Positions 1 to 49,086 of a DNA stretch of 49,086 nucleotides are shown here, in pieces (the stretch's first letter is position 1; every line of letters begins with the position of its first letter). The translations under genes were made by a program, and so were the position numbers. Source of the stretch: Methanobacteriota archaeon (lineage in GTDB: Archaea > Thermoplasmatota > Poseidoniia > Poseidoniales > Poseidoniaceae); the NCBI GenBank assembly GCA_002710015.1, contig PAOW01000034.1, forward strand, positions 1 through 49,086. Direction: 5' to 3'. The notes under the pieces were generated by a model. The model worked only from the letters and a program-made list of their open reading frames with translations, did not search any database and was not told where the DNA came from.

Positions 1-2826
1 CCAGACATTCTCGCACCCGGTGGTTACGTACGCTCATGCAGAGCTCAGGAGGCAACAGATACAGGAGGCGCCACATGGAGCAACAATTGGTATCTAGAGT
101 ATACTGGAACTAGCATGGCAACTCCTAACGCAGCAGGAACAGCCGCCCTCATTAGAGAGTATATCACCGAAGTTGCTCAAAGGCCAGAGCCTCAAGGTGC
201 GTTGGTAAAGGCACTGATGATTCTTGGAGCGCAAGATGTAGGTTCTAGAGACATACCTAACATGAATGAAGGTTGGGGGAGAATCGATCTCAAATCAACA
301 CTCGCTCCAAACAATGGCAGAGGTATTTGGGTGGATGATCGCTCAGTGTTATCGTCAACAGGTAATTCCAAAAGTTATTCTTTCAACATAACCACTCCAA
401 ACCAACCCTTCAAAGCGGTCGTAGCATGGTCTGATGAAAGAGGTAGTCGGTTTTCAAACACGCAATTAGTGAATAATCTGAATCTATTGGTTACCACGCC
501 TAGTGGTATAGAATACAAAGGAAATGAATTCTCTCAAGGGCGATCCATACAAGGTGGTAGTTTCGATTCTCTAAACAATGTTGAAGTTGTGTTAATTGAT
601 TCTGCCGAAGCGGGTTTATGGACAGTGAAGGTAACCGATGCAGCACATTCCGGCTCTAGAGCACAACCATTTGCGATTGCAGTTTCAGGTGTTGGTGTGA
701 ACGACTTGAGGCCTGACCCATCTCCTATCCAGTCTTCACTAAAAACAGACATTTCGATACCTCAAGTAGGTGATGACGTATTGGTTGAAATGAAAGTATC
801 AAATTTAGGTAATGTGAAGGCAGAAAACGTAGAGGTCATCTTCCAAGAGGAGGGGTTGTTCATTGAATCCCAGTCTTTCGATTTAGGTCCAGGGGGCTCG
901 AAGATACTATTCTGGGATTGGCAACCACAGACAGCGGGAGGGAGAACTCTAACATTCTTGGTTGACTCAAGTGATATAGTGGATGAGATAAATGAAGGTA
1001 ACAATCGGATGGACGTTGTAGTTAATGTTACAACTCCCGGTGTCAGAATAGAATCCGCAAATCCAATCCAATCGCTAGGTGATATTCAATCAACTACATC
1101 AAATTGGCAAATAGTTCTAACCAATACTGCATTGTTGTCAACCAATGCTTCGGTGTCGTCTGTGGAGGTTCTAAATTCAGCAGGGGAAGCACAACCATGG
1201 TATGTTGGCTTAGATAATACGGATTTCAACCTCCAAGGTCAAGAGGGTGCATTAGTAAACGTCACATTAGTTCATCCTTCTGGACCAAGTCCAGGCCTCT
1301 ATTCGATCAAACTGATGGGGTACGATGAGGATAATTCAGTCAGTAGTCCATACACTCTTACTCTAGATGTCCCAGTTTTATCTGAAACAAGAGTTGAGTT
1401 TGATTATACTTTTATCCCTGCACATCCTTCTTCCAATACCTCAATAGACATCAGGTTGTTCAATTTAGGCAACAGTGACATTGGTTACGATGTATTCTTG
1501 GAGTCTCCACCTGGATGGTATGCTGGTTTTGATGACCTATCATCACAAGGCGGTGCAAATTCAGCATCAACAGGTCTAATGCTAAAGGATGGACAAATGG
1601 ATATTGGAATAACATTCATCCCACCTCAAGTTATGACTCTAGCCGACTCAGAATTTACAGTCGTCCTGAAAGTATTTTCTCAGACAGAAGAATATAGAAT
1701 GATGGAATACTTTCTTCCACTGAAGGTTGCGGAGATCGCTGATGTAACTGTAGACTTGGAGTCTTCATTCACAAATGTTAATCCGGGAACTACAATATCT
1801 CTCCAATACACGGTTGAGAATTTAGGAAATGTAGATCTTTCTCTGACTCCAGAATTGCAACTACCAGTTGGTTGGAGTAAAAACTCTGAGCTTAATCAAA
1901 TCGATTTGGCATGGACAGAGTCTGAGAATATATTGATATCAATATCTGCAAACTCAGATGCTAGAAGTGGTGTAATAAAACTGATAATGAGCGACGAGGG
2001 GCAATCATGGAGCCATTCCAAACAAGTGAATGTCACTCAAATAGCGTTGCCAGTGATGACTTTTGCATCTCTGGAAATAGGACCCGAGACCTACTCAACA
2101 CTAAATGGTCCAGGACAACAGCCTACTGGTGTACCTATCAATTACACATGGTTAATTGAAAATATGGCTGACACTACGTGGACACCATCCGTTACTTTAC
2201 AGACCAACCCCAATCTGCTAGGGGAATGTTCAGGGCCAGAATCAGTATCAAAGGGCGATATCAAAGTGGTTAAGTGCACAGTGATCATATCTTCCATGCT
2301 CGATCCAGGTTCTGAACCAGAATTCAAGGTAGAACTGAGTGATAATTTCGTTTCTGTAAATAGAACTGTTTCAATGTTGGTGGCAGTTTCAAAGGAACTT
2401 AGATGGGAAGTCACAGGAAGTAGCACCATAGAAACGGGAAAGGAGTCAATTCTATATCTAGAGGTGACGAATTCTGGTAACAGTTTCGTTTCGGGTGCGA
2501 TAATCTTGCAATCAGAGGACGGATGGGAAGTCGTTTTAGAAGGCCCAGATACACTTAATCTTGAAGCAGGGCAATCAGCTGAAATTGTATTGAAAATAAC
2601 CTCCTCAAAGCGGGGACAAGGTGATATCGAAGTATCATTATCGGGAGATAGCAATATCGTCAGTAATACATTGACAATTGAACTGACAAGTGAAGGGGAT
2701 CCAACCAACGATGGGGTTTCTTCGGATTCTTCCCTAACCTTTGTTTGGATAGGCGCGCTTTTGATACTTATTTTGAGTGCAGTTGCTGCAATTCGAATCC
2801 TGAAAAATCGTGGTTTAAGTGATTGA
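1..2826 (+). CDS. Subtilisin-like (S8) surface protease, 5'-truncated by window edge
   Basis: The open frame runs in from base 1, so the N-terminus, catalytic Asp and His lie outside the window. What is visible starts with the S8 family's PDILAPG segment (bases 1-21) and the catalytic-serine motif GTSMATP near bases 106-126. The ATG at 115 lies inside this motif and is not a start. After the protease end come repeated beta-sandwich domains of CARDB/NEW3 type, one with the typical DEINEGNN signature around 985-1005. A C-terminal hydrophobic helix (about bases 2735-2800) is followed by a short basic tail, so the enzyme is probably exported and held in the membrane with its catalytic domain outside. 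Likely role: extracellular proteolysis of particles or peptides. The protease call is firm; substrate is unknown. Confidence 0.9.
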   Translation, partial: PDILAPGGYVRSCRAQEATDTGGATWSNNWYLEYTGTSMATPNAAGTAALIREYITEVAQRPEPQGALVKALMILGAQDVGSRDIPNMNEGWGRIDLKSTLAPNNGRGIWVDDRSVLSSTGNSKSYSFNITTPNQPFKAVVAWSDERGSRFSNTQLVNNLNLLVTTPSGIEYKGNEFSQGRSIQGGSFDSLNNVEVVLIDSAEAGLWTVKVTDAAHSGSRAQPFAIAVSGVGVNDLRPDPSPIQSSLKTDISIPQVGDDVLVEMKVSNLGNVKAENVEVIFQEEGLFIESQSFDLGPGGSKILFWDWQPQTAGGRTLTFLVDSSDIVDEINEGNNRMDVVVNVTTPGVRIESANPIQSLGDIQSTTSNWQIVLTNTALLSTNASVSSVEVLNSAGEAQPWYVGLDNTDFNLQGQEGALVNVTLVHPSGPSPGLYSIKLMGYDEDNSVSSPYTLTLDVPVLSETRVEFDYTFIPAHPSSNTSIDIRLFNLGNSDIGYDVFLESPPGWYAGFDDLSSQGGANSASTGLMLKDGQMDIGITFIPPQVMTLADSEFTVVLKVFSQTEEYRMMEYFLPLKVAEIADVTVDLESSFTNVNPGTTISLQYTVENLGNVDLSLTPELQLPVGWSKNSELNQIDLAWTESENILISISANSDARSGVIKLIMSDEGQSWSHSKQVNVTQIALPVMTFASLEIGPETYSTLNGPGQQPTGVPINYTWLIENMADTTWTPSVTLQTNPNLLGECSGPESVSKGDIKVVKCTVIISSMLDPGSEPEFKVELSDNFVSVNRTVSMLVAVSKELRWEVTGSSTIETGKESILYLEVTNSGNSFVSGAIILQSEDGWEVVLEGPDTLNLEAGQSAEIVLKITSSKRGQGDIEVSLSGDSNIVSNTLTIELTSEGDPTNDGVSSDSSLTFVWIGALLILILSAVAAIRILKNRGLSD

Positions 2827-2844
2827 GCAAATTATCTCCTTGAG

Positions 2845-2877
2845 TTTTGTCAGTGTTTGATTATATTATTGACAAAA
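2845..2877. terminator. Inverted repeat after the protease gene
   Basis: TTTTGTCA (2845-2852) and TGACAAAA (2870-2877) form a perfect 8-bp inverted repeat with a 17-nt AT-rich spacer, 18 nt beyond the protease stop. It may be a transcript end or a regulatory palindrome. The rest of 2827-3061 is AT-rich and shows no gene. Confidence 0.3.
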
Positions 2878-3061
2878 GATGCTAAACATATTGTTAATGT
2901 AGACTCAATTGACGAGCAGCACCTCAAATAATGTAAGTAAAAAAATCACAAAGATAGAAAATTATCGTTACAATTTAGGGACACTATGTATAATCTTAAT
3001 CATGTCATACGAATAAACATCTTTGCATAGGCTTTTCATGTGAAGACTGCGACCGGGGTTC

Positions 3062-5956
3062 ATGGAACCCCATAGAAAGGACCCTGACCGAACCAAAAAC
3101 ATCACGAGCATTTTGCTTGTTTCTTTGATGTTATTTTCACTAGTTCCAGCTATATCTTCTCCAGTTTCTGCTGATGACTCTGGTAGAGATGCCAACATTT
3201 CCTTATCAGTAAGCCCAAGTTCACAGACAGTAAACCCTGGCGAGACTGCGGAATACACCGTCAGAGTTTACAACAACGGAGCAAATTCGGTATCGATCCA
3301 ACTTAGCGCAACAAATGAACAGGATTGCACGGGTTACAGCTCAACAATCGGACAAATTGCTCAACCAATAGAATCAGGTTCCTATGAAGAGACATTTCTC
3401 AACGTAACATTGGCTCAAAACGCAGAAGGATCTTGCGTTACAACAGTTACTGCGAATGCCAACGAGCAAGTTACGCCTCCAGACCAACCAGGTCAGCCAC
3501 AGCAAAAAACTCAGGATGTTGAAACATCAGCAGGTGATGGCGCAGGCTCAGCAGTCTTCGGTGTAGATCTCACGGTGGAATCTCCAAACAAGCAATGGAA
3601 CGGTCAGACGACTGTTGAGTGGGATGTTGAAGTCGAAAATACTGGGAGAGTCCAAGAAACCATTGACCTTACTGTTGATCCAATAGGTGGGTCTGGATGC
3701 ACCTCAGCAGGGAGCCTTTCTATCGATGTCGATCCAAGTCAGGTAACAGTGGACAATGAATCCTCAGAATGGGTTAAAGTAACACTCGAGGTACCAGAGG
3801 GGCAAGCAAGTAACAAATATTGCTGGGAGATTGAGGGAGTAGTTACCAACGATCAAAACCCGAATGGTAGTGCATCTGATACCGAAGAATTCAGCCTTAA
3901 TGTGCCTGAGTTGAAGGAGTGTGACCTTGAGTTATCGAAGACTAGCATGAGCATCATTCCAGGAGAGACAGGGACTCTGAAAGCAACCTTCTCCAATGAA
4001 GGTAACACAGACTGGTCCGTGAATGTTGGGTTCCAAGGGAGTCATTCGTCGTGGGCCAGTGTTGATGGGCCATCAAGCGGAATGTTGCCATATAACAACG
4101 GGAATGGCGAAAAGGAATTCACCATAGAAGTAACCCCAGACGATTCTATAGAGGCCAATTCACAGAAAACAATCACGATACAAGGCAAGGATGGAGCAGT
4201 CTCAAAGTGTGAAGCCGATGTATCCATCACGGTTGGACAGTCTTATGGTGCTTCTATGTCGCTTGGAAACACCGCGATATACAACGTTGAACCGGGGCAG
4301 CAGACTACCACAACTCTAACAGTAACCAATCAAGGAAACGGGCCTGATACATTCAGAGTTTCTGCCTCATCACCTCCTGCTGGTTGGTCAGTTTCCCTTG
4401 AATCCTCCACGATTTCTACTGAATCTCGACACTCCAATGATAAAACTGGAACAATAGATGTGACAATATCCCTGCCTTTGGATGCTCTTGCAACCGAAGA
4501 AGTAAAAATCACATTCTCTGTAATGCCAACAAACAGTGGTGGTTCTTATGACACCAAGGATCTGACTGTCACTGTAAAAGCGGTTCATGGTATGAGCGGC
4601 AGCGCTCCAGCGGATCAACAAACTGGACGATCTGACACCACGGTCCAATTCCCGATAGTGATAACAAATGAAGGAAATACTCTCGACAGGTTCAGATTTT
4701 CGGTGATATCTCAGACAGCTAGACCCGCATGGGACAAGCATTTTGAGACAGAGGACGGGTCGATAATTACAGAGATTGACATAGATGCTAGAAAATCAGC
4801 AACTGTTTATCTTGTGGTTTCTGTGGATGGAGAAGAAGAACTGGACAGCACTCGCCTGACCACTAGGGTTACGAATTTAGGGGACAATAACAACGGTGAT
4901 CAAGATGGCGACGGAGTTCCTGACAATCAGTTAGAGTTCGAATTTAGAGCCTACCTTTCTGACCGAGATTACGCAATGGATGCTGTAATAATGAATTCGT
5001 TAGACGACTTGACTAGAAATTCAGTCGTAATTCTACCTCCTGGTGGCAACATGACCTTTGAAATCCAAGTAATAAACACAGGAGATATGAAAGACGATGC
5101 GATAATTGATTTCAGTGGATTGAGTGGTATTGCTACTCGAACGTTATATCTGGGCGATAATGAGATCACAGGTCCTTTCGAAGTTGAAAAAGGCTGGGGG
5201 GCATACAATGCAAGCAGAGGTGGCTGGTGGTCGCCAGATGGTTCTCTAGAGCTAGAGGATAGCTTTGAAGAAATGAATTCTACCCTAATAATTGGAGGAG
5301 AAAAAGCCAACTACACCATAACAAGATATTTCGTATTACTAACGCTAGAAATAGAGGTCAACCAAGGCTCAGAAAATGGAGATGGAGGATTGCTAGAGAT
5401 AGTTGTGACCTCAGTTTCAAATGCTGCTAACAGAAGTGGCAAAATCAGTTTTTCACTATCGGTTGAAACCGTTCTTGACGTAGAAATCAATCTACAGGGG
5501 GATTACGAGCGAGACATAGTATTCGGCGAAATTGGTAATTCACCGAAATTCGAAATAGATTTGACAAATACGGGTAACATAGAGTCTGAGTTCAAAATAT
5601 TCTCAAGTTCTGGTCTGCGTGGATGGAATGTTATCCTTGGTTATCGCGGTGGAGATTGTGTCAACAACGGAGATCACCTACTTTGCACGATAAAGCAAGG
5701 AGAGACGGTTGTAATAACTGCAAAAGTAAATCCGCCCGGAGGCGATAATGCAGAGATTGAGGATACATTCAAATTCGTAATATCGGCTGAGCCAACGGAC
5801 GTTGGACTTGTTGGTAGAGAAAATATCGAATTGACTGTCAACGGACAACCTGCGGAATTCGCACTTAATTCTCTTGTAACCCCAGAAGTCCTGTCTGTAA
5901 TGGCTGGAATTGTGTTACTCGGATTTGCGGTTCTACTACTTCGTCGCAGAAAATGA
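3062..5956 (+). CDS. Large secreted, membrane-anchored CARDB/NEW3-type surface protein
   Basis: 964 residues. The N-terminus has a basic stretch and a hydrophobic core (about residues 13-30) ending ISSPVSADD, a plausible signal peptide. The body is a chain of Ig-like beta-sandwich domains, each starting with the pattern 'V.PG.T....TV.N.GN..D.F', typical of CARDB/NEW3 (alpha-galactosidase-associated) domains. Residues near 620 hold an acidic Asp/Asn/Gly run (NNNGDQDGDGVPDN) resembling a calcium-binding thrombospondin-3/dockerin-like loop. The C-terminus is a single hydrophobic helix followed by LLRRRK, an anchor of the kind used for cell-surface proteins. No catalytic domain is visible, so it may be an adhesin, an S-layer-like component or a scaffold. 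It follows a surface protease with the same C-terminal design. Start chosen because it precedes the signal peptide. Confidence 0.8.
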   Translation: MEPHRKDPDRTKNITSILLVSLMLFSLVPAISSPVSADDSGRDANISLSVSPSSQTVNPGETAEYTVRVYNNGANSVSIQLSATNEQDCTGYSSTIGQIAQPIESGSYEETFLNVTLAQNAEGSCVTTVTANANEQVTPPDQPGQPQQKTQDVETSAGDGAGSAVFGVDLTVESPNKQWNGQTTVEWDVEVENTGRVQETIDLTVDPIGGSGCTSAGSLSIDVDPSQVTVDNESSEWVKVTLEVPEGQASNKYCWEIEGVVTNDQNPNGSASDTEEFSLNVPELKECDLELSKTSMSIIPGETGTLKATFSNEGNTDWSVNVGFQGSHSSWASVDGPSSGMLPYNNGNGEKEFTIEVTPDDSIEANSQKTITIQGKDGAVSKCEADVSITVGQSYGASMSLGNTAIYNVEPGQQTTTTLTVTNQGNGPDTFRVSASSPPAGWSVSLESSTISTESRHSNDKTGTIDVTISLPLDALATEEVKITFSVMPTNSGGSYDTKDLTVTVKAVHGMSGSAPADQQTGRSDTTVQFPIVITNEGNTLDRFRFSVISQTARPAWDKHFETEDGSIITEIDIDARKSATVYLVVSVDGEEELDSTRLTTRVTNLGDNNNGDQDGDGVPDNQLEFEFRAYLSDRDYAMDAVIMNSLDDLTRNSVVILPPGGNMTFEIQVINTGDMKDDAIIDFSGLSGIATRTLYLGDNEITGPFEVEKGWGAYNASRGGWWSPDGSLELEDSFEEMNSTLIIGGEKANYTITRYFVLLTLEIEVNQGSENGDGGLLEIVVTSVSNAANRSGKISFSLSVETVLDVEINLQGDYERDIVFGEIGNSPKFEIDLTNTGNIESEFKIFSSSGLRGWNVILGYRGGDCVNNGDHLLCTIKQGETVVITAKVNPPGGDNAEIEDTFKFVISAEPTDVGLVGRENIELTVNGQPAEFALNSLVTPEVLSVMAGIVLLGFAVLLLRRRK

Positions 5957-5969
5957 CCCCTACGGGGTC
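5955..5969 (+). terminator. Hairpin overlapping stop codon
   Basis: GACCCC (5955-5960), TAC, GGGGTC (5964-5969): a perfect 6-bp GC-rich stem with a 3-nt loop that begins inside the TGA stop of the preceding gene. No long T-run follows, so it may act as an mRNA 3' stabiliser or weak terminator separating the surface genes from the nuo operon. Confidence 0.4.
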
Positions 5970-6073
5970 AGAACTTTCCACCCCATTATTTGCCACGGGT
6001 TGAGACAACGCTTATGGAGGGTTATTGAGTGGCCTGTCCAAGAGAGTCTTACTGCTCTCAGTTGGTGGCATAA

Positions 6074-6544
6074 TTGGTCGGTGCGGAAACAGTTACCGGG
6101 ACCTATCTTTCGATGGGTCTGATGACACTAATCGGCATTGGCATGCCAGTGGGCGCTTTCGTCACTCAGTACTTCGTTATGCCCAAGGTTGACGCCTCAA
6201 GGCCGCATATGACCAAATCATGGTTATTGCAGGGCCATGAACGTGACCACAGCCTCTATCCAAGGCGATTGTCAACATACGAGTGCGGTTCTGAGCCTGT
6301 CGGTGAAGCAATGATACAATTTCACTTCCAATATTATTGGTATGCGATTATTTTCTTGGTTTTCGATGTAGCATTCATGTTCATGGCACTGGGAGGGTTG
6401 CTAGCAATCGATGCAACTGGACCAAGTAGTGGTGATGCAATTGCTTTAGTTGGCAAAGAGATGTTGGTGTTAACGGTCTTCTTTACGACAATGACACTTG
6501 GAGTCTGGCACGTATTCCGAAAGAGAGGCCGAATTTACATTTGA
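6074..6544 (+). CDS. nuoA: NADH dehydrogenase-like complex I subunit A
   Basis: 156 residues, first gene of the nuo operon. NuoA is a three-helix membrane subunit at the junction of the quinone-reducing arm and the proton-pumping arm. The family motif is clear: YECGSEPVGEA followed by FHFQYYWYAIIFLVFDVAF, close to the canonical 'YECG.EP...A...F...Y...A..F..FD'. Three hydrophobic segments are visible. The start is a TTG at 6074 with a GGTGG stretch a few bases before it; an in-frame ATG at 6113 (residue 14) is the alternative. A 31-residue linker between helix 1 and the YECG motif contains HERDHSLYPRR and is somewhat longer than in bacterial NuoA. It sits 9 nt before nuoB. Confidence 0.93.
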   Translation: MVGAETVTGTYLSMGLMTLIGIGMPVGAFVTQYFVMPKVDASRPHMTKSWLLQGHERDHSLYPRRLSTYECGSEPVGEAMIQFHFQYYWYAIIFLVFDVAFMFMALGGLLAIDATGPSSGDAIALVGKEMLVLTVFFTTMTLGVWHVFRKRGRIYI

Positions 6545-6553
6545 GGTGTTTAG

Positions 6554-7147
6554 ATGAGTGAGACAGGTGAGAACTATACTACATTCAACAGCCGGGCGCT
6601 TGTTGAAGTAGTTGGTGATGTAACCGATGAAGCTCTTAAAGCTACGAAAATAAAGCAATTGCTTAGCGTTTTAGCTGGCAGATTCTTTAACTGGGCCGGA
6701 CGAAAATCTCTGTTTACACTTCACTTGGGAATAAAGTGCTGTGCCATTGAGATGGCTGCATCTGCAACCCCAAGATTTGATGGAGACAGATTTGGTGTAT
6801 TATTCCGGTCAAGCCCCAGACAATCAGATGTATTGTTGGTAAACGGACCAATATCGAAGAAATTCGCAGATCCTGTGGTTCGCCTTTGGGAGCAGATGCC
6901 TGAACCAAAATACTGCATTGCAATGGGTGAATGTGCGATTTCTGGCGGACCATATTATCAATCTTACAATATCTTAGAAGGAGTAGATACAGTGATTCCT
7001 GTTGATGTATACATTCCCGGATGCCCCCCAAGGCCTGAGGCGTTAATCGACGGTTTTGGTAAACTGCGTGAGAAAATTATTCGAATTGGAGGGGCGCCTT
7101 CAACAGGCCGTGATGGCGACAAACCGATTATCGTGGGGGATGATTGA
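6554..7147 (+). CDS. nuoB: Complex I subunit B, carrier of the terminal Fe-S cluster N2
   Basis: 197 residues. NuoB binds the last [4Fe-4S] cluster (N2), which hands electrons to quinone. The four ligand cysteines are all present in their family contexts: the tandem pair in GIKCCAIEM, one in MGECAISGG and one in PGCPPRPEALIDG. Start ATG at 6554 is preceded by GAGGTG, the Shine-Dalgarno sequence that recurs through this operon. The gene overlaps or abuts nuoC at its end. The C-terminus has a short extension with Gly/Asp after the conserved core. Lengths and motifs match archaeal/bacterial NuoB (FpoB) well. Confidence 0.97.
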   Translation: MSETGENYTTFNSRALVEVVGDVTDEALKATKIKQLLSVLAGRFFNWAGRKSLFTLHLGIKCCAIEMAASATPRFDGDRFGVLFRSSPRQSDVLLVNGPISKKFADPVVRLWEQMPEPKYCIAMGECAISGGPYYQSYNILEGVDTVIPVDVYIPGCPPRPEALIDGFGKLREKIIRIGGAPSTGRDGDKPIIVGDD

Positions 7148-7148
7148 T

Positions 7149-7802
7149 TTGGGAACTACAATAACCCAGGGTCAAAACTCCGAAGCAGCAAGAGCTGCGA
7201 GTGATGAATTGAACGAGCGGTTTTCTGAGGCTGGCATAGTATCAGAAGTTATAGCTCATAGTGCTGGAAAAAAGCAAAAATTTGTTCGAATTACATGTAA
7301 ACCCAGCCAGTGGAGAGGATTAGCAAAACATCTCAAGCATAAAGTTGGAGTGAATCATTGTGCTATGATAACAGGAACACATTACCCAGATGGAGATAGC
7401 AGTAGGGGTTGGGAGGTTGCATACCATCTGCACAGATGGCCAATCAAAGACGTTGAAGCCCATACGATGACAGTTCACGAGGGCGAGAAACTCAAAGGAA
7501 AAGACGTCCCAATGGAATTCGAGGTATTCATCTCTTTGGAAGCTGGCGATTCTCCTTCAGTCCCATCTATTCAGGATATATGGGAAGGAGCAGATTGGAA
7601 TGAAAAAGAAACCTGGGATTTGGTGGGAATAGACTTCACAGGGCACGTAAACATGCACCGTGTATTGAATCCGCACGATTCTCCAGTGGGATTTCACCCA
7701 TTGCAAAGACAGCATAAAATTCGATATCACGATTTCAATGAAATGTATGACGACCCACAAGGATTTGGTCGAAAGCCGGTTGATGAGGGCCGAGTAAAGT
7801 GA
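7149..7802 (+). CDS. nuoC: Complex I subunit C (30-kDa)
   Basis: About 217 residues. NuoC is a peripheral-arm subunit that packs against NuoB and NuoD. The family signature appears as KETWDLVGIDFTGHVNMHRV followed by PVGFHPLQRQHKI, corresponding to 'E.WD..GI.F.GH....RIL....PLRKD'. Start choice: TTG at 7149, just after the nuoB stop (7145-7147), with a G-run 9 nt upstream. This matches the stop-then-TTG pattern also seen for nuoJ, nuoM and nuoN. An ATG at 7140 overlapping nuoB is the alternative but has no spaced ribosome-binding site. Residues ahead of the start in this frame read through nuoB and are not part of the gene. It is a separate gene and not fused to nuoD. Confidence 0.92.
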   Translation: MGTTITQGQNSEAARAASDELNERFSEAGIVSEVIAHSAGKKQKFVRITCKPSQWRGLAKHLKHKVGVNHCAMITGTHYPDGDSSRGWEVAYHLHRWPIKDVEAHTMTVHEGEKLKGKDVPMEFEVFISLEAGDSPSVPSIQDIWEGADWNEKETWDLVGIDFTGHVNMHRVLNPHDSPVGFHPLQRQHKIRYHDFNEMYDDPQGFGRKPVDEGRVK

Positions 7803-7811
7803 GGTGGTAAT

Positions 7812-8951
7812 ATGGCAGAGATGTGGATTACAATGGGCCCTCAACATCCTATGACACACGGATTGTGGACACTCCGCGTTAAGGTCGATGGTGAGACCGT
7901 TACCGATACGGAAGCCGAATTGGGCTATATTCATCGAGGCGTCGAGAAGATATGCGAAGCTAGAGACTTCACTCAAATCACTCCATATTGCGACAGACTA
8001 TGCTATGTAAGCGCTATGACTTGGGCTCATTCCTATGTCATGGCTGCCGAAGATTTGCTAGAAGCAGAGGTTCCAGAGAGAGCTGAATATATTCGTCTGA
8101 TGGCAGCTGAAGTCCAAAGGATTGCAAGCCACTTGATGTGGCTTGGAGCATTTGGCCCTGACATAGGCAACCTAACCCTGATGACTTGGTGTCTCCGTGA
8201 TAGGGAGATGTTCTTGGATCTCTTGCAGGAATTAGGAGGCTCAAGGATGCATTACAACTACCCTCGCATTGGCGGAGTAAAGAGAGACATTCCTATCGGG
8301 TGGGCTAATCGCCTGAAAGCAAAGGTTCGATTGTTTGAGAACAGAATCAATGAGTATGAAATGTTACTAGACGAATCTACAATATGGCTGGTTAGATTAC
8401 AAGGTGTAGGTTATGCTACTGCTGAAGATCAAATTAACGCAGGAGTGACTGGGCCAAATATCAGAGCAGCAGGTGTGAATGTGGATGCTAGGTGGACAAA
8501 CCCATACTCTGTGTATGACCAAGTTGATTGGGAACCTGCCGTCGAGAAACCAACAAGCATCAAGGGAGCTGACTGTTATGATCGCTATCGAGTGAGAATG
8601 GAAGAAATGCGACAATCATGCAGAATGCTACTGGATGCTATTGAGAAAATCCCAGGAGGAGCTAATACACACTACCAGCCCGGTGATGAGATGATTATCA
8701 CGAAAGCGCCTACAAGAGCCCCAGAAGGCGCAACAGGATTTAGCACGTATGAATGCACTAGAGGAGTTTCAAATTTCTATTTGCAAGGCGGTGGAGATGG
8801 TCGTGGGAAACACCCTTACAGAGTTTCAATAAGGTCTCCGATGTTCATCACAATTCCATACGTAGCAAAGACAATGATAGGCTACAAGGTCGCAGACATA
8901 CCGGCAATTATGGGTAGTTTTGATCCATGCATTGGGGAGACAGATAGGTGA
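7812..8951 (+). CDS. nuoD: Complex I subunit D (49-kDa)
   Basis: 379 residues, the usual length of NuoD. It forms the quinone cavity with NuoB and is related to the large subunit of NiFe hydrogenases. It starts with MAEMWITMGPQHPMTHG, which matches the conserved 'GPQHP..HG' entry motif. It continues with LGYIHRGVEKICE and PYCDRLCYVSAM and ends with SFDPCIGETDR, the usual 'S.DP..GE.DR' terminus. Cysteines that would hold NiFe are absent from the expected places, so this is the respiratory form. The ribosome-binding site GAGGTGG is 5-6 nt before ATG. Only 9 nt separate it from nuoC. Confidence 0.97.
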   Translation: MAEMWITMGPQHPMTHGLWTLRVKVDGETVTDTEAELGYIHRGVEKICEARDFTQITPYCDRLCYVSAMTWAHSYVMAAEDLLEAEVPERAEYIRLMAAEVQRIASHLMWLGAFGPDIGNLTLMTWCLRDREMFLDLLQELGGSRMHYNYPRIGGVKRDIPIGWANRLKAKVRLFENRINEYEMLLDESTIWLVRLQGVGYATAEDQINAGVTGPNIRAAGVNVDARWTNPYSVYDQVDWEPAVEKPTSIKGADCYDRYRVRMEEMRQSCRMLLDAIEKIPGGANTHYQPGDEMIITKAPTRAPEGATGFSTYECTRGVSNFYLQGGGDGRGKHPYRVSIRSPMFITIPYVAKTMIGYKVADIPAIMGSFDPCIGETDR

Positions 8952-8961
8952 GGTGAATATC

Positions 8962-10476
8962 ATGGATGACTGGCTTCAACTTCACGATTTAATCTATCAC
9001 AAAACACGCGAGGGTGCGAATTTCTTATTGGAAGGAACTCTCTTGGAAGACTCTGCAAATGATATTGCTTTCTTCCTATTTACCACTCTAACGTGCTTGA
9101 TTACATTCGCAGGAATAATGCTATCCATGTTCATGATTTTGTGGATTGAAAGGAAGTTCTACGCTAGAGTCAACGATCGCAGAGGTGCGACAACCGCTCT
9201 CAGGTCTCTATGGGTCGGTGAAAATGGCGTTACAGCTGGAGAATGGTGGAACATGATCCCTTACGGACTTGGAAAGCCTATTGGAGCAGTAAATGGGTGG
9301 TTGAACAAGATTGCAGGAAATGATGGACATGAACATGAAATGGTTAACAGAGTTGGTAACAGATCTTGGTATGGAGTCACAATATTCCCTGGATTCTTCC
9401 AAAACATTGCCGACGGTATGAAGTTCCTAACCAAGGAACATATGGTCCCTTCAAGAGCTGATAAAGTGATATTTGAACTCGCACCATTCCTAGTAATTTC
9501 TTCAACAATTATGATTCTTGGAATGATTCCTCTATCAAGTGGTATCTATGGTGCTAACCCAGAATTATCCGTCCTGTTCGCATTTGCAATATTCGGAATT
9601 GCGCCACTTGGGGTATTCTTTGCAGGCTGGTCATCAAACAACAAATACACATTGCTTGGAGGTATCCGAAGCGCCGCACAATTAACTGCATACGAAATAC
9701 CACTATTGTTGTCTATTCTCGGTGTTTGTATAATGGCAGGTTCTTTCAATTTCTTAGAGATAGTTCATTTCCAACACTCCTCTGGAACCTGGCTCTTCTT
9801 CCTTATGCCACTTGGAGGAGTGCTTTTCCTCGTCAGTATGATCGCTGAGGTTGAGAGAATTCCGTTTGACATGCCAGAGGCAGAGGCTGAGTTAGTTGAG
9901 GGCTGGTGGACCGAATATGGCGGTATGAGATTTGGGCTGTTATTCGCAGCGGAATACATGCGCGTATACGCAGCAAGCATACTCTTTGCTCACTTCTTCC
10001 TTGGAGGATGGCATGCTCCATTTGCAGGCTCTATTGGTTCAATACCATTCCTTGGAGATTTATGGCTTGCAATTCCGGGCATTGGTTGGACATTGCTCAA
10101 GGCATGGCTAATATTCACAGTTGTATTCGTTTGGGCTAGAACAGCTCTTCCAAGAATCAGGACAGACCAGATCCTTGAGTTCGGTTGGAGAATGCTATTA
10201 CCACTTGCGGTATTGCAAGTTGCACTTTCGTTAATTTACAGACTATACTTCTTTGACGCATCTGCAATGGCTGAAACAACTCTAGGAGGTTGGGCTTGGG
10301 ATTTGACCATCCTAGACATAACCATACCATGGGGAATGCCAATCTTAACAACAATATTCTGGACAGGGGTCTTTGTTGTCATGATGAAGGATGAGAACAT
10401 TGAGGAGAATGAGGCGCGTATGTATCACATACGGACTATGACTCCGGCGGGGACGCACACAGCTGGAACGGAGTGA
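8962..10476 (+). CDS. nuoH: Complex I subunit H with a large internal insertion
   Basis: 504 residues, against roughly 325-345 for bacterial NuoH. NuoH is the membrane subunit beneath the quinone site. Core motifs are present: ERKFYARVNDRRG (63-75), QNIADGMKFLTKE (147-159), and IPFDMPEAEAELVEGWWTEY, equal to the canonical 'PFDLPEAE.ELV.G..TEY'. Between the first two motifs lie about 70 residues where about 11 are usual. The insert is rich in Trp, Gly and His (GWLNKIAGNDGHEHEM). A further extension and final helices are at the C-terminus. Start ATG 8962 is preceded by GAGGTGAA; the frame is open further upstream, into nuoD, but that part is not coding for NuoH. Confidence 0.95.
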   Translation: MDDWLQLHDLIYHKTREGANFLLEGTLLEDSANDIAFFLFTTLTCLITFAGIMLSMFMILWIERKFYARVNDRRGATTALRSLWVGENGVTAGEWWNMIPYGLGKPIGAVNGWLNKIAGNDGHEHEMVNRVGNRSWYGVTIFPGFFQNIADGMKFLTKEHMVPSRADKVIFELAPFLVISSTIMILGMIPLSSGIYGANPELSVLFAFAIFGIAPLGVFFAGWSSNNKYTLLGGIRSAAQLTAYEIPLLLSILGVCIMAGSFNFLEIVHFQHSSGTWLFFLMPLGGVLFLVSMIAEVERIPFDMPEAEAELVEGWWTEYGGMRFGLLFAAEYMRVYAASILFAHFFLGGWHAPFAGSIGSIPFLGDLWLAIPGIGWTLLKAWLIFTVVFVWARTALPRIRTDQILEFGWRMLLPLAVLQVALSLIYRLYFFDASAMAETTLGGWAWDLTILDITIPWGMPILTTIFWTGVFVVMMKDENIEENEARMYHIRTMTPAGTHTAGTE

Positions 10477-10485
10477 GGTGAAAAC

Positions 10486-11454
10486 ATGGCAGCACACCCA
10501 CACGCAAAGCCAAACTTCAGGAACCTGTTCTGGTATCCATTCAAGATTACTGGACTAACGGTCTTGAGGACATATGAGTTCATAGGCAAACGATTCTCAA
10601 GCGGCTATCACAATACTACACATCCCGAGTTTATCCATGATGGAGATATTGCAAGATCTGAGAAGACCAAACACCTCAACGACATTACAGCACATCAATA
10701 CTCTCCTGACAGATCGGGAACGGATCTTACTCCTACTATTTGGAAACCCCAAACTGTGAATTATCCATATGAAAGAATTGAGGAAATCGAGCCTTGGCTA
10801 TTTGTCCCTGGAAACTACAACGGAAGAATAGGAGTGATTTGGGAAACATGCACTGCTTGTAAAATGTGTGTCAACGTTTGCCCCAACTCATGTTTACACA
10901 TGACAACGGAACTGCGCGTTGACGTTCTTGATAGTGCTGAAGGTGAGTGGGAAGGATTTGGTGCTGAAATAGAAATAGGTAAATTCGCCGCTGTTGAAAA
11001 GCCAGAGGTCGTTGAATCCCTTTCAGAATTCGTTCTAGCCACTGCACACACGGATGCTCCAGACGAATGGCGTTTTGGTGAGGTTCTCGATCTTTCAGGA
11101 AGTAGTGCAAAGATGCGCTGGAATGATAGTGGAGAAGTAGACGAAGTTCCACTAGATTTGCTTTATCCAGCAGACGATCAAATCGTATCTGGAAGAATTG
11201 ATCTAGGGAGATGCATGTTCTGTGGACTATGTATGGAGGCCTGTAACTTTACATCATTCTTCATGACAAACGAGTATGACGGAATGTCTGGATTCACTCG
11301 TCAAGAACTATGGATGGATGCTAGCAGGACAAGAGTTCTAGTTGGTGATCATCAAGAAGCAGTAGATGCTGAATTAGCAAAGAGAGCCAGTAAGGAACGC
11401 GATAAGAGGGCGAAAAAAGCCGCTAAAGCTGCCAAGGCAGCAGGGGAGGCTTGA
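10486..11454 (+). CDS. nuoI: Complex I subunit I (8Fe ferredoxin type) with inserted domain
   Basis: 322 residues, about twice the usual length. NuoI carries two [4Fe-4S] clusters that pass electrons to NuoB. Both cysteine sets are intact: C122-C125-C128-C132 in CTACKMCVNVCP and C243-C246-C249-C253 in CMFCGLCMEACN. In typical NuoI about 29 residues separate the last Cys of set one from the first of set two; here it is 111, so roughly 80 residues are inserted. The insert is acidic and predicted beta-rich (for example FGEVLDLSGSSAKMRWNDSG). There is also a 120-residue N-terminal part and an Ala/Lys-rich C-terminal tail. The second set ends in CN in place of the usual CP. Ribosome-binding site GAGGTGAAAAC precedes ATG. 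Confidence 0.93.
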   Translation: MAAHPHAKPNFRNLFWYPFKITGLTVLRTYEFIGKRFSSGYHNTTHPEFIHDGDIARSEKTKHLNDITAHQYSPDRSGTDLTPTIWKPQTVNYPYERIEEIEPWLFVPGNYNGRIGVIWETCTACKMCVNVCPNSCLHMTTELRVDVLDSAEGEWEGFGAEIEIGKFAAVEKPEVVESLSEFVLATAHTDAPDEWRFGEVLDLSGSSAKMRWNDSGEVDEVPLDLLYPADDQIVSGRIDLGRCMFCGLCMEACNFTSFFMTNEYDGMSGFTRQELWMDASRTRVLVGDHQEAVDAELAKRASKERDKRAKKAAKAAKAAGEA

Positions 11455-11456
11455 TT

Positions 11457-11732
11457 TTGGACCTAGCAATGTATCTGGAAACGGGTATGTTTTTTCTAAT
11501 GAGCACAGTAGTAATTGGCGGAGCCCTTGGTCTTGTCTACATGCAAAGAGTAGCACATTCAATGATGTGCTTGATTTTCTGTTTTATGGGAGTTGCAGGA
11601 ATTTTCATTTTGATGGGTGCAGAATTTCTCGCTGTAATCCAAATCTTGGTATATCTGGCAAGCGTTATGCTGGTAGTTCTATTCGGTATCATGCTTACTA
11701 GAAGACAAATTCTGGAGGAGGACTTTGAATGA
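11457..11732 (+). CDS. nuoJ: Complex I subunit J, N-terminal half (separate gene)
   Basis: About 91 residues. It matches the first three helices of NuoJ, with the diagnostic segment GAEFLAVIQILVYLASVMLV, close to the canonical 'GAEF.A..Q.LVY.GAI.VL'. The gene ends soon after this at ILEEDFE. The remainder of NuoJ is encoded by the next gene in another frame with a 4-nt ATGA overlap, as also found in some other archaea. Start TTG at 11457 follows the nuoI stop with GGGGAGG 7 nt upstream; an alternative TTG at 11451 overlaps the nuoI stop codon. Confidence 0.9.
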   Translation: MDLAMYLETGMFFLMSTVVIGGALGLVYMQRVAHSMMCLIFCFMGVAGIFILMGAEFLAVIQILVYLASVMLVVLFGIMLTRRQILEEDFE

Positions 11733-12001
11733 GACTCCTCTCGATGCTTGCTCGCTTTGGTCTTATCTTCCTTGGAGCAGTAATAATCACAGCAGTATCA
11801 GCAGACATAGTTTGGGAGGATTCCTCTGATTATGAGGTCACAACTAGCGATTTGGCAGAATCACTCTTTGGAGAATGGGCGTTACCACTTCTAGCTCTTG
11901 GATTCCTCATGGCGATGGCCATGGTAGGCGCAGCATACCTAGTTCGGGATGAACGATTGGTAAATCTCGAATGGGAGTTAAGCGGTGGTGAAAAGAAATG
12001 A
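11729..12001 (+). CDS. nuoJ: Complex I subunit J, C-terminal half (separate gene)
   Basis: 90 residues with two hydrophobic helices (about 8-24 and 51-70). It lies exactly where the second half of NuoJ belongs, between the NuoJ N-terminal gene and nuoK. The segment ALPLLALGFLMAMAMVGAAY resembles the last NuoJ helix ('...LLLVAMVGAI.L'). It starts with ATGA overlapping the previous stop and itself overlaps nuoK by ATGA, so translation of the three is very likely coupled. The assignment is from position and topology more than from sequence alone. Confidence 0.8.
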   Translation: MRLLSMLARFGLIFLGAVIITAVSADIVWEDSSDYEVTTSDLAESLFGEWALPLLALGFLMAMAMVGAAYLVRDERLVNLEWELSGGEKK

Positions 12002-12300
12002 TAGATCCAGCATGGGTATCTGGACTCGCTGCTATACTTTTCATAATCGGGTTGTGGGGAGCTTTCAGCAGAAAGAACGCAATCGTTGTTCTGATGTGCA
12101 TCGAGTTAATGCTGAATGCTGTTAACTTGCAATTCGTCGCTGCTGCCAATCATCATGGTGATGTTACAGGGTGGGTTTATGCGATATTTGCAGTAGCTAT
12201 TGCAGCAGCTGAAGTTGCTATTGGATTGGCCATTTTCCTTTCCATGTATGGTCAACATGAGACGATTTCACTCGATGAAGTGAATCTGTTGAAAAACTGA
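11998..12300 (+). CDS. nuoK: Complex I subunit K
   Basis: 100 residues, the standard length of NuoK, a three-helix antiporter-like (MrpC-type) membrane subunit. The motif IVVLMCIELMLNAVNLQFVA with its membrane Glu matches 'L...E...NAVNL', and the second helix holds a Glu in IAAAEVAIGLAIFLS ('AA.E.A.GLAI'). Both glutamates are part of the proton path in this family. Start ATG overlaps the stop of the preceding gene. Confidence 0.95.
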   Translation: MIDPAWVSGLAAILFIIGLWGAFSRKNAIVVLMCIELMLNAVNLQFVAAANHHGDVTGWVYAIFAVAIAAAEVAIGLAIFLSMYGQHETISLDEVNLLKN

Positions 12301-12309
12301 GGTGAGAAA

Positions 12310-14544
12310 ATGAGCGGATTTGAAACAATAAATTACGCTGTTCTAATACCTTTATTCCCAATGCTGGCATTCCCAGTAATCCTATTCTTTGGTAGACTCT
12401 TCAACGGAACGCCTACGTGGGTTAAGAATCTCAAGGAAGGAGGCATAATTGCTCTCTGTGTTATGAGCGCAAGTCTGTTACTTTCACTGCTTTTGATCAA
12501 AGACCACATCAACATGGTTGGAACTGCGAATATTTTCACATGGTTTGAATCGACCTGGTGGTATGGTGGTAATGAGTTTGAGACTAAGGTGTTTGGAGTA
12601 GGGGTATATATCGACCACCTAACAATAATGCTCTTGTTTGTAGCATCATTCTTGTGTCTACTGATTAATATATTCGCAATTGGTTACATGAATACAGATC
12701 CAATCAACGACAACAGAAACCACAGATTCTATGCAGAGTTCGTGTTGTTCTGTTCTGGTATGTTGGGAATGGTTCTCGCAGACTCGTTCCTCTGGTTGTT
12801 CATATTCTGGGAATTGATGGGATTGTGTTCCTATCTATTAATCGGATTCTACTATGAAAGACCGAGTGCTGCCTATGCAGCTAAGAAGGCGTTCCTTACG
12901 ACACGTGTAGGCGACGTATTCTTGGTAATTGGGCTAGTGATGCTGTGGAATCTATTTGATGGAACTTTAGATTATGCTGTCTTATTTAACCCGGACGAGA
13001 TTGCAAAAGTCAACTCTGGTGATTTACAGATCGCTCTTGGAATGATGTTCATAGGTGCGGTTGGAAAATCGGCACAATTCCCGCTTCACGTGTGGTTACC
13101 AGATGCTATGGAAGGTCCTACGCCCGTGTCCGCTCTAATCCACGCTGCAACAATGGTCAATGCAGGACTATACATCGTAGCAAGGATGTTCCCATTCTTT
13201 ACACACGCAGACATGGGAGCTTTATCCACGCTGGCCATAATCATTGCTTGTATTGGTGGAATTACAGCAGTTATGGCTGCATTGATTGCTTTCGTTCAAA
13301 TGGACTTGAAGAAAGTTCTAGCATATTCAACTATGAGCCAGCTTGCCTACATATTTACGGGATTAGGTTCTGCAATGTGGTTAGCAAATAATGGATATGA
13401 GGAAATCGCTGCTTTTGCTATGGGAGCATCTCTATTCCATCTATTCAACCACGCTATGGCAAAGGGAATGTTGTTCATGGCATCAGGTTCTGTAATTCAC
13501 GAAATGCACCACGCACACCATGAGGTTGCGCATCACGGGCATGGAGATCATGATGATCATCATGATGACGAACATGATGACCATCACGACGACCATCAAG
13601 ATGATCACTTTGATGCCCAATCTATGGCAAATATGGGTGGACTTGCTAGTAGATTACCGATAACAGCTACCGCAATGTTTGTTGGAAGCATGTCCATAAT
13701 TGGGATACCGTTTATCGGAGGATTCTGGTCAAAGGAAGGCATAATCGCTAGTGCTTGGAAAGTAGCACTGAAAGAACCGATCTTCTTCCTGCCTGCGACG
13801 TTGGTCTTACTCGGTGCGGGAATGACTGGATTCTACATGTCCAGGATGTGGTTTATGACTTTCGCAGGTAAGCCAAAAACAGAGGTTGCTGAGCACGTTC
13901 ATGAACAGACTCCATGGATTCCCATACCATTGGTAGTTCTTACTTTCATGACTCTCAGTGCAGTTATCCTAGCAGGTATGCACGTAGGAGGAAAAACCGG
14001 TTATCTTAGTGATTTTAACAACGGGCACTACACCTCATTTACAGACGGAATTGGCTACGAGTTGAGCCACGTATTCCTAAATCCGGATGTGTTCCTGTTT
14101 GTACTAACATATGTTGCAATAACATTGTCGATGGTAATTGGTCCATCCATTGCTATGGCTTTGTATGGTGGAGAATTAGACGAAGGCCAGAAGGCAAGAC
14201 CTTGGATGCAGTGGGCGGTAGGCCTTTCAGCATTCATCAATCGAAAAACCAATTTTGACAACTCAGCATGGGCAAACTCAAGTCTGGCCGACTCGCTTCA
14301 TCAAAGGCTCCACTTCGACGCTGTTTATGACAAGGCTATGTTGAAAATAGTAGTCGGATTCGCAAAGTTATCAGCGGTATTCGATTCAAAGTTCATAGAT
14401 GGCGTGATTAAAACAATAGAAACAACTACCCAGCAAGCTTCTCGCAGGGTTAGGGCAATCACAACAGGTAGTGCTAGAGATTACATTATGATGACAGCAC
14501 TTGGAACTTTGATAATCTTCATGATGCTATGGGGGGTGTCTTGA
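12310..14544 (+). CDS. nuoL: Complex I subunit L (antiporter-like) with His/Asp-rich loop
   Basis: 744 residues. NuoL is the distal proton-pumping subunit with the long lateral helix. Family motifs include LFIFWELMGLCSYLLIGFYY, KSAQFPLHVWLPDAMEGPTP, VSALIHAATMVNAG, and the C-terminal helix region. Between ASGSVIHEMHH and SMANMGGL (residues 397-435) is an added low-complexity segment with about 16 His and 15 acidic residues. In ordinary NuoL this loop is only about a dozen residues long. The loop faces out of the membrane in the known fold, so it could bind metal. Start ATG 12310 follows GAGGTGAG. Confidence 0.96.
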   Translation: MSGFETINYAVLIPLFPMLAFPVILFFGRLFNGTPTWVKNLKEGGIIALCVMSASLLLSLLLIKDHINMVGTANIFTWFESTWWYGGNEFETKVFGVGVYIDHLTIMLLFVASFLCLLINIFAIGYMNTDPINDNRNHRFYAEFVLFCSGMLGMVLADSFLWLFIFWELMGLCSYLLIGFYYERPSAAYAAKKAFLTTRVGDVFLVIGLVMLWNLFDGTLDYAVLFNPDEIAKVNSGDLQIALGMMFIGAVGKSAQFPLHVWLPDAMEGPTPVSALIHAATMVNAGLYIVARMFPFFTHADMGALSTLAIIIACIGGITAVMAALIAFVQMDLKKVLAYSTMSQLAYIFTGLGSAMWLANNGYEEIAAFAMGASLFHLFNHAMAKGMLFMASGSVIHEMHHAHHEVAHHGHGDHDDHHDDEHDDHHDDHQDDHFDAQSMANMGGLASRLPITATAMFVGSMSIIGIPFIGGFWSKEGIIASAWKVALKEPIFFLPATLVLLGAGMTGFYMSRMWFMTFAGKPKTEVAEHVHEQTPWIPIPLVVLTFMTLSAVILAGMHVGGKTGYLSDFNNGHYTSFTDGIGYELSHVFLNPDVFLFVLTYVAITLSMVIGPSIAMALYGGELDEGQKARPWMQWAVGLSAFINRKTNFDNSAWANSSLADSLHQRLHFDAVYDKAMLKIVVGFAKLSAVFDSKFIDGVIKTIETTTQQASRRVRAITTGSARDYIMMTALGTLIIFMMLWGVS

Positions 14545-16263
14545 TTGGCAACAAATCAGGTCCTTGATATCAAGAATAAGGAGTTCATCTTAGTCGGTGG
14601 GCTTCTGTTAGTAGTAGCTGCGCTGATGGCCTTCTTCCCTTCACTGGGTGATGAGGGAGATGTGGACTGGATTTCAATACCACTAGTTGGCTTCCCAATC
14701 ATTGTTAGTTGCATACTCTTAGCTTTTGCAAGTCAAGAGTCTCGTGCTCGAAAAGAGATACTAGCAGCCCCGATTCGACTATTCACATTAGCCGCATCAC
14801 TGATTCCTTTGGCAATATCAACAGCTCTATTCTTCGACTGGTTAATTCTTGTTGAATGGGATACACTATCCTACAACCAATACGCCTTAGAAAAAGAATA
14901 CATTTGGATCGAGACGATTGGTGTATCTTGGCACGTTGGTATGGACGGCCTATCCTTCCCAATGGTATGGCTAACTACTTTCTTAATTCCAGTTACAATA
15001 ATTACAACTTGGGATGAGAAAGATGGTGCAACATACCATCCCTTACTCATGATGATGGGGGGTGCTTTAATCGGTGTTTTCGTCTCTCTCGACTTATTCT
15101 TATTTTACGTATTTTGGGAGTTGACGTTGATTCCGATGTTCTTCCTAATCCTAAGGTGGGGAGGAAAGGACAGAAGGTATGCAGCTCAAAAATTCTTCAT
15201 TTACACCTTTTGCGCCTCCGTGATAATGCTTCTTGGATTAATCACACTTTACTTCCTCATGCCTGAGAGTAGTTCGTCTGAGGGGTATGGCTCCGTAACC
15301 AACAGAACGTTCGACATGACAGCAATATTCTCATATGCTGCGGAACAAAACAAAGGTGATGGAGTATTCTTGGGTAAAAACCTCCAATACATCCTATTTG
15401 CAATGCTAATGATTGGTTTCTTGGTAAAGCTACCCGCTGTTCCATTCCACACTTGGCTTCCCGACGCTCACGTCCAAGCACCAACTGGAGGATCTATGCT
15501 CCTTGCTGGTGTGATGTTGAAAATGGGGGCCTACGGAATGCTGCGCCTTCCAATCGCAATCTTCCCCGATGCGATGATTTTCTATCAAGATATCATCATG
15601 GCAATCGGTTTGATATCACTGGTTTGGGGTGCAATAGTTTGTCTAGGACAAACCAATCTAAAGCGAATGGTCGCTTATTCATCAGTTTCTCACATGGGTG
15701 TAATCCTTCTAGGAATTGCTAGCATGCAGCCGCTTGGATATGCTGCTGCACTCTTCATGATGTTTGCTCATGGTATTATCTCTCCAATGCTATTCGCAGT
15801 TTGTGGGGCATTCAAACATCATTACCATTCAATGGAGATTGGTGCGATGCGAGGAATGGCCAAGTGGTCACCATACCTTGCAGTTTACATGATGTTTTCT
15901 TGGATGGCTAGCCTAGGTTTACCATTGCTTGCAGGATTCGTTGCAGAGCTTATGCTGATGATTGCATACTGGCCTGTTTATGGCTGGTGGATATTACTTC
16001 CAGGAGCTGTTCTAGCAATTACAGCAGCATACTACCTTTGGTCTATGCAGAGAACTATCTTTGAGGGTGGAGACGAAGGGCAACCTCCAGAATCTCTGCA
16101 TGGCGAGACGCCACCAGATATCACGCTATCAGAAAACATAGGTATGATCATCTTAGCGATATTCACAGTTTTGTTCGGTGTCTTCCCATTCATTGCGTTA
16201 GGTATGATGGATGATTGGACTGTTGCATTCTTCCAAGGCGTATTTACTAGAGGGGGAATCTGA
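14545..16263 (+). CDS. nuoM: Complex I subunit M (antiporter-like)
   Basis: 572 residues, about 14 hydrophobic helices. NuoM is a proton-pumping membrane subunit. Signature segments are LFYVFWELTLIPMFFLILRW and KLPAVPFHTWLPDAHVQAPT, then GSMLLAGVMLKMGAYGMLR, and later the lysine-bearing helix NLKRMVAYSSVSHMG, all diagnostic of NuoM. The start is TTG directly after the nuoL stop (TGATTG), with a G-run 7-14 nt upstream. The downstream neighbour nuoN starts in the same fashion. Confidence 0.96.
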   Translation: MATNQVLDIKNKEFILVGGLLLVVAALMAFFPSLGDEGDVDWISIPLVGFPIIVSCILLAFASQESRARKEILAAPIRLFTLAASLIPLAISTALFFDWLILVEWDTLSYNQYALEKEYIWIETIGVSWHVGMDGLSFPMVWLTTFLIPVTIITTWDEKDGATYHPLLMMMGGALIGVFVSLDLFLFYVFWELTLIPMFFLILRWGGKDRRYAAQKFFIYTFCASVIMLLGLITLYFLMPESSSSEGYGSVTNRTFDMTAIFSYAAEQNKGDGVFLGKNLQYILFAMLMIGFLVKLPAVPFHTWLPDAHVQAPTGGSMLLAGVMLKMGAYGMLRLPIAIFPDAMIFYQDIIMAIGLISLVWGAIVCLGQTNLKRMVAYSSVSHMGVILLGIASMQPLGYAAALFMMFAHGIISPMLFAVCGAFKHHYHSMEIGAMRGMAKWSPYLAVYMMFSWMASLGLPLLAGFVAELMLMIAYWPVYGWWILLPGAVLAITAAYYLWSMQRTIFEGGDEGQPPESLHGETPPDITLSENIGMIILAIFTVLFGVFPFIALGMMDDWTVAFFQGVFTRGGI

Positions 16264-17970
16264 TTGAGTGTAGAAGTATTCTCAAACGATTTCTGGGTGA
16301 TATTCGCTCCTGAATTGGTATTAGTAGTAGGTTTGCTATCTATATTCATAGTACCAAATCTTGGTAATACAAAATTCCGTATACCGTTAACTAAGAAAGA
16401 GATTCCTTGGTTCTTAGGCGGTCGAAGATTCAAATCAACAGGATCCCCTGCAATTCCGGGGATGCTAGCTACTGTTACCTTATTTACAGCAATTGGTATG
16501 ATGCTAATCGACATTATCGATGGTGGTCTCAAAGGAACAACAGTCACAAGTGGCGATATTGAAATTTTGCAAATTGATGCATTTTCAAGATTCTTTGAGA
16601 TTCTCTTCTTAGCAACTGTGTTACTTGCATCCATGGCAAGTTTGGATAGAATTCCAGCCCACACCTTTGATGGTAAGAAGACCTTGGAGGAGATGTATGA
16701 TAATCGTAGGCAAGCCGATTTTTACATATTATTACTTACAACTGCCATAGGTATGTGCATAGTCGCACTATCAAGAGACTTATTTGTGTTATTTGTTGGA
16801 TTGGAACTAGCTAGTCTGGCAACCTACGTCTTAGTTGGATTCCATAAAGAGTCCTTGGCCGGAGCAGAATCTGGTGTCAAGTATTTCATCGTAGGTTCAG
16901 TTGCAAGTGGCGTTGGATTGTATGGCTTATCCTTACTCTACCTAGAATTTGGTACACTCCAATTGGAATTACTTTCGAGGGATTGGTCTGAAGGTAGCAT
17001 TCTAGGTACCATTGCTTTGGGCTTAGTGTTGGTAGGTTTCGGGTTCAAGGTCAGTGCAGCACCATTCCATTTCGCAGCTCCCGATGCTTACGCTGGCGCC
17101 AATTCAGCAGTTGCAGGTGTTCTGGCTACGGCTTCAAAGGCTATGGGTATGATTGGGCTCATTCGAATTCTCCTTGTCATTGCACTACCTGATGCACAGC
17201 CGGGTGGTATGGAAGATGATGTAAGTGCAATGTGGATTTACGCACTTGCTACACTGTCGATTGTAACAATGACTTGGGGTAATATTGCAGCGTTGGGTTC
17301 AACTAATCCCAAGCGAATGCTTGCATACTCATCTGTTGCTCACGCAGGATACATGATGGCAGCACTAACTGCAGTTGGCGCTTGGCGGTGGGGAGAAATA
17401 GACGCTCCCGCTGATTATGGTGAAGCCATTGTTGCAGCAGTTCTGTTCCATATGTTTGTACTTGTTGCATTCAAATTGGGCGCATTCCTCGTTCTAGGAT
17501 TATTAGAAATAGAGGGTGGAGCAAGTCGTCTTTCCTCACTTTCAGGATTGGCTAGAAGAGACCCATTAATCGGTACTGCTATGTTCATATTCATGTTAGC
17601 ATTAGCAGGTGTTCCGCCTCTTGCTGGTTTCGTCTCTAAGTTCCTTGTTGTAGCAGGAATCGTTTCAACAAGCGTGGGAGATCTTTCAGCAAATGGAGGT
17701 ATCAGTTTCTCAGATTTCCATTGGGTATGGTGGTTGGCTCTTGCAATGTTCATAAATAGTGCAATATCAGTATTTTATTATCTGCGAATAGGAGTAGTGA
17801 TGTTCCTTGATGTTCCAGAGGAAGGACGCAGAAAAGCACTGCCATATGGGCCATCCATTAGAATGTCAATCTGGATATGCTTGGTTGCAACAGTGTTGCT
17901 TGGACTTTCTGGTGACACGCTGATCAACATGTGTTATCGAGCGGCAGAGAGCCTAAATCTTGGTCAATAG
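16264..17970 (+). CDS. nuoN: Complex I subunit N (antiporter-like)
   Basis: 568 residues, last gene of the nuo operon. NuoN features are the helix LFVLFVGLELASLATYVLVGF with its key Glu, GFGFKVSAAPFHFAAPDAYAG with the key Lys, and NPKRMLAYSSVAHAGYMM. It is some 80 residues longer than typical bacterial NuoN, mainly from a hydrophilic segment after helix 1 (about residues 30-60, including KKEIPWFLGGRRFKSTG). Start is TTG directly after the nuoM stop. No nuoE, nuoF or nuoG follows; a 41-nt gap leads to a translation-factor gene. Confidence 0.95.
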   Translation: MSVEVFSNDFWVIFAPELVLVVGLLSIFIVPNLGNTKFRIPLTKKEIPWFLGGRRFKSTGSPAIPGMLATVTLFTAIGMMLIDIIDGGLKGTTVTSGDIEILQIDAFSRFFEILFLATVLLASMASLDRIPAHTFDGKKTLEEMYDNRRQADFYILLLTTAIGMCIVALSRDLFVLFVGLELASLATYVLVGFHKESLAGAESGVKYFIVGSVASGVGLYGLSLLYLEFGTLQLELLSRDWSEGSILGTIALGLVLVGFGFKVSAAPFHFAAPDAYAGANSAVAGVLATASKAMGMIGLIRILLVIALPDAQPGGMEDDVSAMWIYALATLSIVTMTWGNIAALGSTNPKRMLAYSSVAHAGYMMAALTAVGAWRWGEIDAPADYGEAIVAAVLFHMFVLVAFKLGAFLVLGLLEIEGGASRLSSLSGLARRDPLIGTAMFIFMLALAGVPPLAGFVSKFLVVAGIVSTSVGDLSANGGISFSDFHWVWWLALAMFINSAISVFYYLRIGVVMFLDVPEEGRRKALPYGPSIRMSIWICLVATVLLGLSGDTLINMCYRAAESLNLGQ

Positions 17971-18011
17971 TAGTCTCAGCCTTCAAGTAGGAAGGATTTT
18001 TGGCGTAACGC

Positions 18012-18527
18012 ATGGGCCGCAGGCGTGAAGAGAAGGTAGACGAAGAAGAGTTAGCTCGTCTAATGGGGTCTGCTGAAGGAGAATCATCAAAAATCCGTGT
18101 CAAAATGCCCAACACCAAGGTAAACGAGATGTTCGCAATCGCTGAGCAGATACTCGGTGGTCGCAGAGTAAATGTCCTTTGTGCAGACGGAGATACAAGG
18201 ATGGCAAGAATTCCTGGAAAGATGCGCCGCAGGCAATGGGTTAGAGAAGGAGATTTGATCATTGTTTGGCCCTGGGATTTTCAAGATTCAAAGGCAGATG
18301 TAAAGCACAGATACACCAAAACTCAAGCTCTCTATCTTTCAAGAAAAGGCGTTCTTCCGGCAGAAGTCGATATATTCGGAATGAACACTCAGGTTGATGA
18401 CTTTGATGATGAGGACGGACTGTTTGCATCCAGTAGCGAAGAAGAGCCTGAAGGGGTAGCTGAAGAATTAGGAGACGAATTTGAAGACGGTGATGACGAC
18501 GACGAGATCAACGATCTCTTCGGATGA
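18012..18527 (+). CDS. eif1A: Translation initiation factor 1A with long acidic C-terminal tail
   Basis: 171 residues; archaeal aIF1A is usually about 100-115. The factor binds the A site of the small ribosomal subunit during initiation. Residues 38-110 form the OB (S1-like) fold: NEMFAIAEQILGGRRVNVLC, MARIPGKMRRRQWVREGD and IIVWPWDFQDSKADVKHRY are classic eIF1A. The N-terminal tail is basic, as in the family. Residues 128-171 are strongly acidic and end in DDDDEINDLFG, reminiscent in position and charge of the eukaryotic eIF1A tail ending DIDDI. It is followed closely by RIO1 and a KH protein, a common archaeal ribosome-assembly cluster. Confidence 0.93.
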   Translation: MGRRREEKVDEEELARLMGSAEGESSKIRVKMPNTKVNEMFAIAEQILGGRRVNVLCADGDTRMARIPGKMRRRQWVREGDLIIVWPWDFQDSKADVKHRYTKTQALYLSRKGVLPAEVDIFGMNTQVDDFDDEDGLFASSSEEEPEGVAEELGDEFEDGDDDDEINDLFG

Positions 18528-18561
18528 TTAAACGTCGCCTCAATTTTATGGAGGCTTGGAT

Positions 18562-19530
18562 ATGGGACGTCGCTCTGATTGGGATGATGAATTATCAAAA
18601 AATACCAAGCAGCGCAGGCACAACCGTAAGCGCCGAAAAATGAATGCTGATGAGGAATTCATGGAAGGGGAATCATCTGAGTTTGTTCGCAGTCTGGACA
18701 ATACCAAAGGAACAAGTTGGATGGCGGAAAAGAAGTACAAACGAATGTTTAACGAGATTGAAGAAGGTCTTTCTGGGGTTTTAGGTGACGGGCCTTTTGA
18801 GTGGGTTGACCGTAGGGTATTCGATGCTGTATTCGATAGATTAACACTTCTAAGTTTGTATAAGCTAATGAAAAATGGTGTTATTGACACACTTGATTTC
18901 CCAATCGCCCGGGGCAAGGAGGCTCACGTCTTTCACGGATCCAGTGAAAGTGGTCCTGTTGCAGTCAAAATTTTTCATACCTCAAATGCAGTGTTCAAAA
19001 ATCTAGTTCAATATATCGAGGGGGATCCTAGATTTACTGGCCTAAAGAGAAGACATAGAGACCTAGTTGATATTTGGGTCAGGAAGGAATTTAGGAACCT
19101 TTCTAGATTAGAAAAATGGGGACTAGCTGTGCCTAAGCCATTAGGCGTGCACAAGAATATCCTCGTTATGGAATATTTAGGAACAGATATAGCTCCTTCT
19201 CCAAGATTAAGGGATGTTGAAGTAAATGACGCAAAAGCAGTCTATGACGAACTTTTGGAATTCCTTGCAATCTCTTGGCAGAAAGCAAACATGGTGCACG
19301 GTGATTTTTCCCCATACAATATCATGTGGCACGGAGATAGGCCTGTTGTAATCGATGTTGGTCAGGCGGTTGTGCAGTCTCACCCTAAGAGCCAAGAGTT
19401 CCTTGTTAGGGATGTCACAAGGTTGGTTGAATGGGCTAATAAAGCAGGATTAGACACTAACCTAGCTGAAGCTATGTATGACGTTTTGGAAATGGATTTA
19501 TCACATATTGAGGAAATCCATAGCGCTTAA
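18562..19530 (+). CDS. rio1: RIO1-type serine kinase
   Basis: 322 residues. RIO1 is an atypical kinase/ATPase acting in late maturation of the small ribosomal subunit. Visible elements are the ATP-binding segment ARGKEAHVFHG with the catalytic Lys136 in PVAVKIF, the catalytic loop VHGDFSPYN with Asp248, and the metal-binding VVIDVGQAVVQSHP with Asp265 (RIO family 'IDv.Q.v...HP'). A basic N-terminal tail (KQRRHNRKRRK) is expected for RNA contact. Start ATG 18562 is chosen over TTG 18556 because GGAGG lies 7 nt upstream. It sits between aIF1A and a KH protein. Confidence 0.94.
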   Translation: MGRRSDWDDELSKNTKQRRHNRKRRKMNADEEFMEGESSEFVRSLDNTKGTSWMAEKKYKRMFNEIEEGLSGVLGDGPFEWVDRRVFDAVFDRLTLLSLYKLMKNGVIDTLDFPIARGKEAHVFHGSSESGPVAVKIFHTSNAVFKNLVQYIEGDPRFTGLKRRHRDLVDIWVRKEFRNLSRLEKWGLAVPKPLGVHKNILVMEYLGTDIAPSPRLRDVEVNDAKAVYDELLEFLAISWQKANMVHGDFSPYNIMWHGDRPVVIDVGQAVVQSHPKSQEFLVRDVTRLVEWANKAGLDTNLAEAMYDVLEMDLSHIEEIHSA

Positions 19531-19545
19531 GCAATCCTACATATC

Positions 19546-20322
19546 TTGAAGAAGGGATTCCTTCCCCCGAAGTCTATGCGTCAACCTTTACCAAGGGTTC
19601 CTAAAGACCGCATTGCGGTTCTCATTGGTGCCAAAGGTGCAACAAGAAAAGAGCTTGAGAGAGCTGCCGGTTGTAAGCACATACAGATTGATTCCGTCAC
19701 TGGTGAAATCGATGTTACTTGGCCTGAACCGGGAGAATTCGACCCAGTAAAGGCTCTCAAATTACCAGACGTAATCAAGGCTGTTGGGAGAGGAATGGCC
19801 CCAAATCGCGCAATACAACTCCTGCAGGATGACTGGTTTTTCGAGATTGTAGACCTCAGAGAGCATGTCGGGAAAAAATCTAGCCAACAAAGGAGAATTC
19901 GTGCGAGAATAATTGGTTCAGAGGGTAAAATTCGCAAAATGATAGAACAGCATACTGGTGCTGAGATTTCAATATACAAGTCAACAGTTGTTTTGGTTGG
20001 TGACGGCGAAGGACTCTCAAGCGCCAGACAGGCAATTGAAATGTTGGCCAGAGGAAGCGAGCACGGGACAGTTATGAAATTCTTGGAGCGTGAAAGAAAG
20101 AGGTCAAGGCTTGATGGCAGATCTATCGATTACGTTGAAGTAAAATCAGATATAAAGGTTGAATCCGGCGAATTCCAAGATTTAGTGCCCGGCCTAGCAG
20201 CTGTTGCTGACAGAAGAAACCGCCGTCTTAAGGCAGTTCAGGTTGACCCAGAGGACAAGGAAGAAGTTCGAGAAATGATGGAGTTATCTGAGGATGAGAA
20301 TGTTAGTTGGGAGGAGGAGTAA
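19546..20322 (+). CDS. KH-domain ribosome-assembly protein (Dim2/Pno1-like)
   Basis: 258 residues. Two KH domains are seen: the first with GAKGATRKELE (about residue 28) and the second with IIGSEGKIRKMIEQHTGAE (about residue 124), the latter a textbook 'IG..G.....IE..TG..I'. The order and spacing match archaeal Dim2/Pno1, a partner of RIO1 in 16S rRNA 3'-end processing, and the gene order supports this. A C-terminal extension (about 190-258) is charged and acidic. Start TTG 19546 or ATG 19576 are both possible; neither has a clear ribosome-binding site. The stop overlaps the 3' end of the convergent gene by 20 bp. Confidence 0.88.
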   Translation: MKKGFLPPKSMRQPLPRVPKDRIAVLIGAKGATRKELERAAGCKHIQIDSVTGEIDVTWPEPGEFDPVKALKLPDVIKAVGRGMAPNRAIQLLQDDWFFEIVDLREHVGKKSSQQRRIRARIIGSEGKIRKMIEQHTGAEISIYKSTVVLVGDGEGLSSARQAIEMLARGSEHGTVMKFLERERKRSRLDGRSIDYVEVKSDIKVESGEFQDLVPGLAAVADRRNRRLKAVQVDPEDKEEVREMMELSEDENVSWEEE

Positions 20323-22156
20323 CCTTCTTTCTTTGATACCAAGATATAACAAACCCTGCCAGTAGTATTGCGATTATTCCTGGTGCAAATGAGGTCACAA
20401 CTCCAACGCTTGAGACACTAGCACCAGTCACCATCATGTAGTTGAAATTGTTAGTTTCATCTCTCTCATCGATGACATTTGTAGGGTCAATCACTAGTCT
20501 AATGTCCCACTGTCCTGTATTTGGAACAACATATTCCCAAACAACCTCTTCACACATACAATCATCACTTAAATTACCAGACTGAATGACGTGAGTATCC
20601 ATAGTTGTCCAGTCAATATCTTCGGATCTATCAGCAGGAGCGACTTGCATTTGTACGGTAACAGAACCACCATACAATTGATTTGCTTCTAACATACCAT
20701 AAATCTCAATTTTACCATTATCACTGCCCGGTCTTACAACTAATTTATCGATATTTGTTAGACTAGAATTCCATGTTAGGTCAAGCCCAGGAAGTATTTG
20801 AAACGCTCTTGGGATTGTGATTAACTCGTTACCCGCATTGTCGTTTACAACCGCTCTGAGCATCAGGTATTGCCTTGATTTGGTTGCCCATGAAGCAACC
20901 CCCATAGTACCTTCAAGTCCCGTAACACCAAGGTCGATCCACCTTCCAGATTGATCGGGTGTAGCACCAACACCATTCAAATCAAATCCATACTGGATTT
21001 TTGAATTATTATTATCGATACCAGATTGGAGGTCCTGTGCTTGAAATGAGATATTTATCGGTCCTTGGAGGCTGGTTGTCATCTCATCAACACTCCATCC
21101 AATGCCCTCAGGTTCACTAGTATCTACCTTAACATCGACATCTATTTTACTACCTATATTACCTACATTATCAACTGCCCTTAAGCTGATTTGATATTCT
21201 CCCTCATCGAACGATAGAGTGATAGTATCGTCTGTATAATTACTCCAAACTCCATCTTTTTGAATTTGCACGTAACTTACTCCAGATCCACTTCCATCGT
21301 CAGCTGAACTTTGTAGGTCCGAAATTATGACTGAGGTGGAGTCTGTCCAATCTCCTCCGTTTCCTATTGTGGGGGAGTTCATGGTTGGAGCAGTCCTGTC
21401 GATTCCAATGAACATAGTTTTACTGACAGAAAGTCCTGAGTTATCCCAAACGGTTAATCTTGGATTGTATGTACCCTCTCCAATGTTTCCGCTAGCCCAA
21501 TCCCAGCCATAGTTTATGTCTGTAGGTCCGTCATTCGATGGAGTTCCCGGTCCGGGCACATTTGTTAGGCTTGCATAACTTAAGTCATCATCAGATGCAC
21601 TCCAAATGAAATTCAGTGTTCCGTTTGATGCAAGTGCATACCAAGCCCTGTCTGTTGCAGTTGATCCGCCTCCATACCCAGAATTTGTTAACTGGAAATT
21701 GGTGATAATGGGGATTTGATTAGATATTAAGAATTCATCCGTGGTAAAATAATTTGTAAATTCTTGCACATCACTATCCCAAGCTCTTGCTCTAAATATC
21801 CAACTACCGTTTTCATAATCTGTTGTGTCGATATGCTTGAGCCATGGCGTGTTAGTCAAGTTATCTACGCTCGACCAATTTTCGCCGTCAGATGAAATAT
21901 CGATTTCGATACTCGAAATGTTTCCTGTCCCAGTAGACGAGAAGCTGAGCGTGAATAATCCATTGATTTCTTGATTTTCGGCAGGTCCATTAGCAAAGAT
22001 GAGATTCAGATTACTATTCGAAAGTTTGACCTTTGAATTATCTGACAAAAAGACATCACCGCTTTGACCCATGGTCATGCACAACATGACAATAAGGACG
22101 GAGATAACACGTCTCATCAGGTTATTGAGGTCACCTCTGCCCTTCAATGCTCGCAT
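20303..22156 (-). CDS. Secreted multi-domain beta-sandwich protein, C-terminally anchored
   Basis: 617 residues. The N-terminus has a hydrophobic export signal (RRVISVLIVMLCMTMG) and the C-terminus has one helix (SFAPGIIAILLAGFVISWYQ) followed by KK, so the bulk lies outside the cell. The body contains Ig/cadherin-like modules, with phrases such as DRTAPTMNSPTIG, GEYQISLRAVDNVGN and LMLRAVVNDNAGN seen in bacterial 'Ig-like, group' repeats. A last CARDB-like module carries VIDERDETNNFNY. No enzyme domain is visible. Start ATG 22156 is chosen over GTG 22168 because GAGGGTGG lies 8 nt upstream of it. It converges with the KH gene (20-bp overlap) and diverges from the next gene. Confidence 0.8.
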   Translation of the reverse strand: MRALKGRGDLNNLMRRVISVLIVMLCMTMGQSGDVFLSDNSKVKLSNSNLNLIFANGPAENQEINGLFTLSFSSTGTGNISSIEIDISSDGENWSSVDNLTNTPWLKHIDTTDYENGSWIFRARAWDSDVQEFTNYFTTDEFLISNQIPIITNFQLTNSGYGGGSTATDRAWYALASNGTLNFIWSASDDDLSYASLTNVPGPGTPSNDGPTDINYGWDWASGNIGEGTYNPRLTVWDNSGLSVSKTMFIGIDRTAPTMNSPTIGNGGDWTDSTSVIISDLQSSADDGSGSGVSYVQIQKDGVWSNYTDDTITLSFDEGEYQISLRAVDNVGNIGSKIDVDVKVDTSEPEGIGWSVDEMTTSLQGPINISFQAQDLQSGIDNNNSKIQYGFDLNGVGATPDQSGRWIDLGVTGLEGTMGVASWATKSRQYLMLRAVVNDNAGNELITIPRAFQILPGLDLTWNSSLTNIDKLVVRPGSDNGKIEIYGMLEANQLYGGSVTVQMQVAPADRSEDIDWTTMDTHVIQSGNLSDDCMCEEVVWEYVVPNTGQWDIRLVIDPTNVIDERDETNNFNYMMVTGASVSSVGVVTSFAPGIIAILLAGFVISWYQRKKVTPPPN

Positions 22157-22167
22157 TATTTCTGCCA

Positions 22168-22195
22168 CCCTCGAGGGCTCTTGCGGAATAAAAAT
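22168..22195 (-). promoter_or_regulatory. Divergent promoter region with palindrome and TATA-like box
   Basis: Upstream of the minus-strand gene an AT run reads TATTTTTATT on that strand (about 22186-22195), some 34 nt before its ATG, as expected for an archaeal TATA element. A 10-bp palindrome CCCTCGAGGG (22168-22177) sits between it and the start and could be a regulator site or part of the ribosome-binding region. Confidence 0.35.
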
Positions 22196-22257
22196 ACGAT
22201 GCCAATCAGGTGCTAACAGTCGGTTGTTTCAAGTGCTAAACCCACTCTCTTGTAACT

Positions 22258-25023
22258 ATGGCAAGAGCGTTTTTCACGACGGTTATCCTCGCGATGTTGG
22301 TTCTTGCAGTAGTTCCAATGCCGTCTCAGGCAGAGGATAGTGGAGGTGTTCAAGCATCGCCTTCAACAGTTGCAGTTACACCTTCAAACCCAGTTGAAGG
22401 TGGTTCTATCACTATTAGGTTGACGTTGTATAATTCAAATAATTTTGATGCGGACGACGTTCTTTACAAATTTTATTGGAATGGTCTCGATTCTAACAAA
22501 TTGATATCAGCAAACACAGTAGATATTCCTGCGGAATCAACAGTAGACGTTGAGCAAATTAAATCTGGACTCACAGTTGGCGAGCATAAAATTTGGATTG
22601 CATTCGAATACGCAGATAGCGGTGAACAAATCTTCTATCGCGAGATTACCGTTGGTGGTCTAGCAGACTTAGAGGCCACGACAATTATTACCACACCTAA
22701 TGGAGTCAAAAGCGGTGAAAATGTAACTATCTCTACCGAGGTAAGCAATACCGGTTCGGAAGATGCTGATGCCAGCAGAATGCAGATTGATCTCGGAGAC
22801 CATTCTCAGATATTTGAAGTTCCATCTGTTTTATCTGGAGAAAGTTTGTGGGTTAATCAAACATTACAGGCTCCCTCATCTGGCGCATACACAGTTTTTG
22901 TTACATTAGATTTGGATGATGCTGTTGTCGAAGCAGATGAAGATAATCTGTTTTCTAGTTCATTGACAATTGAACAACGAATGGACCTTTCTCATCTTGG
23001 CGAAATATCCGTAAATGTCGAGCAGGGTGCACTAGAGGGTCCATGGACTGTATCTGGGATAATCAAGAGGACAGGCGGAGATGGAACAACACAAGTTCCT
23101 ATGCGACTGGAGATAAAAGATGACGTTGGAAATGATATCCCTCTTCCAACATTCTACGTGAATGTAAGTGGAAGCGAAAACGCTCAGCAACCATGGTCTT
23201 TCTCATTGCTAAACAACTACATTTCAACATTATCCTCAGGTAATCACGAAGTAACAGCAGTAATCGATCCATACCTTACAGGTGATTTCATACAAGAAAC
23301 AACAGACAACGATCGCTCTAGTGCCTATTTCGATAAGTATGACATTCCAGATATTTCTGTCGATCCTTACGCAATACCATCGATTAGTAGCGTTACTAGT
23401 GGTAATAATGTAGTCTGGACAGTTGCGATCACTAACTCTGGAGAGGTTGAGGCACAGGGTAGATTGATTTACACTTGGGAAGGGCAGACATATGGCGAGT
23501 CGTCACAACAAATAATCAACTTACTACCTTCTGAAACATACCTTTGGACAGCAACTTTGCCAACCGAGAGCGGTTCCCATATTGCATACTTTGATGCACA
23601 ATGGATTCCAACCTCTAGTTCATATGACAGCAATCCGCTAAATTCAGTAGCAAATGGTAGCGTAGAGGTGACAGCCCAACTAAAACTAGACTGGCTCCCA
23701 ATCACAATGAAACTTCAGGATTCAAATGGTGAAATAGCATCCACTCCTCTCGATGCTGGCAAGAAATATCAACTATCTATTAACATGAGTTCCAAGGAAG
23801 TTGGAAGTGTCAATTACTCTTGTGAAGATGAATTCGGTCAAGAATACGACACCGGTGTAATTACGATAACTTCCAGCGGTCAGAGATACAAAATTTCGTG
23901 TGAATTTACAGCATCTGCTCCTTTTACAAGTGTTAACTTAGTAATTAGCGACCCCGCAGTAGGTGACTCTTTCTCTAGGAATTATGATACTCAGGAATCA
24001 GCTAGTAAAGTTGCTGATGAAGCAGGAGATATGAATTACATGACGGCAGGTTTGATTGCAATCATTTGTTTAGTTTTGATTGCGATCCTAATCGCTGCAA
24101 TAATTTTGACAAGAGAGGTTGAAGAAGAAGTTGAGAGAGATATATTCGATTACTGCCCTGCTTGTGATGGTGAGTTGGAGGGTGGAGAAGATAGGTGTCC
24201 GTCGTGTTCATTTAATCTAAAGAAAGCTAGGAAGCAGTTCCATGATTGCGAAACCTGTGGTGAATCTATACCTGATTTATTATCCAACTGTCCTTATTGT
24301 GGTGTTGCTCAGGATGTATCGAGTTACTTTGAAAAGAGACAAAGAAGAGTGGTAGAGAAAGAAACTATTGCTTTGGTTGAGGATGAAGAAGATCCAGAAA
24401 CCATTCATGCAGCAGGGTATGAAGGATTCGAAGATGCAGTCAAAGAGTTTGGCTATGATGTGGACGACCTTGAGGAACACTGGGATGAAAACATCGCAAG
24501 AGCTGAGAGAGAGGTTGAGGAAGCCTATGATAGAAGAATGGCTGAAGAAGAGGAACTTGAATACGATGACGAGGAAGCAATGAATATTGTAACAACTTCA
24601 TTAAAGTCCATAGAGGAAACCTTCGAAGGTCATGATATTGATGCAATTCTACAGGATAAGGAGATAAGATCCCATGCTGATGATGGTGGCGAACTTACGG
24701 CAAGTGATGCTGATATCCGGGCGAGGTTATTCGAAATTACAGGAGAGCGAGGAGTTCTACCCGGAGAGGAAGTGAATATAGGAATGGGAGTTCAAGATAG
24801 ATCGCTTGCAGGTAATGCATTACCTGATGATGCCATGGATTTCTCGTTCGACGAGGAAGATGACGAGGTAAATCCTGCTGCGGCCGCAGCCGCAGAAACA
24901 AGAAGACGCAGAGGCGTTAGAAGGAAGGCAAAGCAAACAACAACGGCAGAATGTGGCGCTTGTGGTGCAGAGATTCCTCAAGACGCAACGGAATGCCCAA
25001 CTTGTGGTGCCAAGTTCGAATGA
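22258..25023 (+). CDS. CARDB surface protein with one membrane helix and cytoplasmic zinc ribbons
   Basis: 921 residues. Signal peptide ARAFFTTVILAMLVLAVVPM; then several CARDB-type domains (for example EADEDNLFSSSL near residue 225); one strong transmembrane helix at about 594-616. The cytoplasmic part starts with two zinc ribbons, C633/C636/C647/C650 and C664/C667/C678/C681. A long acidic, partly coiled-coil stretch follows, and a third zinc ribbon C899/C902/C913/C916 ends the protein. This topology links an outside binding module to inside zinc fingers across one helix. It could be a sensor, an assembly scaffold or an anchor. No kinase or protease domain is seen. About 100 bp separate it from the divergent secreted-protein gene. 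Confidence 0.85.
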   Translation: MARAFFTTVILAMLVLAVVPMPSQAEDSGGVQASPSTVAVTPSNPVEGGSITIRLTLYNSNNFDADDVLYKFYWNGLDSNKLISANTVDIPAESTVDVEQIKSGLTVGEHKIWIAFEYADSGEQIFYREITVGGLADLEATTIITTPNGVKSGENVTISTEVSNTGSEDADASRMQIDLGDHSQIFEVPSVLSGESLWVNQTLQAPSSGAYTVFVTLDLDDAVVEADEDNLFSSSLTIEQRMDLSHLGEISVNVEQGALEGPWTVSGIIKRTGGDGTTQVPMRLEIKDDVGNDIPLPTFYVNVSGSENAQQPWSFSLLNNYISTLSSGNHEVTAVIDPYLTGDFIQETTDNDRSSAYFDKYDIPDISVDPYAIPSISSVTSGNNVVWTVAITNSGEVEAQGRLIYTWEGQTYGESSQQIINLLPSETYLWTATLPTESGSHIAYFDAQWIPTSSSYDSNPLNSVANGSVEVTAQLKLDWLPITMKLQDSNGEIASTPLDAGKKYQLSINMSSKEVGSVNYSCEDEFGQEYDTGVITITSSGQRYKISCEFTASAPFTSVNLVISDPAVGDSFSRNYDTQESASKVADEAGDMNYMTAGLIAIICLVLIAILIAAIILTREVEEEVERDIFDYCPACDGELEGGEDRCPSCSFNLKKARKQFHDCETCGESIPDLLSNCPYCGVAQDVSSYFEKRQRRVVEKETIALVEDEEDPETIHAAGYEGFEDAVKEFGYDVDDLEEHWDENIARAEREVEEAYDRRMAEEEELEYDDEEAMNIVTTSLKSIEETFEGHDIDAILQDKEIRSHADDGGELTASDADIRARLFEITGERGVLPGEEVNIGMGVQDRSLAGNALPDDAMDFSFDEEDDEVNPAAAAAAETRRRRGVRRKAKQTTTAECGACGAEIPQDATECPTCGAKFE

Positions 25024-25169
25024 GTGCCTGTCAGTACTCATAGGGTTCGTCATTGCGCTAGCTCGGCTGACCCTCTTGACTTCATTCAGGCATCGCTACC
25101 TAAGTTCGTTCAATCTTTGAATCCATCGAAGCGAGTTATTGATACATTAGTTAGACTTGGGTGGGTCTG

Positions 25170-25733
25170 ATGAGGGCAAGAGTAACTATGTCAGCCTTCT
25201 TCATGCTTGCCATCCTGATGGCTTCCAGTAGCGGTTGTATAGGGCTTGTCCCAGCACGTGAGATGATGGAAAAGATGAGAGATCCGCCCAGTTTAGAAGA
25301 AATTGAGCATAGAATAAATGCCTCCCATGTTTTTGCAACAAATATTGAAGATATCCAAGGGTCAACACAGTATTCTAGTCAACAGACTTTCGATGTAGAC
25401 GAGAATGTTGTAGAGATAAGTGCCTACATTTCCACACAAATGCCACTAGAATTGGTAATTCCAGGAATTCCTACAGAGGCTAGATATGTTTCAGCAACAC
25501 TAACCGACGCAGATAATCAGGTAGTCTGGCAAGCTGAAATTACAGAGACTGAACGAAAAATGGTTGAAACATTTACGCAGCCATTAGCTCAGGGAGAATG
25601 GACTCTAGATGTTGAGGCTAGAGGATATGGAGAGGAAATCGCCAACCTTTACAAAGACTCATTCCAAGTTTTGATAAAAATAGAGAGACAATGTTGGTTA
25701 TACCCTAATGAGCTTATTTGCTCTTATGACTAG
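25170..25733 (+). CDS. Small lipoprotein of unknown function
   Basis: 187 residues. The start (MRARVTMSAFFMLAILMAS) leads to SSSGC, a lipobox with a Cys at about position 23, so the protein is likely lipid-anchored outside the membrane. The mature part has a helical start (EMMEKMRDPPSLEEIEHRI) and then a beta-rich half (residues 70-170) with YVSATLTDADNQVVWQAEI, similar in style to a single Ig-like fold. No family recognised. Start ATG 25170 follows GGGTGGG; a GTG at 25161 is the alternative. It follows the zinc-ribbon protein after 146 bp of sequence in which I see no gene. Confidence 0.65.
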   Translation: MRARVTMSAFFMLAILMASSSGCIGLVPAREMMEKMRDPPSLEEIEHRINASHVFATNIEDIQGSTQYSSQQTFDVDENVVEISAYISTQMPLELVIPGIPTEARYVSATLTDADNQVVWQAEITETERKMVETFTQPLAQGEWTLDVEARGYGEEIANLYKDSFQVLIKIERQCWLYPNELICSYD

Positions 25734-25944
25734 TCTCTGAAAAATTAGGTGTTAATTGTAGGCAGTTGGCTGGTAATTTGATGATTTTTTTACTAGACCA
25801 CCGTCAAATCATAACCTTTCCGAGTGACTTGATTATGAAACGAGTAATTAACCCAAATCACATTACTGCGCTTTATTCCAAAATAATTGGCTACGAAGTG
25901 GTTATTTAGGGGGGGCTGGTGGCCCGAATGCTGGAGTCAATACT

Positions 25945-26544
25945 ATGACTGAACTGCTAATCGCCCGTGAGACTTACGAAGTTAATGCTGTGCACATAGG
26001 AACGCAGCAAAAAAGTGCAGACATGGCACAGTTTATCCAAGAGGTAAGGTCAGATGGACTATATCTCATCGACATAGAGATTACAGACGCTAGGATTAGG
26101 GCGATATCTCAATTCTTAAATCGTTACAATCCTGCAAACATTATGGTTGTTAGTGCAAGGCAATACGGTCAAAGGCCAGCAAGAAAATTTGCTGAAGCAA
26201 TTGGAGCTAATGCTGCTGTTGGTAGATTTATTCCAGGAAGTCTGACAAATCCAGCATTAAGATCTTATGTCGAGCCTGATATGTTGTTTGTCACAGACCC
26301 AGCTGCTGACCAGCAAGCACTAAGAGAGGCGGTTAACTCAGGCCTTCCAATTGTAGGAATTTGCGATGCAAACAACAATCTCAGAAATGTAGACCTAGCT
26401 CTACCTGCTAACAACAAAGGAAGAAAGTCGTTAGCCCTTCTGTATTGGGTATTAGCCCGTGAAGTTCTCAAAGAACGTGGCGAAACAACTGATGAAGATT
26501 GGGCTGCTGAACAAGATATTGAAGATTGGGAATCCACTTTCTGA
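25945..26544 (+). CDS. rps2: Ribosomal protein uS2, archaeal type
   Basis: 199 residues, typical of archaeal/eukaryotic uS2 (RPSA/Sa type, no bacterial coiled-coil insert). Recognisable segments are AVHIGTQQKS, DGLYLIDIEITDARI, SARQYGQRPARKFAEAIGA, VGRFIPGSLTNP, LFVTDPAADQQALREAVNSG and LPIVGICDANNN. These match the S2 core including the 'TDP..D..A..EA...G.P.VA..DT.N' block. The acidic C-terminus is usual for archaea. GGAG (25933-25936) precedes ATG by 8 nt, and a TTATTTA element around 25902-25908 is a plausible TATA box. Confidence 0.97.
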   Translation: MTELLIARETYEVNAVHIGTQQKSADMAQFIQEVRSDGLYLIDIEITDARIRAISQFLNRYNPANIMVVSARQYGQRPARKFAEAIGANAAVGRFIPGSLTNPALRSYVEPDMLFVTDPAADQQALREAVNSGLPIVGICDANNNLRNVDLALPANNKGRKSLALLYWVLAREVLKERGETTDEDWAAEQDIEDWESTF

Positions 26545-26572
26545 TTACAGCCTCACCCGAAGGGTGACTAAC

Positions 26573-27598
26573 ATGAGCGAATTCATCTCGCAGAAGCCCG
26601 GTCAATGGGATGGAGAGCCACGACCGCTGTTTTTGGCACCAATGTCAGGTGTTACCGACCTTCCTTACAGGTTACTCGCCAAAGAGTGTGGAGCAGATTT
26701 TACCATAACCGAATTCACAAATTCGACCGCACTGACTCGAGATGCGGCTATGTCATGGAGAAAAATGGAGACATGCGAGGATGAGAATCCATTCATTCCG
26801 CAGATATTTGGAGGCGTTTCAGCAGACATGGCTCTAGCCGCTGAATTGCTTGAAGATAGTGCAGACATAATTGACTTGAACTTTGGCTGCCCTGCTCCCA
26901 AAATAACAAAAATTTGTGCTGGGGCTGCTTTGATGGGAGAACCCAAGAATCTCATTTCGATGTGTGAAGATGTAGTCGATCGTGTAAGTATTCCAGTCAC
27001 AGCGAAAATGCGTTTGGGCACGGGGCAAGGAGACTTCAATGCAAAAGAGATATGTCAGGAGTTAGAAGGTGTTGGTATACAGAGATTATGTGTCCATGGA
27101 AGAACACTGAAACAAAGGTACTCTGGCGTAGCAGATTGGGATTATATCTCAGAAGTAGTAGATTCCGTGGAGCTGCCAGTGATTGCAAACGGTGACGTAG
27201 TAGATTCAAAATCAGCTGAAGATTGTTTGAATCATACCCATGCAGCAGGTTTGATGATAGGAAGGGGCGCTATTGGAAGGCCTTCGGTATTCGCCGAGAT
27301 CAAGGTTGGACTTGGATGGATGGAACGTGAGGATTTACCTTGGATTTCCGCTCATGATGGCGACTGGGATAGTTTGAGTTACGTAGCCCAGCAATTCGCT
27401 ACTAGACGCTGGTGTTGGAATCGCTACATTGAGTTGGCTAGAGAAACAACTGGTCTAAACATTAAGTCGATGCGTGGTCATGCTGTTTCATTCACCAAAG
27501 GTCTTCCAAGTGCAAAAAAGATTCGAAGCATAATGCATGGCAAACAGACTCGTGAAGAATTCGCACAGGCTACAAGCGAGTTCCTTGCGACCAATTAG
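26573..27598 (+). CDS. dus: tRNA-dihydrouridine synthase (Dus family)
   Basis: 341 residues. Dus enzymes are FMN-dependent and reduce uridines in tRNA. The N-terminal TIM barrel holds LFLAPMSGVTDLPYR (FMN contact), DIIDLNFGCPAPK with catalytic Cys106, VTAKMRLG, RLCVHGRTLKQRYSG (tRNA/FMN contact), LPVIANGDV and GLMIGRGAIGRP. The helical C-terminal domain is present. It is nearest to the DusB group in the ordering of these motifs. Start ATG 26573 follows GGGTGAC; the frame is open further upstream but that part overlaps uS2. Confidence 0.95.
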   Translation: MSEFISQKPGQWDGEPRPLFLAPMSGVTDLPYRLLAKECGADFTITEFTNSTALTRDAAMSWRKMETCEDENPFIPQIFGGVSADMALAAELLEDSADIIDLNFGCPAPKITKICAGAALMGEPKNLISMCEDVVDRVSIPVTAKMRLGTGQGDFNAKEICQELEGVGIQRLCVHGRTLKQRYSGVADWDYISEVVDSVELPVIANGDVVDSKSAEDCLNHTHAAGLMIGRGAIGRPSVFAEIKVGLGWMEREDLPWISAHDGDWDSLSYVAQQFATRRWCWNRYIELARETTGLNIKSMRGHAVSFTKGLPSAKKIRSIMHGKQTREEFAQATSEFLATN

Positions 27599-27600
27599 AT

Positions 27601-27620
27601 ATTTGAATTTTCAAATTTTT
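27601..27620 (+). terminator. AT-rich hairpin with T-run after dus
   Basis: ATTTGA/TCAAAT forms a 6-bp stem around an ATTT loop (27601-27616), followed by a run of T. It lies 3 nt after the dus stop and overlaps the end of the convergent regulator gene. It looks like a simple terminator usable in the plus direction. Confidence 0.45.
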
Positions 27621-28708
27621 ATTGGTTTTGACTTAATCAATGCACCGACCTTCTCTATACGTCTTAGCACGCGATTCAAATCGTCCATGGACTTCTTTTT
27701 CAAAGTAGACAAATCATTTCCTACAAGACGGTGACCAAGTGGCAATCTACCACCAAGGAGGTTTAGTAGAAGCATCTGATTTCGTGCATCAATTGACCCA
27801 AGCGCTTTTTCAATAGTCTCCGGTTTACATTTTCCAATTTTCAAACTTTTCAATATTGATGGTGGAATAGATAATCTTTCGAAACCACCTTTTTTCAATA
27901 ACCAGTCTTCACCCCTACGAGAATACTGTGTGGTCATTGCAGACCATAATGCAATGGATAAACGATCAGTCCTTGCGACTCTTTCTACTAATCCAGTAAG
28001 TCTAAACCTCTCAAGGATTCTACCGACTCTAGGTTTTGAGCCACCCACGCTTTTTGCAGCTTCATCAATAGATATTGGTGGGCCTGAGTTCAGTAACAAT
28101 TGAAATAATTTCACTGAGATAGAATCACTCAGAATTTCCTTCCCTGGTCTCTCTCCAAGCAAACCACAATCAGCCATGAATCTTGAAAGTTCACTTTCAT
28201 TATCTTCTAATGGTCCCCATTCTTTAATTCTGAGGGATGCGCTTGGTTTACCATCTGGTGGTAGTTCAATTTTCATCTCTATGTTCTTTCCTCTATTCCA
28301 TTCACGGTCTAGTAATTCTAGTCTTTGCGAGTGAATTAATTTAGCGCGAGTTTTCATATTTTCAATCGCTTTTTCAATGGAGCCACCAGTTAGGTAGTAG
28401 TTTTTCCAACCTTTTCCGGATGAAGTAGAAACCAATCCAGCAGAGACTAACCGCACGAAATGGTGATGTATGGCTGCGGGAGTGAGGCCAAGATTTTCTG
28501 CTAATTCTCTAGTCTCATAACCTCTTGATGAATCATTTAGAAGATGTTCAGAAAGAATTCTGTGTATAGGAGAGTATGTACCATCATCGGCTGCATTTTC
28601 GTCACGTCTACGGTGTAAGCATAGTGTATCAATAAACCAAGCAACTAGATTGTTTCTCTGTTTGTCATTCGCCGGCATAGGTACTTCTTGTATGCGTAGG
28701 TCGAACAT
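27611..28708 (-). CDS. Transcription regulator with two winged-helix domains
   Basis: 365 residues. A first winged helix at about residues 48-110 (GYETRELAENLGLTPAAIHH with HHFVRLVSAGLVSTSS and a wing GWKNYYL) is ArsR/MarR-like. A second is at about 195-255 (ISIDEAAKSVGGSKPRVGRI, then LERFRLTGLVERVA). The C-terminal part is helical and basic (LKKKSMDDLNRVLRRIEKV). No ligand-binding domain is recognised. It heads a run of three regulators on the minus strand. Start is ATG 28708, or ATG 28678 (MPANDKQ); neither has an obvious ribosome-binding site. Confidence 0.75.
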   Translation of the reverse strand: MFDLRIQEVPMPANDKQRNNLVAWFIDTLCLHRRRDENAADDGTYSPIHRILSEHLLNDSSRGYETRELAENLGLTPAAIHHHFVRLVSAGLVSTSSGKGWKNYYLTGGSIEKAIENMKTRAKLIHSQRLELLDREWNRGKNIEMKIELPPDGKPSASLRIKEWGPLEDNESELSRFMADCGLLGERPGKEILSDSISVKLFQLLLNSGPPISIDEAAKSVGGSKPRVGRILERFRLTGLVERVARTDRLSIALWSAMTTQYSRRGEDWLLKKGGFERLSIPPSILKSLKIGKCKPETIEKALGSIDARNQMLLLNLLGGRLPLGHRLVGNDLSTLKKKSMDDLNRVLRRIEKVGALIKSKPIKI

Positions 28709-28777
28709 AGAGACGACTGAATGACGATAGCACTTGAAGAATGCGCAACTAACATTAACTGAGAGACGATTAATGGA

Positions 28778-29425
28778 TTATCTTCTCTCATCCGCCCACT
28801 CGTAGTCTATGTTAATTGTAACATTCCAATCCTCGTTATCGATTAGATGGGGGGCCATCTCAAGTCTATCTTCACGCAATATTCCTCTCCTTCTGAGAAC
28901 TTTAACAGCTGAGTGTACGCTTGCTCTGGATCTTCCTATATTCCTTGCAAGAGATGCTTGTGATCTGGGAATTCCATTTTTCCGGATTTCCTCTAAGACT
29001 GTTTTTTGAACTAGAGAAAGTCCGATTGGCATTTTTCTCGCAGCTTCTTGTTCCCCGATTTTCATACCTCTCAATACTTCTACTTGGGATGGAGCTCCTG
29101 CAAAGTAGCAAGTCCTACCGTTTACAGAGATTATAGTAATCGATTTCCTACTATACAAAACGTCCAAGTGGTGTCTTAGAGTTCCGTTAGCAGCAGAAAG
29201 GGTAGATTGCAATTCTCGATAGCATAAACCAGGCTTCTTGTCTAGGGTTTTCAGTATGCGTCTGCGTAATGGATGTTCAAAATCGCTAATTTTCGCTTTC
29301 ACACCGCCTCTTGCAAAGGCTAGTGAGGATATTCCAGCGCCAATGCCTAGCAATCCTCCTGTCGCTCCAGCAATTCCCGCAGCCAGCCACGGCCTTTGTG
29401 AAATCCACTGTTTCAGTAGGGGCAT
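28778..29425 (-). CDS. Membrane-anchored double winged-helix regulator
   Basis: 215 residues from ATG 29425. One glycine-rich hydrophobic helix (residues about 13-37, AAGIAGATGGLLGIGAGISS) comes first. Next is an ArsR-like winged helix (HPLRRRILKTLDKKPGLCYR, then LRHHLDVLYSRKSI and a wing with RTCYFAG). A second helix-turn-helix follows (SQASLARNIGRSRASVHSAV, KVLRRRGILRED). The predicted topology puts both DNA-binding domains in the cytoplasm beside the membrane. The frame extends upstream to 29545 but that would overlap the neighbouring HxlR gene by 73 bp, so the internal ATG is preferred. The call of a one-component membrane regulator is inferred. Confidence 0.7.
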   Translation of the reverse strand: MPLLKQWISQRPWLAAGIAGATGGLLGIGAGISSLAFARGGVKAKISDFEHPLRRRILKTLDKKPGLCYRELQSTLSAANGTLRHHLDVLYSRKSITIISVNGRTCYFAGAPSQVEVLRGMKIGEQEAARKMPIGLSLVQKTVLEEIRKNGIPRSQASLARNIGRSRASVHSAVKVLRRRGILREDRLEMAPHLIDNEDWNVTINIDYEWADERR

Positions 29426-29472
29426 AAAAAAAAACAAATCCGAGTTACTTGTAATAGATTCGGTGTGATGAA

Positions 29473-29931
29473 TCAATCTCTTGTCTTTACCGAGCCATTT
29501 TTGATTTTTAGGTGCGCAACCAATGGAGATAGTAGTCTGCCGCATGTTGTCCCATGTTCGGAAAGAATGTATTGAACTCTAGACGGCGGTCCATCATCAA
29601 CCTGTCTCACTACCAAACTCTCATCAGCCAAAAATCGTAATTTATCGGAAAGAGTGCGGCTTGAAATACCAGTAAGGAGTTTCTTCAACTGGTTAAACCT
29701 TCGCGGTCCAGTGATGTATAGCGTTGAGAGAATTTCGATTGTCCATCTTTTCCCAAAAACGTGTAATGCTTCTACGGATGCTTCTACTTCCCATTTAGTA
29801 TCATATGGGCCAGATTTTGAATTATTTGCAAGTATTTTTCGAATCTTTGCACCTTGATTTATAGTTGTATCAACCATTGATTCTATACTCTCCATTTCCG
29901 AATTTGAAATTCGAAGAGGAGGGTCGGGCAT
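29473..29931 (-). CDS. HxlR-family transcription regulator
   Basis: 152 residues. The winged-helix core VFGKRWTIEILSTLYITGPR followed by RFNQLKKLLTGISSRTLSDK and LRFLADESLVVRQV matches HxlR ('GKW...IL..L..G..RF..L.....GIS...L...L..LE..GL..R'), except that the common Cys before the GKW motif is not seen. The N-terminal 45 residues are variable. Start ATG is preceded by GGAG at 5 nt. It lies upstream of the membrane-anchored regulator, 47 bp apart, and downstream of a beta-oxidation enzyme gene on the same strand. Confidence 0.85.
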   Translation of the reverse strand: MPDPPLRISNSEMESIESMVDTTINQGAKIRKILANNSKSGPYDTKWEVEASVEALHVFGKRWTIEILSTLYITGPRRFNQLKKLLTGISSRTLSDKLRFLADESLVVRQVDDGPPSRVQYILSEHGTTCGRLLSPLVAHLKIKNGSVKTRD

Positions 29932-29981
29932 ATTTCTCCTAAGTGGTTTGTTTCATAAAACATAGTGTAAGTATGCGATCA

Positions 29982-32039
29982 TCACTGGTTTTGATAGGCG
30001 GGTTTTCTTCCCTCAATCAGTGCACTTAATCCTTCTAGTGCGTCTTTGGTTGAGAAAATTTTCTCAAGATTGTCAAGCTCCTTACCAAGACCTTCTTTCA
30101 GTGTTGTAGAGCTTGCTAAATCTATCAATTCACTTGCCATTTTTAGTGCAATCGGGGCAGTTCGTGAAATTGACTTTAATTGCCTTGAAACAATTTTGTC
30201 TTCCACGTCAAATCCATCTGGACATTCACCCGAAAGAATACTAGACATATTCTCATCACTGTAAAATGCATTAGAGAATTTAGCAATACTAGAATTAGAA
30301 TCTCTTGGTTTTGCGGGATACTTCTCATCTGGTTTGCCATTTTTTGAGATTTGAGCAATAACAGAATCTACTTCCGAGACATCGACTAAGTGGGTAATCA
30401 ATCCGAGGTCATAAGCTATGTTTGCTGTCATAAAATTACCAGCGAGTACAGCCCATCTAGCGGCAGGTATTCCTGAAATTCTGGGTGGCCTCTGTGTTCC
30501 TCCCAAACCAGGGAAGATGCCAATGTTTGTCTCGGGGAATCTGAACTGAGTTTTCTTTGTTCCAATCCTGTAGTCACAAGAGAGGGCCAATTCCAATCCA
30601 CCACCCAGAGAAAGTCCTGTTGTGAGCGCAATTGTAGTTTTCTCAGAATATTCTAAGCTATTCAGGACGTCGTGACCATTTGCCGTAAACGTGTATATAT
30701 CAGGGAACGAATCATCTTTTATTTTGTCAACGAAGAATTTCACGTCTGCACCAGCAACAAATGCCTTTCCTGCTCCATCAAGAACTATGGTCTTGACACC
30801 TGAATTTGAGTTAGCAGCATCAACGGCCTTTCCTAATTGATTTACAACGGTCTCATTCAGGGCATTCATTGCCTCTGGTCTGTTTATTGTGATTGTTGCG
30901 GTCTCCCCGGAGATGTCAAGGTCGACGTAACTGAAATCGAACGAAGTATCCCTGTTCCAAATGTTTGGTAAGGGGAAGTTTGCAAGCTCACAGTAATCCT
31001 GAGCCATGTATTTAGCTTCATTTATTCCTAGTTTATTCGCTAATTCAAATGGTCCTTTAGCCCATCTCAAACCGACCTTGGCGCCTCTGTCAACATCTTC
31101 CATTGAGCATATTTCCTCATCAACTATTTGTCCGGAAACTGCAAAAACTTGGCCAAGCAAGCGCATACGGATAGTCTCAGCAGCCTCTTCTGTGCATTCG
31201 ATGTCATCCCCAATGACCCATTCTTCCCCTGCTTCAACCATTGAACGGAGATTTTCCGCTCCAACATACCTTGGAGTGTCTAGTTGCTCTGCAAGATAAT
31301 CGGTGGAATGTAGAGCTATGGGTGGCCCTGTAAGGTTCATCAAGGCAAAAGGACCCATACCTATCCTGAATGCTTTCATTGCAACAGCATCAATAGCTGC
31401 TGCGCTTGCAACTCCCTCTTGAAGCAGAAGACAGGCTTCATTTAGCCATGGAACAAAGAATCTGTTTACTACAAAGCCCGGTCTATCTTTGCAAATAATC
31501 ACGACTTTTCCTAATCCTCTACAATACTGTACAGTCTTAGCCAATGTTTCAGGGGAGGTCACAGAACCAGGGATAACTTCCACTAGTCTGTTTTTGGCGG
31601 GATGATAAAAGAAATGCAGCCCTACAAATCTATCAGCACGACCTGATGCTTTTGCCAGATCGTCAACTGATAATGAAGAGGTATTTGAGGCAAGAATCGT
31701 CTTTTCGTCACATACCTCATTCAGAGTATTGAATACCTCTGTCTTAATATTAAAGTCCTCAAAAACTGCTTCAATCACCAAGTCAGTCTCTTTTGCGGTA
31801 TTTTCAGTTCCAACTACTCCCTTAATGCGACCTTGTATTTCTTCTACTTGTTGTGGAGAGAAAATTCTTCGCTCAATAGCTTCAGCTAGGAAATCTGAGA
31901 TTATTGTCATACCTCTATCTACCCATTTATCTTCTCTATCCACCATCTGGACATCAAATTCTTCTTGAGCTGTTTTCTGGGCAATGCCTGAACCCATATT
32001 TCCTGCACCAATAATCGCCACATTTTGAATAGGCTGCAT
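29982..32039 (-). CDS. Fused 3-hydroxyacyl-CoA dehydrogenase / enoyl-CoA hydratase
   Basis: 685 residues, both middle steps of beta-oxidation in one chain. The dehydrogenase is N-terminal: Rossmann motif GAGNMGSGIA (residues 11-20), DLVIEAVFED, LASNTSSLSV, GLHFFYHPAKN and GFVVNRFFVPWLNEA. The hydratase follows at about residues 375-570. It carries AFVAGADVKFF (oxyanion), SLGGGLELALSCDY and FRFPETNIGIFPGLGGTQ, so both catalytic glutamates are kept. This order, dehydrogenase first, is the reverse of bacterial FadB and usual for archaea. The C-terminal helical part (SRQLKSISRTAPIAL...) fits the family. Likely role: degradation of straight-chain or amino-acid-derived acyl-CoAs. Confidence 0.95.
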   Translation of the reverse strand: MQPIQNVAIIGAGNMGSGIAQKTAQEEFDVQMVDREDKWVDRGMTIISDFLAEAIERRIFSPQQVEEIQGRIKGVVGTENTAKETDLVIEAVFEDFNIKTEVFNTLNEVCDEKTILASNTSSLSVDDLAKASGRADRFVGLHFFYHPAKNRLVEVIPGSVTSPETLAKTVQYCRGLGKVVIICKDRPGFVVNRFFVPWLNEACLLLQEGVASAAAIDAVAMKAFRIGMGPFALMNLTGPPIALHSTDYLAEQLDTPRYVGAENLRSMVEAGEEWVIGDDIECTEEAAETIRMRLLGQVFAVSGQIVDEEICSMEDVDRGAKVGLRWAKGPFELANKLGINEAKYMAQDYCELANFPLPNIWNRDTSFDFSYVDLDISGETATITINRPEAMNALNETVVNQLGKAVDAANSNSGVKTIVLDGAGKAFVAGADVKFFVDKIKDDSFPDIYTFTANGHDVLNSLEYSEKTTIALTTGLSLGGGLELALSCDYRIGTKKTQFRFPETNIGIFPGLGGTQRPPRISGIPAARWAVLAGNFMTANIAYDLGLITHLVDVSEVDSVIAQISKNGKPDEKYPAKPRDSNSSIAKFSNAFYSDENMSSILSGECPDGFDVEDKIVSRQLKSISRTAPIALKMASELIDLASSTTLKEGLGKELDNLEKIFSTKDALEGLSALIEGRKPAYQNQ

Positions 32040-32091
32040 GAACGACCCGAAATGAAACAGCCCAATGAAGTCAACGGATGATTACACGTCT

Positions 32092-33135
32092 TTAAAATAA
32101 TGAGTCATATGCCTCTTTATGCCGCTCAGCCCATCGGTTTATAGAGAAATTCTCAGCTCTTTTGACAACCTCAGCGCTCTCGTCCTGTAATTCTAAAATC
32201 GATGCCCGCCACATGTCGATATCATCAGGCGGGAGTATGTGGTGTTCCAAGGGAATTTCATTGTGAGCAGGGGCGTCTGCTACAAGGGCGACAGTTCCCG
32301 CAGCATAAGCTTCCAATGGTGGTAATCCAAAGCCTTCGGCAATAGAGGGAAATAATAATGCATCAGCGTGTTGAAGTGCAGCAATTTTTTCATCTTCACT
32401 GACTTTACCCACCCAGTTTAATTTGCAGTTTACTTCCTTTGCTAACTCGCATATCTGATTTTTTGCGTGGAGCGATGATTCTGCACCTATCTTGTGGAGT
32501 GTAACATTCATTCCACCACATACATTTACAGCAAATTCAACTCTCTTTCTCTGTTCTTCACTTCCGATGATTAAGAGGTTTTTACCTTCGTTGAACCATT
32601 TTGGTCTTGCCATATTTCTGCGATACTTTTCAACTTCAATCCCATGTGGAATCCAAACAGTAGGAACACCGGGAAAACGCATCTCACACTCTTGCTTTGT
32701 ATCCATTGAAACACAAATCAATAAACTTGCTCTAGAAATTCCTCGTTTAATCCTATCAATGTCCCTCTTACGGATAAACGATGGGTTTTGTTCTCCAACA
32801 GAAATCCCGTTTCGTGTATTAGGGAATAAGTGAAATAAATCATGAACAGTAATGACCGATATAGAATTTCTTGGGGTCAAGCCAGCTTGTTCTTGGTCTG
32901 TAATGTGTGTGATATCATGAAATTTTGATTTAGAGTTCACATTTGCAGGTCCTGACTTCCATCTTTTCCATAGTCTTCTAATTGGATTTTTTGATATTTT
33001 ATATTCATGAACAGACCCTAATTCGTAACCTTCAATGATTCCTGACTTTAGCCTATCAACTGCTGCATGATGAGTATTTCCTAAACCAGACAGAGGAGAT
33101 AATGCTCCACCTCTTGCCAGCATTACTTTACGCAA
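32092..33135 (-). CDS. Group 1 (GT4) glycosyltransferase
   Basis: 347 residues. C-terminal GT-B domain motifs are plain: NLLIIGSEEQRKRVEFAV, a GKVSEDEKIAALQHADALLF stretch, FPSIAEGFGLPPLEAYAAGT (the E-x7-E nucleotide-sugar motif), and RAENFSINRWAERH. The N-terminal domain has SVITVHDLFHLFP. It probably transfers a sugar to a surface glycan or glycolipid; acceptor unknown. The start is TTG 33135 with GAGGG 6 nt before it; ATG 33123 is the alternative. It is 9 nt downstream of the taw1 gene and may be co-transcribed with it. Confidence 0.9.
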   Translation of the reverse strand: MRKVMLARGGALSPLSGLGNTHHAAVDRLKSGIIEGYELGSVHEYKISKNPIRRLWKRWKSGPANVNSKSKFHDITHITDQEQAGLTPRNSISVITVHDLFHLFPNTRNGISVGEQNPSFIRKRDIDRIKRGISRASLLICVSMDTKQECEMRFPGVPTVWIPHGIEVEKYRRNMARPKWFNEGKNLLIIGSEEQRKRVEFAVNVCGGMNVTLHKIGAESSLHAKNQICELAKEVNCKLNWVGKVSEDEKIAALQHADALLFPSIAEGFGLPPLEAYAAGTVALVADAPAHNEIPLEHHILPPDDIDMWRASILELQDESAEVVKRAENFSINRWAERHKEAYDSLF

Positions 33136-33144
33136 AACAAACCC

Positions 33145-34146
33145 TCATTGCACTATTTTGAGATGCTTAACAGACTGTGCGATTCCAAGATTTTTCGGAA
33201 AATGCATCGTTGCTTCCGGTATGGGTATTGGAATGATTTCTCTACCCACTAACGCAACTCTACTGGGAGGAGAGTGATCTAGCAACCTTCGATCTGTCAA
33301 TGGTGCTAAAGCATTTGAAAACTCAAGGATATCATTGTGAAATGGCATGTTTTCAGCTGTTAGATTACCCCTTGAGTTTCCTACGTGAACATATCCCTTA
33401 CATTCTATCCAATCAGGGTCAGCTCTGTTATCAAGAGCTGCATATTGTTTGATATGCTCTTTTTTCATGTTTTTACCCTTAATTAGCGTGTGACGACAAA
33501 CAATTCTAGTATCCAAACTAGGAAGCAAATCTATTGTTTGATCGAAATATTTCCATGACGCAGAATTCCATTTTGGCCTGCAAATTTCGTTAAAGACTTC
33601 CTCATTAGGGGCATCAACAGAAACGTATAACTGAGTTGGTAGAGTGTCTAATCTCTCCAGCACTTTTGGCAAAGTTCCATTTGTCACTAACATTGTTGTC
33701 ATTCCATGTGCGTGGCAAAGTTCGATGTATTCTGATAATCGTGTGTAGAGTGTTGGCTCTCCATTAAGTGAAATAGCGACATGTTTAGGATTTTGAGCAT
33801 CGAGCCATTTTTCTTTTGGCACCTTTGGGTTTCCACCAAAACCGGATAACAACCTGCGCTGCGCTTTTACAGAATCATACAACATATCCAAAGGATCTTG
33901 TTCTGTGAGCTTTAATGTATCCATGTGTGGTTCTCTCCAGCAGTAAGTGCAAGCGAGGTTACACTGGTCAACAACCGGTGACATTTGCATGCAGTTGTGA
34001 CTCGCTACTCCGTAGAATTTACCTTTGTAACATTGACGATCTCGAAGCAAAGACTCCTTTGTCCAATGACAGACTTTGACTCCTCCATGTTCTCCAACAA
34101 TGTGGTATCGTTGCTTTTGCAACTTAGCCTTGAGTAGTGGGTCCAT
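33145..34146 (-). CDS. taw1: Radical SAM 4-demethylwyosine synthase (Taw1/TYW1)
   Basis: 333 residues. This enzyme builds the tricyclic base at position 37 of tRNA-Phe from 1-methylguanosine and pyruvate. The radical SAM cluster motif is CNLACTYC with C62, C66 and C69, followed by WREPH. The first-cluster region has CYKGKFYGVASHNCMQMSP, a hallmark of the archaeal enzyme. Other matches are NPKHVAISLNGEPTLY, TTMLVTNGTLP, QLYVSVDAPN, RHTLIKGKNM and DWIECKGYVHVG. There is no flavodoxin domain, as expected in archaea. It diverges from the AlkB-like gene. Confidence 0.96.
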   Translation of the reverse strand: MDPLLKAKLQKQRYHIVGEHGGVKVCHWTKESLLRDRQCYKGKFYGVASHNCMQMSPVVDQCNLACTYCWREPHMDTLKLTEQDPLDMLYDSVKAQRRLLSGFGGNPKVPKEKWLDAQNPKHVAISLNGEPTLYTRLSEYIELCHAHGMTTMLVTNGTLPKVLERLDTLPTQLYVSVDAPNEEVFNEICRPKWNSASWKYFDQTIDLLPSLDTRIVCRHTLIKGKNMKKEHIKQYAALDNRADPDWIECKGYVHVGNSRGNLTAENMPFHNDILEFSNALAPLTDRRLLDHSPPSRVALVGREIIPIPIPEATMHFPKNLGIAQSVKHLKIVQ

Positions 34147-34213
34147 CGGTTACCCGACAAGTATTCTTTTTTTCAACCTCACGCTTCAAAAAGTGGAACA
34201 TACTGGGGATATC

Positions 34214-35215
34214 ATGGACGAGAAGTCAGAGACGTGGTATCCTCATCTTCTCGGGTTTTTACTTCCCATAATCACTATCTTAGGTATTTATAAGGGAGGA
34301 TATTGGGCATTCAGTGGTTTTGTCTACGCTATATTCCTTGGTCCTATTTTTGACATACTATCACCCAAGACAGCGCCCACACGAACTGAACCTAAGCCAT
34401 TCATTTGGAATAGTCTACTTGTATCTCATGCTATTTTCATGTATGCTTGCATAGTAATCCTGTGCTGGAGAGCTAAGGTAGATGACTTCGGCATCCCGGT
34501 TATCATGGGTGCTTTGTCGGTTGGAGTAGTAAGCGGTATATCCGGAATAATCAACGCTCATGAAGCAGGTCATAGAAAAAAAGGATCTTATCTATGGCGG
34601 TTATCTAGAGTTAACCTGTTTTTGGTATTATATGAGCACTTTACAACAGAACACAACAATAGCCATCACAGAAATTATGCAACAGTGAAGGATGCAGCAT
34701 CCGCACCAAGAGGTATAGGTCTATGGAGACACTTAATCAGAACAATCCCGCTGCAGTATATCTCTGCATGGAAGACACATTCCGGAAAGGGTAGGACTGG
34801 TTTCAAGAATCCTATTCTTCATGGTTTAATCATACAACTTGGTATGCTTACTACCCTATTGTTATACTCGCCATCAGCCATGTATGCCTTTTTGATTCAA
34901 GCAGGAATAGCAATATTCTTACTTGAATTCGTGAACTATTTGCAACACTATGGCCTACGTAGGGAAGTTCGTGAAAGGCATACAGTGATGCATTCTTGGG
35001 AATTTAGAGGAGTCTGGTCTCGCTGGACTTTGCTTGAGTTACCTCTACACCCTGCACACCATCTGAAAGCAAGTAAACCACTTTGGGATCTCAGAGCTCA
35101 GGAAGGGTCGCCTCAACTTCCGTTTGGATACTATGTATGCCTCTGGGTGGCAATATTTCCTCCATTGTGGAAGAAAGTAATGGGTAGAAGGATAGATGCA
35201 TTGACACCATCTTGA
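34214..35215 (+). CDS. AlkB-type membrane di-iron hydroxylase / fatty-acid desaturase family
   Basis: 333 residues with about six hydrophobic helices. The histidine clusters of alkane monooxygenase are present in order and spacing. They are HEAGHR (H116, H120), EHNNSHH (H147, H151, H152) followed by NYATVKDAASAPRG, NYLQHYGLRRE (the AlkB 'HYG' motif, 241-251), and LPLHPAHH (H279, H282, H283). In bacterial AlkB these read HE.GHK, EH..GHH, NY.EHYGL and L.RH.DHH, so only non-ligand positions differ. It likely hydroxylates an alkyl chain or related lipid; substrate cannot be read from sequence. No rubredoxin gene is nearby. Start ATG 34214 has GGGGAT upstream; the frame is open upstream inside taw1. 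Confidence 0.85.
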   Translation: MDEKSETWYPHLLGFLLPIITILGIYKGGYWAFSGFVYAIFLGPIFDILSPKTAPTRTEPKPFIWNSLLVSHAIFMYACIVILCWRAKVDDFGIPVIMGALSVGVVSGISGIINAHEAGHRKKGSYLWRLSRVNLFLVLYEHFTTEHNNSHHRNYATVKDAASAPRGIGLWRHLIRTIPLQYISAWKTHSGKGRTGFKNPILHGLIIQLGMLTTLLLYSPSAMYAFLIQAGIAIFLLEFVNYLQHYGLRREVRERHTVMHSWEFRGVWSRWTLLELPLHPAHHLKASKPLWDLRAQEGSPQLPFGYYVCLWVAIFPPLWKKVMGRRIDALTPS

Positions 35216-35406
35216 ATTCAGCAAATTCTTGCTTGAAAGATTCAATTTTCACAGGGTTTTACTTCATACAACATAATCATTATCAGTGATTAATCACCGA
35301 ATTGCAGAATATATTTTGTTTAATTAATTGTTATATTTGGTGACCATAATCAAACATTAATTCATATAGCATAACTTTTTGATGAAGTGTGCTAGTGTGA
35401 CAAAAT

Positions 35407-36126
35407 ATGCTTTCCATTAACGGTTTAACAAAGTCGTTTGGAACGGGTAGCGGTAAGCTACACGTTTTGAAGGGGATTGATATGAATATTAAAAGCGGCG
35501 AACTAGTTGCGTTAATGGGTCCTTCTGGTTGTGGTAAGTCCACGTTGTTGAACATCATCGGTGGATTGATGCCTGCTGATTCTGGTCAAATTGAACTTGT
35601 TAGTAGAAAGTATGGTTTGAAAAACCCATCCTCTGTTGTTGATGTCCGCAGAAATTTAGTTGGTTGGATTTTCCAAGATTTCCACCTTTTAGATCACCTA
35701 TCAGCACTGGATAATGTTTCAATGGCTCTAGAAATTTCAGGTGTCCCCAGCAAAGAGGCTGAGTTGAGAGCTGTCACTGCACTGGAGAAGGTGAATTTAG
35801 GTGATAGAATGCATCACATCCCTGATCAACTTTCCGGAGGACAGCAACAGAGGGTCGCAATAGCAAGAGCCATAGCGGGTCACAGACCTCTATTGTTAGC
35901 AGATGAACCTACTGGAAACCTAGACATTTCTTCTGGGGCAGAAGTCTTACAGTTGTTCAAAGATTTATGCCATGATGAAGAAAATCCAATCTCTATTCTT
36001 ATGGTAACACATGATCCTGAACTTGCATCGAACGCAGATCGAATGTTACTGCTAAATGACGGAAAGACACAGGCTTCAGACATTAGAAGTGCGTGGGGCT
36101 TGGATGATGAAGGTGAAGAAGAATGA
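35407..36126 (+). CDS. ABC transporter ATPase (MacB/LolD type), first of two
   Basis: 239 residues. Walker A GPSGCGKS (38-45), a Q-loop (WIFQDFHLL), signature LSGGQQQR (142-149) and Walker B LLLADEPTG (162-170) are all complete, as is the H-loop in VTHDPELA. The closest style is the MacB/LolD/FtsE group that powers FtsX-like permeases by mechanotransmission. The stop overlaps the permease start by ATGA, so the two are coupled. A CATATAG element at 35363-35369 is a plausible TATA box about 41 nt before the start. The upstream gap (35216-35406) is AT-rich with no gene seen. Confidence 0.95.
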   Translation: MLSINGLTKSFGTGSGKLHVLKGIDMNIKSGELVALMGPSGCGKSTLLNIIGGLMPADSGQIELVSRKYGLKNPSSVVDVRRNLVGWIFQDFHLLDHLSALDNVSMALEISGVPSKEAELRAVTALEKVNLGDRMHHIPDQLSGGQQQRVAIARAIAGHRPLLLADEPTGNLDISSGAEVLQLFKDLCHDEENPISILMVTHDPELASNADRMLLLNDGKTQASDIRSAWGLDDEGEEE

Positions 36127-39100
36127 GTGACGACATTATCGATTTAGAGGATAGTGACTTTTCCACTGAACGCGGTCGAATAAGCCGCATCCGCCATAGA
36201 CTCTCTGAGTTGCCGAGTAAGCTAAGGTTAGCGAGTGTTGGTGCTTGGCGCGGCAAAGAAAGAGGATTAGCAGTTATCGCTGGAGTATTCCTCGCCTCCC
36301 TTGTAATAACAACCGTGTTGGCTTACGGAGTAGGACTTTCACAACTGTTCTTCGAGGAGTCCCTCGAATCTGAGCCGTTTGATGCGAAAATAGAGTATGC
36401 TCGAACTCCGGTTGAAAATTCGACTGGTTGGTCAAACAATACAACAACCATGACTAGTGTTTGTGATGAACTGTTAGAAGAATTTTCAGAATTTAATGAC
36501 TGTACGTTAGTATTAGGAAGACAGGGAATTCATAGTGGAGGCTTCTTCAATGCAGAATTTATAATCGCTCAACCATTGGAGATGCGTTCGATTATTGATG
36601 ATACAAATCCTAGATGGGAGAATGTAACATTTGCATACCCTGAAGCCGATGAAAACGGGCCCCCAATCTCTGACGTGCGAGCAATACGCTTCCTTGGTCC
36701 AAACGCATTCGATGGGGAGTTAGCCGAACGATTGGGAGCAAACATAATTCCAGGATACGGAGAGTGGCCTTCGTTTGAAAGTATGATAAATCCATTCAAC
36801 GATTCGAATCGCACTGGAATTATTTTGCCATCTACAATTGCATATCAAGCTGGAGCCGAGGTTGGAGATGAGCTAGATAGTCTGACATTTGTCTACGTGG
36901 TCGACGAATCAACACTTGTAGAGGGAAGTGTTACTGAGGATAATTGTGATGGAGAGATTACACCTGAAAATAATGAAATGCTATATTGTAGAATGCCTAT
37001 GGAAATAAGCAACCTCACAGTTGTTGGTATCTACGAGCCTTGGGACTTTGGAAATCCAACGCTTCCTTTCAATCCAATATTCACAACTTGGGATGTTCTA
37101 ACCGAATCTGAAAGAGCGACTTTGATGGATAACGACCACATGTATCTAGGAATGACGATTGACAGGACCCAACTTCCAACAACTTCCACAGAAGATGCTG
37201 AAGATTGGCTTCAAGACTTGAGCATGCGTGTTGAAAGTGGTAATTATACAGACGAGGGAGTAGAATTATACTACACAGATATCGTATCTTCGACCATAAC
37301 CTTCCTCAATATATTCCTAGGCTTAATTCAGATATTTGATTACATTATCATGATTCCAATAGTGATATTGTCTATCTCTGTGTTGATTTACGGACTTGTG
37401 CTTTCTCTTGAACAGAGGCGCAGAGAGGTAAGTATTCACAGGGTAATTGGAGCTGACGCAAAGTCCTTGCAGGGAATGGTTCTTCTGGAGTTATTTGTAA
37501 TGTCAAGCATAGCTTGGTTAGTTGGTTACTTACTCGCTCTAGCAGCAGTTCCAGTCGTTCTTTCTGCGGTAGGTTTCATGGAATTTAGAACTGGTGATTT
37601 TGATGTTAATCCAACATTGGGAGTTGGGGCAACAATCTTCACTGCAATTACAACGCTTGGATTGGCATTGATATTCGGTCGTAGCAGAACTCGTAAATTC
37701 ATCGAGTTAGAGATTGAAGAAGGGGTAAAACGAACTACCTCTAAACAAGAACCAAAACGCTGGTTACATTGGACAGCATTCCTGTTCGGGATGGTTGCAG
37801 TTATTGATGCTTGGATGGAGATGAACGGTAGTGAGGATGGAATTGTTTCAAACTTTTTCCTTGAAGGTATTGTTGCATTATTTGGACCGTTTGCATTGTG
37901 GATTGGTGGAGCGTTACTGCTTGGTTATGTAGGTGCCAAAGGGCCAAAAATCATGCAGTTGATATTCGGCAGAACTCCTATTTTGAAGGATGTGAAAAGA
38001 GGTTTGAAGGGCTCTGGTTCAGCAGAGTCAGTCAATAGGTTAGCAGTGATTATGATATTGACACTCTCGATTGTTACTCTTGCAGCAGTTCAAGGTTATA
38101 CCGGAACATTAGTCGATGAAAGAACAGTTGATGCAACAGTAGGATCGGATTTGCAGATTGTGATGGAACAGGAAATAAATGAAACTCAACTACTGAGTCT
38201 TGTTAGTAACTATACTAATTCTAATGCTGAGCCTGTCGCAACTACGCTTCCACAAATCACCCTTTCAGATAGTAGGGGTGGTGACAATTTCCAAACTATT
38301 GTTCTGCTAAATGATAACAAAAAGGTGCTAAAATGGAGCGAACAAGCAGTTCCTGGTGATGATGTATCCGCTGCAATGAATGCTTACCGCACAGGAGGTT
38401 TCAGTGCGGGTCCTGACTCAGCTTACTCACTTGATTTACCAGGATCTGATAGAGGTGGTGATGAAAACCAATTAGATGACGTCTTGCTCAAAAGAACAGA
38501 TTCAAAATCAGAAATTATAGAATTCGTTTGGGAGGATGTAGAGTTTGATTTTGTTACAGGAGGGTCCAATGAAACAGACCCGTTTGCACTTCTTTATGCC
38601 TATGCGGATTTAATGGACAGTGACTGGTCAGAATTGGATTTATCAAATCAGGATCTCAATGAGCGTGATCTTGGAAGAGCAAATCTCATCGGAACTAACT
38701 TCTCAGGCGCCGATTTATCGGGTGTGAATTTTAGTGAATCATTGTTATTTGAAGTTGATTTCAATGGTGCAGATCTTACAGGTGCGAATCTAGAAAATGC
38801 CATCGTTTACAACATGGAAACTGAAAACACGGACTTCACAGATGCTAACCTACTGGGTGCTTTCGGCACAGTAGACTTCAACACTTCAATACTGGTTAAT
38901 ACAACTTGTCCTGATGGTTCGTCAGGAGATGAAACCTCTTGCGATTCGGGCGGTTCACAAATTCCTCCACCGCTCACAGGAGACCTCTTTTTTGCTGGAA
39001 CTCAAGTAACCATAACCAGAACACCTTACACGACTGAAATGTATTACATGGGTGTGCATGAGTATGTTCCGGGATTCACTGCTGTTGATATTGAAAATAC

Positions 39101-39752
39101 ACTTGTTATTGGTGAGGCAAGTTGGCGGACCTTAGTAAGTGACGATTCTGCTAATAATCACACATCGACGACATGGATTGTCAGAGTTGATGGAATTAAT
39201 GGAGAAAAACTAGAGTCATTAGCATCTAAGATAGAAGCGGAATCAACAGTATCAAGTGTAACAGATTGGTCTACTTCCCACAAAGAGGTTGAAAGAAATG
39301 GAGGTCTAATTTTCGGGACTCCCGGACTCCTGTCATTACAGTTTGTAGTAGCCAGTGTAGCTGCGGTAGCATCCAGTTTCGTATTCTTGTCATTGGTTCT
39401 AACTCAGAGGCAGAAAGAGTTGGCAGTTTTGCAAGCGATTGGGGCCTCACCAAATCAGATTTATAGACTAGTTCTGTTTGAAATTTTATCGATAGTAGTT
39501 GTGTCTATGGCGCTTGGAATCTTGTTAGGGGTTGGACTTGCTCTATCCTTCAACGGATTCTTCAATGTTTTCGGATTCATATTCCAGATTTTTATTGGGT
39601 CTAGTACGACGATTGATAGAACCCTAATTTATCCATGGACACAGATAGTTCTAGTATCATTAGCTGTATTTACAGCGGTTGTGATATCTCTACTACTGAC
39701 GACTCGTAGAGCACTTACAGCGGATTTAGCCAGCGTCTTGAAGGGGGAGTAA
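36123..39752 (+). CDS. FtsX/MacB-type double permease with inserted pentapeptide-repeat domain
   Basis: 1209 residues. Two FtsX modules are seen. The first has a helix near residue 55-75, a large outside domain, then helices about 390-530. The second has a helix about 640, a second outside domain, then three final helices with QRQKELAVLQAIGASPNQIY, typical of FtsX (compare RRREVSIHRVIGADAKSLQ in module one). Inside the second outside domain, residues about 838-915 form a run of pentapeptide repeats (A(D/N)LxX type: ANLIG, ADLSG, ADLTG, ANLEN, ANLLG), which would fold as a right-handed beta-helix. A Cys-bearing loop (CPDGSSGDETSC) follows it. It probably moves lipids, lipoproteins or peptides out of the membrane together with the flanking ATPases. 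Confidence 0.88.
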   Translation: MSDDIIDLEDSDFSTERGRISRIRHRLSELPSKLRLASVGAWRGKERGLAVIAGVFLASLVITTVLAYGVGLSQLFFEESLESEPFDAKIEYARTPVENSTGWSNNTTTMTSVCDELLEEFSEFNDCTLVLGRQGIHSGGFFNAEFIIAQPLEMRSIIDDTNPRWENVTFAYPEADENGPPISDVRAIRFLGPNAFDGELAERLGANIIPGYGEWPSFESMINPFNDSNRTGIILPSTIAYQAGAEVGDELDSLTFVYVVDESTLVEGSVTEDNCDGEITPENNEMLYCRMPMEISNLTVVGIYEPWDFGNPTLPFNPIFTTWDVLTESERATLMDNDHMYLGMTIDRTQLPTTSTEDAEDWLQDLSMRVESGNYTDEGVELYYTDIVSSTITFLNIFLGLIQIFDYIIMIPIVILSISVLIYGLVLSLEQRRREVSIHRVIGADAKSLQGMVLLELFVMSSIAWLVGYLLALAAVPVVLSAVGFMEFRTGDFDVNPTLGVGATIFTAITTLGLALIFGRSRTRKFIELEIEEGVKRTTSKQEPKRWLHWTAFLFGMVAVIDAWMEMNGSEDGIVSNFFLEGIVALFGPFALWIGGALLLGYVGAKGPKIMQLIFGRTPILKDVKRGLKGSGSAESVNRLAVIMILTLSIVTLAAVQGYTGTLVDERTVDATVGSDLQIVMEQEINETQLLSLVSNYTNSNAEPVATTLPQITLSDSRGGDNFQTIVLLNDNKKVLKWSEQAVPGDDVSAAMNAYRTGGFSAGPDSAYSLDLPGSDRGGDENQLDDVLLKRTDSKSEIIEFVWEDVEFDFVTGGSNETDPFALLYAYADLMDSDWSELDLSNQDLNERDLGRANLIGTNFSGADLSGVNFSESLLFEVDFNGADLTGANLENAIVYNMETENTDFTDANLLGAFGTVDFNTSILVNTTCPDGSSGDETSCDSGGSQIPPPLTGDLFFAGTQVTITRTPYTTEMYYMGVHEYVPGFTAVDIENTLVIGEASWRTLVSDDSANNHTSTTWIVRVDGINGEKLESLASKIEAESTVSSVTDWSTSHKEVERNGGLIFGTPGLLSLQFVVASVAAVASSFVFLSLVLTQRQKELAVLQAIGASPNQIYRLVLFEILSIVVVSMALGILLGVGLALSFNGFFNVFGFIFQIFIGSSTTIDRTLIYPWTQIVLVSLAVFTAVVISLLLTTRRALTADLASVLKGE

Positions 39753-39754
39753 AT

Positions 39755-40735
39755 GTGAGAAAAACCATTTTAGAAGCAGATGGAATCTATCACGTTTATG
39801 AATCCAAAGCAGAGGACGGAAATGTTGTCGCTCTTCGAGGCCTACACATTGCGATGAAAGAAGGGGAAGCTATTGCAGTAGTTGGACCATCTGGTTCAGG
39901 AAAGTCTACTCTAATGAAGTGTCTTGGGGGTTTGATGAAACCTAGTGCGGGTTCGGTGACATTAGATGGTAAAAACATGACAAGATTGACAGGTAAAGAG
40001 CTCGTTGAATTGCGTCAGAAAACAGTGTCATTCATATTTCAAGAAGGAAATTTACTGCCCGATCTAAACGCTCGAGACAACGTTGCGCAACCTCTGAGGC
40101 ATCAAGGTGTAAAATCAAAGAAAGCGCTGAAGATTGCAGATGCTATGCTAGAGAGGTTAGGAATGGGTCACAGAAAGCATGCTATTCCGGAGTTACTTAG
40201 TGGTGGCGAACAACAAAGGGTCGCAATTGCCCGTGCATTGATTACTCAACCAAGACTAATATTAGCTGATGAACCTACTGGTGCCCTTGACCCAGTAACC
40301 AGTAGAGAGGTTCTGGCTTTGTTCAAAGATTTACATCAAAAAGATGGTGTGTCCTTTCTCCTTGTGACTCACTCAAAAGAGGTCGCAGCATTTGCAGATA
40401 GGTCTCTAGAACTAAGAGATGGTAGATTTGTTGCTGAGCATGGTACTAACATTGATGTCGAGGATCTCAGTAAAGACCGTGAACTAATCATTGATGATAC
40501 CGGAACAGTCACTTTACCCCCAGATATCCTTGTAAGATTGGGTGGCTCTGGTAGGTATACTGTTGGAAATCTTGACAGTGGATACATCTCGCTACAAGGC
40601 GAAGCAGTCGAGTCTATGGGTAACTTACAACTATCCGATCATTGTCCTGCATGTAAGTATCAATATCAAAATAAAGATGACCAGGTGTGTCCTTCTTGCG
40701 GGTCATCAAGACCCATGGTGGAGGTGTCTAAATGA
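39755..40735 (+). CDS. ABC transporter ATPase with C-terminal zinc ribbon, second of two
   Basis: 326 residues. Walker A GPSGSGKS (44-51), signature LLSGGEQQRVAIARAL and Walker B RLILADEPTG are intact. After the ATPase (about residue 225) comes an added domain of 100 residues. It has a short beta-rich part (LPPDILVRLGGSGRYTVGN) and then a zinc ribbon C297/C300/C312/C315. The pairing of this gene with a different ATPase upstream of the same permease suggests a heterodimeric motor. Start is GTG 39755, 2 nt after the permease stop, with GGGGGAG upstream. Confidence 0.93.
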   Translation: MRKTILEADGIYHVYESKAEDGNVVALRGLHIAMKEGEAIAVVGPSGSGKSTLMKCLGGLMKPSAGSVTLDGKNMTRLTGKELVELRQKTVSFIFQEGNLLPDLNARDNVAQPLRHQGVKSKKALKIADAMLERLGMGHRKHAIPELLSGGEQQRVAIARALITQPRLILADEPTGALDPVTSREVLALFKDLHQKDGVSFLLVTHSKEVAAFADRSLELRDGRFVAEHGTNIDVEDLSKDRELIIDDTGTVTLPPDILVRLGGSGRYTVGNLDSGYISLQGEAVESMGNLQLSDHCPACKYQYQNKDDQVCPSCGSSRPMVEVSK

Positions 40736-41016
40736 GATTCTTTCAGATATCCGGAATTTTAGAGACAATTTCAACAATATCACTATTTTTCATAGCGATG
40801 CCACTAAAATACCTAGGTGGAAACGAGATTTTAGTCAAGATAATTGGTCCAATTCACGGAGCCCTTTTCGTCCTCTACATTTTCCTTGTTTGGATTGAAC
40901 AGAGGCAGGGAAGAATGAATTCAAATCTAGCAATCAAGGCCATGCTTGCAGCAATTCCACCAGGCGGACCGATTTGGTTTGACAGAAAATATCTCAATGA
41001 TTCTCAACATGACTAA
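40732..41016 (+). CDS. DUF3817 small membrane protein
   Basis: 94 residues, three hydrophobic helices. It matches the DUF3817 pattern: an N-terminal SGILETISTISLFFIAMPLK, then GPIHGALFVLYIFLVW and a final helix ending AAIPPGGPIWFDRKYL. Function is unknown in the family. It overlaps the preceding ATPase gene by ATGA, so it is the last gene of the ABC operon and may be an accessory part. Confidence 0.85.
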   Translation: MRFFQISGILETISTISLFFIAMPLKYLGGNEILVKIIGPIHGALFVLYIFLVWIEQRQGRMNSNLAIKAMLAAIPPGGPIWFDRKYLNDSQHD

Positions 41017-41064
41017 GGATATCTTTGGGTTAAATCAATTAATAGACTCTCAAACAGTCTACAT

Positions 41065-42990
41065 ATGGCAAGTCATTGGGTTGTAGATTCGAACTGTTTC
41101 ATACATCTTGGTTCGATGGCTAGAGATGGGTTTTTGTCCGACCTAAATGATATACTTCGGAAAGAATCCACATCTCTACACGTCACTCCTGGTGTTCATG
41201 ACGAGATAAGAACTGTGAGATTTCAGAGATGGAAAGGAAAACCAAATCTTCTTGAGAAATTTTCTCAGACTCTAACAACTGTTTCAGTATCGGATGGAGA
41301 AATTAGTAATTTGGCCCAAACAATTGGTGAAAAATCCTCACCACAGGATGTTGATCTTTCGTTGATGGTTCTGAGTTCAAAGTTATCCCAAGAAGGGCAC
41401 TCAGTGACGCTTGTCTCAGATGATTACAAAATGACAACAACCGCGAACAAAGTTAATTTGAAGTTTGAAACGTGTCCGCCATCAACATTTTTGCAACGGC
41501 TTGCAGACCAAGGAGACGATAGACAGCGGTCTAGACTCCGTAGTCTTTCGAGGAGAGTTAGGGCAGCAGAGATGAAGTATGCAATTAGTCGTGCTGGTCA
41601 ATATGATATTCAGAAAAAACTGACTTGGATGGTTGATTCACTACTTTCTACTAAATTAGTCGCAGATAGCGATGTTGATGATCAAAATGAGTCAGATGAA
41701 AGTGCTCTTGTAAAGGCCCTAATTCGATCGTTGAGAGGAGAGAGAGTAAAGAATTCATACATCAATAAATTGGGCTCTCTTCCAGATAGTTGCTCTCCGG
41801 TTACTAAGCTAGATGACCACCTCTCATCCCTTACTTCTTCGGGTAATTTGGAGGATATTGGGCTAGCATATGAGGAATGTAGTGATTTGTTGAGTGAGGT
41901 GCTCGAAGCAACAGGACTAGCACTTGCACCGCTTGGAGAGGAACTTGCAGAAATTGCACACAGAGCAATGGCGGGATACTTTTACCGAACAGAGTCAGCG
42001 CTAGGAATGCTTTCTAGAATGTCTGGGAATTTTAAGCGTTCAAGACTTCATTTGTCTCGCGCACTTTCTAATGCCACATTAGTAGATGATAGAGGTGCAG
42101 AAATGCGTGCAATGCACCAACTTGGTTTACTGGCACTAGCCTCAAAAAACTGGAAGCGAGCAACGGAATTATTCGAAGTTGCAGATAGACAAGCTCAGTC
42201 GATTTCAGCAAATAGATTGGCCCACTTAGTTTTAGCAAGTGTTGCGAGCCATCTAAGTGAGAATCAAGAAAATGCAAAACAATATCTAAAATTAGCAAAT
42301 GATATTTTGTCTAAGAATAAACCTGATGCGGTAAATGTTCTGATTAGTGTTGGAACTTCATTACTCGCAGTAGATTGTCCCGGACTGGCGATAGAAATAC
42401 TTGATGAAGCGATGGAATGCGCTATTGAGGTTGGTCTTGATGATGAATTGGATTTACTCGCAGAAACCTTACTACTAGCAAATACAGCTTTGTCAGAAAG
42501 GGAACAATCGCAATATGAAGGTCTTCGTCAGTTATTGGATGATCTAAATATATTGTCAAGTGAAATAAAGCAAGAATTTGAATCAGCAATTACAGATATT
42601 GAAGCGAAAGTTGAGTCATTGTCAAAGCCTCTCGATGATACGTGGAAGGATTGGCAACCTGCAGCAAAACTAATACCTGAAGGTAGCGATATGACCGTGA
42701 TAAGGATAGAGCGTGATGAGAGTGGTAGAGTTCTAGTTGTGTCTCACCACACTGAGATTGGTTCGGTAGGTATATGGTTGCCAGAAGGAGGGGTTGAGGC
42801 ATCTCCCGGAAATATAATCCAACTCAATCAAAGTAGAATTAAGGTGGCTCCTCCAACTAAGGAATTACAGGAAAATCACAACATCAGAGGAATTATCGCA
42901 ATCGAAAAACCGGATGCGATATCTTTTGGTGCTAGGGCACAAGAAATTCTTGATGATGATGATGAAGACGAGCTATCATCTAGTCAGTAG
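41065..42990 (+). CDS. PIN-domain protein with long helical-repeat region
   Basis: 641 residues. The N-terminal 140 residues look like a PIN nuclease: VVDSNCFI (Asp8), HDEI (Glu47), QDVDLSLM (Asp95/Asp97) and LVSDDYKM (Asp119/Asp120) supply the four acidic positions. From about residue 240 the protein is almost all helix with TPR-like units (AMHQLGLLALASKNWKRATE and following). The last 110 residues appear beta-rich (TVIRIERDESGRVLVVSHH, VGIWLPEGG) and end in a short acidic tail. Possibly an RNA-processing or ribosome-quality nuclease; the target is unknown. A TATA-like CAATTAATAG centred 24 nt before ATG suggests a leaderless mRNA. It is not in a toxin-antitoxin pair. Confidence 0.75.
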   Translation: MASHWVVDSNCFIHLGSMARDGFLSDLNDILRKESTSLHVTPGVHDEIRTVRFQRWKGKPNLLEKFSQTLTTVSVSDGEISNLAQTIGEKSSPQDVDLSLMVLSSKLSQEGHSVTLVSDDYKMTTTANKVNLKFETCPPSTFLQRLADQGDDRQRSRLRSLSRRVRAAEMKYAISRAGQYDIQKKLTWMVDSLLSTKLVADSDVDDQNESDESALVKALIRSLRGERVKNSYINKLGSLPDSCSPVTKLDDHLSSLTSSGNLEDIGLAYEECSDLLSEVLEATGLALAPLGEELAEIAHRAMAGYFYRTESALGMLSRMSGNFKRSRLHLSRALSNATLVDDRGAEMRAMHQLGLLALASKNWKRATELFEVADRQAQSISANRLAHLVLASVASHLSENQENAKQYLKLANDILSKNKPDAVNVLISVGTSLLAVDCPGLAIEILDEAMECAIEVGLDDELDLLAETLLLANTALSEREQSQYEGLRQLLDDLNILSSEIKQEFESAITDIEAKVESLSKPLDDTWKDWQPAAKLIPEGSDMTVIRIERDESGRVLVVSHHTEIGSVGIWLPEGGVEASPGNIIQLNQSRIKVAPPTKELQENHNIRGIIAIEKPDAISFGARAQEILDDDDEDELSSSQ

Positions 42991-43204
42991 AAGAGTTATT
43001 TTGTTTGATTGCAAAACTAGCAGGGCACGTATTGACTCCGAAAAGTCTGTAGAACGGGCACCATCCAAAAACGGAGGTTGTAACACTCCATATCCCAAAT
43101 ATGAGGAAGATTATTTCCCAATTTGCACTGGACACGTAATCGAATAATACGACCCCAAGACCAGTTAGAAATCTTATCGCTCTGTCCAACAAGCCCAAGT
43201 TCAA
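42980..43204 (-). CDS. DUF2892 (YgaP-like) small membrane protein
   Basis: 74 residues. It begins LGLLDRAIRFLTGLGVVLF and has a second helix with a terminal WCPFYRLFGVNTCP, which matches the DUF2892 signature ('R..R...G..L', then 'CP.Y...G..T'). Function of the family is unclear; some members are linked to rhodanese domains. Start TTG 43204 is preferred because AGGTGA lies 5 nt before it; GTG 43213 is the alternative. The 3' end overlaps the convergent PIN-protein gene by 11 bp. Confidence 0.75.
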   Translation of the reverse strand: MNLGLLDRAIRFLTGLGVVLFDYVSSANWEIIFLIFGIWSVTTSVFGWCPFYRLFGVNTCPASFAIKQNNSSTD

Positions 43205-43298
43205 ATTCGTCACCTGTTTAAGGAGAACTTTTTGACTTCATTTAATAATCAATGTTATTTCCCAAAAGAAATTGCTCTCAATTGAATTTGAACAGTAG

Positions 43299-43306
43299 TA
43301 TAAATA
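43299..43306 (+). promoter_or_regulatory. TATA box of a leaderless promoter
   Basis: TATAAATA centred about 25 nt before the ATG at 43328 predicts transcription starting at or next to the start codon. This is the clearest archaeal promoter in the window. Confidence 0.7.
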
Positions 43307-43327
43307 TTAACAGACTAGCGAAAAAAT

Positions 43328-44059
43328 ATGCCCAAATCTTTCTTGGTAGTTGGAGGGAGCAGCGATATAGGTCTCCTGCTTTGTGATTTACTACTCGATA
43401 AGGGTTACACTTTGACAGTAGTAGCACGAGATGCCACACGTGTGGAATCAATCAAATCTAGAGGCGCTAACGTAATTGTAGGCGATGCGCTAGACAGCGA
43501 AGTCATATCCAGTGCAATAACCAAAACACTAGAGCTAGGTGAAGGGTCTATCACCGGAGTTGCTCACCTAGTCGGATCAATAATGCTAAGGCCACCACAT
43601 GCGCTAAAACTAGAAGCGTTTGAGGATGTTATTCAAACTAATCTGATCAGCGCTTTCCTTACTCTGTCGCTGACTGGTAAAGCTATGCTGAAAACAGGTA
43701 GTGGTAGGATGGTATTCACCTCAAGCGTTGCCGGCAGCCTTGGTCTAGTAAATCACGAGGCTATTGCTGCTGCAAAAGGTGGAATAGAGTCGATGGTAAG
43801 GTCAGCAGCTGCTACCTATTCCAAACGGGGAATTCGAGTAAATGCCGTCGCTCCAGGATTAACAGATACTAGATTGGCATCGACAATACTTCGTTCAGAT
43901 GCGATAAGAGAGGCTTCTGAAAAGATGATACCACTAAATCGAATTAACCAGCCAAAAGAGATTGCAGAGTGTATTTTCTGGCTATTGACAGGGGCTCCTG
44001 ATAACTATACAGGACAAATTATGCATTTAGACGGCGGGATGTCACAGATACTAGGATAG
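43328..44059 (+). CDS. Short-chain dehydrogenase/reductase-like protein lacking the catalytic Tyr
   Basis: 243 residues of SDR fold. The cofactor loop GGSSDIG (9-15) and TNLISAF (with the structural Asn105), FTSSVAG (Ser133) and RVNAVAPGLTDT are as in classic SDRs. The usual YxxxK is changed: the sequence reads NHEAIAAAKGG, with Lys150 kept but Ile146 in the place of Tyr. His143 and Glu144 lie just before it. The protein may work by another acid/base or may have lost the classical chemistry. It starts an operon with a Rieske protein and a small membrane protein; the next start is directly at its stop. Confidence 0.88.
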   Translation: MPKSFLVVGGSSDIGLLLCDLLLDKGYTLTVVARDATRVESIKSRGANVIVGDALDSEVISSAITKTLELGEGSITGVAHLVGSIMLRPPHALKLEAFEDVIQTNLISAFLTLSLTGKAMLKTGSGRMVFTSSVAGSLGLVNHEAIAAAKGGIESMVRSAAATYSKRGIRVNAVAPGLTDTRLASTILRSDAIREASEKMIPLNRINQPKEIAECIFWLLTGAPDNYTGQIMHLDGGMSQILG

Positions 44060-44428
44060 GTGATTACATTGACATGGCATGTTGCATTGAAACTAAGCAA
44101 GCTTAGACCAGGCAAGAAAAAAATGATTAATATTGCTAAAAAAATCTTAATGGTTGGCCAAGATTCAGACGGATACTTTGCAACAGAAGCACTATGCCGC
44201 CACATGAGATGGCCTTTAGCCTATGGGGGCAAAGTAAAAGACGGCTGCGTGACATGTCCACTTCATCAAACAACACATCAGATAGATGATGGATCTCTAG
44301 TCGATTGGTCGCCTTTCCCTCTATTCCCTCCGTATGGAAAACTTGTTGGAAAGATGAGTAAGAAAAAAGATTTGAAAATCTATGATACAAGGGTTAAAAA
44401 TGGCAACCTTGAGGTAAGAATAGTCTAG
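44060..44428 (+). CDS. Rieske-type [2Fe-2S] ferredoxin
   Basis: 122 residues from GTG 44060; TTG 44069 with GGTGAT upstream is the alternative and may be the true start. Rieske ligands are C46-x-H48 (CRH) and C66-x2-H69 (CPLH) with 17 residues between, as in small Rieske ferredoxins of dioxygenase systems. Between them, GGKVKDGCVT gives an extra Cys63. No other domain is present, so it is an electron carrier or a redox partner. Adjacent to the SDR-like gene, which suggests a shared oxygenase or reductase pathway. Confidence 0.88.
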   Translation: MITLTWHVALKLSKLRPGKKKMINIAKKILMVGQDSDGYFATEALCRHMRWPLAYGGKVKDGCVTCPLHQTTHQIDDGSLVDWSPFPLFPPYGKLVGKMSKKKDLKIYDTRVKNGNLEVRIV

Positions 44429-44680
44429 GTGATTTCGATTTCAAGAGTTCTGCTAGTGTTATTGACTTGCGTTGCTATGGCAGGCCTTGTGGCTGCTGCG
44501 CAAGGAGATGTTAGTTCAAACTCTGATGACGAAAGTATGCATCTGGCAGGATACACTTTCCTCGTATTCGCAATATTTGGATGGGGTTTCTTCCTTTGCC
44601 TACTTGGAACAGCAGTTTATCTTGTAATAAAGCAATTTAGACATCCCAAGCAACCTAAAAATCCAGTCAGATGCAAATAG
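44429..44680 (+). CDS. Small membrane protein of unknown function
   Basis: 83 residues: an N-terminal hydrophobic export signal (RVLLVLLTCVAMAGLVAAAQ), a short acidic outside segment, one strong helix (about 42-69, TFLVFAIFGWGFFLCLLGTA), and a basic Lys/Pro-rich tail. No family recognised. It starts with GTG immediately after the Rieske gene stop. Its position suggests a membrane anchor or partner for that redox pair. Confidence 0.6.
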   Translation: MISISRVLLVLLTCVAMAGLVAAAQGDVSSNSDDESMHLAGYTFLVFAIFGWGFFLCLLGTAVYLVIKQFRHPKQPKNPVRCK

Positions 44681-44724
44681 ATTGATTGGTTTCTCGCAAA
44701 TCAAAAACTTAGTGTAGTTACTTT

Positions 44725-44734
44725 GATAAAAAAG
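44725..44734 (+). promoter_or_regulatory. TATA-like box before the esterase gene
   Basis: GATAAAAAAG centred 24 nt before the ATG at 44753 supports that ATG as a leaderless start and makes the upstream TTG (44723) unlikely, since that TTG lies at the promoter itself. Confidence 0.45.
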
Positions 44735-44752
44735 TGGCAACTTCATCAGTGC

Positions 44753-45694
44753 ATGAAAGGACTCCAATGTCTGCTAGTGGTATGTTTGCTGGCAGGACTC
44801 TCCTTATCTGGTTGCATGGGAGAGGACGAAAAGGAAAAGGACAAAGCAAAGACACTTGCCCCGATAACAAATCCTTGCTACCTTCCTACTCAATCCCTAT
44901 CACAGTCACTTACCGAGATATCTGTGAATGACGAGACTAGGTTGTTCAGACTTACAGTTCCTCAAGCTCAGCCTGGAGTAAAATTACCGGTAATCATTGC
45001 ATTCCATGGTGGTGACGGTTCACAAGAAGATTTCCAGCAGCAAAACGAATTTGATTCTCTGGCGGATCAAGAAAAATTCATCATGGCTTATGCTATTGCA
45101 GAGGATGATAGAACAGCAGCAGAGGGAGAATGGTTCCTAAATACTGCTGCAACATCGAGAGATGACAATGATTTTGCTGAGGAAATCGTTGATCAACTTT
45201 CAGAATCATACTGTGTTGATAGCGACAGGCTCTACGCTATTGGATATTCACTAGGTTCAATGTTTACCTACGAAGTTGCATGTCAATTAAACCACAAATT
45301 TGCGGCAGTTGCATCTTTTGCTGGAACGATGCCGGTAAATCCCGAAACATGTGAACTAACGGGAAGCATGGCAGTATTACACATTCATGGAAAGCTAGAC
45401 TACATAATCGATTATGATGAAGACTGGGATTGGAAAGACGGAGAACATGAAGGCGTAGGCACAATGAGCAACATACCAGGTATGATTGATTCATGGGCAG
45501 ATAGAGCAGGTTGCAAGAATGAGAATTCACATGATGATTTTGAAACCGAGCACATAGTTCACAGTGGATGTATGGGAAACACGCGAATCGAGCATTATGG
45601 TATGCAATTTCAGGAACATACTTGGCCTGAGGAAGTAGCAGATATCCCCACATATCGTCTAATATGGTCTTTCCTTAGTGAGTTTACAAATTGA
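44753..45694 (+). CDS. Lipoprotein esterase of the PHB depolymerase / LpqC type
   Basis: 313 residues. A signal LLVVCLLAGLSLSGC with lipobox Cys at about 21 gives an outer-leaflet lipoprotein, followed by a charged linker (EDEKEKDKAK). The alpha/beta hydrolase has the oxyanion segment PVIIAFHGGDGSQEDF, the nucleophile elbow GYSLGSMFTY (G-x-S-x-G), LHIHGKLDYIIDY with the acid Asp, and QEHTWP with the catalytic His. These are the hallmarks of the secreted esterases called PHB depolymerase, feruloyl esterase or LpqC. Many Cys suggest disulphides. The substrate is not defined. Start ATG 44753 is supported by a TATA-like box 24 nt upstream. Confidence 0.85.
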   Translation: MKGLQCLLVVCLLAGLSLSGCMGEDEKEKDKAKTLAPITNPCYLPTQSLSQSLTEISVNDETRLFRLTVPQAQPGVKLPVIIAFHGGDGSQEDFQQQNEFDSLADQEKFIMAYAIAEDDRTAAEGEWFLNTAATSRDDNDFAEEIVDQLSESYCVDSDRLYAIGYSLGSMFTYEVACQLNHKFAAVASFAGTMPVNPETCELTGSMAVLHIHGKLDYIIDYDEDWDWKDGEHEGVGTMSNIPGMIDSWADRAGCKNENSHDDFETEHIVHSGCMGNTRIEHYGMQFQEHTWPEEVADIPTYRLIWSFLSEFTN

Positions 45695-45701
45695 AGGCAA
45701 G

Positions 45702-46460
45702 TCAAATATTTGCTAATTCAGGCTCCGGTTTTTGATTATATTCTGATGAGACAATATCAGATTTCAGCGAATCTGCAAGGTATTTCTGCGCTTCAGTGAT
45801 ATAGTCAATAGCAATAAAATCAGGGTGTCTTGACCTATCGATTAGGTTAGAATTCATTTCTTTAGAAATTCCTTCTAGTAGTTTTCTATTTCGAGAATGA
45901 AAATTTTGTATTTTTTCTTCGGTCCATCCGGTTTTATCTATCATTAGCCAGCGGTTATACAGTGTTACTCTGGCAATGAAATTTCCGAGTTTGTGAGAAT
46001 CGTTTAGGTCATCGTCCTCTATCACAGGAACCTGGGGGTATAGAGTGGTGAAAACCTTCGCAAACATCCCAGCACCATCTGTTATTGTAAGCTGGTTTTC
46101 ACCACAATATACCATGACTTTCTCAAGACCAAAAACTGGGGAATCCTTTGAGAAAACAAAGCCACTAATTCCGGATGCAACCAAGTAGTCTGATTTTTCT
46201 TCAGCATACTTAATCATAGCTTCCGTGTGGTCTTCACCGTTTTCTGGATTAATGAGCGATATCCTTTCTTGGTCTTTGATTAACCTCAGTGCTGAACTCG
46301 ACACCCCCATGTCCAATTCAACCTCTGGGCAGACTTCGACCAATTCAAACGATTCACTCCAGTCTTGGTTGAGACCCCTAAACTCAGCGTTTTCGCCGTT
46401 ATGGCGATTCCTTTTTTTGAGGAGACAAGAACATACAGCGAGTTTAGGGTTACTTGTCAT
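45702..46460 (-). CDS. DUF523/DUF1722-type protein with a changed cysteine motif
   Basis: 252 residues. The N-terminal half follows DUF523 (TudS-like): AVCSCLLKKRNRHNG for 'SACLLG..VR.dG', then VCPEVELDMGV for 'CPE...G'. The later motif 'SPSCG' reads SPVFG (107-111), so the third cysteine expected to hold the Fe-S cluster is missing unless Cys119 substitutes. The second half starts a DUF1722-like region (NDSHKLGNFIARVTLYNRW), shortened compared with full YbgA-like proteins. Related DUF523 proteins remove sulphur from thiouracil; whether this one does is doubtful. The start ATG 46460 has a TATATAG-type box 25 nt upstream. Confidence 0.75.
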   Translation of the reverse strand: MTSNPKLAVCSCLLKKRNRHNGENAEFRGLNQDWSESFELVEVCPEVELDMGVSSSALRLIKDQERISLINPENGEDHTEAMIKYAEEKSDYLVASGISGFVFSKDSPVFGLEKVMVYCGENQLTITDGAGMFAKVFTTLYPQVPVIEDDDLNDSHKLGNFIARVTLYNRWLMIDKTGWTEEKIQNFHSRNRKLLEGISKEMNSNLIDRSRHPDFIAIDYITEAQKYLADSLKSDIVSSEYNQKPEPELANI

Positions 46461-46480
46461 GGCAATATTGCAACAACATG

Positions 46481-46490
46481 TCTATATGAA
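46481..46490 (-). promoter_or_regulatory. TATA box of the DUF523-type gene
   Basis: TTCATATAGA on the minus strand, centred 25 nt before the ATG (46460), predicts a leaderless transcript. It sits next to a piece of repeat sequence that resembles the 3' end of copy 3 of the structured element. Confidence 0.6.
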
Positions 46491-46563
46491 GGCCCGTTTT
46501 TTTCAGTGCTGAATACAATAAGGGCATGATATTCCACGAACAAATTCAGATTGAAAGAAAAAT

Positions 46564-46707
46564 GGGTGGGCCCGCTACCCCATGTCCAATAGTACTCCCG
46601 CGCACCTAGACATGTCCCGCAGGGTAGTTGCAGGAACGGGCCCTAGTATGATGCTTGTTCAATACCCTTGCGAGTTTTCAACATAGTTACATCTGCTCTT
46701 TCGAGCA
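46564..46707 (+). ncRNA. Structured repeat element, copy 1
   Basis: Segments pair in a compact order with no gaps between neighbours. The outer helix is GGGCCCG 46568-46574 with CGGGCCC 46637-46643. Complementarity CTACCC 46575-46580 with GGGTAG 46622-46627 runs to a hairpin loop (pseudoknot). The inner helix is CATGTC 46581-46586 with GACATG 46609-46614. The hairpin is TCCCGCA 46615-46621 with TGCAGGA 46629-46635 (one mismatch), loop GGGTAGT. A 3' module ends with a hairpin TGCTC/GAGCA at 46694-46707. There is no coding potential. The same layout in copy 2 with different bases makes a structured RNA or folded DNA site likely; strand is inferred. Confidence 0.55.
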
Positions 46708-47047
46708 ATTCTACTAAGAACTCTCTAAATTTAAGATTATCTCAATCTATTTTCTATGCTATTCGCTAGGCTAAATAGTAGGGGGCCAAGGTGGAAATCT
46801 ATTGCTAGACTCTAGGTCGTGGAACCTAGACTTGACCCGTTTTGATCGATTCACATCAATCTATTTTTTGCATTAAGCAGTGCCTTGCGGCAAAACAACG
46901 ATGAGTATTCAAGATATATGGCTATCGCAGGTTGGTTATTGCGCGAGCGGGGAAGAGTTTTCCAAATTGCAGTATTTCCACGTACTACAAACCGCTCATT
47001 AGGTCAAACTTTACGAAGGACACTCGACTAATAACATTAACTGTAAA
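46708..47047. other. Non-coding stretch between copies 1 and 2
   Basis: About 340 bp with no supported gene on either strand; the open frame at 46932-47231 shows no family features and runs through repeat copy 2. One strong hairpin is present: TCTAGGT 46811-46817 with ACCTAGA 46824-46830. I could find no tRNA or other known RNA pattern. It may be a degenerate cassette or a further RNA. Confidence 0.5.
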
Positions 47048-47257
47048 GGGTGGGCCCGGCTGCCCCACAGCGAAAAATAGTCCCAATTTCCGCTACCTGC
47101 GAATCTTACGCTGCGGAAAGGTCATTTTTCATAAATTGGTATCTACTAACCTGCTGTGTCTCGCAGGGCAAATGCGAGACCGGGCCCGTTGGATGTTAGT
47201 ATTGGTCTTCATCACGATTTCCTCAACTTAGTTACATCTGCTCTTTCGAGCAGATGT
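47048..47257 (+). ncRNA. Structured repeat element, copy 2
   Basis: Same order as copy 1. Outer helix GGGCCCGG 47052-47059 with CCGGGCCC 47180-47187. Pseudoknot TGCCC 47061-47065 with GGGCA 47166-47170. Inner helix CACAGC 47066-47071 with GCTGTG 47153-47158. Hairpin TCTCGCA 47159-47165 with TGCGAGA 47173-47179, loop GGGCAAA. The loop of the inner helix is longer here and itself folds (TTTCCGC with GCGGAAA). The 3' module ends in a 10-bp hairpin ACATCTGCTC 47234-47243 with GAGCAGATGT 47248-47257. Paired bases differ from copy 1 in a compensated way. The gene at 47321 starts 63 nt after the end. Confidence 0.6.
47192..47241 (+). repeat. Direct repeat flanking the 47321 gene, left
   Basis: 50 bp from GATG to CTGC inside the 3' module of copy 2; identical except one base to 48607-48656 (47212-47213 region, CATC versus CATT). 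The pair bounds a unit of 1415 bp containing a single gene. Confidence 0.85.
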
Positions 47258-47291
47258 CTGTATCGATGCCAAATATAAAAAATGCATGATT

Positions 47292-47300
47292 TTTATAAAA
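47292..47300 (+). promoter_or_regulatory. TATA box of the cassette gene
   Basis: TTTATAAAA centred about 25 nt before ATG 47321 predicts a leaderless transcript and supports that start over the upstream ATG at 47282. A second AT-rich box (about 47270-47280) is nearby. Confidence 0.55.
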
Positions 47301-47320
47301 TACAATGGAAACAGGATGTT

Positions 47321-48463
47321 ATGGCTAGAAAGTGCAATACCTGTGGTAGCACAAATTTTCTTGAAATTGTACCGACAACTAATTTCCTAGAAAATACAAT
47401 TAAGACTATGGCCAATTGGTATACTGGCCCTGCTTCGCATTATGTTACTACGGGCTATCCAAAAAGGCAATCCATTGCTGTGACGCCAAATCCGTGGATT
47501 CGCCAACGCAATATGAATCCTCAAGTGAATCATCCCGAATCTGTAATAGGAAACTTAAACCAGATTAGAGAATTGGATTTCGTTACAAAACTCATTTTGG
47601 AGAGCAATGATATTTCCTTAGAGGACTTGGCTGTGATGAATTATCAGCAGTTCAAAAAATGGTTTGAAGATGAAAATCTTAATGAAAATGGCGGATTTAT
47701 CTTTAATTCTAAGGAATATATTGATGTGGCTTCAAAGAATAATATTTCACAAATAACTAGAGTATTAAGGCAAGATGTGAATCATCTAAGTAAGTTCATC
47801 TATGAATATGTAACTAAGTTGGTTAAAGACAAGAGTCTGAGAGAACTTGTTAATTCTGCGACTACTCTTACGTTGAAGGAAATAATATCTGAAGATCACG
47901 ATATATACTCTGAGATGGCCAGGTACAATAGTGATCTCACAGAGATTATAGAAGACCTAACAAAACCAAGAGGAAAAAAGAAACAGATAAAGATTGACGT
48001 TACAATTAGTCAATTAAAAAGGATAATTGATTTCGAAACAGACGACGAACTCAAAAAGTATCGACTACAGATTAAAGATTGGATATCAAAATCACCATTT
48101 GACAGCAGTTACGATAGCATTTCTCGAATAAAGAACAATCAAAATCTAGAATATTTACTAAATCAGAAAGTAGAGCAAAAACAACTTATTTGCAGAGATT
48201 GTGGAACCGTAGGCGAAATATTCTTTGATATTGAATCAGTAATTTCAGATATTAAAAGTAGAATAGAATTTTGGGATAATGCTTGTCAATGGCTAACAAA
48301 GTTCGATAGCTCATTGGTAAATTGGGAGACTCAGAGGAAGGAAAAATTGGCAAAACAAAGGAAAGCCAGAGCAGAAAAGAAAAGGCTCGAGGAAATAGAG
48401 CGACTTGAAGCCGAACAAAAAGCAGTAGAAGAACGTTTGAAGAAATTGAAGAAAGGAGATTGA
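47321..48463 (+). CDS. Unknown protein with two CxxC motifs and coiled-coil tail, in a repeat-flanked cassette
   Basis: 380 residues; no family recognised. Two CxxC pairs, C5-C8 (CNTCG) and C291-C294 (CRDCG), lie far apart and could jointly bind one zinc. The middle is helical and charged, with Lys-rich stretches (KPRGKKKQIKI). The last 45 residues are a highly charged coiled coil (Lys/Glu/Arg/Ala). Compared with neighbours it is AT-rich and has many Asn, Ile and Lys codons, as in horizontally acquired genes. Its stop codon (48461-48463) directly adjoins the start of repeat copy 3 and its promoter follows copy 2. An upstream ATG at 47282 is possible but lies at the TATA boxes. Confidence 0.7.
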   Translation: MARKCNTCGSTNFLEIVPTTNFLENTIKTMANWYTGPASHYVTTGYPKRQSIAVTPNPWIRQRNMNPQVNHPESVIGNLNQIRELDFVTKLILESNDISLEDLAVMNYQQFKKWFEDENLNENGGFIFNSKEYIDVASKNNISQITRVLRQDVNHLSKFIYEYVTKLVKDKSLRELVNSATTLTLKEIISEDHDIYSEMARYNSDLTEIIEDLTKPRGKKKQIKIDVTISQLKRIIDFETDDELKKYRLQIKDWISKSPFDSSYDSISRIKNNQNLEYLLNQKVEQKQLICRDCGTVGEIFFDIESVISDIKSRIEFWDNACQWLTKFDSSLVNWETQRKEKLAKQRKARAEKKRLEEIERLEAEQKAVEERLKKLKKGD

Positions 48464-48667
48464 GGTGGGCCCCGGTCTCTCAAACCACGTTTTTTTCAGT
48501 AAGTGTCAGACTTAACCCCGATTTGCCATATCCCAAATAATCGCTGACTCGATCTAGTTCAATACAAACCGGCACGCCTACCTTGAGAAGGTAGAAGGCC
48601 CGTTATGATGTTAGTATTGGTCTTCATTACGATTTCCTCAACTTAGTTACATCTGCCCCTAAGGGCA
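48464..48667 (+). ncRNA. Structured repeat element, copy 3
   Basis: Begins right after the preceding stop with GGTGGGCC. Outer helix GGGCC 48467-48471 with GGCCC 48597-48601. Hairpin CTACC 48578-48582 with GGTAG 48590-48594 with a 7-nt loop TTGAGAA, as in copies 1 and 2. The loop TTGAGA can pair with TCTCAA 48478-48483. CCGGT 48472-48476 can pair with ACCGG 48568-48572, but here the helix order differs from the other copies, so this copy is more divergent. The 3' hairpin is TGCCC/GGGCA (48654-48667), a compensated change from TGCTC/GAGCA. The middle holds further short hairpins. Confidence 0.5.
48607..48656 (+). repeat. Direct repeat flanking the 47321 gene, right
   Basis: 50 bp, one mismatch to 47192-47241. 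Part of the 3' module of copy 3. The related segment of copy 1 (about 46649-46696) is more diverged but keeps the end TAGTTACATCTGCTC. Confidence 0.85.
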
Positions 48668-48703
48668 ATATTCGTAAAGCGTGCATGGTTTATGTTTTTT
48701 GAT

Positions 48704-49086
48704 TCAAACATTTTCTATCCAAGAACTGATTTCTTCACTAGGATATCCATACATTTCGAGTGTTCCGTTATCATTTATCACGAATTCAATCTCATTCCTT
48801 TCTTCTAATGAACCTAGATTGTAATGCCTTGTAGGGAAGTGGATTTGTTGATTTTCAGAACCTCTCCAGCGCAAGTTTGTGTTCCTCAGGTCTTGCTCGA
48901 ATCTTCCAGTCACAACTATATCGCAAACGTCGAAACATGCCTGCATAACTTCATCAAATTCCTCAACGTTGTAACCGGTGTAGAGAAATACTGTTTTACC
49001 CATTTTTTTAACCTCTGAAATTAGCTTAAAAATAGGCCAGGGTTGCTGCAAAGGCTCCCCTCCAAGTAGTGTAATTCCTTCAATAC
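48704..49086 (-). CDS. nrdG: Anaerobic ribonucleotide reductase activase-like protein (NrdG), partial
   Basis: The frame runs off the right edge; at least 127 residues (C-terminal) are visible. Reading from the edge it gives GITLLGGEPLQQPWPIF, which matches the radical SAM activase 'G...SGG.P......L'. Then come KTVFLYTGYNVEEF, CDIVVTGRFEQDLRN and RWRGSENQQI, close to NrdG 'G.DV.LYTGY', 'D.L.DG.F', 'L..RGS.NQR'. The cysteine triad would lie outside the window. A C-terminal extension after NQ resembles a variant rather than the shortest NrdG. NrdG makes the glycyl radical on NrdD, so deoxynucleotide synthesis without oxygen is the likely role. It could also be a related organic-radical activase. 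Confidence 0.85.
   Translation of the reverse strand, partial: IEGITLLGGEPLQQPWPIFKLISEVKKMGKTVFLYTGYNVEEFDEVMQACFDVCDIVVTGRFEQDLRNTNLRWRGSENQQIHFPTRHYNLGSLEERNEIEFVINDNGTLEMYGYPSEEISSWIENV

Follow-up and report, generated by a model that had tools for sequence, protein, structure and literature searches.

To our knowledge, few structured RNAs have been described from uncultured marine archaea beyond Tan1. The passages that describe Tan1 (Thalassoarchaea ncRNA 1) present it as an abundant 229-nt structured ncRNA of marine group II archaea, called unknown, with five homologues at 75-79% identity (PMC5069720). The element studied here resembles Tan1, as described in those passages, in being a putative structured ncRNA of similar length (about 200 nt), from an order that is probably of the marine group II type (Poseidoniales). 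It differs in that homologues are reported for Tan1 whereas none is convincing here, the two being compared by description and not by sequence (PMC5069720). The window analysed is a whole contig of 49,086 bases (C34), belonging to a genome of 1.70 Mb in 41 contigs that is 82% complete, and the contig end falls within the region of interest.

RNAs of related architecture occur in several other systems. In the THF and SAM-I clan riboswitches, a hairpin loop pairs with a joining strand of a three-way or related junction. The present copies share with them a junction closed by the first helix and a loop pseudoknot, but they have no Rfam match and three of the four have no gene directly downstream. 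The omega RNA of IS200/IS605 TnpB or of IscB is a pseudoknotted scaffold RNA in a mobile element. Scaffold and mobile setting are alike here; however, no clear guide follows the scaffold, and the TnpB-type family PF07282 had no match in the own genome (82% complete), with 6 of 14 control genomes positive. Type III toxin-antitoxin ToxI RNAs are short tandem pseudoknot repeats adjoining a ToxN-type gene. A ToxI-type RNA was rejected, the copies being dispersed and 110-209 nt long, and the neighbouring protein P0001 having neither a Pfam match over the cut-off nor a PADLOC match below E 0.1. An integron attC was also rejected: the tyrosine recombinase family PF00589 gave no match in the own genome vs 14 of 14 controls, although, the genome being 82% complete, a missing contig could hold such a gene.

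Anatomy of the copies

Three copies, together with the helices named for them in the original prediction, were all located in the sequence (Table 1). On the minus strand, from 5' to 3', copies 1-3 consist of hairpin H1, helix E (GATGT/RCATC) enclosing a short inner helix, a three-way junction and the end GGGCCCACC. H1, with a stem of TGCTC/GAGCA in copies 1 and 2 and TGCCC/GGGCA in copy 3, is present as predicted; it had been called the 3' hairpin and becomes the 5' end of the RNA once this is read on the minus strand. Its loop is GAAA in copies 1 and 2, TTAG in copy 3 and GCAA in copy 4, a probable further copy discussed below. A linker, ending in AAC in copies 2-4, precedes helix A.

The junction runs from the 5' side of helix A directly into hairpin D, then through hairpin C and strand B3 to the 3' side of A, after which ACC follows in copies 1-3. 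Closing helix A (7-8 bp) reads GGGCCCG/CGGGCCC in copies 1 and 2, GGGCCTT/GGGGCCC in copy 3 and GGGTCAA/TTGGCCC in copy 4. Hairpin D has 5 bp in copy 3 and 7 bp in the other copies, the predicted fold giving copy 4 an eighth pair. In copies 1-3 the D loop, which measures 7 nt in copies 1 and 2, pairs with strand B3 just before the 3' side of A and forms pseudoknot B. The sequence contains both versions of this pseudoknot that had been claimed (CTACCC/GGGTAG in copy 1, TGCCC/GGGCA in copy 2), and the inner helix C likewise keeps its pairing between copies 1 and 2 (CATGTC/GACATG vs CACAGC/GCTGTG). Neighbouring helices in these two junctions are separated by gaps of 0 or 1 nt. Helices A, B, C and D are also present in copy 3, with looser spacing.

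Table 1 Candidate RNA copies and neighbouring features, in window coordinates
Feature	Position	Strand	Remarks
DESULF gene	45702..46460	-	Pfam 2-thiouracil desulfurase type; flank of the apparent island
TrhO-type (rhodanese) gene 3'-end remnant	46513..46547	-	35 bp; att-like repeat at the presumed island border
RNA copy 1	46565..46707	-	143 nt; 5' at 46707
Copy 1 outer helices	H1 46707-46703/46698-46694; E 46693-46689/46654-46650; A 46643-46637/46574-46568	-	
Copy 1 junction helices	D 46635-46629/46621-46615; B 46627-46622/46580-46575; C 46614-46609/46586-46581	-	
Weak TATA-like box CTTAAATT	46728..46735	-	starts 28 nt before copy 1 H1; 6/8 of consensus
Probable RNA copy 4	46783..46892	-	diverged; without loop pseudoknot
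Copy 4 5' hairpins	H1 46892-46881; hairpin 46861-46844	-	H1 TGCC-GCAA-GGCA; hairpin GATTGAT-GTGA-ATCGATC
Copy 4 junction helices	A 46838-46831/46790-46783; D 46830-46811; C hairpin 46809-46798	-	
RNA copy 2	47049..47257	-	5' at about 47252; H1 extendable to 47257
Copy 2 outer helices	E 47238-47234/47196-47192; A 47187-47180/47059-47052	-	
Copy 2 junction helices	D 47179-47173/47165-47159; B 47170-47166/47065-47061; C 47158-47153/47071-47066	-	
TATA-like box TTTATATT	47272..47279	-	starts 27 nt before copy 2 H1; 7/8 of consensus
ORFan P0001	47282..48463	+	393 aa (alternative ATG at 47321); lies between copies 2 and 3
RNA copy 3	48464..48667	-	
Copy 3 outer helices	H1 48667-48663/48658-48654; E 48653-48649/48611-48607; A 48601-48595/48473-48467	-	two G.U in A
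Copy 3 junction helices	D 48594-48590/48582-48578; B 48588-48583/48483-48478; C 48572-48564/48526-48518	-	

Promoter-like boxes were scored against what we take to be the TATA consensus. The box before copy 2 is equalled by 0.4% of random places and that before copy 1 by 8.6%, while copy 3 has a match of just 4/8, equalled by 83% of random places. At its 3' end, copy 1 has ACC and then CATTTTTCTTTC, a hint as to where a transcript might end. As transcription signals, the boxes and this 3' sequence are hints only.

Probable strand of the RNA

The RNA lies most likely on the minus strand, opposite to the first description, whose copies and helices stand but which missed the probable copy 4 and the GATGT/RCATC helix as well. 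Copy 1 folds with an MFE of -59.9 (z -3.72) on minus vs -43.2 (z -1.02) on plus, and copy 4 with -39.1 (z -4.11) vs -26.8 (z +0.35). Both strands of copy 2 fold well (-77.1, z -4.60, on minus vs -76.5, z -4.31, on plus), and neither strand of copy 3 is exceptional (-59.1 with z only -1.40 on minus vs -48.4, z -0.66, on plus). The consensus fold of the three copies, based on a MAFFT alignment in which part of copy 3 is misplaced, has 38 pairs on minus, 8 of them changed on both sides, vs 22 pairs and 3 such changes on plus. In a sliding fold scan of the minus strand (40 shuffles per scanned segment), z was -3 or lower over copies 1, 4 and 2, but also within the DESULF gene, where it fell to -4.51.

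Base pairing points the same way. Among the 126 named-helix pairs of copies 1-3, read on minus, 118 are Watson-Crick, 8 are G.U and none is of another kind, the 8 wobbles being C.A on plus; the count is partly biased because the helices had been chosen on the minus strand. Four of the eight wobbles, in helices E and D of copy 1 and in helix A of copy 3, are at sites fixed by the other copies. Thus helix D of copy 1 has a C.A mismatch on plus that becomes G.U on minus, as does helix E (GATGT/GCATC on minus). In copy 3, the two final pairs of helix A would be C.A if read on plus but form G.U on minus. A plus-strand RNA was rejected on two grounds: its folds are weaker for copies 1, 3 and 4 and about equal for copy 2, and it has C.A mismatches at homologous sites.

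Pseudoknot layout and compensated base changes

The junction layout was scanned for on both strands as a closing helix of 7 bp with an adjoining hairpin of 5-7 bp and a 5-8 nt loop, five loop bases being required to pair just before the 3' side of the closing helix. Copy 2 scores 53, copy 1 scores 51 and copy 3 scores 44, and the next-best site of the window reaches 41. The maximum over 20 Markov-shuffled 49-kb sequences was 47, and unrelated sites score 47 and 45 among 14 loci (121,783 bases, copies included). Hence copies 1 and 2 exceed chance by layout score. Since unrelated and shuffled sequences score up to 47, copy 3 is not exceptional on score alone; it is counted as a copy because it stands at the place predicted by its homologues.

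The original prediction that bases change while pairing is kept was borne out: in a hand register, 11 pairs are changed on both sides with pairing retained, and there are 0 unpaired cells. Compensated pairs number 2 of 7 in helix A (four copies), 4 of 7 in D (copies 1, 2 and 4), 3 of 6 in C and 1 of 6 in B (both copies 1 and 2), 1 of 5 in H1 and 0 of 5 in E (both copies 1-3). The hand register was used for A, B, C and D because the MAFFT alignment placed the 3' domain of copy 3 wrongly. As we set the register ourselves and selected helices for pairing, the counts show consistency and do not amount to a formal test. Sliding the partner strand by 1-3 columns lowers the paired cells of the 5' half from 97.6% to 24-51%. 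A shuffle control on the same half had no power with its three rows, 158 of 500 shuffles reaching the observed covariation. With no convincing homologue elsewhere, the covariation rests on four paralogues of one MAG.

A probable fourth copy

Copy 4, which lies between copies 1 and 2, was first spotted by eye and tested afterwards. It keeps H1 and the A, D and C elements of the junction. It is described as lacking the pseudoknot because the loop of D is similar to the strand preceding A instead of being complementary to it. Its fold is strong on minus over two stretches (z -4.11 for 46775-46900, -5.2 for 46742-46871). On the other hand, 3 of 8 shuffles attain its junction score (35), and two unrelated window sites on minus score 36 and 35. 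The stretch 46783-46892 is probably a fourth copy, for which the fold z and its position in the array speak.

A further observation is that CGTGGAA at 46976-46982 on minus, 84-90 nt upstream of the 5' hairpin of copy 4, complements TTCCACG of its D-loop region.

Searches for homologues

Rfam 15 gave no match at gathering thresholds over the window, none at E<=5 for 46500-48700 and none at E<=10 for 46700-47060, as expected of a family new to Rfam. BLAST of copy 2 against 61 genomes found the own genome only. A 22-letter motif, allowing up to 3 mismatches, matched in 26 of 318 genomes, the own included, vs 34 for the reversed control pattern. A script check of the 28 motif loci (of 30) outside the own genome found none with both GGGCCC and the pseudoknot layout: two (L028, L045) carry GGGCCC within the 320 nt expected to hold the RNA, and one (L031) has the layout at a chance-level score of 39.

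A first covariance model (R1) found the own genome only among the 318. In R1, helix E and its inner helix were one column out of register, so that the search effectively relied on sequence plus H1. A corrected model, R2, run on 14 sources, recovered copies 1-3 and missed copy 4 (window included, E up to 5). Such modelling, the check proposed with the original prediction, finds copies 1-3 but yielded no convincing homologue in the other genomes covered. A search with copy 4 in the 318 genomes gave 15 other genomes at E 0.004-0.05, and the fold was absent by eye in the 15 inspected of the 16 candidate loci.

Viral contigs contained 15 and 11 exact motif matches, none of them related. The loose GGTGGGCCC pattern matched at least 120 stretches of these contigs, and no locus examined passed the pseudoknot filter. 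One exact motif had 2 matches in the species genome collection, taken as chance. Phages gave no match for copy 2 or for the stretch with copies 1, 4 and 2, and plasmids none for that stretch. Overall, no convincing homologue was found in 317 other genomes of the order (BLAST on a subset, motif, R1 and copy 4).

Genomic setting

The array apparently lies at one end of a genomic island. The remnant beside copy 1 is identical at 32 of 35 positions to the end of an intact gene on contig C1 of the same genome (L229, near 3455), and is the sole window site with at least 22 identical bases. The intact gene, which we take to be of the TrhO type, has the Pfam domains UPF0176_N and Rhodanese and is 85% identical to that of a relative over 267 aa. 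In 8 of 11 loci of relatives the end of the TrhO-type gene precedes DESULF, and 3 loci differ; among 6 such loci, 4 show the gene whole, as an ORF. Beyond the intact gene, C1 (L229:2-3451) encodes an AAA ATPase (PF00004), matching PADLOC IetA at E 3e-20, and an AAA_11-type helicase that is truncated where the contig ends and matches PADLOC MkoA at E 1e-19. Homologues of both, at 50% and 33% identity, lie beside DESULF in relative G017 (L220). From the relatives, C1 and C34 would bound one island. The 35-bp repeat at the two presumed borders suggests an integrative island at this spot, and the locus resembles a hot spot where genes, possibly related to defence, can be exchanged.

A 74-bp stretch upstream of DESULF (46476-46549), holding the remnant and the segment AAAAAACGGGCCTTCATATA, is 82% identical to relative L216; more varied forms of the segment occur at the same place in other relatives. 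For 46248-46377 and 46037-46113, in the DESULF coding region, strong minus-strand structure is predicted (z -4.51 in the sliding scan), along with a nearby 20-nt inverted repeat of 90% complementarity. An NrdG-like radical SAM gene is present in 1 other of 79 genomes.

P0001 has a stop codon that touches the 3' end of copy 3, and its GC content is 34% vs 43% for window positions 1-46460. It contains two CxxC pairs; a long charged helix is predicted at its C-terminus and is the only confident part of the AlphaFold model, whose overall mean pLDDT is 38.9. It has no Pfam match over the cut-off and no PADLOC match below E 0.1, and searches of 310 other genomes, viral contigs and phages gave no homologue.

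Discussion

The evidence argues strongly for minus-strand structured RNAs under selection. We think it probable that the copies, three clear and one probable, are diverged paralogues of one structured RNA and form a small ncRNA family private to the mobile island. The new ncRNA family originally put forward thus gains from strand-specific folding, compensation, the probable fourth copy and the absence of an Rfam match, and loses from the lack of a convincing homologue in the other genomes searched, which goes halfway towards the refutation set out originally. Each copy may be transcribed separately, as a short unit that begins at the 5' hairpin and stops at ACC or just beyond it. We tentatively propose that the RNAs act as partners of an island-encoded protein; they would act in trans, as the RNA part of a protein-RNA complex, with defence or island maintenance as the most likely role. 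P0001, which has no recognisable domain and lies between copies 2 and 3, would be the nearest candidate partner.

The other reading offered originally, a folded single-stranded recombination site, fared less well. Sites of the attC or transposon-end kind, folding on the minus strand and used by a recombinase to move island genes, would suit copies that are intergenic near the island border, one of them beginning at the P0001 stop codon, and G.T wobbles work in single-stranded DNA too. We nevertheless consider such sites unlikely, as the own genome has no Phage_integrase match (82% complete; 14 of 14 controls positive) and no TnpB-type match, the border repeat is the TrhO 3' end and not the RNA element, and the GNRA-type loops and TATA-like box fit RNA better. 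There is also little to recommend non-autonomous mobile element copies, with hairpins as relics of transposition and no selected RNA. The copies are indeed repeated, island-borne and known from a single genome, and the transposase search covered PF00589 and PF07282 only; however, they differ by compensated changes and not by random decay, and copies 2 and 3, though widely different in other parts, share 90% identity over 61 nt.

A likeness to tRNA was also considered. The own tRNA-Val (anticodon TAC, L074) has the 7-bp stem GGGCCCG/CGGGCCC, an A and CC in common with copies 1 and 2, and stacking of helix A with the loop pseudoknot might give about 12-13 bp, resembling an acceptor plus T stem. 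The RNAs differ from tRNA in the three-way junction, in the final A of CCA, which is not encoded, and in the other stems of copies 3 and 4; ARAGORN finds no tRNA in the window. The likeness of stem and ACC to the tRNA-Val acceptor end is real in letters but, given the different stems of copies 3 and 4, may be coincidental. It is therefore doubtful that the 3' domains mimic an acceptor-T arm through the pseudoknot and serve as decoys or RNA partners, with P0001, in island defence or addiction, a lesser case because the likeness is limited to copies 1 and 2.

Riboswitch-like cis leaders of minus-strand genes are very improbable: riboswitches commonly combine a three-way junction with a loop pseudoknot, and the DESULF start codon lies 105 nt past the end of copy 1, but only this copy is close upstream of a same-strand gene, copies 2 and 4 running into the next copy and copy 3 into the antisense of P0001, the TrhO remnant and a segment shared with relatives separate copy 1 from DESULF, R2 finds no copy there in relatives, and Rfam has no match.

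If the reading as an island-borne RNA family is true, four members on a variable island would point to an island function based on RNA, the presumed opposite end of the island carrying genes akin to those of defence proteins. With the strand corrected and copy 4 included, the family is directly testable in existing metatranscriptomes.
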